From Mycolicibacter virginiensis (GTDB taxonomy: Bacteria > Actinomycetota > Actinomycetes > Mycobacteriales > Mycobacteriaceae), in contig NZ_CP092430.2 in NCBI RefSeq assembly GCF_022374935.2, positions 558,001-622,000 on the forward strand: a DNA stretch of 64,000 bases, written 5' to 3'. Under the pieces are notes generated by a model. That model did not search any database and had not been told where the DNA came from. It was given only the letters and a program-made list of their open reading frames with translations. Positions within the stretch are counted from its first letter, which is position 1. Every line of letters begins with the position of its first letter. Below, piece by piece: positions 1-64,000 of the stretch. A program made the position numbers and the translations under genes.

Positions 1-1
1 G

Positions 2-388
2 GTTCGCATCTCCAACAACGGCGAGTTCATCCACGCCAACCCGGCCAGTGCGGGCGCGCAGGGAAACACCAACGTCACCAACGGCTGCATCAACTTGTCG
101 ACGGACGACGCCGAGCAGTACTTCCACAGCGCGATCTACGGCGACCCGGTCGAGGTGACCGGCAGCTCGATCGAGCTGTCCTACGCCGACGGCGATATCT
201 GGGACTGGGCCGTGGACTGGGACACCTGGGTCTCGATGTCGGCTTTGAAAGCGAACACGTCGAGTTCCGATCAGGCGCGGACCTCACTGCCCCGCACCGC
301 GCCGGCTACGCCGACCGACGCGCCGACGCTGTCGGGCACGCCCACGACGACGACGAGCTCGAGCCCGCCTAGTCAGCCCGGCGGTTAG
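2..388 (+). CDS. lprQ: L,D-transpeptidase, C-terminal part (LprQ/LdtMt5-like), cut by the left edge
   Basis: Open from the window edge to TAG at 386-388, so only about 128 C-terminal residues are visible. The segment [19 protein letters not shown] followed by INLS matches the end of the YkuD catalytic domain, with the nucleophilic Cys in NGCIN. It is followed by the family's short Trp-rich end ([10 protein letters not shown]) and a Thr/Pro/Ser-rich tail. These enzymes make 3-3 cross-links in mycobacterial peptidoglycan at the outer face of the membrane. The lprQ name rests on synteny: in M. tuberculosis Rv0483 precedes the convergent SDR Rv0484c, as here. The signal/lipobox and Ig-like domains lie outside the window and cannot be checked. 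Confidence 0.8.
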
Positions 389-424
389 GGAGGTTCGACG
401 AAGGAGAGCCGAAGCTGGACCGCC
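380..424 (+). repeat. Dispersed GGCGGTT...ACCGCC repeat, copy A
   Basis: About 45 bp beginning GGCGGTTAGGGAGG and ending GAAGCTGGACCGCC. It is the most diverged of seven copies in the window. It overlaps the stop codon of the L,D-transpeptidase gene and ends 4 nt before the stop of the convergent SDR. It could fold as a hairpin and may act as a shared terminator; that role is inferred. Confidence 0.75.
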
Positions 425-427
425 GAA

Positions 428-1189
428 TCAACTCCGGCGGTTAGCCCGGGTCGCCGATGCCTGGTCGCGTGGGCGGATGACGATCTGGTCGAGGTCCACG
501 TGTGGCGGCCGCGAGGCCACGAACCCGATCACCTCGGCGATGTCGGCCGCCGTCAGCGGAGTCAGGCCGGAATAGACGGCGTCAGCGCGGTCGCGGTCGC
601 CGTCGAAGCGCACCAGCGAGAACTCGGTGTCCACCATCCCGGGAGCGATTTCGGTGAGCCGCACCGGCTTTCCCAGCAATTCGCCGCGGAGTGTGCGGTG
701 CAGTGCGCTTTGGGCGTGCTTTGCCGAGGTGTAGCCGGCGCCGCCGTCGTAGATCTCAAACGCCGCGATCGAAGTCACGGTGACCACCAGGCCGTCCCCG
801 GACGCGACGAGCTTGGGCAACAGCGCGCGCGTCACCTGCAGGGTGCCCAACACATTGGTCTCCCACATCCAGCGCCAGTGCTCCAGGTCGGCCTGTTCCA
901 CCGACGCCAGGCCTTTGGCGCCGCCGGCGTTGTTGACCAGCACGTTTACCGAACCGCCGACCTGGTCGCAGGCCTGGGCCAGCGCGGTGACCGCGGCCGG
1001 ATCAGTGACGTCGGTCACTACGGCGGTGCCGCCGATCTCGTTGGCCAGCGCGGCGATCCGATCGGCGCGTCGGGCCGCCACGATTACATGAAAGCCTTGT
1101 CCGGCAAGGGTTCTCGCGGTCGCCTCGCCGATGCCTGAGCTAGCGCCGGTGACCACGGCAATGCGCTGATCGCGCGCAGAAGTCGTCAT
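428..1189 (-). CDS. Classical short-chain dehydrogenase/reductase (Rv0484c-like)
   Basis: 253 residues, the usual length of a classical SDR. The N-terminus carries the Rossmann signature TGASSGIGEA at about residues 15-24, then AARR as the cofactor-selecting region, NNAGG near residue 90, and a catalytic Ser plus YTSAKHA (YxxxK) near 155. It should be a cytosolic NAD(P)-dependent oxidoreductase; the substrate cannot be read from the sequence. The ATG at 1189 places the Rossmann motif at the normal distance. It is convergent with the L,D-transpeptidase gene and divergent from the polycysteine leader and ROK gene, as Rv0484c is in M. tuberculosis. Confidence 0.9.
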   Translation of the reverse strand: MTTSARDQRIAVVTGASSGIGEATARTLAGQGFHVIVAARRADRIAALANEIGGTAVVTDVTDPAAVTALAQACDQVGGSVNVLVNNAGGAKGLASVEQADLEHWRWMWETNVLGTLQVTRALLPKLVASGDGLVVTVTSIAAFEIYDGGAGYTSAKHAQSALHRTLRGELLGKPVRLTEIAPGMVDTEFSLVRFDGDRDRADAVYSGLTPLTAADIAEVIGFVASRPPHVDLDQIVIRPRDQASATRANRRS

Positions 1190-1212
1190 CGCGTCAACCT
1201 TAGTGATCGTGA

Positions 1213-1218
1213 TAGATT
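1213..1218 (+). promoter_or_regulatory. -10 box of a leaderless transcript
   Basis: TAGATT fits the mycobacterial TANNNT -10 hexamer and lies 7 nt before the ATG at 1226, so transcription would begin at or next to the A of that ATG. This is the spacing expected of a leaderless mRNA. No convincing -35 box is visible. Confidence 0.55.
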
Positions 1219-1225
1219 CTCAGCT

Positions 1226-1306
1226 ATGTCTCGCAGTGCCCGCTTTCTGACAGCGGTCTGTCTGGTCGCCCACGGCGCGTGTTGTCGCGCGTGTTGCTGC
1301 GCCTGA
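1226..1306 (+). CDS. Polycysteine leader peptide (26 aa uORF)
   Basis: ATG to TGA encodes 26 residues with Cys at position 12 and five more packed into the C-terminal ACCRACCCA. It has no Shine-Dalgarno but an ideally placed -10 box, so it is probably translated leaderless. Leaderless polycysteine short ORFs are known in mycobacteria as cysteine-responsive attenuators upstream of sulfur-metabolism operons: ribosomes stall at the Cys codons when charged tRNA-Cys is low and the downstream RNA structure changes. Here the downstream genes are the ROK regulator and mshA, which begins the pathway to the cysteine-containing thiol mycothiol, so the logic fits. Expression and function are inferred; the ORF itself is plain in the sequence. 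Confidence 0.7.
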   Translation: MSRSARFLTAVCLVAHGACCRACCCA

Positions 1307-1375
1307 CCTGCTGCGAGTAGCGCTCCTTAGGAGAATCCGCCGGGTCGTAGGCGTAAACGGCCCTCATTCGGATTT

Positions 1376-1390
1376 TTCTCCAGAGAAGGA
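1376..1390 (+). promoter_or_regulatory. Possible Shine-Dalgarno-masking hairpin before the ROK gene
   Basis: TTCTC (1376-1380), a CA spacer and GAGAA (1383-1387) form a 5-bp inverted repeat whose right arm overlaps the ribosome-binding site AGAAGGA of the GTG at 1397. If it folds it would hide the site, and ribosome behaviour on the upstream polycysteine ORF could modulate it. The stem is short and alternative folds were not computed. Confidence 0.3.
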
Positions 1391-1396
1391 CATCTC

Positions 1397-2680
1397 GTGC
1401 GCACTACCTCTCTCACCGCTCACCTGGCCAGCCACCGCAACGGTCGCCTCCGGTCCCACCCGCGCGTGGTAGCCCCGGCCCTGCAGCTCGCCGACAGCGC
1501 CGGCGCTGAGGTCTTCGCCGCGGTTCGCCAGCACGGGCCGGTCGCCCGTGAGGCCATTGCCGGCGCCACCTCGCTGAGCGTGGCCACGGTCAACCGCCAG
1601 GTCAGTGCGCTGCTGGAAGCCGGGCTGCTGCTGGAGCGCGCCGACTTGGCCACGTCCGGGGCGATCGGGCGGCCGCGTCGGCCGGTGGTGGTCAACCACG
1701 AACCGTTCCTCACCCTGGGCCTGCACATCGGGGCCAAGACCACCAGCATCGTGGCCACCGATCTGCTCGGCCGCACGCTCGACGTCGTCGAGACCCCTAC
1801 ACCGAACAATGGCGCGACGCCGGCGCTGGCGTCGCTGGCCGCCAGCGCGAGCCGGTATCTGACCCGCTGGCAGAAGCGCCGGCCGCTGTGGGTCGGGGTG
1901 GCCATTGGTGGTGCGGTGGATGGGGCCACCGGCCACGTGGACCACCCGCGCCTGGGCTGGACGGCAGCGCCGGTCGGACCGGTGCTGGCCGAAGAACTGG
2001 GCCTGCCCGTATCGGTGGCCTCCCACGTGGACGCGATGGCCGGGGCGGAACTGCTGTTCGGAGTGCGGCGGCCGACGGCGAACAGCACCACCAGCCTCTA
2101 CGTCTACGCCCGCGAAACGGTCGGCTACGCCCTGGTGATCGGCGGCCGGGTGCACAGCCCGGCCAGCGGTCCCGGCACCATCGCCGGTCTGCCGGTGTAC
2201 TCCGAACTGCTCGGGGGCTCCGGACATCTCGAGTCCACCGTCAGCGATGAGGCGGTGCTGGCCGCGGCTCGTCGGCTGCGGCTGCTGCCGGAGGGCAAGG
2301 GCGCCCTGTCGGCGGCGGTGACCACCTTGGTGCGCGAGGCGCGCGGCGGAGACGAGCGAGCGGCGGCATTGCTGACCGAGCGGGCTCGCGCGCTGGGCGA
2401 AGCGGTCGCCTTGTTGCGCGACGTACTCAACCCCGATGACCTGGTGGTCGGCGGCCAGGGTTTTACCGAGTACCCCGAGGGCATGGCCGAGGTGGAGCGG
2501 GCCTTCACGCAGCGCTCGGTGCTGTCGCCGCGCAGCATCCGTGTCACCGCGTTCGGCAACCGTGTTCAAGAGGCCGGCGCCGGCACGGTGTCATTGGGCG
2601 GGCTCTACGCCGACCCGGTCGGGGCGATGCGTCGTTCCCGCGGGCCGGTCGCCCGCGTGGTCCCGGAAGTGTCCGCCTGA
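1397..2680 (+). CDS. ROK-family transcriptional regulator (Rv0485-like)
   Basis: 427 residues from GTG 1397, which has AGAAGGA six bases upstream. An N-terminal winged HTH (about residues 35-95, [20 protein letters not shown]) is followed by a ROK sugar-kinase-like fold from about 110 ([19 protein letters not shown], then [10 protein letters not shown]). ROK regulators are usually repressors that sense sugars or phospho-sugars. The M. tuberculosis counterpart Rv0485 has been linked to control of a PE/PPE pair. mshA starts 22 nt downstream on the same strand, so the two are probably cotranscribed and both lie under the polycysteine leader. Confidence 0.92.
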
Positions 2681-2702
2681 TCGCACCTGTAAAGATGGCT
2701 GG

Positions 2703-4049
2703 GTGGGCTATGGCGTCGGAGGGGTCGGAGGCAGCAGAGCCGATGTGCACCGGGTAGCGCTGCTGTCGGTACACACCTCGCCGCTGGCCCAGCCCGGCAC
2801 CGGCGATGCCGGCGGAATGAACGTCTACGTCCTGCAGAGCGCGCTGCATCTGGCGCGCCGCGGGGTGGCCGTCGAAGTGTTCACCCGCGCCACGTCGTCG
2901 ATCGACCCGCCGGTGCAACACGTCGCGCCCGGCGTGCTGGTCCGCAACGTGGTGGCCGGGCCGTTCGAAGGCCTCGACAAGAACGACCTGCCCACCCAGC
3001 TGTGCGCATTCGCTGCCGGGGTGCTGCGCGCCGAGGCCGCCCACGAGCCCGGCTACTACGACGTCGTGCATTCGCACTACTGGCTGTCGGGTCAGGTCGG
3101 CTGGCTGGCCGCGGATCGGTGGGCGGTGCCGCTGGTGCACACCGCGCACACCCTGGCGGGGGTGAAGAACGCCGCGCTGGCAGCCGGGGACGCCCCGGAA
3201 CCGCCGCTGCGCACGGTTGGCGAGCAGCAGGTCGTCGATGCCGCGGACCGGCTGATCGTCAACACCGACGACGAAGCACAGCAACTCGTCGCCCTGCACG
3301 AGGCGGACCCGCGCCGGATAGACGTGGCGCACCCGGGCGTCGACCTCGAGGTGTTTCAGCCCGGCGACAAGCTGGCAGCCCGGCAGGTGTTGGGGTTGTC
3401 GGCAGGTGAACCGATCGTGGCTTTTGTCGGCCGTATTCAGCCGCTCAAGGCGCCCGACATCCTGCTACGCGCGGCCGCGAAACTGCCCGGGGTACGTGTC
3501 GTGGTGGCCGGCGGACCGTCGGGCAGCAGCGGTCTGGCGGAACCGGGCGGCCTGGTTCGGCTGGCGGCCGAACTGGGTATCAGTGACCGGGTGACATTCC
3601 TGCCGCCGCAGTCCCGTGCGGATCTGGCGACGCTGTTCCAAGCCGCCGACCTGGTGGCCGTGCCGAGTTACTCCGAATCGTTCGGGCTGGTGGCCCTGGA
3701 GGCGCAAGCCTGTGGGACGCCGGTGGTCGCCGCCGCCGTCGGCGGGTTGCCGGTGGCGGTGCGCGACGGGGTCACCGGGCGACTGGTCGACGGGCACGGG
3801 ATCGAGGCGTGGGCAACGGCTCTCGACGAGCTGCTGCGGCTGGGTTCGGGTCCTCGCGGATGGGCGATGCGCCGGGCCGCCGTCAGCCACGCGGCGCAGT
3901 TCTCCTGGGAGCGCACCGTGGACGCCCAGTTGGCCAGCTACAGCCACGCGATCGAAGACTTCGCCGCGGCCCGGGCCGGGCGGATGCGGGTGCTCGGATC
4001 GGCGCGCCGGCCTCGCCGCTGGCCGACGCGGCGCGGGGCACGCGCGTGA
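2703..4049 (+). CDS. mshA: D-inositol-3-phosphate N-acetylglucosaminyltransferase, first step of mycothiol synthesis
   Basis: GT4/GT-B glycosyltransferase of 448 residues from GTG 2703. It transfers GlcNAc from UDP-GlcNAc to 1L-myo-inositol 1-phosphate, committing to mycothiol. The N-terminal [14 protein letters not shown] motif binds the acceptor, [12 protein letters not shown] is a typical core, [12 protein letters not shown] starts the C-terminal Rossmann domain, and [19 protein letters not shown] holds the EX7E donor motif. The reading frame is open further upstream, but that part overlaps the ROK gene in another frame and lacks MshA similarity. The first residues before [10 protein letters not shown] are shorter than in M. 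tuberculosis (480 aa). The stop overlaps the next start as GTGA. Confidence 0.95.
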
Positions 4050-4567
4050 ACCGGCACGACGTCCAGGAGCTCATCGAGCGCACCCTGCAGGCCGCCGAGC
4101 TGACCTACTCGCCGACGCCTGGCTCCCACGGCGGGCTGCCGGGTCTGATCGTGGAACTGCCCGGCGAGCGCAAGCTCAAGACCAACACCATCCTCAGCAT
4201 CGGTGAGCACTCGGTGCGCGTCGAGGCGTTCGTCTGCCGCAAACCCGACGAGAACCACGCCGGGGTCTACCGGTATCTGCTCAAGCGCAACCGCCGGCTC
4301 TACGGGGTGGCCTACACGTTGGACAACCTCGGCGACATCTACCTGGTCGGCCGGATCTCGCTGACGTCGGTGACCGCCGAGGAAATCGACCGAGTGCTCG
4401 GGCAGGTGCTCGAGGCCGTCGACTTCGACTTCAATACGTTGCTGGAGTTGGGATTTGCCACCTCGATCCAGAAGGAATGGGAGTGGCGGGTGTCCACCGG
4501 GCAGTCGCTGAAGAACCTGCGGGCGTTCGAGCACCTGATCGACCGTGACGGTGACGACGCGGGTTGA
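4046..4567 (+). CDS. YbjN-domain protein (Rv0487-like)
   Basis: 173 residues from a GTG that overlaps the mshA stop (GTGA), a sign of translational coupling. It has no signal or membrane segments. The fold resembles the YbjN/type III secretion chaperone-like family: an N-terminal helix ([15 protein letters not shown]), a beta-rich centre ([31 protein letters not shown]) and a C-terminal amphipathic helix with an EW pair ([13 protein letters not shown]). Rv0487 holds the same position in M. tuberculosis. The molecular function is not established; cotranscription with mshA is the main clue. Confidence 0.87.
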
Positions 4568-4615
4568 GGTCCCGCGGGTGTTCACCGACGGCCTCGTAAC
4601 CTAGCCGGCCACCGA

Positions 4616-5362
4616 TCAGTGCAGGGTGACGTCGCGATTCGCGTTGGCTTCGATGCGGCGGGCGGCGACCGCCGCGGCGTCGGCGGGCATGCTGTTCGTC
4701 GGGTAATCCAGATGCCCGAACGGGATGCCGTCAGTGCCGTCGCAGACGGCGTCATTGTGAGCGCAGTACTCGCGGGTCTTGGCCGCATACAGCGGGCCGA
4801 CCCGGACCGGCGGCGCGTCGTAGCGCCGGATGAACGTCGCCGAGGGCTTCCCGAACAAGATCACCGCCGCGACGTGGTCGGCCACCACGTCGGGCATCGG
4901 TCGCGGCAGATCCGGCACCAGCTCGTCCGGTAACCCGGTCGGCACCGACTGCGCGGTCGCGTAACCGGTGACGGCCGCGCCCTGGGAGTAGCCGCCCAGG
5001 ACGATCTGGGTATCCGGGCAGTCCAGCGCTGTCCACTCGATGTGGCTGCCCTCGTCGCGGATCCCGGCGATCACGCTTCGGTCGAAATCGAGACCGCTGG
5101 AAAAACCGCTGGCGGCGGCGTAGTTGACCGGATACACCACCATCGACCGGTCGGTGAGCTTGGAGCGCAGGGCGTCGACGAATGCCTGCCCAACCTTGCC
5201 GACACCGGGCGGCTCCTCGCTGCCACGGGCGAAGACCACTTCGACGTCGGCGCACGGCGTGGCGTGCGCGGCCGGCGACGCCACGGTCATCGGTACGGCC
5301 GAAACCGTCAGCAGCGCGGCGGTGAGGAGGCGGGGGAGCGGCCGCAGGCGGGACACGTGCAC
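4616..5362 (-). CDS. Secreted cutinase-family serine esterase
   Basis: 248 residues from GTG 5362 ([13 protein letters not shown]), chosen because it gives a clean signal peptide ending near VASPAAHA; the open frame continues upstream but adds no conserved sequence. The mature part has the cutinase pattern: [17 protein letters not shown], nucleophile Ser in [10 protein letters not shown], two Cys pairs, DAVCDG for the catalytic Asp region and GHLDY for the His. Cutinase-like proteins (Culp) of mycobacteria hydrolyse ester lipids outside the cell. In M. tuberculosis this slot before gpm1 is held by Rv0488, a LysE-type transporter, so this is a local replacement. Divergent from gpmA with 76 nt between starts. 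Confidence 0.9.
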
Positions 5363-5438
5363 ACCACACCCCCGATCCCGGTTGACGGACCTTCCTTCGA
5401 CGGTAACCCCAATCGGCGCCCGTGAGACACTGACGCCC

Positions 5439-6188
5439 ATGTCTGACACTGCCACCCTGGTGCTCCTGCGCCACGGCGAAAGCGAATGGAACGCCAGCAA
5501 CCAGTTCACCGGCTGGATGGACGTCAACCTGACCGACAAGGGCCGCGCCGAGGCGGTCCGTGCCGGTGAGCTGCTGGTCGAGCACAACCTGCTGCCGGAC
5601 GTGCTCTACACCTCGCTGCTGCGCCGGGCGATCACCACCGCGAACCTGGCGCTGGACGCCGCCGACCGGCACTGGATCCCCGTGCACCGCACCTGGCGGC
5701 TCAACGAGCGCCACTACGGTGCGCTGCAGGGCCTGGACAAGGCCGCCACCAAGGCGCGCTACGGCGACGACCAGTTCATGACGTGGCGGCGCAGCTACGA
5801 CACCCCGCCGCCGCCCATCGAAGCCGGCAGCCGCTACAGCCAGGACACCGACCCCCGTTACGCCGACATCGGCGGCGGCCCGCTGACCGAGTGCCTGGCC
5901 GACGTGGTGGCGCGTTTCCTGCCGTACTTCACCGACGTCGTCATCCCGGACCTGCGGTGCGGCAAGACGGTGCTGATCGCGGCGCACGGCAACTCCCTGC
6001 GGGCGCTGGTCAAATACCTCGACGGCATGTCCGATGAGGAAGTCGTCGGGCTGAACATCCCGACCGGCATCCCGTTGCGGTACGACCTGGATGCCGACCT
6101 GCGCCCGAAGGTTGCCGGCGGTGTCTACCTGGACCCCGCGGCTGCCGCTGCCGGGGCTGCTGCGGTCGCCAGCCAGGGCGCCAAGTAG
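5439..6188 (+). CDS. gpmA: 2,3-bisphosphoglycerate-dependent phosphoglycerate mutase
   Basis: 249 residues, exactly the length of M. tuberculosis Gpm1 (Rv0489). The N-terminus has the phospho-histidine motif [12 protein letters not shown] (His12); the second catalytic histidine is in [10 protein letters not shown] (His183). [15 protein letters not shown] and [13 protein letters not shown] are typical of the dPGM group. It interconverts 3- and 2-phosphoglycerate in glycolysis and gluconeogenesis. ATG 5439 starts directly at the conserved region; longer frames upstream overlap the divergent cutinase gene. The C-terminus is Ala/Gly-rich. Confidence 0.97.
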
Positions 6189-6306
6189 CGGTTTTGGGCC
6201 CGCCCAGTGTGAATGCCGGGTGGAGACCGGGTGAAATCTTCGCGTTGAATTCACATTCGGCGCACGTCACGGTCGAACGCTGGTCAGCTCACGGTGCGGG
6301 ACTGCG

Positions 6307-6312
6307 TACGAT
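6307..6312 (+). promoter_or_regulatory. Putative -10 box for a leaderless senX3 transcript
   Basis: TACGAT lies 6 nt before the GTG start of senX3 at 6319, and no Shine-Dalgarno is visible there. Upstream, between 6207 and 6256, GTGAA and TTCAC elements recur (GTGAATGCC, GGTGAAATC, TTGAATTCAC) and could be RegX3-type autoregulatory boxes. The assignment is tentative. Confidence 0.4.
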
Positions 6313-6318
6313 TTTGCC

Positions 6319-7500
6319 GTGGCTGCGACCTCGGCGCTGACGCTCGCTGCGGCGTCTGCGATTCCTGCGCTGGCGGCAGGCGTGGCGGCCGGCGTGTGGC
6401 TGTCGCCGCGACTGGCCGAGCGACGCCGCAAGGCGGCGACCGAGCGATCCGGGATCACCGTTGCCGAGATGCTGCAGCAGATCGTGTCGCACGCCTCGCT
6501 GGGCATCGCGGTCGTGGACTCCCACCGCGACGTCGTCTACCTCAACGAGCGCGCCACCGAGCTGGGACTGGTGCACGGCCGGTTGCTCGACGACGAGGCC
6601 TGGGCGGCCGCGCAACGCGCACTGGCCGGCGACGACGAAGTCGTCTTCGACTTGACGGTGGCCAAGCGGGCTCCCGGGGCCACCCGGTCGGATCTGTCCG
6701 CCGTGCGCGGCTACGCCCGGTTGCTGTCGGAAGAGGATCGCCGGTTCGCCGTGGTGATCGTCGACGACCAGTCCGAGCAGGCCCGCATGGAGGCCAGCCG
6801 GCGCGACTTCGTGGCCAACGTCAGCCATGAGCTGAAAACGCCGGTGGGGGCGATGGGGCTGCTCGCCGAGGCGCTGTTGGCGTCGGCTGATGACCCCGAG
6901 GCGGTGCGGCCGTTCGCCGAGCGGGTGTTGGTGGAGGCCAACCGGCTCGCCAGCATGATCGGTGAGCTGATCGAGCTGTCCCGGCTGCAGGGTGCCGACC
7001 CGCTGCCGGACCTGGGCGTCGTCGACGTCGACGCGGTGGTCAACGAGGCGATCTCGCGGCACAAGGTGGCCGCCGACAACGCCGAGATCACGATCACCAC
7101 CGATGCGCCGAGCGGGCTGCGGGTGCTGGGCGACGAACCACTGCTGGTCACCGCCCTGGCCAACCTGGTGTCCAATGCGATCGCCTACTCACCGCACGGT
7201 TCGCCGGTGTCGATCAGCCGGCGTCGTCGCGAGGGGTTCATCGAGATCGCCGTGACCGACCGCGGCATCGGTATTGCGCCCAAGGACCAGCAGCGCGTGT
7301 TCGAACGGTTCTTCCGCAGCGACAAGGCCCGCTCGCGGGCCACCGGGGGCACGGGTCTGGGATTGGCGATCGTCAAACACGTGGCGGCCAACCACAACGG
7401 CACCATCACGTTGTGGAGCCAGCCGGGCACCGGATCTACGTTTACCTTGGCGATTCCCGCATACCAAGGCAGTGTGGACCAGGAGAAGGACGAGCAGTGA
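6319..7500 (+). CDS. senX3: Sensor histidine kinase SenX3 (phosphate sensing)
   Basis: 393 residues. The N-terminus has a hydrophobic segment (about residues 2-25), then a PAS-like domain (about 45-145, [16 protein letters not shown]). The dimerisation/phosphoacceptor motif [12 protein letters not shown] carries His170. ATP-binding boxes follow: N box [12 protein letters not shown]1 DRGIGIAP and G2 [12 protein letters not shown]. It phosphorylates RegX3 and, through the Pst system, controls the phosphate starvation response. GTG 6319 matches the family N-terminus. regX3 begins 52 nt downstream; the MIRU repeats found at this junction in the M. tuberculosis complex are absent. Confidence 0.96.
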
Positions 7501-7552
7501 TGACACCCACTATCGATAACGCAGAGGGTAGCTACGGCGAAGGGCAGCGCTG

Positions 7553-8236
7553 ATGACACATGTCTTGATCGTTGAGGACGAGGAATCGCTCGCCGACCCG
7601 TTGGCATTTCTACTGCGTAAAGAAGGTTTCGAGGCCACCGTGGTCGGCGATGGCACCGCCGCTTTGGCCGAGTTCGACCGGGCCGGCGCCGACATCGTGC
7701 TGCTGGACCTGATGCTGCCGGGGATGTCGGGCACCGACGTCTGCAAACAGTTACGCGCGCGTTCCAGTGTGCCGGTGATTATGGTCACTGCCCGCGACAG
7801 CGAGATCGACAAGGTCGTCGGCCTGGAATTGGGCGCCGACGACTACGTGACCAAGCCGTATTCGGCCCGTGAGTTGATCGCCCGCATCCGGGCGGTGTTG
7901 CGCCGCGGCGGCGACGACGAGGGCGGCGTCGGCGAGGGCGTGTTGGAGTCCGGCCCGGTGCGCATGGACGTCGAACGGCATGTGGTGATGGTGAACGGCG
8001 AGCAGATTACCTTGCCGCTCAAGGAATTCGACCTGCTCGAATACCTGATGCGCAACACCGGCCGTGTGCTGACCCGCGGTCAGTTGATCGACCGGGTCTG
8101 GGGTGCGGATTACGTCGGCGACACCAAAACGCTGGATGTCCACGTCAAAAGACTTCGGTCCAAGATCGAGGCCGATCCAGCCAATCCAGTGCACCTGGTT
8201 ACCGTGCGTGGCCTCGGTTACAAGCTGGAGGGCTAA
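7553..8236 (+). CDS. regX3: Response regulator RegX3 (OmpR/PhoB family)
   Basis: 227 residues, identical in length to M. tuberculosis RegX3. The receiver domain (about 1-118) has the acidic pair EDEE, phosphoacceptor Asp52 in LLDLMLPGMSG, the switch Thr in MVTARD and Lys in VTKPYSARELI. The C-terminal winged helix (about 130-227) ends KRLRSKIEADP and VTVRGLGYKLEG, typical for DNA recognition and the wing. It activates phosphate-scavenging genes and represses or activates others after phosphorylation by SenX3. It is in one operon with senX3. Confidence 0.97.
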   Translation: MTHVLIVEDEESLADPLAFLLRKEGFEATVVGDGTAALAEFDRAGADIVLLDLMLPGMSGTDVCKQLRARSSVPVIMVTARDSEIDKVVGLELGADDYVTKPYSARELIARIRAVLRRGGDDEGGVGEGVLESGPVRMDVERHVVMVNGEQITLPLKEFDLLEYLMRNTGRVLTRGQLIDRVWGADYVGDTKTLDVHVKRLRSKIEADPANPVHLVTVRGLGYKLEG

Positions 8237-8243
8237 GCCTCTT

Positions 8244-8259
8244 GGGCCCTCTTGGGCCC
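8244..8259 (+). terminator. Possible regX3 terminator
   Basis: Two tandem CTTGGGCCCT units after the regX3 stop allow a 6-bp stem GGGCCC-TCTT-GGGCCC. There is no U-tract, which is usual in mycobacteria. The call is weak because each arm is self-complementary. Confidence 0.3.
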
Positions 8260-8342
8260 TCCCGGTAGCCCCTTGATGGGGTCTCCTAACTTGCTCGGCG
8301 GGGTCTTCGTCGCCGAAAATCACGGACTGGACGCCTGACTTC

Positions 8343-8361
8343 TTAAGGTAGCCTTAATCAA
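8343..8361 (+). promoter_or_regulatory. Iron-box-like (IdeR) element upstream of the PKS-NRPS genes
   Basis: TTAAGGTAGCCTTAATCAA matches the mycobacterial iron-box consensus TTAGGTTAGSCTAACCTAA at 13 of 19 positions by hand count. A second, partly overlapping AAGGTTGCCTA follows 15 nt after the first AAGGTAGCCTT, so paired dimers could bind. It sits 69 nt before the PKS ATG. The score is marginal and the assignment is an inference. Confidence 0.35.
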
Positions 8362-8429
8362 GGTTGCCTACGGAATCCTTGGGCCCCACCCAGAACCCTT
8401 CTTCGCCAGTAACACGGGAGACGCGATCG

Positions 8430-15580
<7,151 letters not shown>

Positions 15581-15584
<4 letters not shown>

Positions 15585-18500
15585 CGGATCGTCCGGACGT
15601 GCCCACCGACCTCTCCAGCCTGTCGCCGGAGAAAAAGCGCGAGCTGCTTGCCCAGTTGCTGAGGGCCAAGGCGCAGGAAGCGGCATCCGAGCACGAGCTG
15701 TCCTATGGGCAGCGCTCGATGTGGTTCATGCACCGGCTGGCGCCCGACAGCGCGGCCTACACCGTCGCCTATGCCGGACGCATCGACGGCAGCCTGAACG
15801 TGCCGGCCCTGGAGCGGGCCGCGCAGGCGTTGGTGGACCGGCACCCGATGCTGCGGACCACCTACACCGAACGGGACGGCCAGCCCGTCGCCCTGGTCCA
15901 CGCGCACTGGCCGCTGCGGATCGCCGCTCACAGCATTGGTGCGGATGAGTCTGAACTCGACCAGTGGGTTCAGGCCGAGATCGACCGACCGTTCGACCTG
16001 CGCACCGGCCCGGTGCTGCGGATGACTCTGCTGGCGCGCCCGGACGACCACGTGCTGCTGCTGACGGTGCACCATATCGCCGTCGACTTCTGGTCCATCG
16101 ACATCATCCTCGACGAGCTGCGTGCGCTCTACGCCGCGGAACACGGCGGTGTCCCTCCAGAAGAGACCGCAGACCGCTACGTCGACTACGCCGCGCAGCA
16201 GTCCCGGATGCTGGCCGGGCCAGAGGGCGAGCGGCTTTGGGACTACTGGCACGAGACGCTCGGCGGCGAACTGCCGACCCTGGCGCTGCCCACCGATCGG
16301 CCGCGGCCCGCGATCCAGACCTACGACGGTGCGCTGCACCGGTTCAGCGTCGACGCCCAGGTCACCGCCGGGATCAAGCAGGTGGCGCGGACCGTCGGAG
16401 CGACGCCCTACATGACCCTGCTGGCGGCCTATGCGGTGCTTTTGCACCGCTACAGCGGGCAGGACGACTTGGTCATCGGTTCGCCGTTCGCCTGCCGCGA
16501 CCGGGCCGGGCTGATGGGCATGGTCGGCTACGTCACCAACCCGCTGCCGCTGCGCGTCGATGTGAGCGACGACCCGAGCTTTGCTGCGCTGCTGGGTCAG
16601 GTCAAAGACACCGTGCTGGGCGCGATCGGCCACCAGGAGTACCCCCTGCCGCTGCTCGTCGAGCGGCTGCGGCCGGTGCGCGACGCCGGGCGCACTCCGC
16701 TGTTCCAGGTGTCGTTCGCCTGGCAGCAGGTCCGGCTGTTCGAAGACGGCGCGGGAACCGGTGACCCCAGCGTCCTGCACCTGGAGACCCTCTACATCGG
16801 CCAGGGCGGTTCACCGTTCGACATCACCATGCAGGTTGGCGAGCAGGGCCCCGACGACGCCCGGGAGCTCCAGCTGGCCCTGCAGTACAACACCGACCTG
16901 TTCGACGCCGCGACCATCGAAGCGCTCGCGCAGCACTTCACGTTGCTGCTGACCGGGCTGGCCCAGCCCGGCGCGGCCCAGGCCCCGGTCTCGCAGCTGA
17001 CCCTGCTCACCGACGCCGAGCGCGCCGCACTGGCGGCCTGGAACGACACCGCGGTCGACTACGCGGTTTCTTCGGCGGCCCCTGGGACCTTGCACGAGAT
17101 GGTCGCCGCCAGCGCCGCGCGCACCCCGGACGCCGTCGCGGTCAGCTACGACGGCCGCGACCTCAGCTACGGCGAACTGGACCGGCGGGCCAACGGCCTA
17201 GCGCATCGCTTGCGCCAGTTCGGCGTTGGCGCCGGCCCGGGACCCGCCGTGGTTCCGGTGCTGCTCGAACGCTCCGAGGACCTGGTGATCGCGCTGCTCG
17301 GCGTGCTCAAGGCCGGCGGCGTGTTCCTGCCGCTGGATCCCGCGCAGCCCACCGGCCGGATGGAGGCCATGCTCGCCGACATCCCCGAGGCCCCGGTCTG
17401 TATCACCCACCGTGAACATCTGCCGCACGTGCCGGCGGGCTTCACCGGTGCCCGGCTCTGCCTGGATCAGGCGACTCCCGGCGAGGAGGCGTCACCCCCC
17501 GAAACCGGCACCACCTCAGGCGATCTGGCCTACCTGATGTACACCTCGGGCTCCACCGGGGCTCCGAAGGGCGCGCTGAACAGTCACGCCGGCATCCGCA
17601 ACCGGCTGTTGTGGATGCAGGACGCCTACCAGCTGACCGCCGAAGACCGGGTGCTACACAAGACCCCGATCAACTTCGACCCGTTCGTCTGGGAGATCTT
17701 CTGGCCGTTGACGGTCGGCGCACGGGTGGTGATCGCCAAACCCGAGGGGCACAAAGACGCCGCGTACCTGGCGCAAACCATCGTCGAACAGCGCGTCACC
17801 ACCATGCATTTCGTTCCCTCGATGCTGCGCCGATTCCTCGCGGAGCCCCAGGCGGCTGCCTGTACCGGCCTGCGCAAGGTGTTCTGCAGTGGCGAAGCGC
17901 TCACCGCCGACCTGCGCGATAGCTTCTTCGCTGCGCTGCCCGCCGAGCTGTACAACCTGTACGGCCCGACCGAAGCGGCCATCGACGTCACCCACTTCCA
18001 TTGCGAGCGTGGGGAAACCGAGCCGATCATCCCGATCGGAAAGCCGATCGCCAACATCTCGATCCACTTGCTGGACGCGGCGGGCAACCCGGTCCCGGTC
18101 GGGGTTCCCGGCGAACTGCACATCGGCGGCGTGGGCGTAGGCCGCGGCTACCTGAACCGACCCGAGGCCACCGCGGCAGCGTTCCTCGACGACCCGTTCA
18201 GTTCCGTTCCGGGTGCACTCCTGTACCGCACCGGCGACCTAGCCCGCTACCGGCCCGACGGCAACATCGAATACCTGGGCCGTCGCGACGACCAGGTGAA
18301 GATCAACGGCTTCCGCATCGAGCTCGGTGAGGTGGAGGCCGCGCTGGCCCAACACCCCGGTATCGCCGAGAACGCCGTGGTGGCACGCAAAGACGCCTCC
18401 GGCAACACCCAGCTGATCGCACACATCGTGCCGGTCGCTGCCACTCCCGGCACCGCTGAGCTGCGCCGCTTCCTGCTGGACTTGGTGCCGGCGGCAATGA

Positions 18501-20992
18501 TTCCCGCGATGTTCCGCACCACCGACTTGCTGCCGTTGTCGGCCAGCGGCAAGGTGGATCGTCGGGCGCTGCTCGCCCTCGACAAGGACCTCGACGCCGC
18601 ACCGGTGGAATTCGTTGCGCCCCGCGACGAGACCGAACAGGCGCTCGCCGAGATCTGGCGCGAGGTGCTCGACGTCGACCGGGTCGGCGTCACCGACGAC
18701 TTCTTCGCCCTCGGTGGTGCCTCCACCCAAGCGCTGGAAGTTGCGGTGCGCGTAGGGGAGCTCGGCCTGGAACTGCGGCCGGAGTCGTTGTTCGTCTACG
18801 GCACCATCGCCGAATTGGCCGCCGAGTTCGGCCCGATCGGCGGCGCCGGCAAGACCGAGCCGGCAGCAGACAAGCCCGCGGCGCAGCCCGAACCCGCGGT
18901 GGTCGCGCCCCAGCCGGCTGCAATGCCCAAACCCGCCCCGGCACCGGTGATCAAACCCGTGCAGAACGGTCCGGCGCGCAACATCGTAATCGAGAGCCTC
19001 GGCGTGTACCTGCCGCCGCGGGCGGTCTCCACCGAGCAGGTGCTGGCCGACTGCGTCAACGAGGTGAAGATCCCGCTGGAGCGACTCACCGGCATCAAGA
19101 ACCGCCGGATGGCCGGTCAAGACGAGTTCTCGATCGACTTGGGCCGCAAGGCGATTGCCGACTGTCTGTCGCGGTCGAGCTATGCCCCCGAAGAGATCGA
19201 CCTGGTCATCGCCTGCAACATCTCGCGCTGCGACGGCCCGGAGCACATGTTCACCTTCGAGCCGAGCACGGCGTCGCAGTTCCGTGACCAGCTGGGGCTG
19301 ACGGGCGCCGTCTGCTTCGACATCAACAACGCCTGCGCGGGCATGTTCACCGGTGTCAGTGTGGCCCAGGACTTCCTGAAGACCGGCCTGGTGCGCAACG
19401 CGCTGGTGGTCAGTGGCGAATACATCAGCCACATCACCGAAACCGCACAGCAGGAGATCGAAAGTGCGATGGACCCGCGGCTGGCCTGCCTGACCGTCGG
19501 CGACGCCGGCGCGGCCGCAGTGCTCGAACTCGGGCCCAACGACCGCGTCGGATTCCACGACCTGGACCTGGCCACCTTCAGTGAGTTCGCCAAGCTGTGC
19601 ATCGCCAAGGCCACCGACGGCCCGCACGGCGGCGCCATCATGGTCACCGACTCGGTCACTCAGACCGCGATCGCGGTAAAGCACTCGGTTCCGTATGTGG
19701 CGGCGGTTATGCAGCGGCACGGCTGGCGGCCCGAGACGGCCGATCAGCTGCTGATGCACCAGACTTCCGAGGCGTCGATCAACGACGCCATCTTGACCAT
19801 CAACCGGGTCTTCGGCGCCGGTGCCGCAAGCCGGGCCAACACCATCTGCAACCTCGCGGAACGCGGGAATACCGCCACCACAACGCATTTCGTTGCGTTG
19901 TATGACTACATCAACGCGGGCCGGATCAATTCCGGGGATAACGTCGTGCTGTCCATCACCGGCTCGGGACAGACCATCGGAACTGGCCTCTACACGTTCG
20001 ACGACCTGCCCGACCGGATGCGCCGGGCCGCGGGCGGCCAGGGCGGCCAGGGCACTCGCGCAGGCCGCGCCGGCGGGGTCCGGCGGGAACTCCCCGCGAC
20101 ACCACGGGTGCGCATCGAGGGCATCGGTCTTGCCCCCGAAGGGCAGACGCCGCCCAGTTCGATCCAGTTCGCCGTCGACGCCGCCACCGCCTGTCTGGCC
20201 GACAGCGGTGTCGAGCGCACCGACGTCGGGCTGGTGATTCACGCCGGCATCTACCGCGACGACTTCCTGTCCGAGCCGGCAGTGGCCACCCTGGTGGCCG
20301 GTGAGGTCGGGATCAACGCCGAGCCGGAGTCCGCGGACGCCCCCAAGACCTTCGCGTTCGACGTCCTCAACGGTGCGGTCGGTTTCCTCAACGGCTGCCA
20401 CGTCGCGGCCGGCATGATCGGTGCCGGGCGCACCGGACATGCCATGGTGCTGGCCTCCGAAGTGGAGAACAACACTCCGGAGAGCGGCTACCCGCGCAAC
20501 GGCATCTCCGAGACCGGGTCGGCAATCATGCTGAGCCCCAGTCACGGACCCGAAGGCTTCGGCCGGTTCGTCTTCGGTCACCACCCGGAATATCGGGGCG
20601 CGCTGGCCACCTACACCCAGGAGCGCGACGGCCGGATGTGGCTGCGGATCGACCGCGATCCGAACCTGGCCGCGATCTATGTGAGCTGCCTGCCGTCGTC
20701 GGTCAAGGAGCTGCTGACGCTAGAAGGGCTGGCACCCGAGGACATCTCGCTGGTGTTCCCGCCGTACCTGCCCGGTGTCGCGCTGGACGAGCTGGCCGCG
20801 CACATCGGCGTGGACCGCTCGCGGTTCGTCGACCTCGAGGCGCAGGGCCAGACCAGTGACCCATTCACCTCGGCGCTGCCCTACCAGATCGCCGACGCCC
20901 GCCGGCGCGGCCTGGTGAAGACCGGTGACGTTGCGCTGATCATGGCGGTCGGCTCGGGCGTCGAGGTCGGTTGCACGACCTACCGGTTCTGA
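15581..20992 (+). CDS. NRPS module fused to tandem KASIII domains (C-A-PCP-KASIII-pseudoKASIII)
   Basis: 1803 residues from GTG 15581, coupled to the PKS. Condensation domain about 20-450, with HHxxxD at His164-Asp169. Adenylation domain about 470-985; the specificity residues read by alignment to GrsA/EntF are D-P-W-H-F-S-L-I-D-K, close to the serine code DVWHFSLVDK. PCP with Ser1048 in GGAST. A Pro/Ala linker follows, then a FabH/OleA-like KASIII domain about 1134-1480 with Cys1252 (NNACAGM), His1393 (LMHQTSE) and Asn1430 (RGNTAT). After a Gly/Arg linker a second KASIII fold fills about 1508-1803, but its nucleophile position is Ala1599 and the His and Asn positions read Pro and Gln. There is no thioesterase or reductase. 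Predicted: acyl-Ser formation, then a carbon-carbon-bond-forming release. The last step is inference. Confidence 0.94.
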
Positions 20993-20997
20993 TCGGC

Positions 20998-21987
20998 ATG
21001 CGCGCATTCGTCACCGGGGGAACCGGATTCGTCGGCTCGAACCTGGTTGCCGCACTGCTGGAGCAGGGCATGCAGGTGCGGGTATTGCGCCGTTCGACCT
21101 CGCCGATGGCCGCGCTGGAGGGTTTGGACTGCGAGACCCGGATCGGCGACGTCAACGACGGCGTCGACGCGCTCACCGAGGCAATGGCCGACTGTGACTG
21201 GGTGTTTCACACCGCGGCGATCTCGGACTACTGGCGCTACCGGACGCAGACTCGGCTCTACCGCACCAACGTCGACGGCACCCGCGATATGGCCACGGCC
21301 GCCGCGCGCGCCGGAGTAAAACGTTTCGTCTACACCAGTTCGCTTGCCGCACTGGGCGTCCCGGACCGGGGGCATGAACTGGTCGAGACCGACGAGTTCA
21401 ACATCCGCCCGCGGCAGTTCCCCTACGGGCACAGCAAGCACCTGGCGGAGGCAGAGCTGCAGAAGTCCGCCGCGGCGGGTCTGCCTGTCGTGATCGTCAA
21501 CCCGTCGGTGGTCATCGGGCCCCGCGACGTCAACCGCATTGCCTCCGCGATGCTTGTCGAAGCCAAGCAGGGCCGGCTGTGGTTCGCCGCTCCCGGTGGC
21601 ACCAACTTCGTCTCCGTCGACGACGTGGTTGCCGGACATATCGCTGCCGCCGAACGCGGCCGGGTCGGGGAGCGCTACATCCTCGGTGGCGAGAACTTGT
21701 CGTTCCGTGAGGCATTCACCGGTGCCTGCGAGCTGTTCGGGCGCCCTGGGCCTTCGGTGATGTTGCCGCGCTGGTTCATTCCGGTGGCCGCGGCGGGAGT
21801 CAGCGTTGCCCGCGCCGTGGTGGGGCCGCGGCTGCCGATCGACGCTCGCCAGATGCGGTTGTCCACGGCTGAGATCTTCGCCGATGCCAGCAAGTCTCGT
21901 GAGGAGCTGGGTGTGCCGTTCACACCCTTCGCGACCGCGCTGCGGGCCGCCCACGACTGGTACCGCGACAACGGATATTTGGACTAG
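20998..21987 (+). CDS. Extended SDR (NAD-dependent epimerase/reductase, HpnA/OleD-like)
   Basis: 329 residues from ATG 20998, five bases after the NRPS stop. The N-terminal Rossmann motif is VTGGTGFVGSNL, the active-site Tyr-Lys pair is in FPYGHSKHLAE (YxxxK) and the catalytic Ser is in YTSSLAALG. Such extended SDRs include dihydroflavonol reductases, 3-beta-HSD-like enzymes, HpnA and the OleD beta-keto reductase. Position directly after a KASIII-ending assembly line suggests it reduces the ketone made at release. Start choice: the frame opens 27 nt earlier inside the NRPS gene, but the conserved fold begins at MRAFVTGG. Confidence 0.91.
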   Translation: MRAFVTGGTGFVGSNLVAALLEQGMQVRVLRRSTSPMAALEGLDCETRIGDVNDGVDALTEAMADCDWVFHTAAISDYWRYRTQTRLYRTNVDGTRDMATAAARAGVKRFVYTSSLAALGVPDRGHELVETDEFNIRPRQFPYGHSKHLAEAELQKSAAAGLPVVIVNPSVVIGPRDVNRIASAMLVEAKQGRLWFAAPGGTNFVSVDDVVAGHIAAAERGRVGERYILGGENLSFREAFTGACELFGRPGPSVMLPRWFIPVAAAGVSVARAVVGPRLPIDARQMRLSTAEIFADASKSREELGVPFTPFATALRAAHDWYRDNGYLD

Positions 21988-22210
21988 TCGACTCCGTCCA
22001 GTGCGGTGTGCCGGCGTTTGCTGAACCGCCGTTCACTTGGCTGCGTCAATTCGGGTGGGCCCGTAGGTAACTCGGCTTGGAAGTAATCGAGCAAAAAATT
22101 GACGAATGCGAATATCGGGGATGAGCGGCAGTGCTAACGTCCGCCTTGCTCAATTCTTAGTTGCGGCTCAGGCGGACGCGTGGGGTGTTTGCTTGGGCCG
22201 TATCTCAGCC

Positions 22211-22217
22211 AAGGAGG
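22211..22217 (+). promoter_or_regulatory. Strong Shine-Dalgarno deciding the PGRS gene start
   Basis: AAGGAGG, a full match to the anti-SD, lies 4 nt before GTG 22222. This fixes the start of the PGRS protein at VSERHRNG rather than at the in-frame upstream codon at 22180. Confidence 0.7.
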
Positions 22218-22221
22218 CCGT

Positions 22222-24441
22222 GTGTCGGAGCGTCACCGCAATGGGGAAGTGCGTTCGGGTCGTAGGCGTCGGGCGCTTGGTGCCGCGACATCGGTGGGAG
22301 CGTTTCTCGCGTTCGGAATGACGCCACTGGTGGCGACTCCCGCGCAGGCGGACTTCGACCTGTGGGACCCGCTGTCCTGGTTCGGCGCGGACACCAGCGA
22401 TACGGGACTGTCGCTCGGCCAGGAAGCCGACGTCGTGTCCGAGGTGTTGGTGGCCGGCAGCGCCGAGGCAGGAAACTGGTTGACCACCGCCTGGACGGCG
22501 TTCGATGAGCAGCTTTATAGCGCCATCTACGATCCGGTCCAGGCGATCATCGACAACCAGTCCAACTCCTGGTGGCTGGATCCGCTCAACGGCTTGTTCG
22601 CTATCGGCGACTCGTGCGGCATCGCGTGCAATGGTGCCGACGCCTACATCGATAGCGACAGCGGTCAGTTGATCGGGGCGCAGGACGGTGGCTGGCTGTT
22701 CGGCAACGGCGGCAACGGGATTGACGGCTCCGACGGTGGATCGGCCGGGATCTTCGGCGATGGTGGCGTCGGCGGTGCGGGCGCCACAGTGACTGTCGGC
22801 GGCGTGGTGGTGACCGGTGACGGTGGTGACGGCGGCATCGGCGGTCTGCTGATGGGTCACGGCGGTGCCGGTGGTGCGGGTGCGGCCGCGCGAATCGACA
22901 CGCTGGGCAATGTGGTTGCCGCGGGCAACGGCGGCAACGGCGGCGACGGGCGGACCTGGTTCGGCATCGGTAACGGCGGCAACGGCGGTGCCGGTGGCCA
23001 GGGGCTCGATGCTTCCGCCGAGTACCAGGCCACCATCGGCGGCAACGGCGGCAACGGCGGCAACGCCGGCATCCACACCGGTAACGGCGGCAACGGCGGA
23101 GCAGGCGGCAGCGGTGGCGCGGGCCTGACCGGATCCGAGGGCACCGGTGAAACTGGAACCGCCGGTGCCGAAGGCGGCAACGGCGGTAGCGGCGGCGGTG
23201 GGGCATTCCTGATCGGCAACGGCGGTAGCGGTGGAGCCGGTGGTCTCGGCGGCAACGGTGGGTCCGGCGGGGCCGGCGCCAGGGGGGCGGCAGGAACCTT
23301 TGCCGATGACGGCGACGGCAAGGGCGCCGCCGGCGGCAATGGCGGTTCCGGCGGAAACGGCGGTGCGGGTGGCCGGGGCGGTGACGCCGGCCTTGCGCAG
23401 AACTTCTGGAGCGGTGTCAACGGCGTCGGCGGCGTCGGCGGTGTCGGCGGCGCGGCCGGATCGGCCGCCGACGGCGGCCGCGGTGGCGACGGTGCGTGGG
23501 GCAGCGCAGGGCCTTCCGAACTCGGTGATCGGGCCGGCGGGGACGGCGGCAACGGAGGCAATGGCGGTGAGAACGGCATCGCGGGCGCTGGCGGTCTCGG
23601 CGGCAGCAACGGTGACGGCACCAAGGCGGCCAGCGGCGACGCCGGGCAGTCTGCCGGCCCGGCCGGAAACGGCGGCCGCGGCGGCAACGGCGGCTACGGT
23701 GCGGCGGGGACGGCCGACGGATATACCGGTGGCAATGGCGGCCGGGGTGGCGATGCGGGGAGTTCGGGGTTGTACGGGGGCGGCGGCGGCCACGGCGGCG
23801 GGGGCGGCTCCGGCTACAAGGGAATCGGCGGCAACGGTGGTAACGCCGGCGACGGAGGCGACGCCGTGAACGGGACCGGTGGCACCGGCGGCGCCGGTGG
23901 TGGCGGCGGTCCGTCGGCCTGGGGCGTGCCCGGCGGTAACGGCGGCAATGGTGGCAACGGCGGCAACGGGTTGTACGGCGGCGGCGGCGGGCCGGGCAAC
24001 GGCGCCAACGGCAATGGCGGCACCGGAGGCACCGGTGGAACCGGGGGCCGTGGCTCCAGCGGCAATGGCGGCGGAGCGGGCGGTGACGGCGGTAATGGCG
24101 GTGCCTTCTCCAACGAGTCCGGCGGCGCACCCGGCGGGATTGGCGGCACCGGTGGTGCAGGTTCGTCCAGCGGTGCCGGCGGCGCAGGGGGTAACGGAGG
24201 CGACGGCGGGGCGGGCGCGACCGAGTCGGGTGGCATCGGTGGCCGAGGCGGCAACGGCGGCACCGTTGGGCCCAACGGTGACGGCCGGGGTGGCGACGGC
24301 GGCACGGGAGGTAACCGGGGCCCGGATGGTTACGGCGAGGGCGGCAACGGCGGCGACGGCGGCAGCGATGGCACGCGCGGCGGCAATGGCGGGCCAGGCG
24401 GCGCGGATGGCACTCACGGAACCAACGGCGTTGATGGGTAG
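22222..24441 (+). CDS. Secreted PGRS-repeat protein without a PE domain
   Basis: 739 residues from GTG 22222. Residues 1-43 form an export signal with an Arg run (SGRRRRALGAATSVGAFLAF) and a cleavage site near TPAQA-DF; it may be Tat or Sec. Residues 44-160 form an acidic, Trp-containing domain unlike PE, ending in GGWLFGNGG. Residues 160-739 are Gly-Gly-X/Asn repeats (GGNGGNGG, GGAGG) of the PGRS type, with no C-terminal enzyme. PGRS domains are known as cell-surface Gly-rich beta/PGII structures of mycobacteria, normally delivered by PE through ESX-5. The signal and ADFD start resemble those of the three PGRS-GH5 proteins at 48-56 kb. The function is unknown. Confidence 0.86.
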   Translation: MSERHRNGEVRSGRRRRALGAATSVGAFLAFGMTPLVATPAQADFDLWDPLSWFGADTSDTGLSLGQEADVVSEVLVAGSAEAGNWLTTAWTAFDEQLYSAIYDPVQAIIDNQSNSWWLDPLNGLFAIGDSCGIACNGADAYIDSDSGQLIGAQDGGWLFGNGGNGIDGSDGGSAGIFGDGGVGGAGATVTVGGVVVTGDGGDGGIGGLLMGHGGAGGAGAAARIDTLGNVVAAGNGGNGGDGRTWFGIGNGGNGGAGGQGLDASAEYQATIGGNGGNGGNAGIHTGNGGNGGAGGSGGAGLTGSEGTGETGTAGAEGGNGGSGGGGAFLIGNGGSGGAGGLGGNGGSGGAGARGAAGTFADDGDGKGAAGGNGGSGGNGGAGGRGGDAGLAQNFWSGVNGVGGVGGVGGAAGSAADGGRGGDGAWGSAGPSELGDRAGGDGGNGGNGGENGIAGAGGLGGSNGDGTKAASGDAGQSAGPAGNGGRGGNGGYGAAGTADGYTGGNGGRGGDAGSSGLYGGGGGHGGGGGSGYKGIGGNGGNAGDGGDAVNGTGGTGGAGGGGGPSAWGVPGGNGGNGGNGGNGLYGGGGGPGNGANGNGGTGGTGGTGGRGSSGNGGGAGGDGGNGGAFSNESGGAPGGIGGTGGAGSSSGAGGAGGNGGDGGAGATESGGIGGRGGNGGTVGPNGDGRGGDGGTGGNRGPDGYGEGGNGGDGGSDGTRGGNGGPGGADGTHGTNGVDG

Positions 24442-24453
24442 GTGGCTCGTGCC

Positions 24454-24478
24454 GTAGCCGGTCTTCGGAACCGGCTAC
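24454..24478. terminator. Hairpin between the convergent PGRS and amidase genes
   Basis: GTAGCCGGT (24454-24462), 7-nt loop CTTCGGA, ACCGGCTAC (24470-24478): a perfect 9-bp stem 12 nt after the PGRS stop and 30 nt before the amidase stop. It probably terminates both transcripts. Confidence 0.65.
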
Positions 24479-24508
24479 GCCGCAAGGCCTTTCAGATTGA
24501 CCGCCGGC

Positions 24509-25957
24509 CTAGCCGACCTGGGACAGCAGAGCTTCGGTCGGTGGGCGGCGCTGCGTCCACGGCTGTACCGATTCGATCTGCGCCGCCAGCGACACCAGGG
24601 TGGCCTCGTCGTTGGCCCGCGCCACCAGGTGCACCGCCTCGGGTACGCCGTCGGCGGCGATCCCGGTCGGCACTGAGATGGCCGGCTGACCGCTGTAGCA
24701 CTGGGGGAAGGTGAACGGGATGAACTTGAGCATCCGCAGCATCGCCCGGGTTGGCCCCAGGCCCTCGAAGTAGCCCACCCGCACCGGCGGGATCGCCAGT
24801 ACCGGAGTCATCAGGATGTCGAAGTCGGCGATCCTGCGCTGCGAGCGGGCGGTGATTCGGGGCTCCGCGGCGACCGCCCGGCGAGCCAACCAATCCGGGA
24901 CCAGTCGGCTGGTGCGAGCCTCGGCCTGCATACGCCGTTCCAGCAGTTCGGTTTTCGGGAGCCGTTCGATTTCGTGAGCGAACCCGTTCATGAACAGTGT
25001 GAGCACTGCGGCGATCCCCATGACCGGATAGACCGGGTCGCGCTCGATGACCTCGTGGCCCATCGAGCGCAACAGCTCTGCGGTTTCCAGCACGGGGCGG
25101 CGCACCTCGTCGCTGACGGGCACCGGCACAACGGGTTTGAAGGACATCGCGATCCGCAGCGGTCGCGGATGCGTCAGTAGTGCCTCCATCAGTGGCGGAG
25201 CCGGCGGCGGCGAGGGAATCTCGTCGTCGGGCTCGGGACCGGTCATCGCGTCGTGCAGCAGCGCCGCGTCCATCACGCTGCGGGCCAACGGGCCAATGTG
25301 GTTGAGCCCGTGGAACCGATATGCCCGCTCCGGCGACTCCTTGGTGCTGACCCGGCCGCGCTGGCCCTTCAGCCCGACCAGCCCGCAGCAGGCGGCCGGA
25401 ATGCGGACCGAGCCGCCGCTGTCGCTGCCGGTAGCTCCGGGCACCATGCCGGAGGCGACTGCCGCGGCTGAGCCGCCGCTGGAGCCGCCCGGGGTCCGGT
25501 AGAGATCCCACGGGTTGCGGGTCACTCCCCAGGTCGCCGATTCGCTAACCGGGTAGGCGCCGAACTCCGAGAGATGGGTCTTGCCGATGATCACCGCGCC
25601 GGCAGCCCGGAGGCGTCGCACCGCGGCGCTGTCTGCACTCGCCGGGCCGACGTCAATTCCGGTGCCGCACATCGAGGAAACACCCGCCACGTCGGTGTCG
25701 TCCTTGACCGCGATCGGCACACCGGCCAACGGCAGTGCTTCGCCGGCCGCCAGCCGCTGCTCGACGTGCGCCGCCTCGGCCATCGCCTGATCGCCCATCA
25801 CGGTGCGGAAGACGTTCAAAACCGGGTCAAGGCGGGCGATCCGATCCAGATACAGGGTCACCAGCTCGCGCGGCGACACCTCACGCGCGCGCACCAACTG
25901 CGCCAAGCGCGCGACGCCGGCGAAGGCCAAGTCATCATCGTGCGCGGCAGACATCAT
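24509..25957 (-). CDS. Amidase-signature family amidase
   Basis: 482 residues from ATG 25957 (MMSAAHDDD; the second ATG at 25954 is an equal choice). It has the full Ser-cisSer-Lys apparatus: Lys in PIAVKDDTDV, the cis-Ser in TPGGSSGGSAAA and the nucleophilic Ser in GSDSGGSVRIPA. No signal peptide is seen, so a cytosolic amide hydrolase is likely. Its length and motifs resemble mycobacterial AmiA/AmiB proteins; the substrate cannot be told. It is convergent with the PGRS gene and lies downstream of, but probably separate from, the flavin oxidoreductase/ABC genes because a hairpin and a dispersed repeat intervene. Confidence 0.93.
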   Translation of the reverse strand: MMSAAHDDDLAFAGVARLAQLVRAREVSPRELVTLYLDRIARLDPVLNVFRTVMGDQAMAEAAHVEQRLAAGEALPLAGVPIAVKDDTDVAGVSSMCGTGIDVGPASADSAAVRRLRAAGAVIIGKTHLSEFGAYPVSESATWGVTRNPWDLYRTPGGSSGGSAAAVASGMVPGATGSDSGGSVRIPAACCGLVGLKGQRGRVSTKESPERAYRFHGLNHIGPLARSVMDAALLHDAMTGPEPDDEIPSPPPAPPLMEALLTHPRPLRIAMSFKPVVPVPVSDEVRRPVLETAELLRSMGHEVIERDPVYPVMGIAAVLTLFMNGFAHEIERLPKTELLERRMQAEARTSRLVPDWLARRAVAAEPRITARSQRRIADFDILMTPVLAIPPVRVGYFEGLGPTRAMLRMLKFIPFTFPQCYSGQPAISVPTGIAADGVPEAVHLVARANDEATLVSLAAQIESVQPWTQRRPPTEALLSQVG

Positions 25958-26007
25958 TGCGTCCTTTCCCCCGCGGACAACAATACCCACCGTGCATTGG
26001 CGTAAAA

Positions 26008-26030
26008 GTGTGTCGGCGTTGGCGACACAC
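26008..26030 (-). terminator. Hairpin downstream of the ABC-oxidoreductase genes
   Basis: GTGTGTCG (26008-26015), 7-nt loop, CGACACAC (26023-26030): a perfect 8-bp stem between the flavin oxidoreductase stop and the amidase start. It probably ends the upstream minus-strand transcript. Confidence 0.45.
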
Positions 26031-26039
26031 TGAGAACTC

Positions 26040-26086
26040 GGCGGTTCAGCGAGGCTCGACGGAGGAGAGGTGAAGCTGGGACCGCC
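26040..26086 (+). repeat. Dispersed GGCGGTT...ACCGCC repeat, copy B
   Basis: 47 bp from GGCGGTTCAGCGAGGCTCG to CTGGGACCGCC, in the same orientation as copies A and C. It starts 16 nt beyond the stop of the flavin oxidoreductase gene. Confidence 0.85.
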
Positions 26087-26102
26087 GCATGAACCCGAGT
26101 GG

Positions 26103-27470
26103 CTAGTTCCCTGCCGCGGGTTCGATGTTGTGGTTCAAGGTGAACCGGTTGGCCGGGTCCAGGCGTGCCTTGAGTTCGGCGAGACGTTGATAGCCGGCGT
26201 CACCGAATGTCGCGCGGATGCGGTCCTGTCCTTCGTCGCCGACGAAGTTCAGGTAGGCGCTGTCCGGGCCCAGCGGCCGCAGGATCTCGAAGGCCTGCCG
26301 GGCCCATGCCGTGCAGCGCGCGCTCTCGGCGGGGTCGGTCCAGGTAGCCATCAAATGGATGATGTAGGGGTGATCGCGGGCGACGATGGCCGTCGACTCC
26401 GCCGGAACTCGGCTTGCGTACCCGCCGAGCCGGATCAGGTGCAGCCGGGTCTGCGCCGAGGGGCGCGACCGCCCCAGCAGGGCGATGCGCCGGATCGCCT
26501 CGTCGGTGAGCTCGGTGACGAACAGCGACTTCCAGTAGTTCAGCCAGCCGTAGGGCGCCGTGTAGTCCAGGGCCTGCTGCCAAGTCGAGTAGTCCAGCTT
26601 GTGCTGCACGGCCACCACCGGCTTGGCCGCCACCCCGCGAACGTTGAGCAGGGCGCTCACGTCGTCGCTGCCGACCGCATCGGTGCGCGTCGAACAGGCC
26701 AGCACATTGACCAGCGACTGGCCCGTGGTGAAGTCGGAGGAGAAGTCCAGGATGGACGCAAGGTGGTCGGGTGCGTTGTCCATCTGGGCGCGGAAGTGCT
26801 TCAGGGCCGCCTCGGAATCGGCGTCGGGGTAGGACTGCACGCCGGCCACCACACCGTTGATCGGGTGCAGGCGCAGCACGAACTGCGCCACGACGCCGAA
26901 GTTGCCGCCGCCGCCGCGCAGGCCCCACAGCACGTCGGCATTCTCGGTCTCACTGACCGTCAATACCTCGCCCGATGCGGTCACCAGGGTGGCGCCGATC
27001 AGGTTGTCGCAGGTCATGCCGTGGGCGCGGGAGAGCCACCCGATGCCGCCGCCGAGCGAGAATCCGCCGACGCCGGTGGTCGACACCACCCCGCCGGGGC
27101 AGGCCAGGCCATGCTTGCTGGTGACCGGGTCCACGTCGCCCCAGGTGGCGCCGGCGTCGACGTAGGCGATCCGGGACTGCGCGTCGACCCGCACTCCGCG
27201 CATCTGCGTCAGGTCGATGACGATGCCGCCGTCGGTGGCCGAGTGGCCGGCGACGCTGTGACCGCCGCTGCGCACCGCGATCTGGGCACCGGAGTCCACG
27301 GCATAGCGCACGGCGGCGACGATGTCGTCCTGCGAGCGGCACTGCAGTACCACGCGCGGCCGCTTGTCGATCAGACCGTTGAAGACTTGGCGCACCTCGT
27401 CGTAGCGGGCATCGCCCGGGTAGACGGCGTCGCCGGTGAAACCCGGCACGGTGGGGGTGGTGGCTGTCAT
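26103..27470 (-). CDS. FAD-linked oxidoreductase (berberine bridge enzyme-like)
   Basis: 455 residues. The N-terminal FAD_binding_4 (PCMH) domain shows AVRSGGHSVAGHS, whose first His is the usual 8-alpha attachment site for FAD, then GVVSTTGVGGFSLGGGIGWL and a Cys in GMTCDNLIGA. The C-terminal BBE motif YLNFVGDEG and LKARLDPANRFTLNHNI closes the fold. It should oxidise a sugar, alcohol or phenolic substrate using O2. There is no signal peptide. It lies 29 nt after the FtsX-type permease on the same strand, so it may be cotranscribed with the exporter. Confidence 0.92.
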   Translation of the reverse strand: MTATTPTVPGFTGDAVYPGDARYDEVRQVFNGLIDKRPRVVLQCRSQDDIVAAVRYAVDSGAQIAVRSGGHSVAGHSATDGGIVIDLTQMRGVRVDAQSRIAYVDAGATWGDVDPVTSKHGLACPGGVVSTTGVGGFSLGGGIGWLSRAHGMTCDNLIGATLVTASGEVLTVSETENADVLWGLRGGGGNFGVVAQFVLRLHPINGVVAGVQSYPDADSEAALKHFRAQMDNAPDHLASILDFSSDFTTGQSLVNVLACSTRTDAVGSDDVSALLNVRGVAAKPVVAVQHKLDYSTWQQALDYTAPYGWLNYWKSLFVTELTDEAIRRIALLGRSRPSAQTRLHLIRLGGYASRVPAESTAIVARDHPYIIHLMATWTDPAESARCTAWARQAFEILRPLGPDSAYLNFVGDEGQDRIRATFGDAGYQRLAELKARLDPANRFTLNHNIEPAAGN

Positions 27471-27499
27471 CGCATCCTTAACGGGTCAGCGCGGCGAGC

Positions 27500-30031
27500 T
27501 CACTCGTCGCGGAGTTCGGTCGCCGGAGTGGACCGAGTGCTCTTCCAGGCGGGAATGATGGCCGCGAAAACCGCGGCGACGGTGGCCAGCACCGCGTAGA
27601 CCACCGCGTCGGTCCAGGGGAACACCAGCGGGGTGACCAGGCCGACGTTGACGACGGCTGCCCGCCGCACCGCCTCGGAGATGGCGATCGCGAGTACCGC
27701 GCCGAACAGTCCGCCGGCGGCTCCGGCGACGACGGCCTCGATGGTGGTGATGCTGAACACGCGCAGCCGGGTGGCACCCAGCGCCTGGATCAGCGCCACC
27801 TCGCGCCTACGGCGGATTCCGACCAGCAACAGTGTCGACAGCACCGAGATGAAGGCGATCGCGAGCAGTCCGTACTTCAGGGTGTTCAGCGGCGTGAGGT
27901 AGCGGCCGATGGAGGCCGCGATGTCGGCGGCGTAACCGTCGGTGTCCACCGCTGTCAGCGGCTGGTCGAACTGCGCGGCCTTGATGTTCTCGATGACCTG
28001 ACCGGCGCTGACCCCGGATTCGGGGGTGGCGAAGATCAGGCCGGCGGGCTGAGGACCGTAGATCTGCTCGGCGACCGCGTAGGGCATGTAGATCCGGCGT
28101 CCGCCGTATTCGGGCGTGGCCACAATGGTACCGATACTCATCGCCTGCGCGTCGAGTCCACTTCCAAATACAAGAGTGTCACCGATGTGGAGTTTCTTCT
28201 CGCGCGCCAGGACGCTGCCGATGACGACCTGATTGGCTTTCTGGCTCGCCTCGGGGGATTGCCCGGCGAGTAATCCGAACGGAAATGTCGGCCGATCCTG
28301 CGCCTGAATATGCGCCAACGATCCGTCTTTGAGACTGATCTCGATTTCAGCCATCCGCTCGGTCTTTTCCACTCCGGCCACGGAGTTCAGTTTGTTGACC
28401 GTCTGCGGAGCGAATCGGGCATCAATGGGCCCGTAATCGGCGAACTGTGTCGTGGTGATGGCAATGCGGCCGTCCGCCTGCGATTCGGCGACCTTGGTGG
28501 CGCCGATATGGATCGCCACCAGGAATCCGGACAGGAGGATCGCGACCACGACGGGCACCGCGATAGCTCCGGAGATGGCCGCGGTACGTGACCGGTCCGA
28601 GCGCAGCGCGTTGAGCGCGATGGTGAGCGTGGCCCCGCTCGACTTGTCCGGCCGCGGGCGCAGGCTGGTGATCGCCTGCGCGCTCAAGTACGCCGTGGCC
28701 AGCAGGAGACCGATGAGGGCGACCACCGCCCCGGCGTCGGCGATGATGGCCTGCCAGGCCACCAGAGCCCCGGACAGCGTGGCCAGCCGCGCCGCGATCA
28801 CGCCGCTCAGCCCGATCGCGAGCAGCAGCAGCGCCTTGAACCAGATCTTGCGCTGCGTGGTCTGTTCCTGGGCCGCTCTACCCGAGAGTTCGGCCGCGAT
28901 GGGAGTGTTGGACGCCGACAGCGCGGGGCCGATCGCCGCACCCACCGCCAGCAAGATGCCGGCCAGCACGCCGACCACCAGGATCGCCGGCTTGAGGATC
29001 ACCGGGACGGTGACGCCGACAAAGCGTTCGGTCAGCTCACTGGCGCTGGCCACGATCGGTTCGGAGATCACGATGCCGGTCAGCACACCCATCGCCGAGC
29101 CCACCGCACCCAACAGCGCAGCCTCGCTGAGGAATCCGGTCATGATCGACGCCGGCGAGGCCCCCAATGCCGACGCGATCGCGATCTCGCGTCGGCGCTC
29201 TTCCACCGAGAGGCGGGTGATCTGGGTGATCAGGATGACCCCGACGCCGATCGAGATCAGCGCGAAGATCCCCAGCAGGGGTAGCAGCACGTCGTTGACG
29301 TTGTAGCCCTTCGCGGGCTCGCTGCGGGGCTGCACGCTGTAAGTGGGCCCAAGCGTGGTCTTCAACCGCTGCTGGACCTCATCGGCCTTGGCGTCCTTAT
29401 CCAAGGTCACATACAGCATGTCCACCCGGTCGCCGCGGGCGAACTGCACCTTCGCCATGCTCAGCGGCAGCACCGCCACCAGGCCGTTGTTGACGTCGTC
29501 GAGGTCGGCTACCCGCTGGAACTTCTCCACCGACAGCTGCCCGACATCGGTGACAAGGGTCGCCGAGGCGTCCAGGGAGTCGCCCAGGGTCTTCGAGATT
29601 GCCGGCGGGGGTTCGGCCTGCCCGGTCTGGCAGACCTTCGGGTCGACGATCCACTGAGCGGAGCAGTCCACGCCCAGGCCCAGTCCGAAGCTTTCCTTGC
29701 CGTCGTTGCGGATCATGGTCACCCCGCGGATGACCGGCACCACGGCGGCCACCCCGGGCACGGCCCGGGAGTCTTCGACGACGGCGGGACTGATGCCGCC
29801 GCGGGTGGCCGCTCCGACCACGCGCAGCGGGGCGGGCCCGGCGATCTGGTAGCCGACGTCTTCGACGGCCTTGGAGACGCTGGTGACCTCGATCATGACG
29901 GCCACGACGACGGCCACACCGCCGCCGAGTGAGAATGCCGCCAGTGCGGCCCGGAATGCGTGTTTACGGACGGCGCGGAAGTTGATTATCCGCAGCAGGC
30001 CGAATGTCGCGGCTAATGTTCCGCGAGCCAT
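27500..30031 (-). CDS. FtsX/MacB-type ABC exporter permease
   Basis: 843 residues with two FtsX modules. An N-terminal membrane segment (ALAAFSLGGGVAVVVAVM) is followed by a large extracytoplasmic domain with a Cys pair (VDCSAQWIVDPKVC). Then come a membrane bundle near 260-370, further helices at 400-460, a second extracytoplasmic domain, and a C-terminal FtsX bundle (GLLAIAFISVLSTLLLVGI onward). This duplicated type exports lipids, peptides or drugs, or acts in lipoprotein handling. The start overlaps the ATPase gene by 19 nt, so the two are translationally coupled. The substrate is unknown; export of the nearby PKS-NRPS lipid is a possibility only. Confidence 0.93.
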   Translation of the reverse strand: MARGTLAATFGLLRIINFRAVRKHAFRAALAAFSLGGGVAVVVAVMIEVTSVSKAVEDVGYQIAGPAPLRVVGAATRGGISPAVVEDSRAVPGVAAVVPVIRGVTMIRNDGKESFGLGLGVDCSAQWIVDPKVCQTGQAEPPPAISKTLGDSLDASATLVTDVGQLSVEKFQRVADLDDVNNGLVAVLPLSMAKVQFARGDRVDMLYVTLDKDAKADEVQQRLKTTLGPTYSVQPRSEPAKGYNVNDVLLPLLGIFALISIGVGVILITQITRLSVEERRREIAIASALGASPASIMTGFLSEAALLGAVGSAMGVLTGIVISEPIVASASELTERFVGVTVPVILKPAILVVGVLAGILLAVGAAIGPALSASNTPIAAELSGRAAQEQTTQRKIWFKALLLLAIGLSGVIAARLATLSGALVAWQAIIADAGAVVALIGLLLATAYLSAQAITSLRPRPDKSSGATLTIALNALRSDRSRTAAISGAIAVPVVVAILLSGFLVAIHIGATKVAESQADGRIAITTTQFADYGPIDARFAPQTVNKLNSVAGVEKTERMAEIEISLKDGSLAHIQAQDRPTFPFGLLAGQSPEASQKANQVVIGSVLAREKKLHIGDTLVFGSGLDAQAMSIGTIVATPEYGGRRIYMPYAVAEQIYGPQPAGLIFATPESGVSAGQVIENIKAAQFDQPLTAVDTDGYAADIAASIGRYLTPLNTLKYGLLAIAFISVLSTLLLVGIRRRREVALIQALGATRLRVFSITTIEAVVAGAAGGLFGAVLAIAISEAVRRAAVVNVGLVTPLVFPWTDAVVYAVLATVAAVFAAIIPAWKSTRSTPATELRDE

Positions 30032-30810
30032 GTCACATTATTTGCCGCGTGAGCCATTCCGCTGTCGGTCTCAACTTCACCGTCGAGCAATGAAATCAGA
30101 CGAGGGGCGTCGTCAGCTATTTTCCGGTCGTGGGTCACCAGAACAATTGTCTGGCCGGCTGCATTCAAGTTATACAACGCGTCAATGACCCGTTGGCCAT
30201 TTACGGTGTCGAGATTGCCGGTCGGCTCGTCGGCGAGAATCACGTCGGGCTTCATGAAAAGCGCCCGGGCAACGGCCACGCGCTGTTGTTCGCCGCCGGA
30301 CAATTCCGACGGGACGCGCTTGGACTTGGCGGCCAGGCCGACCTGGTCGAGCAGGCTCATCGCATGCGCGTGCTGGGCGCGGCCGGACTTACCCGCCAGC
30401 AGGCCCGGGAGCATCACATTCTCGACTACTGAAAGGCCCGCCAGAAGGTTGAAAGCTTGGAAGACGTAGCCGAGTGTCTGACATCGCACAGTGGCCAGCT
30501 GCTTGCGGGAGAGCTGCGAGACGCTCTGGCCGTTGATGAGGACGTCACCACTGGTCGGCATGTCCAACAGTCCGAGGATGCTCAGCAGGGTGGACTTACC
30601 CGAACCCGATGGGCCGACCATGGCGACGAATTCGCCGCGAGTTATCTGGATATCGATGTTGCGCAAAATCGGCGTGGCAGTATCGCCCTCGCCGAACTGT
30701 TTGTTGAGTTTGCGCGCTTCAAGGACCACAGGAGGCCTAAGAACGACCGGCGGCGTGTGTCCGTTCCGGTTGAGCTCCATATCCACGGTATGCATCTCGG
30801 TCCTGATCAT
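30013..30810 (-). CDS. ABC transporter ATP-binding protein (MacB/LolD type)
   Basis: 265 residues. Walker A is GPSGSGKSTL, the Q-loop is in GYVFQAFNLLAG, the signature is LSGGEQQRVAVARAL, Walker B is VILADEPTGNLD and the H-loop is LVTHD. The ADEPTGNLD form is typical of the MacB/LolD group that pairs with FtsX permeases. It overlaps the permease start by 19 nt. ATG 30810 is preferred because GGAG precedes it; ATGs at 30795 and 30780 are alternatives in a poorly conserved leader. Confidence 0.94.
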   Translation of the reverse strand: MIRTEMHTVDMELNRNGHTPPVVLRPPVVLEARKLNKQFGEGDTATPILRNIDIQITRGEFVAMVGPSGSGKSTLLSILGLLDMPTSGDVLINGQSVSQLSRKQLATVRCQTLGYVFQAFNLLAGLSVVENVMLPGLLAGKSGRAQHAHAMSLLDQVGLAAKSKRVPSELSGGEQQRVAVARALFMKPDVILADEPTGNLDTVNGQRVIDALYNLNAAGQTIVLVTHDRKIADDAPRLISLLDGEVETDSGMAHAANNVTWLAEH

Positions 30811-31108
30811 GAATCTCCGGCGGGCGTCGTAAAATACCGATCATGCCCGCGTTGGGCGCGTTTCTCAATTCAGCACGCACTCCGCGAAGTTGGTGCGCTA
30901 CGCGGCGCTATGGGCCGATCATACCGGCGTCGGTCGCCTGCCGAAAATCGTTCGGTCGTGACCCCGACCACCGGCGGCCGCCGCGCTACCTGGCCGATCC
31001 CGCTGCCAACCGGCGTTCCTGGCAACCTCGCTGCGGCGGGAAAGCGCCAGCTGACCTGCGGCGATTCGAGTCATGAATTTGCGGCCACCCAAGTGCACGA
31101 TGCTCCGG
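30811..31108. other. Gene-free 298-nt stretch at the right end of the accessory block
   Basis: No conserved ORF, repeat or RNA gene is recognised here. It separates the minus-strand ABC genes (start 30810) from the end of the Rv0495c-like core gene (stop at 31109). It must hold the promoter of the ABC genes and marks the point where M. tuberculosis-like gene order resumes. Confidence 0.5.
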
Positions 31109-31903
31109 TCAGGTGCGCCGAGCCGCCCGGGTGGCGGGGTGAATGGCCACCAGGCCGAGTTCGTTACGTCGCTCGCAGATCGCCGCCAGCTCGGCATAGG
31201 CCTTGGCTCCGAGCAACTCGGTCAGCTCAGGCGCCAGGCTCTGCCAGACCTGCCGCGCGCCGACGTGTGCCGCCGGGTCGCCGGTGCAGTACCAGTTCAG
31301 GTCTTCGCCGCCCGGGCCCCAGCCGCGCCGATCGAATTCGGTGATCGTGGTCTTGAGGATTTCGGTGTCGTCGGGGCGGGTGACCCAGTCCTGGCTGCGC
31401 CGGATCGGCAGCTGCCAGCACACCTCGGGCTTCATCGTCAGGGGTTCCACGCCAAGCCGGACAGCCTTGATGTGCAGGGCGCAGCCCGCACCGCCGGCGA
31501 ATCCCGGCCGGTTCAGGAAGATGCAGGCGCCCTTGACGGTGCGGGTGCGCAGTTGTTGCTCACCGTCGTTCTCGTCGTATTCCAGGTAACCCTTGCGCCC
31601 CAGACCTTTGTCGCGCAGCTGCCAGTCTTCGTCGGTGAGTTGGGCGACCGCGTCATCGAGGTTGGCCCGGTCGTCGTCGTCACACAGGAAGGCTCCGTGT
31701 GAACAGCACCCGTCGTCGGGCCGGCCCGCCACAATGCCCTTGCAGGCGGCGGTGCCGAAAACACAGGTCCAGCGGGACAGCAGCCACGTGAGGTCGGCGG
31801 CGATCAGGTGTTCGGGGTTGTCGGGGTCGTAGAACTCCACCCACTCACGGGGGAAGTCCAGATCGACTTCACCGGGATGGGAGCGGTGCTGCGCGGGGGT
31901 CAC
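31109..31903 (-). CDS. Conserved Cys-rich protein (Rv0495c-like)
   Basis: 264 residues, no signal or membrane segment. It contains a cysteine cluster [10 protein letters not shown], then [16 protein letters not shown], and further Cys in [15 protein letters not shown] and EVCWQLP, suggesting a bound metal or Fe-S centre. The same gene sits before ppx1 in M. tuberculosis (Rv0495c); no function is established that I know of. The metal-binding idea comes only from Cys spacing. Divergent from ppx1 with 71 nt between starts. Confidence 0.88.
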
Positions 31904-31962
31904 GAAACTCCACGCTAGACCAGAAATTCACGTTGCCTCACCATGTCCGGGCCTCCCCCCAC

Positions 31963-31968
31963 TAAGTT
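31963..31968 (+). promoter_or_regulatory. Putative -10 box for a leaderless ppx1 transcript
   Basis: TAAGTT lies 6 nt before the GTG start at 31975, with no Shine-Dalgarno between. This fits a leaderless mRNA. Confidence 0.45.
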
Positions 31969-31974
31969 GGGTGC

Positions 31975-32970
31975 GTGCGATTAGGGGTGCTCGACGTCGG
32001 CAGCAACACCGTCCACCTGTTGGTGGTGGATGCCCACCGTGGTGGCCACCCGACCCCGATGAGCTCGACCAAGGCCACGTTGCGCCTGGCCGAGGCGACT
32101 GACAGTTCCGGCAAGATCACCCGGCGCGGAGCCGACAAACTGGTGTCGACGGTGGGCGAATTCGCCACGATCGCAGCGAGTTCGGGCTGCGCGGAGTTAG
32201 TGGCGTTCGCCACCTCGGCGGTGCGAGACGCATCCAACTCCGAGGACGTGCTGGCCCGGGTGCGCGCGGAGGCCGGTGTCGAGCTGCAGGTGCTCGCCGG
32301 CGAGGACGAATCCCGGCTGACGTTCCTGGCGGTGCGGCGCTGGTTCGGCTGGAGTGCCGGGCGGATCAACAACCTTGACATCGGTGGTGGCTCGCTGGAG
32401 ATGTCCAGCGGTGTCGATGAGGAGCCGGACGTAGCGCTGTCCCTGCCGTTGGGTGCTGGGCGGCTCACTCGGGAGTGGTTGACCGAAGACCCACCTGGCC
32501 GGCGTCGGGTGGCCATGCTGCGGGACTGGCTGGACACCGAGTTGGCAGGTGCCGCTGCGGCCGTGTTGCAGGCCGGGCCGCCCGATCTGGCGGTCGCGAG
32601 CTCCAAGACGTTTCGTTCGCTGGCGCGGCTGACCGGGGCGGCGCCGTCGGCCGCCGGCCCGCGCGTCCGGCGCACATTGACCGCCACTGGCCTTAGGCAG
32701 CTCATATCATTCATCTCTAGGATGACCACGGCTGATCGGGCCGAATTGGAAGGGGTGAGCGCCGAGCGAGCGCCACAGATCGTGGCGGGTGCTCTGGTGG
32801 CGGAAGCGAGCATGCGAGCGCTGTCGATCGAAACGGTGGAGATTTGCCCGTGGGCGCTGCGGGAGGGCTTGATCCTGCGCAGACTCGACAGTGAGGCCGA
32901 CGGTGTCACCCTGTTCGGATCCCCAGCGGGGGGCATGGCCGCGGCGCGGTCAAAGGGAGGGCATCGATGA
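31975..32970 (+). CDS. ppx1: Exopolyphosphatase/pppGpp phosphatase-family protein PPX1
   Basis: 331 residues, close to M. tuberculosis Rv0496 (PPX1). It has the ASKHA fold with phosphate-1 motif LGVLDVGSNTVHLLVVD at the start, a second loop LAGEDESRLTFLAVRR and the phosphate-2 motif NLDIGGGSLEMS. It hydrolyses terminal phosphate from short-chain polyphosphate in the cytosol; the paralogue PPX2 has a different length. It overlaps the next gene by 4 nt (ATGA), so it is the first gene of a run that probably includes the two downstream genes. Confidence 0.93.
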   Translation: MRLGVLDVGSNTVHLLVVDAHRGGHPTPMSSTKATLRLAEATDSSGKITRRGADKLVSTVGEFATIAASSGCAELVAFATSAVRDASNSEDVLARVRAEAGVELQVLAGEDESRLTFLAVRRWFGWSAGRINNLDIGGGSLEMSSGVDEEPDVALSLPLGAGRLTREWLTEDPPGRRRVAMLRDWLDTELAGAAAAVLQAGPPDLAVASSKTFRSLARLTGAAPSAAGPRVRRTLTATGLRQLISFISRMTTADRAELEGVSAERAPQIVAGALVAEASMRALSIETVEICPWALREGLILRRLDSEADGVTLFGSPAGGMAAARSKGGHR

Positions 32971-33986
32971 GCGGACCCAAGCCGGACCCCCGCGACGTTG
33001 AGACGCGACCCATCTCCGTTGCCGAACTGCTCGCCAAGAACGGCAATATCGGTGCCCCGCCGGTCACCGGGCGGCGCCGGCGCCGCCGCGGCAATGCCGA
33101 CGCCGTCACGGTCGCCGAACTGACCGGCGAGATCCCGATCATCCGCGACGAGGCTCCTCCCGAGGTTGACGCCGCGGCTCCGCCGTCGGCGAGTACCGAC
33201 AGTGAGCCGAGCGGCGCTCTGCCCATCGGTCCGGCACCCGGCTTCGTCGAGGAGGACCGACCGTCGACCGGGCCACGTCCCGTGCAGCGGGTGGAACCCG
33301 CCGAGCGGCCCGCAGCCGAGCCGCGCTGGCCCAAGTCCCCGCCGCAGGCGCCACGTGGCAGTGGACCTGAGCAAAGTGCCTACCCCCGACCGATGCGTCG
33401 ATCCGACCCCCCGCCCGTGGCAGAGAACGGCCAGCCGGACGAAGCCCTGCCGACCGGCTCGGGTGCCGAACGGATGCGGCCCGATCCGGTTGATACCTAT
33501 ACCGATATCGCTGTCGACGTCATGGAGAGCGACGTTCGCGATGCCGATCTGCCGACCGGGGACTCCGCATTCGTGCGGTCGTTCCTGACCAAGGGGCGCT
33601 CCGCCGGACGAGCGGGCGGCTCCGCACTGGTCGCTGACGCCGACGTTGACGGGGACGCCGAGGTTGACGGCGCCGACAGCGCAGAGGCGGCCGCTGAGGC
33701 CGAGCCGGCCGACCAGTACGTCGGCCACCCGGGCGTGGTGGGCGGCTTGCTGGTGGTGCTGCAGTCGATCCTGGCGGTGGCGTTCGGCGGCGGCCTGTTC
33801 ATCGTTTTCGACCAACTGTGGCGGTGGAACAGCATCGTGGCCCTGGTGCTCACGGTCCTGGTCACGCTCGGTCTGGTGGCCGCGGTGCAGGCGGTCCGCA
33901 AGACCGTCGACATCGTCAGTACGTTGATCGCGGTCGCGGTCGGTTTGCTGGTTACGTTGGGGCCGCTGGCGTTGCACGCCAATTAG
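32967..33986 (+). CDS. Conserved membrane protein with long disordered N-terminus (Rv0497-like)
   Basis: 339 residues, starting in the ppx1 stop (ATGA). Residues 1-245 are Pro/Ala/Glu-rich and probably disordered, opening with conserved RDVETRPISVAELLAKNG and an Arg run (RRRRRRG). Residues 250-339 form three hydrophobic helices (GGLLVVLQSILAVAFGGG; SIVALVLTVLVTLGLVAAV; STLIAVAVGLLVTLGPLAL). The topology leaves the long tail in the cytosol if the positive residues rule holds. Same position as Rv0497; function unknown. Confidence 0.88.
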   Translation: MSGPKPDPRDVETRPISVAELLAKNGNIGAPPVTGRRRRRRGNADAVTVAELTGEIPIIRDEAPPEVDAAAPPSASTDSEPSGALPIGPAPGFVEEDRPSTGPRPVQRVEPAERPAAEPRWPKSPPQAPRGSGPEQSAYPRPMRRSDPPPVAENGQPDEALPTGSGAERMRPDPVDTYTDIAVDVMESDVRDADLPTGDSAFVRSFLTKGRSAGRAGGSALVADADVDGDAEVDGADSAEAAAEAEPADQYVGHPGVVGGLLVVLQSILAVAFGGGLFIVFDQLWRWNSIVALVLTVLVTLGLVAAVQAVRKTVDIVSTLIAVAVGLLVTLGPLALHAN

Positions 33987-34003
33987 CCGTTCAGTATTAC
34001 TTC

Positions 34004-34846
34004 GTGCGCCCTGCCATCAAGGTCGGATTGTCGACCGCGTCGGTCTACCCGCTGCGGGCCGAGGCTGCCTTCGAGTATGCGGCCCGGCTCGGCTACGACG
34101 GCATCGAACTGATGGTGTGGGGGGAGTCGGTCAGCCAGGACATCGGCGCCGTCCGGCGGTTGTCGCACAAGTACCGGGTGCCGGTGCTGTCGGTGCACGC
34201 ACCGTGTCTGTTGATCTCGCAACGGGTGTGGGGCTCCAACCCGATCGCCAAGCTGGAGCGCAGCGTCCGGGCCGCCGAGCAGCTCGAGGCCCAGACCGTG
34301 GTGGTGCATCCGCCGTTTCGCTGGCAGCGACGCTATGCCGAGGGCTTCAGCGATCAAGTCGCCGAATTGGAGTCCACCAGTGATGTGGCGGTCGCGGTGG
34401 AGAACATGTTCCCGTTCCGCGCCGACCGGTTCTTCGGTGCCGATCAGTCCCGCGAACGGATGCGTCGCCGCGGAGGTGGTCCGGGAGCGGGGATTTCGGC
34501 GTTTGCGCCGTCCCACGATCCGCTCGACGGCAACCATGCGCACTACACGTTGGACCTGTCGCACACGGCGACCGCCGGCGCCGACGGGTTGGAGATGGCC
34601 CGCCGCATGGGATCGGGGCTGACGCACCTGCACCTGTGTGACGGCACCGGCCTGCCGGCCGATGAGCATCTGGTGCCCGGCCGCGGTGACCAGCCCACCG
34701 CCGAGGTATGTCAGCTGCTGGCCTCCAGTGACTTCACCGGTCACGTGGTGCTGGAAGTGACGACCTCGCAGGCGCGCTCGCCGCATGAGCGTGAGGCGCT
34801 GCTGACCGAATCGCTGCAGTTCGCCCGGACGCATCTGCTGCGCTGA
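34004..34846 (+). CDS. Xylose-isomerase-like TIM-barrel protein (Rv0498-like)
   Basis: 280 residues, the same length as Rv0498. The start is GTG 34004 (VRPAIKVGLSTASVYP); longer frames upstream overlap the membrane-protein gene. The AP endonuclease 2/sugar isomerase fold shows GYDGIELMVWG, VLSVHAPCLL, TVVVHPPFRWQ, a Glu in AVENMF, the DLSHTATAG Asp-His pair, HLHLCDG and the final HVVLEVTT Glu, all in metal-ligand positions. It is probably an epimerase or isomerase of a sugar phosphate or inositol; the substrate is unknown. Confidence 0.9.
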   Translation: MRPAIKVGLSTASVYPLRAEAAFEYAARLGYDGIELMVWGESVSQDIGAVRRLSHKYRVPVLSVHAPCLLISQRVWGSNPIAKLERSVRAAEQLEAQTVVVHPPFRWQRRYAEGFSDQVAELESTSDVAVAVENMFPFRADRFFGADQSRERMRRRGGGPGAGISAFAPSHDPLDGNHAHYTLDLSHTATAGADGLEMARRMGSGLTHLHLCDGTGLPADEHLVPGRGDQPTAEVCQLLASSDFTGHVVLEVTTSQARSPHEREALLTESLQFARTHLLR

Positions 34847-34871
34847 TCGCCGAGATACAAGGAGCCCACGC

Positions 34872-35702
34872 GTGACCTCATCCACGCTGTTCACCGATGC
34901 CATGACCCTGGTGCGCATCGCCGGTCATGACGACAGTGACGACGTCGCGTCGTTCACCGGTGAGCTCAACGAGCACTGGACCATCGGCCCGAAGGTGCAC
35001 GGTGGCGCGATGCTGGCGTTGTGCGCCAACGCCGCCCGCACTGCCCACGGCGGCGGACTGCAACCGGTCGCGGTGTCGGCCAGCTATCTGTGGGCACCCG
35101 ATCCCGGCCCGATGCAGCTGGTGACCACGATCCGCAAGCGTGGCCGCCGGGTCAGCCTCGTCGACGTCGAACTCAACCAGGGCGCGCGCACCGCGGTGCG
35201 CGCCGCCATCACGCTCAGTGAGCCGGAGCACCAGGCGCCGCCACTGCTGTCGTTCAACCCGGTGGTGCCGCTGATGACGCCGGAGCCTCCGCCCGGCTTG
35301 GAACCGATCGGTCCGGGCCACCCGATGGAACACATCGTGCATCTGGCGCACGGCTGCGATATCCGGCCGGCGCTGACCACGCTCGGCCCCCGCTCGGACG
35401 GTGGTCCGCCGGTGATCGAGATGTGGGTGCGACCCAAGGATGCCGCGCCCGACGTGCTCTTCGCGCTGCTGTGCGGCGATGTGTCGGCTCCGGTGACTTT
35501 CGCCGTCAACCGCAACGGCTGGGCGCCCACCGTGCAGCTCACCGCCTACCTGCGGGCCATCCCGGCCGACGGCTGGCTGCGCGTGATCTGCAGCTGCGTG
35601 CAGATCGGCCAGGACTGGTTCGACGAGGACCACACCGTGGTCGACTGCGAGGGCCGCATCGTGGTGCAGACCCGCCAGCTAGCGATGGTGCCGGCGCGGT
35701 AG
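34872..35702 (+). CDS. Acyl-CoA thioesterase-like hotdog protein (Rv0499-like)
   Basis: 276 residues with two hotdog repeats. The N-terminal half has the substrate-pocket segment GPKVHGGAMLALCANAA, in which the HGG turn is typical of the 4HBT superfamily, and VSASYLWAPDPGPMQLVT. The C-terminal half ends DWFDEDHTVVDCEGRIVVQTRQ, resembling the TesB-like double hotdog family. It should hydrolyse acyl-CoA or bind acyl chains in the cytosol. It follows the TIM-barrel gene by 25 nt with AAGGAG upstream. Confidence 0.86.
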   Translation: MTSSTLFTDAMTLVRIAGHDDSDDVASFTGELNEHWTIGPKVHGGAMLALCANAARTAHGGGLQPVAVSASYLWAPDPGPMQLVTTIRKRGRRVSLVDVELNQGARTAVRAAITLSEPEHQAPPLLSFNPVVPLMTPEPPPGLEPIGPGHPMEHIVHLAHGCDIRPALTTLGPRSDGGPPVIEMWVRPKDAAPDVLFALLCGDVSAPVTFAVNRNGWAPTVQLTAYLRAIPADGWLRVICSCVQIGQDWFDEDHTVVDCEGRIVVQTRQLAMVPAR

Positions 35703-35703
35703 C

Positions 35704-35776
35704 GCGCTTGCGATCGCCCTGGGCTGATGCGGGCGACCCGCTGCGCCCGGCTCCGCCGCGCTTGCGATCGCCCTGG
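35704..35776 (+). repeat. Short direct repeat upstream of proC
   Basis: A 19-bp sequence GCGCTTGCGATCGCCCTGG occurs at 35704-35722 and again at 35758-35776, period 54; each copy is followed by a GGGCGACCCGC element. It starts right after the thioesterase stop. It may be a small duplication or a terminator-like element. Confidence 0.7.
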
Positions 35777-35850
35777 TCTTATTTGCCGGGCGACCCGCCT
35801 GTGGACTGGGCTTCACCGCGCTGGCAGGCCGGGTCTGAAATGCTGTCGCC

Positions 35851-36717
35851 ATGACCAGAATCGCGATCATCGGTGGCGGCAACATGGGCGAAGCGTTGCT
35901 GGCAGGGCTGCTGGCTGCGGGCCGCCCGGTCAAGGACCTGGTGGTCGCCGAGCGGTACGGCGAGCGGGCCCGGCAGCTGTCGGAGAAGTACTCGGTCCTG
36001 GTGACCTCGGTCGCCGATGCCATCGAGAACGCCTCCGTCGTGATCGTCGCGGTGAAGCCACAGGATGTGGACGCCGTGGTCGAGGAGTTCGCGAAAAGCG
36101 TTACCGCCGCCTCCGGGGACAACGCCGAGCAGGTGCTGGTCACGATCGTCGCCGGTCTCACCACCGGGTACGTGGAGTCCAAGCTCCCGGCCGGAGCTGC
36201 GGTGGTGCGCGTCATGCCCAATACCCCGGTCAAGGTCGGCGCCGGCGCCAGCGCGCTGGCAAAGGGCCGGTTCGCGAGCAGCGAGCAGGTCAGCGAGGTC
36301 GCTGCGCTGTTCGAGTGCGTCGGGACGGTGGCGATCGTCCCGGAAGAGCAGATGGACGCCGTCACCGCGGTGTCGGGATCCGGGCCGGCCTACTTCTTCT
36401 TGGTGGTCGAGGCACTGGTGGATGCGGGGGTGGCGGCCGGGTTGAGCCGGCAGGCGGCCACCGACTTGGCGGTGCAGACGATGGCCGGTTCGGCGCAGAT
36501 GCTGCTGGAGGAGCGCGGCGAGAGCGAGGGGGCGGGAGCGGCCAACGGGGTTCTCGATACCGCCCCGACCCACCTGAGAGCGATGGTGACTTCGCCTGGG
36601 GGGACCACCGCGGCCGCACTGCGTGAATTGGAGGCCGGTGGCCTGCGGACCTCGATCGATCGGGCGGTGCAGGCCGCAAAAACACGCTCTGAGCAGCTAA
36701 GAATTACATCGGAGTAA
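35851..36717 (+). CDS. proC: Pyrroline-5-carboxylate reductase
   Basis: 288 residues. The N-terminal Rossmann motif is IIGGGNMGEALLAGL, followed by AVKPQDVDAV. Substrate motifs are VMPNTPVKVGAGASAL and the C-terminal signature SGSGPAYFFLVVEAL, with the block APTHLRAMVTSPGGTT. It makes L-proline from pyrroline-5-carboxylate with NAD(P)H in the cytosol. Same position as Rv0500. The ATG at 35851 begins exactly at the nucleotide-binding strand. Confidence 0.96.
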   Translation: MTRIAIIGGGNMGEALLAGLLAAGRPVKDLVVAERYGERARQLSEKYSVLVTSVADAIENASVVIVAVKPQDVDAVVEEFAKSVTAASGDNAEQVLVTIVAGLTTGYVESKLPAGAAVVRVMPNTPVKVGAGASALAKGRFASSEQVSEVAALFECVGTVAIVPEEQMDAVTAVSGSGPAYFFLVVEALVDAGVAAGLSRQAATDLAVQTMAGSAQMLLEERGESEGAGAANGVLDTAPTHLRAMVTSPGGTTAAALRELEAGGLRTSIDRAVQAAKTRSEQLRITSE

Positions 36718-36774
36718 TTCACTTATTTTTCACATATTGGCTCTCACTAGTCGCAGGAACCCCATCCGTCCCGC

Positions 36775-36780
36775 TATTCT
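36775..36780 (+). promoter_or_regulatory. Putative -10 box upstream of the HTH gene
   Basis: TATTCT lies 5 nt before an ATG at 36786 that opens a 19-codon ORF, and 76 nt before the HTH-gene ATG. The preceding AT-rich stretch fits a promoter region. Confidence 0.45.
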
Positions 36781-36785
36781 CCTCT

Positions 36786-36845
36786 ATGTCTGTGCGTGTG
36801 GGCGCAGCGGAGGGGAAGCCGCTGAGACTGCACGTGCCTGATTGA
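36786..36845 (+). CDS. Possible leaderless 19-aa leader ORF before the HTH gene
   Basis: ATG to TGA encoding MSVRVGAAEGKPLRLHVPD, positioned 5 nt after a TATTCT -10 box and ending 11 nt before the HTH-gene start. The composition is unremarkable, so a regulatory role rests on position only. It could be a chance ORF. Confidence 0.3.
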   Translation: MSVRVGAAEGKPLRLHVPD

Positions 36846-36856
36846 AATGGGTAACG

Positions 36857-37066
36857 ATGACGTCTGCGAACGGGCCTTCGGCGCGTGACACGACACAATT
36901 TCTCACCGTGGCTGAGGTGGCTGCGTTGATGCGGGTCAGCAAGATGACGGTGTACCGCCTGGTGCACAACGGCGAGCTGCCCGCGGTACGGGTGGGACGG
37001 TCCTTCCGGGTGCACGCCAAGGCGGTGCACGACCTGCTGGAGACCTCCTTCTTCGACGCGGGCTAG
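36857..37066 (+). CDS. Excisionase-type (MerR-like) HTH DNA-binding protein (Rv0500A-like)
   Basis: 69 residues from ATG 36857; an in-frame ATG five codons earlier is not needed for the conserved part. After a short variable N-terminus the protein is one winged HTH: LTVAEVAALMRVSKMTVYRL, then VHNGELPAVRVGRSFRVHAK and AVHDLLE. It is near identical in type to Rv0500A, which lies in the same place between proC and the bS22 gene. In actinobacteria such small proteins bind DNA as global or developmental regulators. A strong hairpin follows its stop. Confidence 0.92.
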   Translation: MTSANGPSARDTTQFLTVAEVAALMRVSKMTVYRLVHNGELPAVRVGRSFRVHAKAVHDLLETSFFDAG

Positions 37067-37090
37067 AGAGCCGGTCGACAGGTAAGCGCC

Positions 37091-37122
37091 CCCCGGGCGT
37101 CGCCGCACGGCGACGCCCGGGG
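37091..37122 (+). terminator. Strong GC hairpin after the HTH gene
   Basis: CCCCGGGCGTCGCC (37091-37104), loop GCAC, GGCGACGCCCGGGG (37109-37122): a perfect 14-bp stem 24 nt after the HTH gene stop. It has no U-run, as usual for mycobacterial terminators. Confidence 0.8.
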
Positions 37123-37259
37123 TCGGCTGTCTTGGTGGCCTTGTGGTCGGGGCCAGGTGCGGTTTTCCGGTCCGTGCCTGCCTACGGGTAAAGTAACCGG
37201 GTCGATCAAGTTCAGCAGCGCCCATTCGGCGGCGCGGGCAGAAGCAGATAGCGGAGTTC

Positions 37260-37361
37260 ATGGGTTCAGTCATCAAGAAGCGGCGCAAGCGCATGTCGAA
37301 GAAGAAGCACCGCAAGCTGCTTCGCCGTACCCGCGTGCAGCGCAGAAAACTCGGTAAGTAA
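37260..37361 (+). CDS. Small ribosomal subunit protein bS22 (33 aa; Rv0500B-like)
   Basis: ATG 37260 to TAA 37361 encodes 33 residues, nearly all basic ([19 protein letters not shown] and then [14 protein letters not shown]). It is too short for ordinary ORF thresholds. It matches the conserved 33-residue product next to Rv0500A/Rv0501 that was identified in mycobacterial 70S structures as bS22, bound to 16S rRNA near the decoding centre. It lies between two strong hairpins, so it is probably transcribed on its own. Confidence 0.93.
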
Positions 37362-37396
37362 CTCCGCCCGGGTCTGTCCAGGCCCCCCGAGCCGTG

Positions 37397-37424
37397 GCGG
37401 GCGTGAAGTCGCCTTCACGCCCGC
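37397..37424 (+). terminator. Perfect 12-bp hairpin after the bS22 gene
   Basis: GCGGGCGTGAAG (37397-37408), loop TCGC, CTTCACGCCCGC (37413-37424), 36 nt after the bS22 stop. A partial echo (TGGCTTCACGCTC) follows near 37441. Probable intrinsic terminator. Confidence 0.75.
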
Positions 37425-37496
37425 GCACCGGGTGTGACGTTGGCTTCACGCTCGACAACGGACCTATCGCCGGTATTGCTTTTCCGGCGTGGCCGT

Positions 37497-37502
37497 TAGG
37501 CT
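37497..37502 (+). promoter_or_regulatory. Putative -10 box for a leaderless Rv0501-like transcript
   Basis: TAGGCT ends 6 nt before the GTG start at 37509 and no Shine-Dalgarno is present, consistent with a leaderless start. Confidence 0.45.
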
Positions 37503-37508
37503 GACGGG

Positions 37509-38624
37509 GTGGACGAGGCCGGACCCCCGAGTGACGGCACGCGAAGTGACTCCCGGCATTACCCCAAGGTTGTGTTGGTCACCGGTGCGTGCCGGTTCCT
37601 GGGTGGATTCCTCACCGCAAGGCTCACGCAGAACCCGTTGATCAACCGGGTGATCGCGGTGGATGCGGTCATGCCGAGCAAGGACATGCTGCGCCGAATG
37701 GGGCGCGCCGAGTTTGTCCGTGCCGACATCCGTAACCCCTTTATCGCCAAGGTGATTCGAAACAGCGAAGTCGACACCGTCGTGCACGCGGCGGCGGCGT
37801 CGTACGTGCCGAGGTCTGGTGGTGGGGCGGCGCTCAAAGAGTTCAACGTGATGGGCGCGATGCAGTTGTTCGCCGCCTGTCAGAAGGCACCTTCGGTGCG
37901 GCGCGTGGTGCTCAAGTCGACCTCGGAGGTCTACGGGTCGTGCTCGCGCGACCCGGTGTTGTTCTCCGAGGACAGCACGAGTCGCCGTCCTCCGACGCAG
38001 GGGTTCCCTCGCGACAGCGTCGACATCGAGGGCTATGCCCGCGGGCTGGGCCGGCGTCGGCCCGACATCGCGGTCACCATCCTGCGGATGGCCAACATGA
38101 TCGGCCCGGCCATGGACACCGCCCTGTCGCGCTACCTCGCCGGCCCGCTGGTCCCGATGGTGCTGGGCCGAGACGCGCGCCTGCAGCTGCTGCACGAGCA
38201 GGACGCGCTGGGCGCCTTGGAACGGGCCACCATGGCCGGCAAGGCCGGCACCTTCAACGTCGGTGCCGACGGGATCATCATGATGTCGCAGGCGATTCGC
38301 AGGTCAGGGCGTGTTCCGATGCCACTGCCCGGGGTCGGGCTGTGGGTCATGGATTCGTTGCGACGGGCCAACAATTACACCGAGATCAACCGGGAACAGC
38401 TGGATTATTTGAGCTTTGGCCGGGTGATGGACACGACTAGAATGCGAACCGAACTCGGGTACAGCGCCAAGTGGACCACCGCCGAGGCTTTTGATGACTA
38501 CGTGCGGGGTCGGGGGCTGAACCCGATCGTCGATCCCAAGTGGGTCCGTTCGGTGGAGCGGCGAACAGTGAGCGCAGCGCAGCGCATGGGGGATATCAGC
38601 TTTACCAGGGTGCGGGGAGGTTAG
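37509..38624 (+). CDS. NAD-dependent epimerase/dehydratase-like protein with degenerate motifs (Rv0501/GalE2-like)
   Basis: 371 residues. It has the extended SDR fold, but the glycine motif reads VTGACRFLGGFLTARL, with Arg-Phe where GxxGxxG expects Gly. The region holding the catalytic YxxxK reads DIEGYARGLGRRRP, without the Lys. The rest is well conserved: AVDAVMPSKDM, RADIRNP, VLKSTSEVYG and TILRMANMIGP. The same changes occur in Rv0501 as I recall it, so this is a conserved variant rather than a broken gene. It may bind a nucleotide sugar without classic epimerase chemistry. It is followed after 4 nt by the acyltransferase gene, in one operon. Confidence 0.88.
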   Translation: MDEAGPPSDGTRSDSRHYPKVVLVTGACRFLGGFLTARLTQNPLINRVIAVDAVMPSKDMLRRMGRAEFVRADIRNPFIAKVIRNSEVDTVVHAAAASYVPRSGGGAALKEFNVMGAMQLFAACQKAPSVRRVVLKSTSEVYGSCSRDPVLFSEDSTSRRPPTQGFPRDSVDIEGYARGLGRRRPDIAVTILRMANMIGPAMDTALSRYLAGPLVPMVLGRDARLQLLHEQDALGALERATMAGKAGTFNVGADGIIMMSQAIRRSGRVPMPLPGVGLWVMDSLRRANNYTEINREQLDYLSFGRVMDTTRMRTELGYSAKWTTAEAFDDYVRGRGLNPIVDPKWVRSVERRTVSAAQRMGDISFTRVRGG

Positions 38625-38628
38625 CGCT

Positions 38629-39657
38629 ATGGCTAATGATTCGAAGGCGAAAGTCATTCCGCTGCACAAGCATTCAAGTTCACTGCGCAGGCATCCGTCG
38701 GCGCTGGCGGGTCCAGCCGAACAGGCTTCGGCTAAGCAGGTCGCCGCGGTCGTCCGTGAACTCGGCGATCGTCGCGGCACCGCGGGGACCACCGGTGCCG
38801 CCGCGCCCACCCCGAGCGAATTCGCCCGCCGGGTGAGCGCGGTCGCCGCGTTCCTGCGAGAGCGGATCACCGGGGACTACCAGGTCGACGAATTCGGTTT
38901 CGACCCGCACTTCAACGAAGCCGTGGTGCTGCCGTTGCTGCGGGTGTTCTTCAACGACTGGTTCCGCGTCGAGGTCAGCGGCATCGAGAACCTTCCGCTC
39001 GATGGGCCGGCGCTGGTGGTGGCCAACCACGCCGGAGTGTTACCGATGGACGCGCTGATGCTCTCGGTGGCGGTGCGTGATCATCACCCCGAACAGCGGA
39101 ACCTGCGGATGCTCGCCGCCGACCTGGTATTCGACCTGCCGGTGATCGGCCCGACCGCCCGCAAGGCGGGCCACACCATGGCGTGCACCGCCGACGCCAA
39201 CCGGTTGCTGGAGGCCGGCGAGCTGACCGCGGTCTTCCCGGAGGGCTACAAGGGCCTGGGCAAGCGGTTCAAGGACCGCTACAAGCTGCAGCGGTTCGGT
39301 CGCGGCGGCTTCGTGTCGGCGGCACTGCGCACCCAGGCGCCAATCGTGCCCTGCTCGATCGTCGGCTCCGAGGAGATCTACCCGATGATCGCCGACGTCA
39401 AGCTGTTGGCCCGACTGCTCGGTGTGCCGTACTTTCCGATCACGCCGCTGTTTCCGCTGGCCGGTCCGGCGGGGCTGGTGCCGATGCCGTCGAAGTGGCA
39501 CATCGCCTTTGGCGAACCGATTGAGACCACCGACTACGAGCCGGGTGCCGCCGACGACCCGATGGTCACCTTCGAGCTGACCGATCAGGTGCGCGAGACC
39601 ATTCAGCAGACGCTGTACCGGCTGCTCGCCGGTCGCCGAAACATGTTCTTCGGCTGA
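38629..39657 (+). CDS. PlsC-like phospholipid/glycerolipid acyltransferase (Rv0502-like)
   Basis: 342 residues. The first 85 are polar and variable, with no signal peptide. The acyltransferase domain (about 110-320) opens with GIENLPLDGPALVVANHAG and VLPMDA, in which the catalytic His-Asp spacing is longer than HX4D, as in the DAGAT-like/Rv0502 group. The FPEGYKGLGKRFKDRYKLQR block binds glycerol phosphate, and APIVPCSIVGSEE follows. It should transfer acyl chains to a glycerolipid at the inner membrane surface. In M. tuberculosis the next gene is the cyclopropane synthase cmaA2, which is absent here. Confidence 0.9.
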   Translation: MANDSKAKVIPLHKHSSSLRRHPSALAGPAEQASAKQVAAVVRELGDRRGTAGTTGAAAPTPSEFARRVSAVAAFLRERITGDYQVDEFGFDPHFNEAVVLPLLRVFFNDWFRVEVSGIENLPLDGPALVVANHAGVLPMDALMLSVAVRDHHPEQRNLRMLAADLVFDLPVIGPTARKAGHTMACTADANRLLEAGELTAVFPEGYKGLGKRFKDRYKLQRFGRGGFVSAALRTQAPIVPCSIVGSEEIYPMIADVKLLARLLGVPYFPITPLFPLAGPAGLVPMPSKWHIAFGEPIETTDYEPGAADDPMVTFELTDQVRETIQQTLYRLLAGRRNMFFG

Positions 39658-39787
39658 GCTCCACGGCTCTGCTGCCTCACCAGCACCGATAGGCGCTGCC
39701 GCTCTTTGAGATTGCCGAGATTGCCGTCAGGGCTGTGCATGTCGCCGCGTCCACGACCCTGGACGCAATCTCAACGAGCTTGGACGT

Positions 39788-40315
39788 CTACTTCTTGCCC
39801 AGCGCCCGATCGCGCATCGCCTCGAGGGCGGCGATGGTCTTGGCCTCGGTGTCGGCGTCCTGGTTGACCGACTCGCCGAGCATGGTGACCACACTGGTCA
39901 CCACCGGCTCGCCGTTCTCGTCGGTGACCTCGCTGCGGACCTCGCTGACCACCGTGCCGTGCGACTCGATCACCGAGTCCAGGTAGGTGTCGAAGAACAG
40001 CTTGTCGCCGGCCACGATCGGCCGGTGGAAGGTGAATTTCTGGTCGCGGTGCAGCACCCGGGCGATGTTGATCGGGAGGTCGAACTTGTCGAAGATCTCC
40101 AGCTGCACCTGGCGCCCGGCAACCGCCAAGAACGTCAGCGATGCCACCAGCCCCGGATGCCCGGCTTCGGCGGCAGCGGCCTCGTCGAAATGGGCGGGGT
40201 GGTCATCTTTGACGGAGCGGGCGAACTCCCGGATCTTCTCCCGGCCGACCTCGAAATAGTCCGGGAACCGGTAGTGGGCTCCGATCATCCGCTGCGACTC
40301 GGTGTGTACTGCCAT
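39788..40315 (-). CDS. MaoC/HadA-like (3R)-hydroxyacyl dehydratase subunit (Rv0504c-like)
   Basis: 175 residues with a single hotdog domain of the FAS1-dehydratase-N type: [31 protein letters not shown], then the [15 protein letters not shown] strand and [16 protein letters not shown]. It resembles HadA/HadC and Rv0504c; such subunits usually lack the catalytic Asp-His and pair with HadB. The probable role is fatty or mycolic acid elongation. It faces the acyltransferase gene convergently. Confidence 0.9.
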
Positions 40316-40382
40316 GCCGGTTTACCCCTCCGCTCGCCGTGGTGCTCGGCGGCGGAAGCCTATCAGCGAGCAGGTCACGTGC

Positions 40383-40471
40383 GCTCGTTCCGGTGCGCCA
40401 CGGTGCTTGATGCGGTCGACCGGCCCTCGCGCGCTTCGCAAGCTACCCACGCTCGTTCCGGTGCGCCACGG
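40383..40471 (-). repeat. 21-bp direct repeat at the 3' end of the serB1-like gene
   Basis: GCTCGTTCCGGTGCGCCACGG occurs at 40383-40403 and 40451-40471, period 68. The second copy encodes the AVAHRNERG end of the phosphatase; the first, beyond the stop, would encode the same VAHRNER in another frame. This looks like a tandem duplication of the gene's tail. Confidence 0.75.
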
Positions 40472-41330
40472 CTGCCGCCAGGGCCCCGCCGACAGCCCCC
40501 AGCGCCAGCGCCGACGGCACGCCGATCCGCGCCGCCCGCCGTGCGGTACGGAAGTCGCGGATCTCCCATCCCCGCTTGCGTGCCGTCTCCCGCAACGCGG
40601 CGTCGGGGTTGATCGCCACCGCCGTGCCGACCAGCGAAAGCATCGGCACGTCGTTGAAGCTGTCGGAGTAGGCCGTGCAACGCCGCAAGTTCAGCCCTTC
40701 CCGGATCGCCAATGACCGCACCGCGTGGGCTTTGCCGGGCCCGTGCAGGATCTCGCCGACCAGTCGGCCGGTGAACACCCCGTCGACCGACTCCGCGACG
40801 GTGCCCAGCGCGCCGGTCAATCCGAGCCGACGAGCGATGGTCTCGGCCAGCTCGTAGGGGGTCGCGGTGACCAGCCACACCTGCTGCCCGGCGTCGAGGT
40901 GCATCTGGGCCAACTCGCGGGTGCCGGGCCAGATCTTGTCGGCGATGATCTCGTCGTAGATCTCCTCGCCCAGATCGACCAGCTCGGACACCGGCCGGCC
41001 TTCGATGAACGCGAGCGCTTTGCGTCGACCGGCCGCGACGTCGTCGCTGTTCTCCTTGCCGGTGAGCTGAAACTTGGCTTGCGCGTAGACGAAGCCGATG
41101 ACATCGCGGTAGGTGAAGTAGTTGCGGGCGGCCAGTCCACGGCCGAAGTGCACCATCGAGGAGCCCTGGACCAGGGTGTTGTCGACGTCGAAGAATGCGG
41201 CGGCGGTCAGGTCGACCGGTGCGGGCGTCTCGGACTCGGCCACATCGGCGAGCGCCCGCTCTGCGTTGGCGTCGGTCAGCGATGCCACCTCGGCCGCGGC
41301 TGCCCGGTCGGCCGGGCCCGGTGATGCCAT
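40443..41330 (-). CDS. serB1: HAD-family phosphatase, SerB1-like
   Basis: 295 residues from ATG 41330 (MASPGPADR); the frame opens 57 codons earlier but that part is not conserved. Motif I is [13 protein letters not shown] (DxDxT), motif II lies in [12 protein letters not shown], and motif III/IV in [14 protein letters not shown]. These define the PSP/HAD-IB subfamily that removes phosphate from phosphoserine or similar small substrates. The C-terminus has a hydrophobic helix ([17 protein letters not shown]). Same position as Rv0505c (serB1), although that assignment is by homology only. Its 3' end overlaps a direct repeat. Confidence 0.88.
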
Positions 41331-41385
41331 CACCGACTCCTTCCGCGTCTGGGCTGTAGGGCCGGTGCTCCGGCCGTCATCAACC

Positions 41386-41841
41386 CTATCCGGCTGCACC
41401 GCCGATGACCCCCAGGTGATCGCGTAGATCACCTTTGAGGTCGAACATCGAGTAGTCGCGGAAACTGAACCGCCAGACGTCGTCGATCCGCTCGAACTCA
41501 TCGTGATAGCGCCCCGCGGCGATCACCTGCAGTGCCACCGCCTCGGTCTGCTGCAGCACCGTGTAATAGGACCGGCAGGATGCGGTCCCGGCGACCTCGT
41601 CGATGTCGAGGATCGGGTTGGTGATCACGTGCTTGGTGCGCGGCGTGCCATCGGCGTGAAGGGTGACCAGCCCGCGCCACAGCTGCAGGATCCCGGCGCT
41701 GTCCAGGATGACGGTGCCTTCGGGGTCGGCTTTGATCCGGGCGTGGGCGAACAGTGCCGCAGCGCCGTCGAGGTCACCGGAGTCCATCAACTCCGCATAG
41801 CGATACAGCAGGTTGGTGATCGACACCGCGCTGGGGTTCAT
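41386..41841 (-). CDS. SnoaL/NTF2-like protein
   Basis: 151 residues forming a single cone-shaped alpha+beta barrel: N-terminal helices [25 protein letters not shown], then strands ending in [22 protein letters not shown]. Such domains serve as small ketosteroid-isomerase-like enzymes or ring-hydroxylase beta-subunit relatives. Typical catalytic residues are not certain here, so the function is open. It lies 55 nt upstream of the serB1-like gene on the same strand and may share its transcript; M. tuberculosis has no gene in this slot that I recognise. Confidence 0.85.
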
Positions 41842-41938
41842 GGCTTGCTCTGTCCGCCGGGGTGAGGGAGATGCGGCTTATGGCCGGTCACACCGTAATT
41901 CAATTCAGCTGGAGACGCCGCGACAATCCAGAGAACCC

Positions 41939-41985
41939 GGTGGTTCAGCGAGGCTCGACGAAGGAGAGGCGAAGCTGGAACCGCC
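41939..41985 (+). repeat. Dispersed GGCGGTT...ACCGCC repeat, copy C
   Basis: 47 bp beginning GGTGGTTCAGCGAGGCTCG and ending GAAGCTGGAACCGCC. It lies in the divergent gap between the SnoaL-like and glutaredoxin-like starts, the only copy not placed behind a stop codon. Confidence 0.88.
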
Positions 41986-42038
41986 GCATGGACCCGGTGG
42001 CCTCGGCCGGCCGGCGACAGCCCTGCAACACTGGAACC

Positions 42039-42299
42039 ATGACCCGCCACCAGGTACAGCTGCTCACCCGCGAGGGCTGCCCGGTCTGCGTGCAGGTGCA
42101 CGACCAGCTGACCCAGCTAGCGGCCGAACTCGCGTTCGACCTGCAGGCAGTCGATGTCGACGCTGCCGCGGCGGCTGGGGACACGGGCCTGCGAGCTGAA
42201 TTCGGCGACCGGTTGCCGGTGGTGCTGCTCGACGGACGCGAGCACAGTTACTGGGAAGTCGACGAGGCCCGCCTACGTGCGGATCTAGCGAGTTCATGA
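42039..42299 (+). CDS. Glutaredoxin-like thioredoxin-fold protein (Rv0508-like)
   Basis: 86 residues from ATG 42039 (MTRHQVQLLTREGCPVC). The CPVC redox motif follows the first beta strand, LPVVLLDGREH supplies the cis-Pro, and the protein ends in a short helix. This is the DUF836/glutaredoxin-like group seen as Rv0508 in front of hemA. It may reduce disulfides in the cytosol. Two tandem copies of the dispersed repeat begin at the base after its stop. Confidence 0.9.
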   Translation: MTRHQVQLLTREGCPVCVQVHDQLTQLAAELAFDLQAVDVDAAAAAGDTGLRAEFGDRLPVVLLDGREHSYWEVDEARLRADLASS

Positions 42300-42402
42300 G
42301 GCGGTTCCAGCTTCGTCTCTCCTCCGTCGAGCCTCGCTGAACCGCTCGCTCATACGGCGGTTCCAGCTTCGTCTCTCCTCCGTCGAGCCTCGCTGAACCG
42401 CC
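42300..42402 (-). repeat. Tandem pair of the dispersed repeat, copies D and E
   Basis: Copies at 42300-42345 and 42356-42402, period 56, both in the orientation GGCGGTTCCAGC...GCTGAACCGC(C). Ends pair as GGCGGTTC/GAACCGCC, extended to 11 bp with one bulged C (GGCGGTTCCAGC with GCTGAACCGCC). They fill the gap between the glutaredoxin-like stop and the hemA promoter. Confidence 0.92.
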
Positions 42403-42489
42403 GAATTTGGTAGGCCAGCGCTTTAGCCTCTACCGTGGAGAGAAGTTTCTTCACGGGTGACAGCAAGGAGCGGACCAGGTGATATTGCC

Positions 42490-43881
42490 GTGAGCGTCCT
42501 GCTCTTCGGGGTCTCGCACCGCAGCGCCCCCGTCTCCGTACTCGAGCAGCTCAGCACCGCTGAATCCGATCAGATAAAGATCGTCGAGCAGGTGCTGCAA
42601 TCGCCGCTCGTCACCGAGGCGATGATCCTGTCGACCTGCAACCGGGTTGAGATCTACGCCGTCGTCGACGCCTTCCACGCCGGATTGTCGGCGATCGGAC
42701 AGGTGCTCTCCGAACACTCCGGCATGTCGATGGCCGACCTGACCAAATACGCCTACGTCCGCTACAGCGAGGCCGCCGTCGAGCACCTGTTCTCGGTGGC
42801 CAGTGGCCTGGACTCCGCGGTGGTGGGCGAACAGCAGGTGCTGGGCCAGGTACGGCGCTCCTACGCCTCCGCCGAGGCCAACAGCAGTGTCGGCCGCGTG
42901 CTGCACGAACTGGCGCAGCGCGCGCTGGCGGTGGGCAAGCGAGTGCACTCGGAGACCGGAATCGACGCCGCCGGCGCGTCGGTGGTCTCGGTGGCCCTGG
43001 GTATCGCGGCCAAGCAGTTGGGCTCTGAGTTTGGCAATGACGCGCTGCAGGGACGGACCGCAGTGGTGATCGGCGCCGGGTCGATGGGCGCGCTGTCCGC
43101 GGCACATCTGGTGCGCGCGGGTGTCCAACACATCCACGTCATCAACCGTTCGCTGCCGCGCGCTCAACGGTTGGCCCGCAAGATCCGAGAGAGCGGTGTC
43201 ACGGCCGACGCGGTCGCCCTGGACCGGATGGCTGCCAGCCTGACCAGCGCTGACATCGTGGTGTCCTCCACCGGAGCTGTCAGCCCCGTCGTCTCACTGG
43301 CCGACGTGCACCACGCGCTGGCCGGGGGAACCCGCGACGAGGCGACCCAACCGCTGGTGATCTGCGATTTGGGCATGCCGCGCGACGTCGACGCTGCTGT
43401 CGCCGGCCTGCCCGGGGTGCGGGTCATCGACATGGAACGGATCCAGCGCGAGCCCTCGGCGCAGGTCGCCACCTCCGACACCGAGGCCGCGCGCAACATC
43501 GTGGCCCGCGAGGTCGCCACCTATCTGGCCGGCCAGCGGATGGCCGAGGTCACTCCGACCGTGACCGCGCTGCGTCAGCGCGCCGCCGACGTGGTCACCG
43601 CCGAATTGCTGCGGCTGGATCACCGGCTGCCGGACCTGGAGGCCGCCCAGCGCGAGGAGGTGGCGCGCACCGTGCGCCGCGTCGTCGACAAGCTGCTGCA
43701 TGCCCCCACGGTGCGGGTCAAACAGCTGGCCAGCTCGCCCGGCGGCGACAGCTACGCCGAGGCGTTACGCGAGCTGTTCGAGCTCGATCCGACCGCCGTG
43801 GACGCCGTCGCGACCGCCGGTGAACTGCCAGTAGTGCCGGGAGGACTTGATGTCAGCGCCGAAACCGGGTCGGCCGGGTAG
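42490..43881 (+). CDS. hemA: Glutamyl-tRNA reductase
   Basis: 463 residues from GTG 42490 ([14 protein letters not shown]), the family start. Catalytic Cys50 is in [15 protein letters not shown]. The NADPH domain shows [17 protein letters not shown], and the C-terminal dimerisation helices end [14 protein letters not shown]. It reduces Glu-tRNA(Glu) to glutamate-1-semialdehyde, the first step of heme synthesis, and is normally heme-regulated at the protein level. First of a hemA-hemC-hemD-hemB operon in the M. tuberculosis order. Confidence 0.97.
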
Positions 43882-43886
43882 ACGTT

Positions 43887-44822
43887 TTGGGTGAAGTAAT
43901 CCGCATCGGTACCCGGGGTAGCTTGTTGGCCACCACCCAGGCCGGGACCATTCGCGATGCTTTGGTGGCTGCTGGACACCCCGCTGAACTGGTCGTGATC
44001 AGCACCGCCGGGGATGTCACGTCCGGTCCTATCGCCGACATCGGTGTCGGGGTGTTCACTGCTGCGCTACGGGAGGCCATTCTCGACGGCCGCGTCGATG
44101 CTGCCGTGCACTCACACAAGGACCTGCCAACCGCTGCCGACTCCCGGTTCCTGCTCGCCGCAAATCCGCCTCGTGAGGACGCTCGGGACGCGCTGGTGGC
44201 CCGTGACGGATTGGTGCTGGGGGAGTTGCCAGCGGGTGCTGTGGTGGGCACATCGTCGCCGCGAAGGGCGGCACAGCTTAGAGCACTGGGTCTCGGTTTG
44301 GAAATTCGCCCCCTACGAGGCAACCTAGATAGCAGGTTGAACAGGGTAAGCAGCGGCGAACTCGACGCCATCGTGGTAGCCCGGGCGGGTCTGGCCCGGC
44401 TGGGACGCCTCGACGCGGTCACCGAGACGTTGGAACCGGTACAGATGTTGCCGGCTCCGGCCCAAGGGGCACTGGCAGTGGAGTGCCGCGCCGGTGATAC
44501 GGCACTGGCGGAGCTGCTGGCGGAGTTGGACGACGCCGACACCCGCCTGGCGGTTACCGCCGAGCGGACCCTGCTCGCCGAACTGGAGGCGGGTTGTTCC
44601 GCACCGGTGGGAGCGATCGCTGAAGTGGTCGAGTCCATCGATGAGGACGGCCGGGTCTTCGAGGAGCTGTCGCTGCGCGCTTGCGTAGCGGCGCTGGACG
44701 GATCCGACGTGATCCGCGCGTCCGGCATCGGCAGTCCGGACCGAGCCCGGGAACTGGGCGTGTCGGTCGCGGCGGAACTGTTCGAGTTGGGTGCGCGCGA
44801 GCTGATGGCGGACGCACGGTGA
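43887..44822 (+). CDS. hemC: Porphobilinogen deaminase (hydroxymethylbilane synthase)
   Basis: 311 residues. The only in-frame start near the conserved [15 protein letters not shown] is TTG 43887, 5 nt after the hemA stop, so a rare start codon is likely. Motifs: [37 protein letters not shown] and the dipyrromethane-cofactor Cys237 in [11 protein letters not shown]. It polymerises four porphobilinogens into hydroxymethylbilane. Confidence 0.96.
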
Positions 44823-44865
44823 AGACGTGCGTCGGAAGTGAGTGAGAAGTGACGGGGAGTACGGA

Positions 44866-46581
44866 ATGTCTCGCCAGGTGAGCGTGCGAGGGCAGAAGCC
44901 CAAGCCGGGCCGCATTGTTTTCGTCGGCTCGGGTCCCGGCGACCCGGGTCTGCTGACGACGAGGGCACGGACGGCGCTGACGAATGCGGCGCTGGTGTTT
45001 ATCGACCCGGATGTGCCCGAGGCGGTGCTGGCGCTGGTCGGCACCGATCTGCCTCCGATCGCCGGTCCGATGCCGCCGTCCCCCAAGGCGGACAAGGCCA
45101 GTGACGACGCGGCCGACGGCGCCGACGGCGACGACGACACTGCCGACGAGGCAGCTGCGACCGTTCCGGGCGGCCCCGACATCCGTCCGGCGCTGGGTGA
45201 GCCGGCCGAGGTAGCCAAGGTCCTGGCCGCCGAGGCGCGCTCGGGCACCGACGTGGTGCGGCTGGTCGCCGGTGACCCGCTGTCGATCGACGCGGTCATC
45301 ACCGAGGTAAACGCGGTGGCCCGCACCAACGTTGCTTTCGAGATCGTGCCGGGACTGCCCGCCACCAGTGCGGTGCCCACCTACGCCGGTCTGCCGCTCG
45401 GTTCGTCGCACACGGTGGCAGACGTCCGCGACCCGAACGTGGATTGGGGCGCGCTGGCTGCCGCGCCGGGGCCGCTGATCTTGCAGGCCACTACCTCGCA
45501 CTTGCCGGAGGCGGCCCGCACCCTCATCGAGTACGGCTTGTCGGACGGCACCCCGTGTGTGGTCACCACCTCGGGGACCACCTGCGCGCAGCGTTCGATC
45601 GAGTCCAGCCTGGGCGGCCTGACGGAGGCGTCGGCGCTGGCGAGTATCGACCCGGTCATCCTGCCCAACGGCCAGGAGACTTCGGCCGGACCGCTGGTGG
45701 TGACCATTGGCAAGACGGTGAGCAACCGGGCCAAGCTGAACTGGTGGGAGAGCCGCGCACTGTACGGCTGGACGGTTCTGGTGCCGCGCACCAAGGACCA
45801 GGCCGGGGAGATGAGCGACCGGCTGATCGGGCACGGCGCCTCGCCGATTGAGGTTCCGACCATCGCCGTCGAGCCGCCGCGCAGCCCGGCCCAGATGGAA
45901 AGGGCCGTCAAGGGTTTGGTGGACGGCCGCTACCAGTGGGTGGTGTTCACCTCGACCAATGCGGTGCGCGCCGTGTGGGAGAAGTTCGCCGAGTTCGGTC
46001 TGGACGCGCGTGCGTTCTCCGGCGTGAAGATCGCCTGCGTCGGTGAGGCCACCGCAGAGCGTGTCCGGGCGTTCGGGATCAGCCCCGAGCTGGTGCCGTC
46101 GGGTGAGCAGTCCTCGCTGGGCCTGCTGGACGAATTCCCGCCCTACGACGATGTTTTCGACCCGGTGAACCGAGTGCTGCTGCCGCGTGCGGACATCGCC
46201 ACCGAGACGCTGGCCGAAGGGCTGCGCGAGCGGGGCTGGGAGATCGAGGACGTCACCGCCTACCGCACCGTGCGGGCCGCTCCGCCGCCGGCGACCATCC
46301 GCGAGATGATCAAGACCGGCGGGTTCGACGCGGTGTGCTTCACCTCGAGCTCGACGGTGCGCAACCTCGTCGGCATCGCCGGCAAGCCGCACGCCCGGAC
46401 CCTGGTGGCCTGCATCGGACCCAAGACCGCCGAGACGGCAGCCGAATTCGGTCTGCGGGTGGACGTGCAGCCGGAGACCGCAGCGGTGGGTCCGCTGGTC
46501 GACGCGCTGGCCGAGCACGCTGCGCGACTGCGGGCCGAGGGTGCGTTGCCGCCGCCGCGTAAGAAGAGCCGCAGGCGCTAA
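44866..46581 (+). CDS. hemD: Uroporphyrinogen-III synthase with N-terminal methyltransferase-like (CobA/SUMT) domain
   Basis: 571 residues from ATG 44866, which has GGGGAG upstream; a GTG at 44842 is a weaker choice. The N-terminal half is a tetrapyrrole methylase fold (IVFVGSGPGDPGLLTTRA, VRLVAGDPLSID, FEIVPGLPATSAV) interrupted by an acidic Asp/Ala insert near residues 70-110. The C-terminal half (about 300-560) is the HemD domain (LVPRTKDQAGEMS, VFTSTNAVRAVW, DAVCFTSSSTVRNL). It closes hydroxymethylbilane into uroporphyrinogen III; the methylase half may act toward siroheme. It ends in a basic RKKSRRR tail. Confidence 0.95.
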   Translation: MSRQVSVRGQKPKPGRIVFVGSGPGDPGLLTTRARTALTNAALVFIDPDVPEAVLALVGTDLPPIAGPMPPSPKADKASDDAADGADGDDDTADEAAATVPGGPDIRPALGEPAEVAKVLAAEARSGTDVVRLVAGDPLSIDAVITEVNAVARTNVAFEIVPGLPATSAVPTYAGLPLGSSHTVADVRDPNVDWGALAAAPGPLILQATTSHLPEAARTLIEYGLSDGTPCVVTTSGTTCAQRSIESSLGGLTEASALASIDPVILPNGQETSAGPLVVTIGKTVSNRAKLNWWESRALYGWTVLVPRTKDQAGEMSDRLIGHGASPIEVPTIAVEPPRSPAQMERAVKGLVDGRYQWVVFTSTNAVRAVWEKFAEFGLDARAFSGVKIACVGEATAERVRAFGISPELVPSGEQSSLGLLDEFPPYDDVFDPVNRVLLPRADIATETLAEGLRERGWEIEDVTAYRTVRAAPPPATIREMIKTGGFDAVCFTSSSTVRNLVGIAGKPHARTLVACIGPKTAETAAEFGLRVDVQPETAAVGPLVDALAEHAARLRAEGALPPPRKKSRRR

Positions 46582-46606
46582 CGGTGACGGCGAGCGCGGT
46601 GGCCCG

Positions 46607-47590
46607 ATGACTGCATTTCCTCGCCAACGTCCACGACGGCTGCGTTCCACTCCGGCGCTGCGCCGGCTGGTGGCTCAAACCTCGCTGGAACCAAGGCATC
46701 TGGTGTTGCCGATGTTCGTCGCCGACGGCATCGACGAGCCTAGGCAGATCCCTTCGATGCCCGGGGTGTATCAGCACACGCGTGATTCGCTGCGCGCCGC
46801 GGCCGCCGATGCGGTGGCGGCCGGCGTCGGCGGGCTGATGTTGTTCGGGGTTCCGACACAGGCGGACAAGGACAGCACAGGATCGGTTGGCGCTGCTCCC
46901 GACGGCGTGCTCAACACCGCGCTGCGTGATCTCGCTGCCGACCTCGGTGATTCCACCGTGCTGATGGCCGACACCTGCCTGGACGAGTTCACCGATCACG
47001 GCCACTGCGGGGTGCTCGACGAGCGGGGCCGGGTCGATAACGACGCCACCGTGAAGTGCTACGTGGAACTGGCTGTTGCCCAAGCGGATGCGGGAGCTCA
47101 CGTGGTGAGCCCGAGCGGCATGATGGACGGCCAGGTGGCCGCGATCCGCGACGGGCTGGATGCCGCCGGGCACAGTGACGTGGTGATCCTGGCCTATGCG
47201 GCCAAGTTCGCATCGGCGTTCTACGGCCCGTTCCGTGACGCGGTTGCCTCGACCCTGGCCGGGGACCGTCGCACCTATCAGCAGGAACCCGGCAACGCCC
47301 GCGAAGCGCTGCGTGAGGTTGCCCTTGACCTCGCGGAGGGCGCCGACATCGTCATGGTCAAACCTGCGATGGGCTACCTGGACGTCGTGGCGGCGGTGGC
47401 CGGGCTCTCCCAGGTTCCGGTTGCTGCCTACCAGGTCTCTGGCGAGTACGCGATGATCGCGGCGGCGGCTGCCAACGGCTGGATCGACGGACGGTCCGCG
47501 GCATTGGAGTCCCTGATCGGGATCCGGCGGGCCGGCGCCGACATCGTGTTGAGTTACTGGGCGGCCGAAGCGGCCGGTTGGCTGGCGTGA
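46607..47590 (+). CDS. hemB: Delta-aminolevulinic acid dehydratase (porphobilinogen synthase)
   Basis: 327 residues from ATG 46607. The metal site reads DTCLDEFTDHGHCGVL, with Asp at the middle Cys position of the zinc type. Schiff-base lysines are in YAAKFASAFYGPFRDA and VMVKPAMGYLDVV. It condenses two 5-aminolevulinate molecules to porphobilinogen. The stop overlaps the next gene's start (GTGA). As in M. tuberculosis, hemL and hemB are not adjacent, and the order hemA-C-D-B is kept. Confidence 0.97.
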   Translation: MTAFPRQRPRRLRSTPALRRLVAQTSLEPRHLVLPMFVADGIDEPRQIPSMPGVYQHTRDSLRAAAADAVAAGVGGLMLFGVPTQADKDSTGSVGAAPDGVLNTALRDLAADLGDSTVLMADTCLDEFTDHGHCGVLDERGRVDNDATVKCYVELAVAQADAGAHVVSPSGMMDGQVAAIRDGLDAAGHSDVVILAYAAKFASAFYGPFRDAVASTLAGDRRTYQQEPGNAREALREVALDLAEGADIVMVKPAMGYLDVVAAVAGLSQVPVAAYQVSGEYAMIAAAAANGWIDGRSAALESLIGIRRAGADIVLSYWAAEAAGWLA

Positions 47591-48027
47591 CGGCTCCCCC
47601 CGATGGGCCGCAGCCCCCGGGCAAGGCTCTTCCCGACCGTCCCGCGGACGTCGACACCGCGTTCTGGCTGTGGCTGGCAGCCCTGCCCTTGATGACGTGC
47701 GGATATGTGGTGAACCTGCTGACGGCCCCGGAGACTCCCGCGACCGCGATCACCTACCCGATCGCCGCGCTGACGGCGATCGTAGTGGTCGTGGTGGTGG
47801 CAACGTTTCTGATGCTGATGCGCTCCGGGTATCGCTGGGCACGCACCGTATTGACCGGCGGCGGGATCGCCGCGGTGGTCAATGCGGTCAGCGCGCTGTG
47901 GCACGCCGATGCCAGGCCGGCGGTCGCGATGGTCGTGGCGGTCACCGGCATTGTCGGTTCGGTGCTGATCGCCGCGGGCACCGTTCTGCTGCACCGATCC
48001 GAGGCGCACTCCTACTTCGTCCGATAG
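47587..48027 (+). CDS. Four-helix membrane protein (Rv0513-like)
   Basis: 146 residues from a GTG overlapping the hemB stop. After a Pro-rich start (TAPPDGPQPPGKALPDRPADVD) it has four hydrophobic helices: FWLWLAALPLMTCGYVVNLL, a Val-rich helix ending VVVVVATFLMLM, TVLTGGGIAAVVNAVSAL and VAVTGIVGSVLIAAGTVLL. It is the last gene of the hem run, in the slot of Rv0513; no function is known to me. It is convergent with the first PGRS-GH5 gene, 5 nt between stops. Confidence 0.87.
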   Translation: MTAPPDGPQPPGKALPDRPADVDTAFWLWLAALPLMTCGYVVNLLTAPETPATAITYPIAALTAIVVVVVVATFLMLMRSGYRWARTVLTGGGIAAVVNAVSALWHADARPAVAMVVAVTGIVGSVLIAAGTVLLHRSEAHSYFVR

Positions 48028-48032
48028 CCGGT

Positions 48033-50384
48033 TTAGCTGGCCGTCACAGTGACGGTGACGCTGGTGGCGCCGCTGTCCGAGGCGATGATCAGCACCGGCG
48101 CACCAGGTGCCGAGACGACGTGTCCGCCAATGACACTGACCTGATAACCGTCGGGGTAGACGATGTTCGGCACCGAGATCTCGGTCTGGGTCCCGGCGGC
48201 GAAGTGTCCTGCACCGCTGGCCATCTCGGTGGAGTAGCTGAATTCGAAAGTGCCGTTCGTGAACGACCAGGAGTCCGGGGTACCGCCCACCGCAAGCGGA
48301 TACGGCTCGGACAGTTGCGTCAGCAGGTCCATGTTGATGTTCTCTTCGGTCATCGGCTGGTTCAGGTCCCAGTACCGGAGCATGGTGTAGTCCCAGAACA
48401 TCCAGTTGTAGCCGTAGCTGTTGGCCGCGTTGAGGGTGTCGGCGATCGAGCCGGCGTGGGTGGTTCCGCCGTACTCGGTGATCGCCACCGGTAGGTCGTA
48501 CTTCGATGCGTAGTCGTCGGCGTTGCCGTGGACGATCGTCTCCCACAGTGAGCAGCCGAAATTGCTGTCCATGAAAGCCGTTGTGGTGCAGTAGTCGTGG
48601 AATGCGAAGACGACGCGCGAATCGTCCACCTCGCCCAGGTAGGTCGGGATGGGGAGATTGCCGGAAAGGACGCTCGGTTCGATGTACAGCGGTGTGGCCG
48701 GATCGACGGAGCGAACCGCCGAAGCGAGCAGGTTGTAGAACGGGGTCAGCTGCTGGCCTTCGAAGAACGAGCCGCCGAAGATGGTCGACAGCCATGTTGA
48801 GCCCGGCCACGGCTCGTTCATCAGCTCGTAGCCGATCACGTTGGGGTCGTCTTTGAAGTAGTTCGCCACGACTTGCCACATCAGCGCGTAGTGGTTCTGC
48901 AGCCCGACGCCGTCTGGCCCGTCGGCGTTGTTCCAGAACGCATCCCAGGCGTAGTTCTCCGCGGGGCTCATGACGTAGCGGAATGGGAACGGGGTGTGGG
49001 GGTTGGGCAGGCCGCCGTCCTGCGCCGCCCATGCCGGTGCGCCGTCGCCCCAGAAGGTGGTGCCGTAGTTGTCCTGGTGCATGTCCAGGACGACGCGGAT
49101 GCCGTGGTTGGACAGGGTCTGTGCGGTCTGGTTGATCAGGTCCAGATATTCGTAGTCGTAGACGCCGGGTTCAGGTTCGACTCCGGCCCAGAGGATGCCG
49201 AGCCGCACCACGTTGAAACCGTTGGCGGCCAGCAGCGCGGCGTCGGCGTCGCCGAACCCTTCGGCGGCGGGGTAGAACGGCGGGTCTTTCACTACCTCGC
49301 CGAATCCGTGCAGGACCACGACTCGTCCGTCGTTGTCGGCCAGCCAGCTGCCGGCGGTGGTGATGTCGGAGAGGCCACCGCCCGGGGCGCCGTCGAGCGT
49401 GCCGAAGTGGCCGTGGTCGCCGTGGGCGCCGAGTAGGCCTCCGCCGCCGCCGGCTCCGCCGAGGGCGGGTAGATCGCGTGGTCCGCCGTAGACGCCATCG
49501 CCGGCGTCGCCGCCGTGGCCGCCGCTGCTGAACAGCCCGACAGCACTACCGCCGTCACCGCCGTGACCGCCGTCGACGCTGGACCCACCGGCAGCGCCGT
49601 CGCCGCCATGGCCGCCATTGCCGCCGAGGCCGAAGAGCCAGCCCGTCGCGTCGCCGCCTGCGCCGCCGGACCCGCCGGCGCCCCCGTTGTAGCCGAGGTC
49701 GCCGTCACCGCCGTCGCCGCCGACACCACCGATGCCCATCACCACGCCACCCGCGCCACCGGCACCACCGGAAGCACCGAGGCCGCCGTGGCCGCCGTCC
49801 CCGCCGATGCCGAACAGTCCGCCGTGTCCGCCGCTACCGCCGGGCGTGTGGTCGACGGTGCTGTCCCAGCCCTTGCCGCCGTCGCCGAACAGCCAACCAC
49901 CGTCGGTGCCGTTGACGTGCAAGTAGTCCCCATCGACGCCGTCGCCGATCAGCGCGCGTCCGGTCAGGTCGATGAACGGCTGGTTGATGAAATTGTTGAT
50001 CAGTTGGCCAAGGTCGCTGTGGATCCAGGCTTCGATGCCGTCGTGGATCGGCATGTAGAAGTACTGCTCCAGCCAACCGGTCAGGTCCGCCGGATCGTAT
50101 GCGGCCGGTCCGGCAGCTGCACCCGGGATGCCGAGTTCACCGAAGATGGTGTTCCAGTGCGCGGGGGCGAAGAAGGTGTCCCAGGCGGTGGGGGAGAACA
50201 CCGCATCCCAGTCGAGATCGTTGGTGGTGGCGTCCAGGAAGGGTGCGATGGCTGCTTCGATCGCGTCGTCGAAGTCGGCCTGGGCTGCCGGCGCGACAGC
50301 CAGTGGCGCCAGTCCGAAGGTCAGGAAAGCGCCTGTGGCAGTGGCAAATCCGACGGTCTTTCGGATGCGAATGCGGTCCGTCAT
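48033..50384 (-). CDS. Secreted PGRS-GH5 glycosidase 1 (endoglycoceramidase-like)
   Basis: 783 residues. Signal peptide 1-36 (AVAPAAQA-DFDD). Residues 37-140 form a family-specific domain beginning ADFDDAIEAAIAPFLD with a Trp-rich core. GRALIGDG (142-149), similar to the GRPLI motif of PE_PGRS proteins, leads into PGRS repeats at about 160-330. GH5 barrel about 345-690: VVVLHGFGEV, GFNVVRLGILWAGVEPEPG, acid/base Glu524 in MNEPWPG and nucleophile Glu637 in ITEYGG. C-terminal beta domain about 690-783 (SWSFTNGTFEFSYST). The GH5 and C-terminal domains resemble endoglycoceramidases, which cleave glycan from ceramide. It follows PGRS-GH5 2 by 15 nt, in one operon. Confidence 0.91.
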   Translation of the reverse strand: MTDRIRIRKTVGFATATGAFLTFGLAPLAVAPAAQADFDDAIEAAIAPFLDATTNDLDWDAVFSPTAWDTFFAPAHWNTIFGELGIPGAAAGPAAYDPADLTGWLEQYFYMPIHDGIEAWIHSDLGQLINNFINQPFIDLTGRALIGDGVDGDYLHVNGTDGGWLFGDGGKGWDSTVDHTPGGSGGHGGLFGIGGDGGHGGLGASGGAGGAGGVVMGIGGVGGDGGDGDLGYNGGAGGSGGAGGDATGWLFGLGGNGGHGGDGAAGGSSVDGGHGGDGGSAVGLFSSGGHGGDAGDGVYGGPRDLPALGGAGGGGGLLGAHGDHGHFGTLDGAPGGGLSDITTAGSWLADNDGRVVVLHGFGEVVKDPPFYPAAEGFGDADAALLAANGFNVVRLGILWAGVEPEPGVYDYEYLDLINQTAQTLSNHGIRVVLDMHQDNYGTTFWGDGAPAWAAQDGGLPNPHTPFPFRYVMSPAENYAWDAFWNNADGPDGVGLQNHYALMWQVVANYFKDDPNVIGYELMNEPWPGSTWLSTIFGGSFFEGQQLTPFYNLLASAVRSVDPATPLYIEPSVLSGNLPIPTYLGEVDDSRVVFAFHDYCTTTAFMDSNFGCSLWETIVHGNADDYASKYDLPVAITEYGGTTHAGSIADTLNAANSYGYNWMFWDYTMLRYWDLNQPMTEENINMDLLTQLSEPYPLAVGGTPDSWSFTNGTFEFSYSTEMASGAGHFAAGTQTEISVPNIVYPDGYQVSVIGGHVVSAPGAPVLIIASDSGATSVTVTVTAS

Positions 50385-50399
50385 GGTAACGCGAATCTC

Positions 50400-52679
50400 C
50401 TAGATTGCCGGGGTAACGGTGACGGTGATGGTGTTCGTGCCGCCGTCTGAGGCGATCACCAGGACAGGGGTGCCCGGCGCGGAGACAACGTGTCCTCCGG
50501 TGACGCTGACCTGGTAGCCGTCGGGGTATTGCAGTGTCGGTACCGAGATCTCGGTTTGGGTGCCGGCGGCGAAGTATCCTGAGCCGCTGGCCATCTCGGT
50601 CGAATAGCTGAAGTTGAAGGTGCCGTCCGCGAACGACCAGGCACCAGGGGTGCCGGCGACCGCCAGCGGGTAGGGCTGGGCCAGCGTGGTCAAGGTCGCA
50701 TAGTCGACGGTGTCGTCGGTTATCGGGGTGTGCAGGTCGTGGTAGCGAATCAGGGTGTAGTCCCAGAACATCCAGCTGTAGCCATAGCGGTTGGCCTCGG
50801 TCATGGTGTCGGTGATCGAACCCGTGTTGGTGGATGCGCCGAACTCGGTGATCGCTACCGGGAGATCGTATTTCGAGGCGTAGGCGTCGGCGTAGCCTTG
50901 GACGATGGTCTCCCACAGCGAGCAGCCGAAGTCGGTGCCGAAGAGGGCCGTCATGGTGCAGTAGTCGTGGAACGCGTAGACGACGTTCGAGTCGTCCACC
51001 TCGCCCAGGTAGGTCGGGATGGGCAGGTTACCGGATAGCGTGCTCGGTTCGACGTACAGCGTGGTGGTCGAGTCGACGGACCGGATAGCCGAAGCCACCT
51101 GGTCGTAGAACGAGGTCAGCTGCTGGCCTTCGAAGAATGAGTTGCCGAAGATGGTCGACAGCCACGTCGAGCCGGCCCACGGCTCGTTCATCAGCTCGTA
51201 GCCGACCACGTTCGCGTCGTCTTTGAAGTAATGCGCAACGGCTTGCCACATCTGCGCGTAGTGGTTCTGCAGACCGACGCCGTCGGGCGCGTCGGCGTTC
51301 CGCCAGAAGGCATCCCAGACGTGGTTCTCCGCGGGGTTGAGTGCATAAGTCCACGGCCAGCCGGTGTCAGGGTTGGGCAGCCCGCCGGTCTGCACCGCCC
51401 AGTCCGGGGCGCCGTCGCCGTAACCCATGGGACCGCCGAGCCCGGAGGAGTACAGATCCTGGTGCATGTCGAGCACGGTGTAGATGCCGTGGTTGGACAG
51501 CGTCTGAATGGTCTGGTTAATGGCGGCGAGGTAGTCGTAGTCGATGACGCCGGGCCTGGGTTCCACGCCTTCCCAGAGGATGCCCACCCGCACCACGTTG
51601 AAGCCGTTGGCGGCCAGCAGCGCCGCGTCGGCATCGCTGAACCCCTCGTTCTCAGCGGCGGGATAGAACGGCGCCCGCTTGTTCACCTCGCCGAATCCGT
51701 GCAGGACGACCACCCGTCCGTCGTTATCGGTGATCCAGGCGCCGGTGGTGCCAAGGTCAGCGACGCCGCCGGGAGGCAAGCCCTCCAGAGAGCCGAATTG
51801 CCCGTGAACACCGTGAGCGCCCAGTAGCGAGCTGCCGTTGCCGCCGGCTCCGCCGAGGGCGGGCAGTTCTCGGCCACCGGTGTACACGCCGTCGCCGGCG
51901 TCGCCACCGGCGCCACCGATCCCGAACAGTCCAGTCGCGCTACCGCCGTCACCGCCATAGCCACCGACACCACTGTCGCTGCTGCCGCCGTCGCCACCGT
52001 CACCGCCGATGCCGATCAACCATCCGCCGTCACCGCCGTGGCCACCGATGGCGCCCGCGCCGCCGTCACCGCCCGCCCCTCCGGTGCCGAAGAGCCCGGC
52101 CGCGCCACCATCGCCGCCGGCGACGCCGGCTTCGGTGCTATCCCAGCCTGCGCCGCCGTCACCGAACAGCCATCCGCCCGCGGTGCCGTCGGGGATCGCT
52201 GCCGTTCCGTCGACGCCGTTGCCGATCACCAGCGAGCCGAACACCGTGTTGATCACGTCGTTGACCGACTTGCCGAAGTCGCTGGTGATCCAGGCCTGCA
52301 TGCCGGCGTGCACCGGGGTGTAGAGGTACTGCTGCACCCAATCAGCGAGGTCCGCCTGATCGAAGCTGGCCGTTCCGGGCACCGCGAGGGCACCCAGTTC
52401 GGCCAGCACACCGTCCCAATGGGTGGGTGCCAGGAAGGTGTCCCAGGCCGACGGTGAGAGCACCGCGTCCCAGTCGAGGGTGTTGGTGGTGGTGTCGAGG
52501 AAGGGGGCGAAGGCTGCGTCGATCGCGTCATCGAAGTCGGCCCCGGCCACCGGGGCCGACAGCGGCGCCAACCCGAACGCCACGAACGCGCCGGCACTGA
52601 CACCGAAACCGACGAGGCGGCGTCGTGCCGGGTTGTTGCCCAACCGGTGAGTACGCGTGACGGAACGCTGACGAGTCAT
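50400..52679 (-). CDS. Secreted PGRS-GH5 glycosidase 2 (endoglycoceramidase-like)
   Basis: 759 residues. Signal 1-47 with an Arg-rich n-region (NPARRRLVGFG) that might be Tat-compatible, cleaving near SAPVAGA-DF. N-domain ADFDDAIDAAFAPFLD, with a looser GRPLI-like segment (FGSLVIGNG). PGRS about 165-305. GH5 about 320-665 with acid/base Glu499 (MNEPWAG) and nucleophile Glu612 (ITEFGA). C-terminal beta domain ends in Thr-Val repeats (TITVTVTPAI). Very similar to protein 1 over all domains, so a recent duplication. The LysR gene lies upstream on the same strand, 145 nt away. Confidence 0.91.
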   Translation of the reverse strand: MTRQRSVTRTHRLGNNPARRRLVGFGVSAGAFVAFGLAPLSAPVAGADFDDAIDAAFAPFLDTTTNTLDWDAVLSPSAWDTFLAPTHWDGVLAELGALAVPGTASFDQADLADWVQQYLYTPVHAGMQAWITSDFGKSVNDVINTVFGSLVIGNGVDGTAAIPDGTAGGWLFGDGGAGWDSTEAGVAGGDGGAAGLFGTGGAGGDGGAGAIGGHGGDGGWLIGIGGDGGDGGSSDSGVGGYGGDGGSATGLFGIGGAGGDAGDGVYTGGRELPALGGAGGNGSSLLGAHGVHGQFGSLEGLPPGGVADLGTTGAWITDNDGRVVVLHGFGEVNKRAPFYPAAENEGFSDADAALLAANGFNVVRVGILWEGVEPRPGVIDYDYLAAINQTIQTLSNHGIYTVLDMHQDLYSSGLGGPMGYGDGAPDWAVQTGGLPNPDTGWPWTYALNPAENHVWDAFWRNADAPDGVGLQNHYAQMWQAVAHYFKDDANVVGYELMNEPWAGSTWLSTIFGNSFFEGQQLTSFYDQVASAIRSVDSTTTLYVEPSTLSGNLPIPTYLGEVDDSNVVYAFHDYCTMTALFGTDFGCSLWETIVQGYADAYASKYDLPVAITEFGASTNTGSITDTMTEANRYGYSWMFWDYTLIRYHDLHTPITDDTVDYATLTTLAQPYPLAVAGTPGAWSFADGTFNFSYSTEMASGSGYFAAGTQTEISVPTLQYPDGYQVSVTGGHVVSAPGTPVLVIASDGGTNTITVTVTPAI

Positions 52680-52824
52680 TACCTAAACCCCTGGCGACGG
52701 AATTTCTCAGGTAGCCATGACCCTGAGCAGGAATTCTAATAATTCCCTGCGTCAATCCTGGCAATCGTCAGCCGTGAAGTGAAACACCAAACCGCCGCCT
52801 CATTGACAACGCAGGCGTGCTGAA

Positions 52825-53769
52825 TCAGCTGGTGGTCGGTCTGTTCTCCATGGCGTGGACGAGCTCGGATTCTCGGTCCCGCACCGCGAGTGCGGTGTCC
52901 AGGAACTGGGTGACCAGGGGCGAGCGTTCGCCACTGTGCCAGGCCAGGGCGATCGCCGAACCGGGCCAGTCGTTGATCTCGAGGAATTCCACCCCGGGCA
53001 TCGGCATGTGGTGCATGACCACTGCGCTGGTGACCGCGATGGCCGCGCCGGCCGCGACCAGTTGCGCTTCCTCGGTGATCGAGTTGATGGGAACGAAGCG
53101 GGCCTTGGTTGACTCGTCGCGCGCCGCCTCCAGGCACCAGAAAGCGCGATAGGCCTCGTCAAGGGTGTCGCCATTGGTGATCGGATCGGCGATGAGTTCC
53201 CGCGCGGACACCGAACCCCGTCCGACGAGGTGGTGCGAGCTCGGCACCATCGCCACGACCGGATCGACGAACAAGACCTCCGTCTCGATGTTGGGTAGAC
53301 CCTTCGGCAGGCGCACGAATGCCACGTCGGTGGCACCTGATGCCAGGCCTGCCGAGGAGTCGTGGACCGGGAACTCTTGCATCTCAACGACGACATCGGG
53401 GTGGCGTTCCCCGAACTCGGACAGGATGAATGGTGTCAGTTCGAGAGCGGCACCGGGGACGTAGCCCAGCCGCAGCGTGCCGGCCAGCCCCCGTGCGGCC
53501 CGGCGGGCGGCAGACGCGGCCTCATCAAGAACGGCCAGCGCCGTACGTGCGCCGTCCAGGAAGGCTTCGCCCGCGGGCGTCAACGTCACCTTGCGGGTGG
53601 TGCGCTCCAGCAACTTGGCGCCGACCAGGCTCTCGAGCTCCTTGATTTGCCGGCTGAGGGCCTGCTGGGCAAGGTGAACGCGCTCCGCGGCCTTGCTGAA
53701 GTGCAGCTCTTCGGCCACGGCCACGAAGTAGCCCAACTTGCGGGTGTTGATCTCGATGGGGCTCAGCAT
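52825..53769 (-). CDS. LysR-family transcriptional regulator
   Basis: 314 residues. The N-terminal HTH (about 8-68) reads LGYFVAVAEELHFSKAAERV and QQALSRQIKELESLVGAKLL, the standard LysR recognition helix, followed by the effector domain (TLRLGYVPGAALELTPFIL onward). LysR proteins bind small molecules and usually activate neighbouring genes. It stands between PGRS-GH5 3 (30 nt upstream, same strand) and PGRS-GH5 2, an arrangement that suggests it controls them. No palindromic T-N11-A site was picked out with confidence. Confidence 0.93.
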   Translation of the reverse strand: MLSPIEINTRKLGYFVAVAEELHFSKAAERVHLAQQALSRQIKELESLVGAKLLERTTRKVTLTPAGEAFLDGARTALAVLDEAASAARRAARGLAGTLRLGYVPGAALELTPFILSEFGERHPDVVVEMQEFPVHDSSAGLASGATDVAFVRLPKGLPNIETEVLFVDPVVAMVPSSHHLVGRGSVSARELIADPITNGDTLDEAYRAFWCLEAARDESTKARFVPINSITEEAQLVAAGAAIAVTSAVVMHHMPMPGVEFLEINDWPGSAIALAWHSGERSPLVTQFLDTALAVRDRESELVHAMENRPTTS

Positions 53770-53799
53770 AGCTCGGGCAGCTTGTATCGGGGGGTCGAG

Positions 53800-56031
53800 C
53801 TACGCAGGTGGGCTGCCCGCAGCGCCGGTCACGGTAACGGTGACGGTGGTGGCGCCGCCGTCCGAGGCGATGATCAGCACCGGTGCGCCAGGGGCCGAGA
53901 CCACATGCCCGCCGGTGACGGAGACTTGGTAGCCGTCCGGGTACTGGATCGGCGGCACCGAGATCTCGGTCTGCGACCCGGCAGCGAAGTGGCCTGTGCC
54001 GCCGGCCATCTCGGTGGAGTAGCTGAGCTGGAAGGTGCCTGAGTTGAACGACCAGGAGGTCGGGGTGCCGGCAACGGCCTGCGCGTACGGCGCTGACGTG
54101 GCTTCCAGCCTGGACCAATCGACATTGTCGCCGACGGGCGGCTTGCTCGGGTCGAAGACCAGGGCATTGCCTGGGGCGGTGCCGGTGATGGCGGGTACTC
54201 CGTTATAGGCCCACTGCGACCAGCCCCACATACGCTGGTCGGCGGCGTTCATCACCATGATCGCTTCCGCGGCGCCGTTCCCGGATCCGAACTCCGAGAT
54301 GAGTCCGGGCACACCGTAGGTGGTCGTGTATGCCTCACCGTTCTCGGCCAGTAGCTCGATGTAATCCGGGCACAGTGGTGAGAGGGCCGCACTGATGCTG
54401 GTCAACATGCAGTAGTCGTGGAATGCGAAGACGCCATGTGGGTCGTCCACCGGTCCCAGCTGAGTCGGTACCGCTTCGTTGAACAGGGTGTTGGGCTCGT
54501 AGATCAACGGTGTCGTCGGGTCAACGGATCGGATGGCCGCGCTCACCTGGTTGTAGAACGGGGTCAGCTGCTGAGCTTCGTAGAAGGAATTGCCGAATAT
54601 CGTTGACAGCCAAGTGGAACCGGCCCACGGCTCGTTGATGATCTCGTAGCCGGCGATGTTGGGATCGTCCTTGAAGTAGTCCGCGACGGCTTGGGTCATC
54701 CGCGCGTAGTGGTTCAGCAGCCCAACTCCGTCGGGGCCCTTGGCGTTGGACCAGAACATGTCCCAGGCGTGATTCTGCGCGGGGTTGAGTGCGTAGTTGA
54801 GTCCGAAGCCGATGTCGGGGTTGGGCAGTCCGCCGGTGTAGGTAGCCCACTCCGGTGCGCCTTCGCCGCCGAAGACGGGGCTGAAGTCGTCCTGATGGAA
54901 GTCGATGATGCTGACGATGCCGTGGTTGGCCAGGGTCTGCACAGTTTGGTTGATCGAGGCCAGGTAGTCGTAGTCGATGACGCCGGGCTGCGGTTCCACT
55001 CCCGCCCAGATGACCCCCAGCCGTACCGAGTTGAAGCCGTTGGCGGCCAAGAACGCCGCGTCATCGTCGCTGAACCCGCCGGCGGACGGCTCGTAGGGCG
55101 AGATCTTGTAGACCTCGTTGAACCCGTGCAGGACGAGGACCCGCCCATCGGCGTCGGTGATCCACGTGCCGGCGGTGGTGATCCCCGCGACGGCTGCCGG
55201 GGCGCCGTCGAGGGTGCCGTAGTGGCCGTGGTCGCCGTGGGTGCCCAGCAGCATGCTGGCGTTGCCGCCGGCGCCACCGAGGGCGGGGAGGTCGCCGGGG
55301 CCGGTGTAGGTGCCGTCACCAGCGTCGCCGCCGGTGCCGCCGTTGCCCATCAGCCAGCCGCCATTGCCGCCGTCACCACCATGGGCGCCGAGGCCGCCGT
55401 CGGCGCCGTTGCCACCGTCGCCGCCGTTGCCGAACATGCCGGCGTTGCCCCCGGCGCCGCCAGCACCGCCGGATTCGGTGTTGCTCCAGCCGTTTCCGCC
55501 GTCGCCGAACAGCCAGCCGCCGTCGGTGCCGTCGTGGTGCTCGGCGGTGCCGTCGATGCCGTCGCCGATCAGGGCGCGACCGGTGAGGGCGAGAACGGGT
55601 TGGTTGATGAGGTTGTTCAGTTGTTGGCCGACGTCGCTGTTGATCCAGTCTTCGATGCCGTTGTGGATCGGGGTGTAGAAGTACTGCAGCAACACGGTGT
55701 TGGGGTCGGCGACGGCGGGTCCGGCCAGGGCGGTGCCGGCCAGTTCGGTCAGGACGGTGTCCCAATGGGTGGGGGCTAGGAAGGTGTCCCAGGCGGACGG
55801 TGAGAGCACCGCGTCCCAGTCGAGGGCGTTGGTGGTGGCGTCCAGGAAGGGGGCGAAGGCGGCGTCGATCGCGTCATCGAAGTCGGCTTGGGCCGCGGGC
55901 GCGGTGACCATTGGTGCCAGCCCGAAGGTCAGGACTGCCCCCGCGGTCGCGGCAACACCGATGGCATGGCTGTTCAGCGGGCGATTTGCGGCGGGGCTGC
56001 TGTGACGCATCATCCTGGTGCTCATCTCCAA
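53800..56031 (-). CDS. Secreted PGRS-GH5 glycosidase 3 (diverged paralogue)
   Basis: 743 residues from ATG 56031; ATGs at codons 3, 7 and 8 are alternatives. Signal 1-49 (VTAPAAQA-DFDD). The same N-domain follows, then GRALIGDG (151-158) and a shorter PGRS at about 165-265. GH5 about 295-640 with acid/base Glu467 (INEPWAG) and nucleophile Glu580 (ISEFGS). The end of the barrel differs from proteins 1 and 2 (TALSPLCPD, AADQRMWGWSQWAYNGV), suggesting another specificity. C-terminal beta domain as in the others. Divergent from the DUF3093-like gene with 142 nt between starts. Confidence 0.91.
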   Translation of the reverse strand: MEMSTRMMRHSSPAANRPLNSHAIGVAATAGAVLTFGLAPMVTAPAAQADFDDAIDAAFAPFLDATTNALDWDAVLSPSAWDTFLAPTHWDTVLTELAGTALAGPAVADPNTVLLQYFYTPIHNGIEDWINSDVGQQLNNLINQPVLALTGRALIGDGIDGTAEHHDGTDGGWLFGDGGNGWSNTESGGAGGAGGNAGMFGNGGDGGNGADGGLGAHGGDGGNGGWLMGNGGTGGDAGDGTYTGPGDLPALGGAGGNASMLLGTHGDHGHYGTLDGAPAAVAGITTAGTWITDADGRVLVLHGFNEVYKISPYEPSAGGFSDDDAAFLAANGFNSVRLGVIWAGVEPQPGVIDYDYLASINQTVQTLANHGIVSIIDFHQDDFSPVFGGEGAPEWATYTGGLPNPDIGFGLNYALNPAQNHAWDMFWSNAKGPDGVGLLNHYARMTQAVADYFKDDPNIAGYEIINEPWAGSTWLSTIFGNSFYEAQQLTPFYNQVSAAIRSVDPTTPLIYEPNTLFNEAVPTQLGPVDDPHGVFAFHDYCMLTSISAALSPLCPDYIELLAENGEAYTTTYGVPGLISEFGSGNGAAEAIMVMNAADQRMWGWSQWAYNGVPAITGTAPGNALVFDPSKPPVGDNVDWSRLEATSAPYAQAVAGTPTSWSFNSGTFQLSYSTEMAGGTGHFAAGSQTEISVPPIQYPDGYQVSVTGGHVVSAPGAPVLIIASDGGATTVTVTVTGAAGSPPA

Positions 56032-56159
56032 GTTCGCGGCAAACCTGTGTAAAACATGTATGTAGGCGGAAATCTAACTCTGCGTACTGGCGCGTAACTT
56101 AAGAATCGCCAAAACCGGCTGGAGGTCGCGGCCAGGTGCTGGGAGCTTCCCGGCCGCGT

Positions 56160-56165
56160 TAGGCT
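56160..56165 (+). promoter_or_regulatory. Putative -10 box before the DUF3093-like gene
   Basis: TAGGCT lies 8 nt before ATG 56174; the sequence between is GACCCGAC with no Shine-Dalgarno. A leaderless or near-leaderless transcript is likely. Confidence 0.4.
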
Positions 56166-56173
56166 GACCCGAC

Positions 56174-56713
56174 ATGTCTGAGCCCCAACCGCAAGTCGCA
56201 CCGCTGTTCTTCGAGCGCGGTGCCAGCTGGTATTGGGTGCTGTTCGGGCCGATCTCCGCGGGATTGCTGGTGTTGATTCAGAACTCTGGCGGCTACGGCT
56301 TTCAGCCCCTAGTTCCCACCGTGTTGTTGGTGCTGGTCTCGACGATGCTCGCCATCCAGGTGAAGGCGGCGCGTATCCACACCTCCGTCGAGCTGACGGC
56401 AGACACGTTGCGGCAGGGCACCGAAACCATTCGGGTGGCCGACATCCTGGCGATCTACCCCGAAGCCGAGCGGCCTACCGGCTGGGGCAAGCAGGAACCG
56501 AAGAAGTGGCAGGAATCCCGCGCGCTGGGCGAGCTGAGCGGGGTGCCCCGACGCCGGGTGGGCGTCGGGTTGAGGCTGACCGGGCGGCGCACGGTGCAAG
56601 CCTGGGCGCGTGATCATCGCAGATTTCGTGCCGTGCTCAGTGAACTGATTCCGGAGACGGTCCCGCCTGGTGGGCCTGCTGAAACCGACGTCGAGGACGG
56701 ATCGTCCTGGTGA
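56174..56713 (+). CDS. Membrane-anchored DUF3093-like protein
   Basis: 179 residues. Two hydrophobic helices near the N-terminus (WVLFGPISAGLLVLIQ and PLVPTVLLVLVSTMLAIQV) are followed by a cytosolic beta-rich domain (HTSVELTADTLRQGTETIRV, VGVGLRLTGRRTVQAWARD) like the DUF3093 family. The stop overlaps the next gene (GTGA), which in turn ends just before the P-type ATPase, so it belongs to that operon. The function is unknown; a role in metal handling is inferred only from context. Confidence 0.82.
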   Translation: MSEPQPQVAPLFFERGASWYWVLFGPISAGLLVLIQNSGGYGFQPLVPTVLLVLVSTMLAIQVKAARIHTSVELTADTLRQGTETIRVADILAIYPEAERPTGWGKQEPKKWQESRALGELSGVPRRRVGVGLRLTGRRTVQAWARDHRRFRAVLSELIPETVPPGGPAETDVEDGSSW

Positions 56714-56988
56714 GGCCAGCCTCGATTCTCCGGGCCGTGGTCGAGCTGGCCTTGGCCGCCGTCGCAGCGGTCGGCTGCGCGATGAGCTGGCTGCAGGTGC
56801 GCTATCTGGTGCTCGTCGCGCCGGTCATCGATGGCGAACCGGCTACCACCTCGGTGACCTATCACCCCCGCATGCTGCTGCTGGCGTGGGTGTTGGCGAC
56901 GGCCGCCGGGGTGCTGGCAGTAGTCGGCGCCGCCCGGCTGCGCCGAGCCCGCCGTGCAGGCGACCCCATATACCCCATGGGGGTATAG
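56710..56988 (+). CDS. Small two-helix membrane protein in the P-type ATPase operon
   Basis: 92 residues from GTG overlapping the previous stop. Two membrane helices (VVELALAAVAAVGCAMSWL and MLLLAWVLATAAGVLAVVGA) flank a polar loop with VIDGEPATTSVTYHPR; a basic tail (RLRRARRAGD) follows. The last codons (YPMGV, stop) are also part of the copper-type operator. No family is recognised. It may help the ATPase, as small membrane proteins do near ctpV in M. tuberculosis. Confidence 0.8.
   Translation: MRPASILRAVVELALAAVAAVGCAMSWLQVRYLVLVAPVIDGEPATTSVTYHPRMLLLAWVLATAAGVLAVVGAARLRRARRAGDPIYPMGV
56969..56987. promoter_or_regulatory. Copper-repressor-like operator (CsoR/RicR type)
   Basis: TATACCCC (56969-56976), spacer ATG, GGGGTATA (56980-56987): perfect 8-bp arms containing TACCC-N5-GGGTA, the pattern of mycobacterial copper operators. 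It lies 9 nt before the ATPase start and overlaps the end of the preceding gene, implying an internal copper-responsive promoter. Confidence 0.65.
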
Positions 56989-56996
56989 TCGACGGC

Positions 56997-59108
56997 GTGA
57001 TCACCACAGACCTTCAGTTGCGGGGAATGACCTGTGCGTCGTGCGCGGCGCGGGTGGAGCGCGGCTTGAACGCGCTGGATGGGGTGCATGCCACGGTGAA
57101 CTTCGCGGTCGAACGGGCCCGCGTCGAGCACGATCCGAACGTCTCGGCAGCGGATCTGGTGCGCGCCGTGGAGTCCACCGGCTACCAGGCCGCGGTGGTC
57201 GGCGCGGGCCACGAGCACTCGGACGAGCATGCCGATGTCCCGGCTGCCCAACTTCGCTCCCGGCTGGTCGTCTCGGCATTGCTGGCCCTGCCGGTGGTGG
57301 CGCTGTCGATGGTGATGCCCTGGCAATTCAGCGGCTGGCAGTGGGTGGTGTTCGCTCTGACCACCCCGATCGTGGCGTGGGGCGGTTATCCCTTCCACCT
57401 CGCCGCGTTGCGTACTGCCGTCCATCGCGCCGCCACGATGGACACCCTGGTTTCGCTGGGCACGCTTGCGGCCTATCTGTGGTCGGCGGTTGCGGTCTTC
57501 ACCGGGGCGGGCCATCTGTATTTCGAGGTGGCCGCGGTCGTCACGGTCTTCCTGCTGGCCGGCCGCTACGCGGAATCGCACGCCAAACGTTCGGCAGGAG
57601 CAGCGCTGCGGGAACTGCTGGAACTCGGGGCCAAGGACGCCGCGGTCATGCGGCGCGAGGACGGTGTGCTGACCGAGGTCCGGGTGCCGATCGCGGAACT
57701 GCGAGTGGGCGACGTCATCGTGGTCCGGCCGGGGGAACGGGTCGCCGCTGACGGCGTGGTCATCGATGGCGCCACCGCGCTGGACACCTCGGCGATGACC
57801 GGCGAATCACTGCCGGTGGACGTCGCCGACGGTGACTCGGTGTTAGGTGGTTCGCTCAACACCACCGGGCTGGTGCTGGTCCGAGCCACCAAGGTCGGTG
57901 CCGATACCCAGCTGGCCCGGATGGCCACGATGGTCTCCGATGCCCAGGCCGGCAAGGCGTCAGTCCAGCGGCTCGCCGATCGGGTGTCGGCGGTGTTCGT
58001 GCCCGCCGTGCTGGGGATCGCCGCGCTCACTCTGGCTGCCTGGCTGCTGACCGGTGCATCCGTCGCGTCGGCGTTCACCGCGGCCGTCGCGGTGCTGATT
58101 ATCGCCTGCCCGTGCGCGCTCGGCCTGGCCACGCCGACCGCCATCCTGGTCGGCACCGGCCGCGGCGCCCAGCTCGGCATTCTGATCAAGAACCCCCAGG
58201 TGTTGGAGGCCGTCAAGGACATCGACACCGTCGTGCTGGACAAGACCGGCACGGTCACCACCGGCGTCATGGCTGTCGGTGGTCTCGCGGTCGCCCGCGG
58301 CGAGGACCCCGACACCGTGCTGGCCCGAGCCGCTGCCGTCGAATCGGGGTCCGAGCACCCGATCGCCGCGGCCATCGTCGCCGGAGCCAAGGCCGGCGGC
58401 CTGGAGATCTGCCAGGTGACCGAGTTCGCCAGCCGTCCCGGCCACGGCGTGACCGGGGTGGTCGACGGTGTGCGGGTGGAGGTCACCCGATCGGCTGTGG
58501 CGCACGCGACCGGGACCGCCGTCGAGGTCTCGTGGGGCGGGCTGGCGCGCGGGACGATCACCCTGACCGACACCGTGCGGCCCACCAGCGCGGCCGCGGT
58601 GGCGGAGCTTCAGGCCATGGGCATCACTCCGATGCTGCTCACCGGTGACGGTGCGGCGGTGGCGCGCATGGTGGCCGGCGACGTCGGAATCGATCCGGCC
58701 AACGTCATCGCCGACGTCTTGCCCGCGGACAAGGCCGAAGCCGTCAAACGGCTGCAGGCGCAGGGTCGGCGAGTCGCGATGGTCGGCGACGGCGTCAACG
58801 ACTCGGTGGCGCTGGCCACCGCCGATATCGGGATGGCGATGGGAACCGGCACCGACGCTGCCATCGAGGCCGGTGACGTGACGCTGGTGCGTGGTGACCT
58901 CGGCACGGTTCCGACGGCGCTGCGGCTATCCGCACGCACCCTGCGGATCATCCGGCAGAACCTGATCTGGGCGTTCGGCTACAACATCGCGGCGATCCCG
59001 CTGGCGGCGGCCGGGTTGCTCAACCCGATGATCGCGGGCGCGGCGATGGCGGCCTCGTCGGTTCTGGTGGTGACCAATAGCCTGCGGCTTCGACGTTTCG
59101 CGCGGTAA
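56997..59108 (+). CDS. P1B-type heavy-metal ATPase, probable Cu(I) exporter
   Basis: 703 residues from GTG 56997. One N-terminal metal-binding domain (about 1-68) with GMTCASCAARVE; membrane helices; TGES in the actuator domain; the metal-binding membrane motif Cys371-Pro-Cys373 (IACPCALGLATPT); phosphorylated Asp415 in LDKTGTVTTG; SEHP; and the hinge GDGVNDSVALATADIG. The CPC motif and the upstream TACCC-N5-GGGTA operator indicate copper. It is close in type to CtpV, but CtpV has a different N-terminus, so no symbol is given. Regulation by CsoR or RicR in trans is inferred; neither gene is in the window. Confidence 0.93.
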   Translation: MITTDLQLRGMTCASCAARVERGLNALDGVHATVNFAVERARVEHDPNVSAADLVRAVESTGYQAAVVGAGHEHSDEHADVPAAQLRSRLVVSALLALPVVALSMVMPWQFSGWQWVVFALTTPIVAWGGYPFHLAALRTAVHRAATMDTLVSLGTLAAYLWSAVAVFTGAGHLYFEVAAVVTVFLLAGRYAESHAKRSAGAALRELLELGAKDAAVMRREDGVLTEVRVPIAELRVGDVIVVRPGERVAADGVVIDGATALDTSAMTGESLPVDVADGDSVLGGSLNTTGLVLVRATKVGADTQLARMATMVSDAQAGKASVQRLADRVSAVFVPAVLGIAALTLAAWLLTGASVASAFTAAVAVLIIACPCALGLATPTAILVGTGRGAQLGILIKNPQVLEAVKDIDTVVLDKTGTVTTGVMAVGGLAVARGEDPDTVLARAAAVESGSEHPIAAAIVAGAKAGGLEICQVTEFASRPGHGVTGVVDGVRVEVTRSAVAHATGTAVEVSWGGLARGTITLTDTVRPTSAAAVAELQAMGITPMLLTGDGAAVARMVAGDVGIDPANVIADVLPADKAEAVKRLQAQGRRVAMVGDGVNDSVALATADIGMAMGTGTDAAIEAGDVTLVRGDLGTVPTALRLSARTLRIIRQNLIWAFGYNIAAIPLAAAGLLNPMIAGAAMAASSVLVVTNSLRLRRFAR

Positions 59109-59140
59109 GGTCCGAAAAAGTCGAACAGGGGGTTTGCTCT

Positions 59141-59485
59141 ATGTATGCACGCAACGTTTCACACGGGGTGATCGCGAAGGCAGGGGCGGTGTGCGCCGGT
59201 CTGGCGGCGTTTGCTCTGGCGGTATCCGGGCCGGCCGGAGCCGATCCGGCCAATCCCGACCCGTTCAGCCCCAGCGACTGCATCGCCAACGCGAATGCGG
59301 TCTGTAACGCCGGTCCTTATGGCCCAGACAGCCTGACCAATCCGGCCAACATAAACAGCCCGCTGAACCCGGCGAACCCGGACAACCCGGCCAATCCGAT
59401 GAATCCGGCGAACCCGGAAAGTCCGATGAACCCGATGAATCCGGCGAACCCGGCCAGCCCGATGAACCCGATGAATCAGGCCTAA
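59141..59485 (+). CDS. Small secreted Asn-Pro repeat protein
   Basis: 114 residues. Signal peptide about 1-35 (ALAVSGPAGA-DPAN), then a short acidic part with two Cys (SDCIANANAVC) and a tail of NPANP/NPMNP/SPMNP repeats of 3-6 residues to the end. There is no enzyme-like motif. Pro-rich low-complexity exported proteins are common on mycobacterial walls; the role is unknown. It lies 32 nt after the P-type ATPase stop, and a perfect 14-bp inverted repeat follows it. Confidence 0.8.
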   Translation: MYARNVSHGVIAKAGAVCAGLAAFALAVSGPAGADPANPDPFSPSDCIANANAVCNAGPYGPDSLTNPANINSPLNPANPDNPANPMNPANPESPMNPMNPANPASPMNPMNQA

Positions 59486-59502
59486 GGCCGCAGGCCTGCC
59501 TG

Positions 59503-59554
59503 CGAGTGTGCGTTTTAGCCGGTTCTTCGTGAGCGCGCCCAAAACGCACACTCG
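59503..59554. terminator. Perfect 14-bp inverted repeat with 24-nt loop
   Basis: CGAGTGTGCGTTTT (59503-59516) and AAAACGCACACTCG (59541-59554), starting 18 nt after the Asn-Pro protein stop. The arm contains TTTT, so it can act as a terminator in the + direction. It might also be a small mobile palindrome. Confidence 0.6.
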
Positions 59555-59577
59555 GCGAGGGAGCGCCGGGATTATGC

Positions 59578-59681
59578 GGCGGTTCCAGCGTCGCCTCTCC
59601 TGCGTCGAGGCTCGCTGAACCGCGAGGCTTATGCGGCGGTTCCAGCGTCGCCTCTCCTGCGTCGAGGCTCGCTGAACCGCC
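59578..59681 (-). repeat. Tandem pair of the dispersed repeat, copies F and G
   Basis: Copies at 59578-59623 and 59635-59681, period 57, same orientation as D/E but with CGTCGCCTCTCCTGCGTCGA in the centre, a subfamily difference. The second copy ends 4 nt before the esterase stop. Confidence 0.92.
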
Positions 59682-59685
59682 GGGC

Positions 59686-60507
59686 TCACGAATCCAGCCA
59701 GGCCAACTCGGCTGGAAGCTGCTCCCGCCAATAGGTCACGTCGTGTCCGCCGGGGGAGAACCCGCCTGCCGGTGGCGGATTCAGTTGGCCGATGAAGCTC
59801 TTGGTCGCGTACGCGAAGCTGTCCGCGGTCCCGCAGTCGACGCGCAGCGGGAACGGCGCCAGCCGCGGCACCAGATTGAACACCGAGTTCGTCCGCCAGT
59901 CATCGACGCTGTCGAAGGCACCGGCGGGCGCGCCGAAGTAGGTCATATAGATCGCCGGGCTGATGGCACAGATTCCTGCGGTGCGCGACGGACCCAGGCG
60001 GGTGCCCAGCTGCAGCGCGCCGTAGCCACCCATCGACCAGCCCATGAACCCGACTCGGGTGATATCGATGCCCTTCTCCGGCAGCATCGGGATCAGCTCA
60101 TTGAGCACCATCGCACCGGCGTCCTCCCCGGAGCTGTGCCGGCGCCAGTAGGTGTTGCCGCCGTCAACGGCGACCACCGCGAACGGTGGCCGGCCTGCTG
60201 CGGTCAGCTTCGCCAGCTCTTCTTCCACGCCCAGATCCATCACCCAGGCTGCGTCGCCGTCCTTGCAGTGCAGGGCGATTACCGGCCGCAGTGGAGCGGT
60301 CTGTCCCGGCGGCCGGGCGATGATCCAGTTGGTCTCCACCCCGCCGCGGGCCGCGGACACGAACGAGCCGGATTCGCGGGTCGGATAGGTGGTACCGGTC
60401 GCCCGCGACTCGGCCGGGTGCCGCCCCGCACCCACGCCGAACAGGCCTACAGCCCCCGCGGCACCGACCCCGAGGCGCAAAGCAGCCCGGCGGGTCAAAT
60501 CTGCCAT
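59686..60507 (-). CDS. Exported alpha/beta-hydrolase esterase (Tat signal, antigen-85/esterase D fold)
   Basis: 273 residues from ATG 60507 (MADLTRRAALRLG), chosen because it places the twin-Arg motif TRRAALRLGVGAAG at the start; a further in-frame ATG pair lies 4 codons up. The catalytic Ser is in GFMGWSMGGYGALQ, the Asp in RVDCGTADSF and the His in PGGHDVTYW. The oxyanion region (PVIALHCKDGDAAW) fits the esterase/Ag85-like family. Probably a periplasmic or wall-associated carboxylesterase; similar in type to Rv0519c-like proteins. Its 3' end abuts the dispersed repeat pair. Confidence 0.9.
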   Translation of the reverse strand: MADLTRRAALRLGVGAAGAVGLFGVGAGRHPAESRATGTTYPTRESGSFVSAARGGVETNWIIARPPGQTAPLRPVIALHCKDGDAAWVMDLGVEEELAKLTAAGRPPFAVVAVDGGNTYWRRHSSGEDAGAMVLNELIPMLPEKGIDITRVGFMGWSMGGYGALQLGTRLGPSRTAGICAISPAIYMTYFGAPAGAFDSVDDWRTNSVFNLVPRLAPFPLRVDCGTADSFAYATKSFIGQLNPPPAGGFSPGGHDVTYWREQLPAELAWLDS

Positions 60508-60563
60508 GTACAGCATCATCGCGTGGCGCCTGCCCGGTTTGCCCCGGCACGCCGCGGTATTGA

Positions 60564-61553
60564 TCAGGTTGATGCCGGTTCGTTAGGAACGTCGGGGACC
60601 GGCGGGCGGCCGAACTGCTGGCGAAACGCGTCCACGGTGTAACTCACGACGGTGGCCTCACGAGGGGCACGGACCGTCGCCGAGCGGGGGATCCGCACCA
60701 TGGGGCCGAGCTGGCCGGCGTACTGGTCCGGTTTGCCGATTTTGAGCAGCCCGTCGCCGGCGCCCGCAGAGTCGGGGGCGATCTCCACCTCGCCTTCGGT
60801 GACGACGTAGATCAGGTCCTCGACGGTGCCCTGTTCCAGCAGTACCGAGCCCGGCCCCAGCCGGACCGGCGCCTGCTGCGGGCGGGTCGGTACCGCGGTC
60901 GGCGACAGCTGAATGACGATGTCGGCCAGCGGAACGATCCGGGTGTCGTGGGTCGCGACCACCACAACGCGGTCGCCGGCCGCCAGCACCCGCAACAGTT
61001 GCACGACTTCGCCGGCCCGGACGTAGTCCAGTTGCGCGGTGGGTTCGTCGGCCAGGATCAGCGGCGGATCCAGGGCCAGTGCGCGCGCCACCGCCACCCG
61101 CTGCTGCTGGCCACCACTGAGTTGCCCGGGATGGTGGGAAGTCCGATCGGCCAGACCGACTCGGGTCAGCAGATCCCGGGCGCGTTCTTGGGCGGACCAC
61201 TGGGTCCATCCGGCTGCCCACATCGGGACCATCACGTTCTCCAGCGCGGTCAGGCTCGGCACCAGGTTGAACGCCTGGAAGACGATGCCGACCGTGCGCC
61301 GCCGGTAGGAGGTGATGTCGCGTCGGCCTAGCGTGGTCACATCGGTGGCGCCGAACAGGATCTGACCGCTGGTCGGGCTCAAGATCCCGCCCAGGCACGA
61401 CAGCAGCGTGGTCTTGCCGCAGCCACTGGGACCGAGCACCACCACCAGCGAACCGGCCGGGACGTCCAGGCTCAGGCCGTGGATGGGACGGATCGGTTCC
61501 CCGCCGCCGGTGGCGTATTCGATGACCAGATCACGGATCCGCAGGTCTCCCAT
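60564..61553 (-). CDS. ABC ATPase with C-terminal cyclic-nucleotide-binding-like domain (Rv2564-like)
   Basis: 329 residues. Residues 1-225 are an ABC ATPase: Walker A GPSGCGKTTLLS, GIVFQAFNLVPS, signature LSGGQQQRVAVARAL, Walker B LILADEPTAQLD and the H-loop ATHD. Residues 235-320 resemble a cNMP-binding jelly roll (GSVLLEQGTVEDLIYVVTEG, then VSYTVDAFRQQF). The length and fused domain match M. tuberculosis Rv2564 (330 aa), annotated there as GlnQ, though the FtsX-type partner argues against amino acid import. Nucleotide or lipid sensing by the extra domain is inferred. It follows the permease by 3 nt. Confidence 0.92.
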   Translation of the reverse strand: MGDLRIRDLVIEYATGGGEPIRPIHGLSLDVPAGSLVVVLGPSGCGKTTLLSCLGGILSPTSGQILFGATDVTTLGRRDITSYRRRTVGIVFQAFNLVPSLTALENVMVPMWAAGWTQWSAQERARDLLTRVGLADRTSHHPGQLSGGQQQRVAVARALALDPPLILADEPTAQLDYVRAGEVVQLLRVLAAGDRVVVVATHDTRIVPLADIVIQLSPTAVPTRPQQAPVRLGPGSVLLEQGTVEDLIYVVTEGEVEIAPDSAGAGDGLLKIGKPDQYAGQLGPMVRIPRSATVRAPREATVVSYTVDAFRQQFGRPPVPDVPNEPAST

Positions 61554-61556
61554 GAG

Positions 61557-62606
61557 TTACGGCCCTCCGAACGCCAGAACCGGATCCACGGCCACCGCGT
61601 GGCGTAGACCCGCCAGACTGGCCAGCAGGCCGATCCCCACCGCGGTCAGGACCAGCAGCGCAAACGACGACCCGGTCACCGCCACCAGCATCGGAAACAG
61701 CGGCCCGATCGACACCGCCAAGACGCCGCCGAGCACCGCCGCGGCCACCGCGACGACCACCGCCTGCAGGGCCAGCCCGGCCAGCACCATCCAGGTGGTG
61801 ACCCCCAGCGCCTTGAACACCGCGAAGTCGCGGGTGCGTTCCAGCGCAGACAGGTAGATCAGGGAGCCCACGATCAGCGCGGCGACCCCCCACAGCAGCA
61901 CCGACATGTACGACAGCGCCATCTGAGCACCGGCCAGCGGGCGAACCATGTCGTCGACTGCGGCGGTCCGGTCCACCACCCGGTAGCCCTTCGGCACGTG
62001 CGCGGGCGTGCCCCGCACGCCGATCGCGGAGACCACCGGTTGACCCGAATACATCAGACGTTGAGCGCCCGCCACGGTCAGGAAGCCGTTGGGTTGGCCG
62101 GCCAGCGTGGTCGACTTCCCCACCAGGCCGACGATCCGCAGCTTGTCCGCGCCCAGTTCGATCTCGTCCCCGACAGCGCGCTTGAGCGTGGTCGACATCG
62201 CGATCTCGTTGGGTTCGGTCGGCGCTCGGCCCTCGGTGAGTGGTGGCATCGCAGCCTTGGGCACGCCGTAGATATTCACGTTCAGCGGCGCCTTACCGTC
62301 CTGCAGGATGGTGTTGCCGTAGACCACCGGCAGCGCGGCGTCCACGCCGGAAATCCGGGCGACATCGCCGGCTTCGGCCTGCGGGAAACGCGACGAACCC
62401 ATGAACGGCCCTACCGCAGCCGTCTGGATCAGGTAGCCGTCGATGTTCAACGAATCGGCGACATGCTCCGCCTCGACGCGGAATCCGTGGGTCAGCCCAG
62501 CCAGCACCAGGGTCAGGGCGAACACCATCGCGGTGCCCACCGCGGCGACGATGAACCGGCGCAGTCGCCACTGCAGATCGCGAAACGCGGTGATTAACAT
62601 CCGCAC
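61557..62606 (-). CDS. FtsX-type ABC permease (Rv2563-like)
   Basis: 349 residues, the same length as Rv2563. One N-terminal helix (FIVAAVGTAMVFALTLVLA), an extracytoplasmic MacB-PCD domain about 40-225 (GYLIQTAAVGPFMGSS, VVYGNTIL) and three C-terminal helices (YMSVLLWGVAALIVGSLIYL, LALQAVVVAVAAAVLGG and SSFALLVLTAVGIGLLASL). It pairs with the downstream ATPase as an exporter of unknown substrate. In M. tuberculosis the two-gene unit is far from the hem region, so this is a different location. Confidence 0.92.
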   Translation of the reverse strand: MRMLITAFRDLQWRLRRFIVAAVGTAMVFALTLVLAGLTHGFRVEAEHVADSLNIDGYLIQTAAVGPFMGSSRFPQAEAGDVARISGVDAALPVVYGNTILQDGKAPLNVNIYGVPKAAMPPLTEGRAPTEPNEIAMSTTLKRAVGDEIELGADKLRIVGLVGKSTTLAGQPNGFLTVAGAQRLMYSGQPVVSAIGVRGTPAHVPKGYRVVDRTAAVDDMVRPLAGAQMALSYMSVLLWGVAALIVGSLIYLSALERTRDFAVFKALGVTTWMVLAGLALQAVVVAVAAAVLGGVLAVSIGPLFPMLVAVTGSSFALLVLTAVGIGLLASLAGLRHAVAVDPVLAFGGP

Positions 62607-62769
62607 GCGCGCATGTTATCGCAGCGTGCAGCTGTGATCGCCGTCGCGGCGGGGGGCCGGAAGTGCCTCCGCAAATCCGGAATGCCCGGTCAACCGCTAG
62701 TTTTTGGGCTACAAATACACACACGCCGCTTTCGTGCGCCCGGTGTACGCCCCAGGGAGGGGGTCGGTG

Positions 62770-64000
62770 ATGAATTACGCTGCCCTGCCACCGGAGATCA
62801 ACTCGTTGCGGATCTACACCGGACCGGGCTCCGCACCGATGCGAGCCGCCGCCGCCGCCTGGGGCGGACTCTCCGCCGAACTGCACTCTGCGGTCGCGTC
62901 GTACGAATCGGTGATCGCCGAGCTGACAGCCCAGGCCTGGCTGGGGCCGGCCTCCCAGGCACTGACGCGGGCGGCCGCGCTGTATGCGGCCTGGATGACC
63001 GCCACCGCAACCCAGATCGACCACACCACCGCACAGGCGAACGCGGCGGCGGCCGCCTATGAGGCGGCACACAGCGCGACGGTGCCGCCTTCGGTGGTGG
63101 CGGCCAACCGAACTCACCTGCTGCTGCTGATTGCCACCAATGTGTTGGGCACCAACACCGCGGCGATCGCGGCCAACGAGGCCGAATACGGCGAGATGTG
63201 GGCTCAGGACGCGGCCGCTATGTATGCCTACGCCGCGGGGTCGGCGGCCGCCACCGGCCTCACACCGTTCCAAGAACCGCCGCAGACCAGTAATCCCGCC
63301 GGACCGGCCAGTCAGGCCGCCTCGGTCGCGTCCGCCGAGGCCACCTCGTCGTCGTCGGACGTCCAGTCCCTGCTCAGCCAGCTGGCCTCGGGGATCTTCG
63401 GCTCGCCGAACAGCTCGCTGCTGCAGTCGGCGGCGGCCACGCTGCCCGGGATCGCGCAGGGCCCCGAGGACCTGCTCGTGTGGCCCAGCCTGTCCGATCT
63501 GTTGGGCGTCAGCGCGGTGTCGATGCTCTCGGTGGTGATGTCTGCTGGTGCTTGGGCGGCGGGGGACGCCAGTACCCGGGAGATCCTGGCCGAGCAGGAT
63601 CAGCTGCAGCTGGTGGAGTACGAGATCCTGCGCAACATCGACCTGTTCTCCCCGTTGACCCCCTCGCGGCCGATGGTGCCCGGGGTGTCGTCGATGTCGG
63701 CGGCAATGGGCGAGGCAATCACCGCCGGGAACCTGTCGGTGCCGATCAACTGGGCGGCCAACGCCCCGGAGATTCGAAGCCTGTCCTACTCCAAGCCGCT
63801 GGCCGGACCGGGCTTCGGCGGTGCGCCGCCGGCGTCGCTGGGCGCTGCCGGCACTGCGTTCAGCCAGATGGCGCTGGCGGGCATGGGCGGCAGTGCTCTG
63901 GCGGGCTCGGTCAGTCGCGGCCGCGGGGGCACCGATGCGGCATCGTCCGCGCAAGTGCAGATGCCGCAGCGCGCGGCGGGAGACGCGACGGCTGATTCGC
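62770..64000 (+). CDS. PPE-family protein (SVP subgroup), cut by the right edge
   Basis: Open from ATG 62770 to the window end, 410 complete codons visible. The N-terminus MNYAALPPEINSLRIYTGPG has the Pro-Pro-Glu at residues 7-9; the PPE helical domain runs to about 180 with the WxG turn AQAWLGPAS. A Ser/Ala-rich middle follows, then PLTPSRPMVPGVSS and SVPINWAANAPE, the SVPxxW signature near residues 320-335. PPE proteins are exported by ESX systems with a PE partner. No pe gene precedes it here, so the partner may lie to the right or elsewhere. A GTG directly before the ATG is an alternative start. Confidence 0.93.
   Translation, partial: MNYAALPPEINSLRIYTGPGSAPMRAAAAAWGGLSAELHSAVASYESVIAELTAQAWLGPASQALTRAAALYAAWMTATATQIDHTTAQANAAAAAYEAAHSATVPPSVVAANRTHLLLLIATNVLGTNTAAIAANEAEYGEMWAQDAAAMYAYAAGSAAATGLTPFQEPPQTSNPAGPASQAASVASAEATSSSSDVQSLLSQLASGIFGSPNSSLLQSAAATLPGIAQGPEDLLVWPSLSDLLGVSAVSMLSVVMSAGAWAAGDASTREILAEQDQLQLVEYEILRNIDLFSPLTPSRPMVPGVSSMSAAMGEAITAGNLSVPINWAANAPEIRSLSYSKPLAGPGFGGAPPASLGAAGTAFSQMALAGMGGSALAGSVSRGRGGTDAASSAQVQMPQRAAGDATADS

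Follow-up and report, generated by a model that had tools for sequence, protein, structure and literature searches.

The window, as we call the whole 64,000-nucleotide stretch of Mycolicibacter virginiensis DNA analysed here, carries a polyketide synthase (PKS) gene that overlaps the start of an NRPS gene by 4 nt. A reductase gene follows on the same strand, and an amidase, an oxidase and permease genes lie on the opposite strand.

8364..15584, + strand: FAAL-ACP-KS-AT-KR-ACP polyketide synthase, 2406 aa (Pfam domains)
15581..20992, + strand: NRPS with C-A-PCP-KASIII-KASIII architecture, 1803 aa (Pfam)
15692..17032, + strand: NRPS condensation (C) domain, residues 38-484 (PF00668, 323 bits)
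17108..18574, + strand: NRPS adenylation (A) domain, serine-type code (Pfam; code alignment with EntF)
18638..18823, + strand: NRPS peptidyl carrier protein (PCP), Ser1048 codon at 18722-18724 (PF00550, 38.8 bits)
18980..20014, + strand: KASIII-1, catalytic (profile matches, residue alignment, fold matches)
19259-19261, 19334-19336, 19757-19759 and 19868-19870, + strand: KASIII-1 codons Glu1227, Cys1252, His1393 and Asn1430
20081..20989, + strand: KASIII-2, triad lost, LstB-like (profile matches, residue alignment, fold matches)
20273-20275, 20375-20377 and 20759-20761, + strand: KASIII-2 codons Glu1565 (OleA Glu117-like), Ala1599 and Pro1727
20998..21987 (alternative start TTG 20971), + strand: extended SDR reductase (HpnA 286 bits, cut-off 367.65)
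24509..25990, - strand: amidase (PF01425)
26103..27470, - strand: BBE-type FAD oxidase (PF01565/PF08031)
27500..30810, - strand: FtsX-like permease and ABC ATPase (PF02687, PF00005)

In Pfam the NRPS frame matches C, A and PCP families, ACP_syn_III and two ACP_syn_III_C stretches. A profile search of the whole genome, a single contig of 4.98 Mb, placed both C-terminal KASIII matches within this frame (41 and 40.1 bits, cut-off 26.6). Together with the residue alignment described below, the Pfam matches confirm what an earlier note on this DNA had read from the letters, that the NRPS ends in an intact KASIII fused to a KASIII whose triad is lost. The closest named proteins among the matches listed are from Mycolicibacter, with the KASIII region at 98% to an M. 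minnesotensis record. The PCP serine is present in all 121 rows of our NRPS family alignment, which comprises the window protein and the best 120 of 485 homologues.

By its domains the FAAL-PKS is predicted to activate a fatty acid and to extend it once, giving a 3-hydroxyacyl-ACP; its AT domain carries the motif VASH, which may be methylmalonyl-like. E. coli K-12 uses EntF to activate serine. In one alignment the window A-domain code reads DPWHFSLIDK and that of EntF DVWHFSLVDK, and by this EntF-like code the window module is predicted to activate serine. A serine-type code occurs in 90 of the 121 family rows, one of them partial; DVWHISLID is found at loci L036, L039 and L085, and DVWHISLVD at L084. 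Serine use is not invariant across the family, as 31 of the 121 rows have other codes: 28 read DAAH(T/S)GEITK, the code of a second homologue group that probably uses another amino acid, and three differ otherwise. Likewise, Bacteroidota NRPSs read DILQLGMIW or DILQLGMVW, presumably glycine-like codes, and the A domain at L086 reads DLFNAALVY, which we assume to be alanine-like.

A scan of named genomes gave 41 loci, namely 31 NRPS-fused loci (L008-L036, L038 and L039), 4 stand-alone KASIII tandems (L037, L040, L041 and L042) and 6 weak single matches. A homologous PKS lies directly upstream of the NRPS in 31/31 fused loci. The FAAL part of this PKS extends beyond the end of most loci and is missing from the 1507-aa PKS frame of L034. 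The SDR of the window starts either at ATG 20998, just past the NRPS stop, or at TTG 20971, overlapping the NRPS. HpnA and SdmB models fit it better than the OleD model (99.4 bits, cut-off 580), and it is probably the keto-reductase of the released product. It is not a universal neighbour: a copy of at least 70% identity adjoins the NRPS in only 23 of the 31 fused loci. L024, L030, L031 and L032 have a different SDR (29-32%) nearby, and none was found in the fetched flanks of L034, L035, L036 and L039.

The amidase is present in the fetched flank of 19 fused loci and the BBE-type oxidase in 18 of the 31, both counts being lower bounds because six contigs end within ~2.6 kb of the NRPS. In L026, L027, L028 and L038 the oxidase gene lies on the NRPS strand after the SDR, and in L030 and L032 directly after the NRPS. 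The permease occurs in 13/31 fused loci; at L034 and L035 its gene comes directly after that of the NRPS. Tentatively, the amidase may serve tailoring or turnover of an N-acyl amide, the oxidase might tailor the product, and the permease and ABC ATPase could export it. Genes for a histidine kinase and a response regulator (window 6319-8236), possibly the regulator of the cluster, shortly precede the FAAL-PKS and share its strand. Between SDR and amidase, window 22168-24441 holds long overlapping ORFs on both strands, and the + strand ORF there matched no Pfam or NCBIfam family. A genome-wide profile search found no OleC over the cut-off in the window genome (best 166.7 bits against 478), so an OleABCD olefin or beta-lactone product is disfavoured for this organism. 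The best OleB match is 34% identical to the OleB-like protein of L037 and lies far from the cluster.

Fold and catalytic residues of the two KASIII halves

Both halves have a KASIII fold in the predicted model and in fold matches, which disposes of a non-KASIII fold for the second domain. A one-chain model of the pair reached a pTM of 0.92 and suggests a fixed K1-K2 arrangement. By sequence, the best PDB E-values of KASIII-1 belong to FabH enzymes, not OleA, with a weak match to PqsC; the fold matches are near-tied, so that FabH, OleA, PqsD and PqsBC chains are not separated by score. PqsBC and KS-CLF are paired ketosynthase subunits of which one lacks a full active site, and the earlier note had likened the KASIII pair to both. 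Pfam finds only PF08541/PF08545 in the pair and no PF00109/PF02801-type ketosynthase match, which rules out kinship with KS-CLF; for PqsBC there is the weak PqsC match, and PqsBC chains are among the near-tied folds.

Residue alignments distinguish the two halves. Cys1252, His1393, Asn1430, Glu1227 and Glu1565 are each invariant in 121/121 NRPS rows, and the same five residues are found in 120/120 stand-alone tandems (the best 120 of 1023 clusters at E <= 1e-60), so the triad claimed for KASIII-1 is kept throughout. In KASIII-2 the Cys position holds A, S or P and the His position P, A, G, S or L across the NRPS rows, while the 120 stand-alone tandems have S (90), A (29) or T (1) at the former and P (120) at the latter. 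The claimed loss at Ala1599 and the proline thus extends to every one of the 121 NRPS rows and 120 stand-alone tandems. A Pro follows the Glu of KASIII-1 and that of KASIII-2 in 240 of the 240 tandems aligned. Likewise, in a divergent set of 26 KASIII-1/KASIII-2 pairs (18 tandem, 8 split), every KASIII-1 keeps the triad and Glu-Pro (26/26), and every KASIII-2 keeps Glu-Pro (26/26), while 0/26 retain the triad Cys or the triad His. A Cys at +1 of the lost catalytic position occurs in 0/240 tandems. Among the 8 split KASIII-2 proteins the picture is less clean: six (L067, L068, L069, L071, L072 and L073) do have such a Cys, though no His at the His position. When numbering begins at the first start codon, the Glu comes at position 59 in 5/5 lone KASIII-2-like ORFs examined.

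Alignment by HMMER places the KASIII-2 Glu-Pro on OleA 'YLEPST', residue 117 of chain 4kti, and OleA residue 143 (the C143A site of that chain) on Ala1599. According to passages of PMC4578411, OleA Glu117 of one monomer enters the pocket of the other and acts as base, PpyS E105A is inactive, and MxnB/CorB have Val at the Glu position. In the OleA alignment of PMC7064751, Pro comes directly after Glu117 with just two exceptions. Excerpts of PMC12141560 give C128/H271/N305 as the catalytic residues of LstA and report that LstB E60A abolishes LstAB activity. An MxnB/CorB-type KASIII is ruled out here, since all rows aligned have Glu, not Val. As Glu1227 of KASIII-1 is equally invariant, conservation alone has no power to single out Glu1565; the argument for this putative base is one of lineage and position. 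Conservation of at least 97% in both groups is reached at 41/303 positions of KASIII-2 versus 76/346 of KASIII-1. An LstAB-type division of labour predicts just such a half, devoid of its own triad but with the partner-site Glu retained. Calling the second KASIII dead, as had been done, therefore suits its Cys-His-Asn triad but not the predicted cross-subunit Glu, which is retained.

Fused, stand-alone and split forms of the family

The C-A-PCP-KASIII-KASIII architecture is not a one-off, as the 31 fused loci and the Chloroflexota copies show. Fused carriers include Nocardia amamiensis and Thermosporothrix hazakensis (L036). Among 396 genomes of the phylum the full tandem is found only in the window genome; 8 others have a KASIII-1-like gene, adjoined by a KASIII-2-like ORF in 8/8 of these actinobacterial loci. 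Within the genus, 118 of 297 genomes match at E <= 1e-60. Thirty-two of them hold 33 full-length tandems, 32 within open frames of at least 1762 aa and the remaining one near a contig start; the other 86 have KASIII-1-like matches only. Four of 201 Chloroflexota genomes match, three with the ~1800-aa form (one being the genome of L036) and one with a 684-aa frame. Two of 296 Bacteroidota genomes match, both with a stand-alone tandem, one being that of L037. Stand-alone KASIII-KASIII fusions of ~672 aa are widespread, with 1023 clusters at E <= 1e-60, and the organism names given among the best 120 are Bacteroidota. C-A-PCP-KASIII-KASIII is thus a conserved family in two phyla, and its parts occur as separate proteins in a third.

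Stand-alone tandems beside FAAL and OleB/C/D-like genes lie at:

L037:9959-12001
L041:9929-11992
L083:9140-11137

The Bacteroidota loci L037 and L041 combine the tandem with FAAL, OleC, OleD (416 and 417 bits, cut-off 580) and an OleB-like hydrolase, which scores 171 and 168 bits against a haloalkane dehalogenase model (cut-off 241). Their OleC proteins score 700 and 710 bits against PRK09274 (cut-off 478) and 617-634 bits against olefin beta-lactone synthetase models (cut-offs 850 and 900). L037 also has a luciferase-like oxidase and a P450. Genome G804 (L083/L087) has FAAL, an oxidase, a P450 and OleB/C/D-like genes ~52% identical to those of L037, and C-A-PCP NRPSs of ~1084 aa with LGGAS near the end lie close to the G804 and L041 clusters (L087, L088). 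OleB/C/D genes do not stand beside every stand-alone tandem; they were found with L037, L041 and G804. They were not seen at L086, L040 is a 5.3-kb contig, and at L042 an SDR and a GH3 protein take their place. In this last locus (L042:5565-10375, Saprospiraceae) the tandem adjoins a short-chain dehydrogenase and a GH3-family acyl-amido synthetase, which suggests another supply route for an amide-linked chain. At L086:1783-11336 (genome G1046, Chloroflexota), FAAL, KS, C, A and PCP motifs share one protein of 2516 aa, which terminates at the PCP, and the next gene, overlapping it, is the KASIII tandem; this is a natural split of the fused architecture. Together the fused and separate-protein loci show that the chain of FAAL, PKS, C-A-PCP and KASIII pair recurs in both forms.

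KASIII-1-like genes are frequent in mycobacteria that do not belong to the fused group, and the examined ones are LstAB-like split pairs. Split KASIII-1/KASIII-2 pairs of mycobacteria lie at:

L075:7737-9699
L077:7707-9675
L081:7134-9114

At L077 and L081 the same strand also has genes of ~510 and ~760 aa, and a same-strand protein there presumably starts like a universal stress protein. Eight split-pair regions were fetched, five of them from the 8 genomes of the phylum search. The pairs at L079 and L080 adjoin OleC-like (42% and 35% identity to the L037 protein) and OleD-like genes (38% and 35%), and none were seen in the other 6 of 8 regions. KASIII trees do not support the NRPS-fused form as one clade. 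By its KASIII-1, Thermosporothrix clusters with the stand-alone tandems of Bacteroidota (91/92), whereas the Nocardia KASIII-2 has no firm place (37/47). A branch with 100/100 divides split from tandem forms, in trees where several branches are long.

Proposed release chemistry and possible products

NRPS chains are usually released by thioesterase, reductase or cyclising domains. An active/inactive KASIII pair in an NRPS is most simply read as a device for C-C chain release. The earlier note had predicted as much; the pair is indeed built into the NRPS, and we infer the C-C bond from analogy with LstAB and OleA, which appear to be the closest functional models rather than KS-CLF. LstB is not known to have a Cys-His-Asn triad. 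Like the pair described here, LstA-LstB unites a Cys-His-Asn KASIII with a diverged KASIII-like partner bearing an essential Glu, and it joins two acyl chains, one 3-hydroxylated (excerpts of PMC12141560), as the fused pair is proposed to do. The likeness is drawn from published residues and the position of the Glu. LstAB, however, consists of two free proteins acting on acyl-CoAs, whereas both halves here sit on one NRPS chain, so one substrate is expected to be PCP-bound. OleA of the Xanthomonas olefin pathway shares the KASIII fold, Cys-His-Asn and the cross-dimer Glu-Pro, but its homodimer has two active sites, whereas the fused pair has lost one of them and would act on an aminoacyl chain. 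The PpyS/PyrS pyrone synthases share head-to-head condensation and the same Glu class but are free-standing, modelled as homodimers and form pyrones (passages of PMC4578411). MxnB/CorB are also KASIII-like and join two assembly-line acyl chains; unlike the Glu-bearing, NRPS-fused pair, they are free-standing, of the FabH clade and have Val.

We think it fairly likely that the terminal pair acts as a covalently fused KASIII dimer of the LstA-LstB/OleA type, with release by C-C bond formation, loss of CO2 and reduction by the SDR. The FAAL-PKS would supply a 3-hydroxyacyl chain, which the C-A-PCP module would couple to L-serine, and KASIII-1 would accept the N-(3-hydroxyacyl)-seryl chain from the PCP onto Cys1252. 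KASIII-2 would lend Glu1565 across the interface, and this residue would deprotonate another fatty acyl thioester, probably an acyl-CoA, at its alpha carbon. The resulting enolate would attack the bound seryl thioester without prior decarboxylation, and the chain would leave as an alpha-alkyl-beta-keto acid or thioester. The attack could also run the other way, from the alpha carbon of serine, but this seems less natural for a PCP-delivered chain. With no OleC over the cut-off in the genome, the beta-keto acid would lose CO2 to give an N-acyl amino ketone with a 3-keto-ceramide skeleton; such a loss is proposed for the beta-keto acid of coralinone in a passage of PMC10979478. The product, HOCH2-CH(NH-acyl)-CO-CH2R, would then be reduced by the neighbouring SDR.

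The same C-C bond might form with the carboxyl kept, the SDR reducing the 2-alkyl-3-keto acid in OleD fashion to a mycolate-like alpha-alkyl-beta-hydroxy acid or a serine-hydroxyl lactone. We regard this as rather unlikely: OleD-type reductases do take 2-alkyl-3-oxoalkanoates, and in Bacteroidota the tandem is accompanied by OleC-/OleD-like genes, but the window SDR scores just 99.4 bits against OleD, and with no OleC over the cut-off (166.7 of 478 bits) nothing obvious in the genome would activate the keto acid further. Also improbable is a FabH-like decarboxylative extension, in which malonyl-CoA and the seryl thioester would yield an amido-beta-ketoacyl-CoA, cyclised to a tetramate or pyrrolinone or else reduced. 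FabH enzymes are the best PDB sequence matches, and the Cys-His-Asn triad fits either chemistry; against this, an LstB-like partner does not belong to the FabH pattern, and the OleA-117 Glu-Pro, an OleA/PpyS-type mark by passages of PMC4578411, is invariant in both halves.

Were KASIII-2 purely structural or a decaying remnant, with KASIII-1 working with itself, its lost triad and lower conservation (41/303 versus 76/346 positions) would be accounted for. A remnant would, however, hardly be expected to retain the KASIII fold and Glu-Pro in 240/240, nor does it suit a domain that persists across phyla in fused, stand-alone and split forms, and we find this explanation very unlikely. Some KASIII-like enzymes (CerJ-type) acylate hydroxyls. 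Release of an ester or amide by such acyl transfer to an alcohol or amine is very unlikely here: acylating ketosynthases are mentioned for cervimycin biosynthesis in passages of PMC4578411, but the full triad and the Glu are invariant, and family members stand in OleB/C/D-like clusters, where C-C condensation is expected.

The decarboxylating condensation that we favour would lead to the same skeleton as the bacterial ceramide route (Spt, bCerS and CerR). Spt joins serine to an acyl thioester by PLP chemistry, with loss of the serine carboxyl; the carboxyl carbon lost there would stay as C3 in the route proposed here. CerR reduces the N-acylated keto intermediate in bacteria (excerpts of PMC11087976). 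It is possible, though on balance doubtful, that the cluster builds ceramide-like lipids (N-acyl sphingoid amino ketones and alcohols) on a modular assembly line and needs no serine palmitoyltransferase to do so. If so, the serine, glycine-like and alanine-like codes found in different phyla would lead to counterparts of sphinganine, 1-deoxymethyl and 1-deoxy bases. NRPSs would also gain, in the fused LstAB-type pair, a new, transplantable C-C-forming release module.

Heterodimeric and Glu-dependent KASIII enzymes are already known; the fused pair as an NRPS terminus may be the new element. Neither an NRPS with a paired-KASIII ending nor its product is named among the open-access matches listed, and a check for a known product of the architecture likewise turned up none assigned there. 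A terminal pseudo-heterodimeric KASIII that joins a peptidyl thioester to a second lipid chain would add to NRPS release chemistry, and a catalytic role for a 'dead' domain would become testable through one residue, Glu1565. As the same parts recur in three phyla, the rule could be used for genome mining. For mycobacteria, whose biology is dominated by lipids, the cluster would predict an uncharacterised lipid class, possibly with a ceramide-like skeleton.
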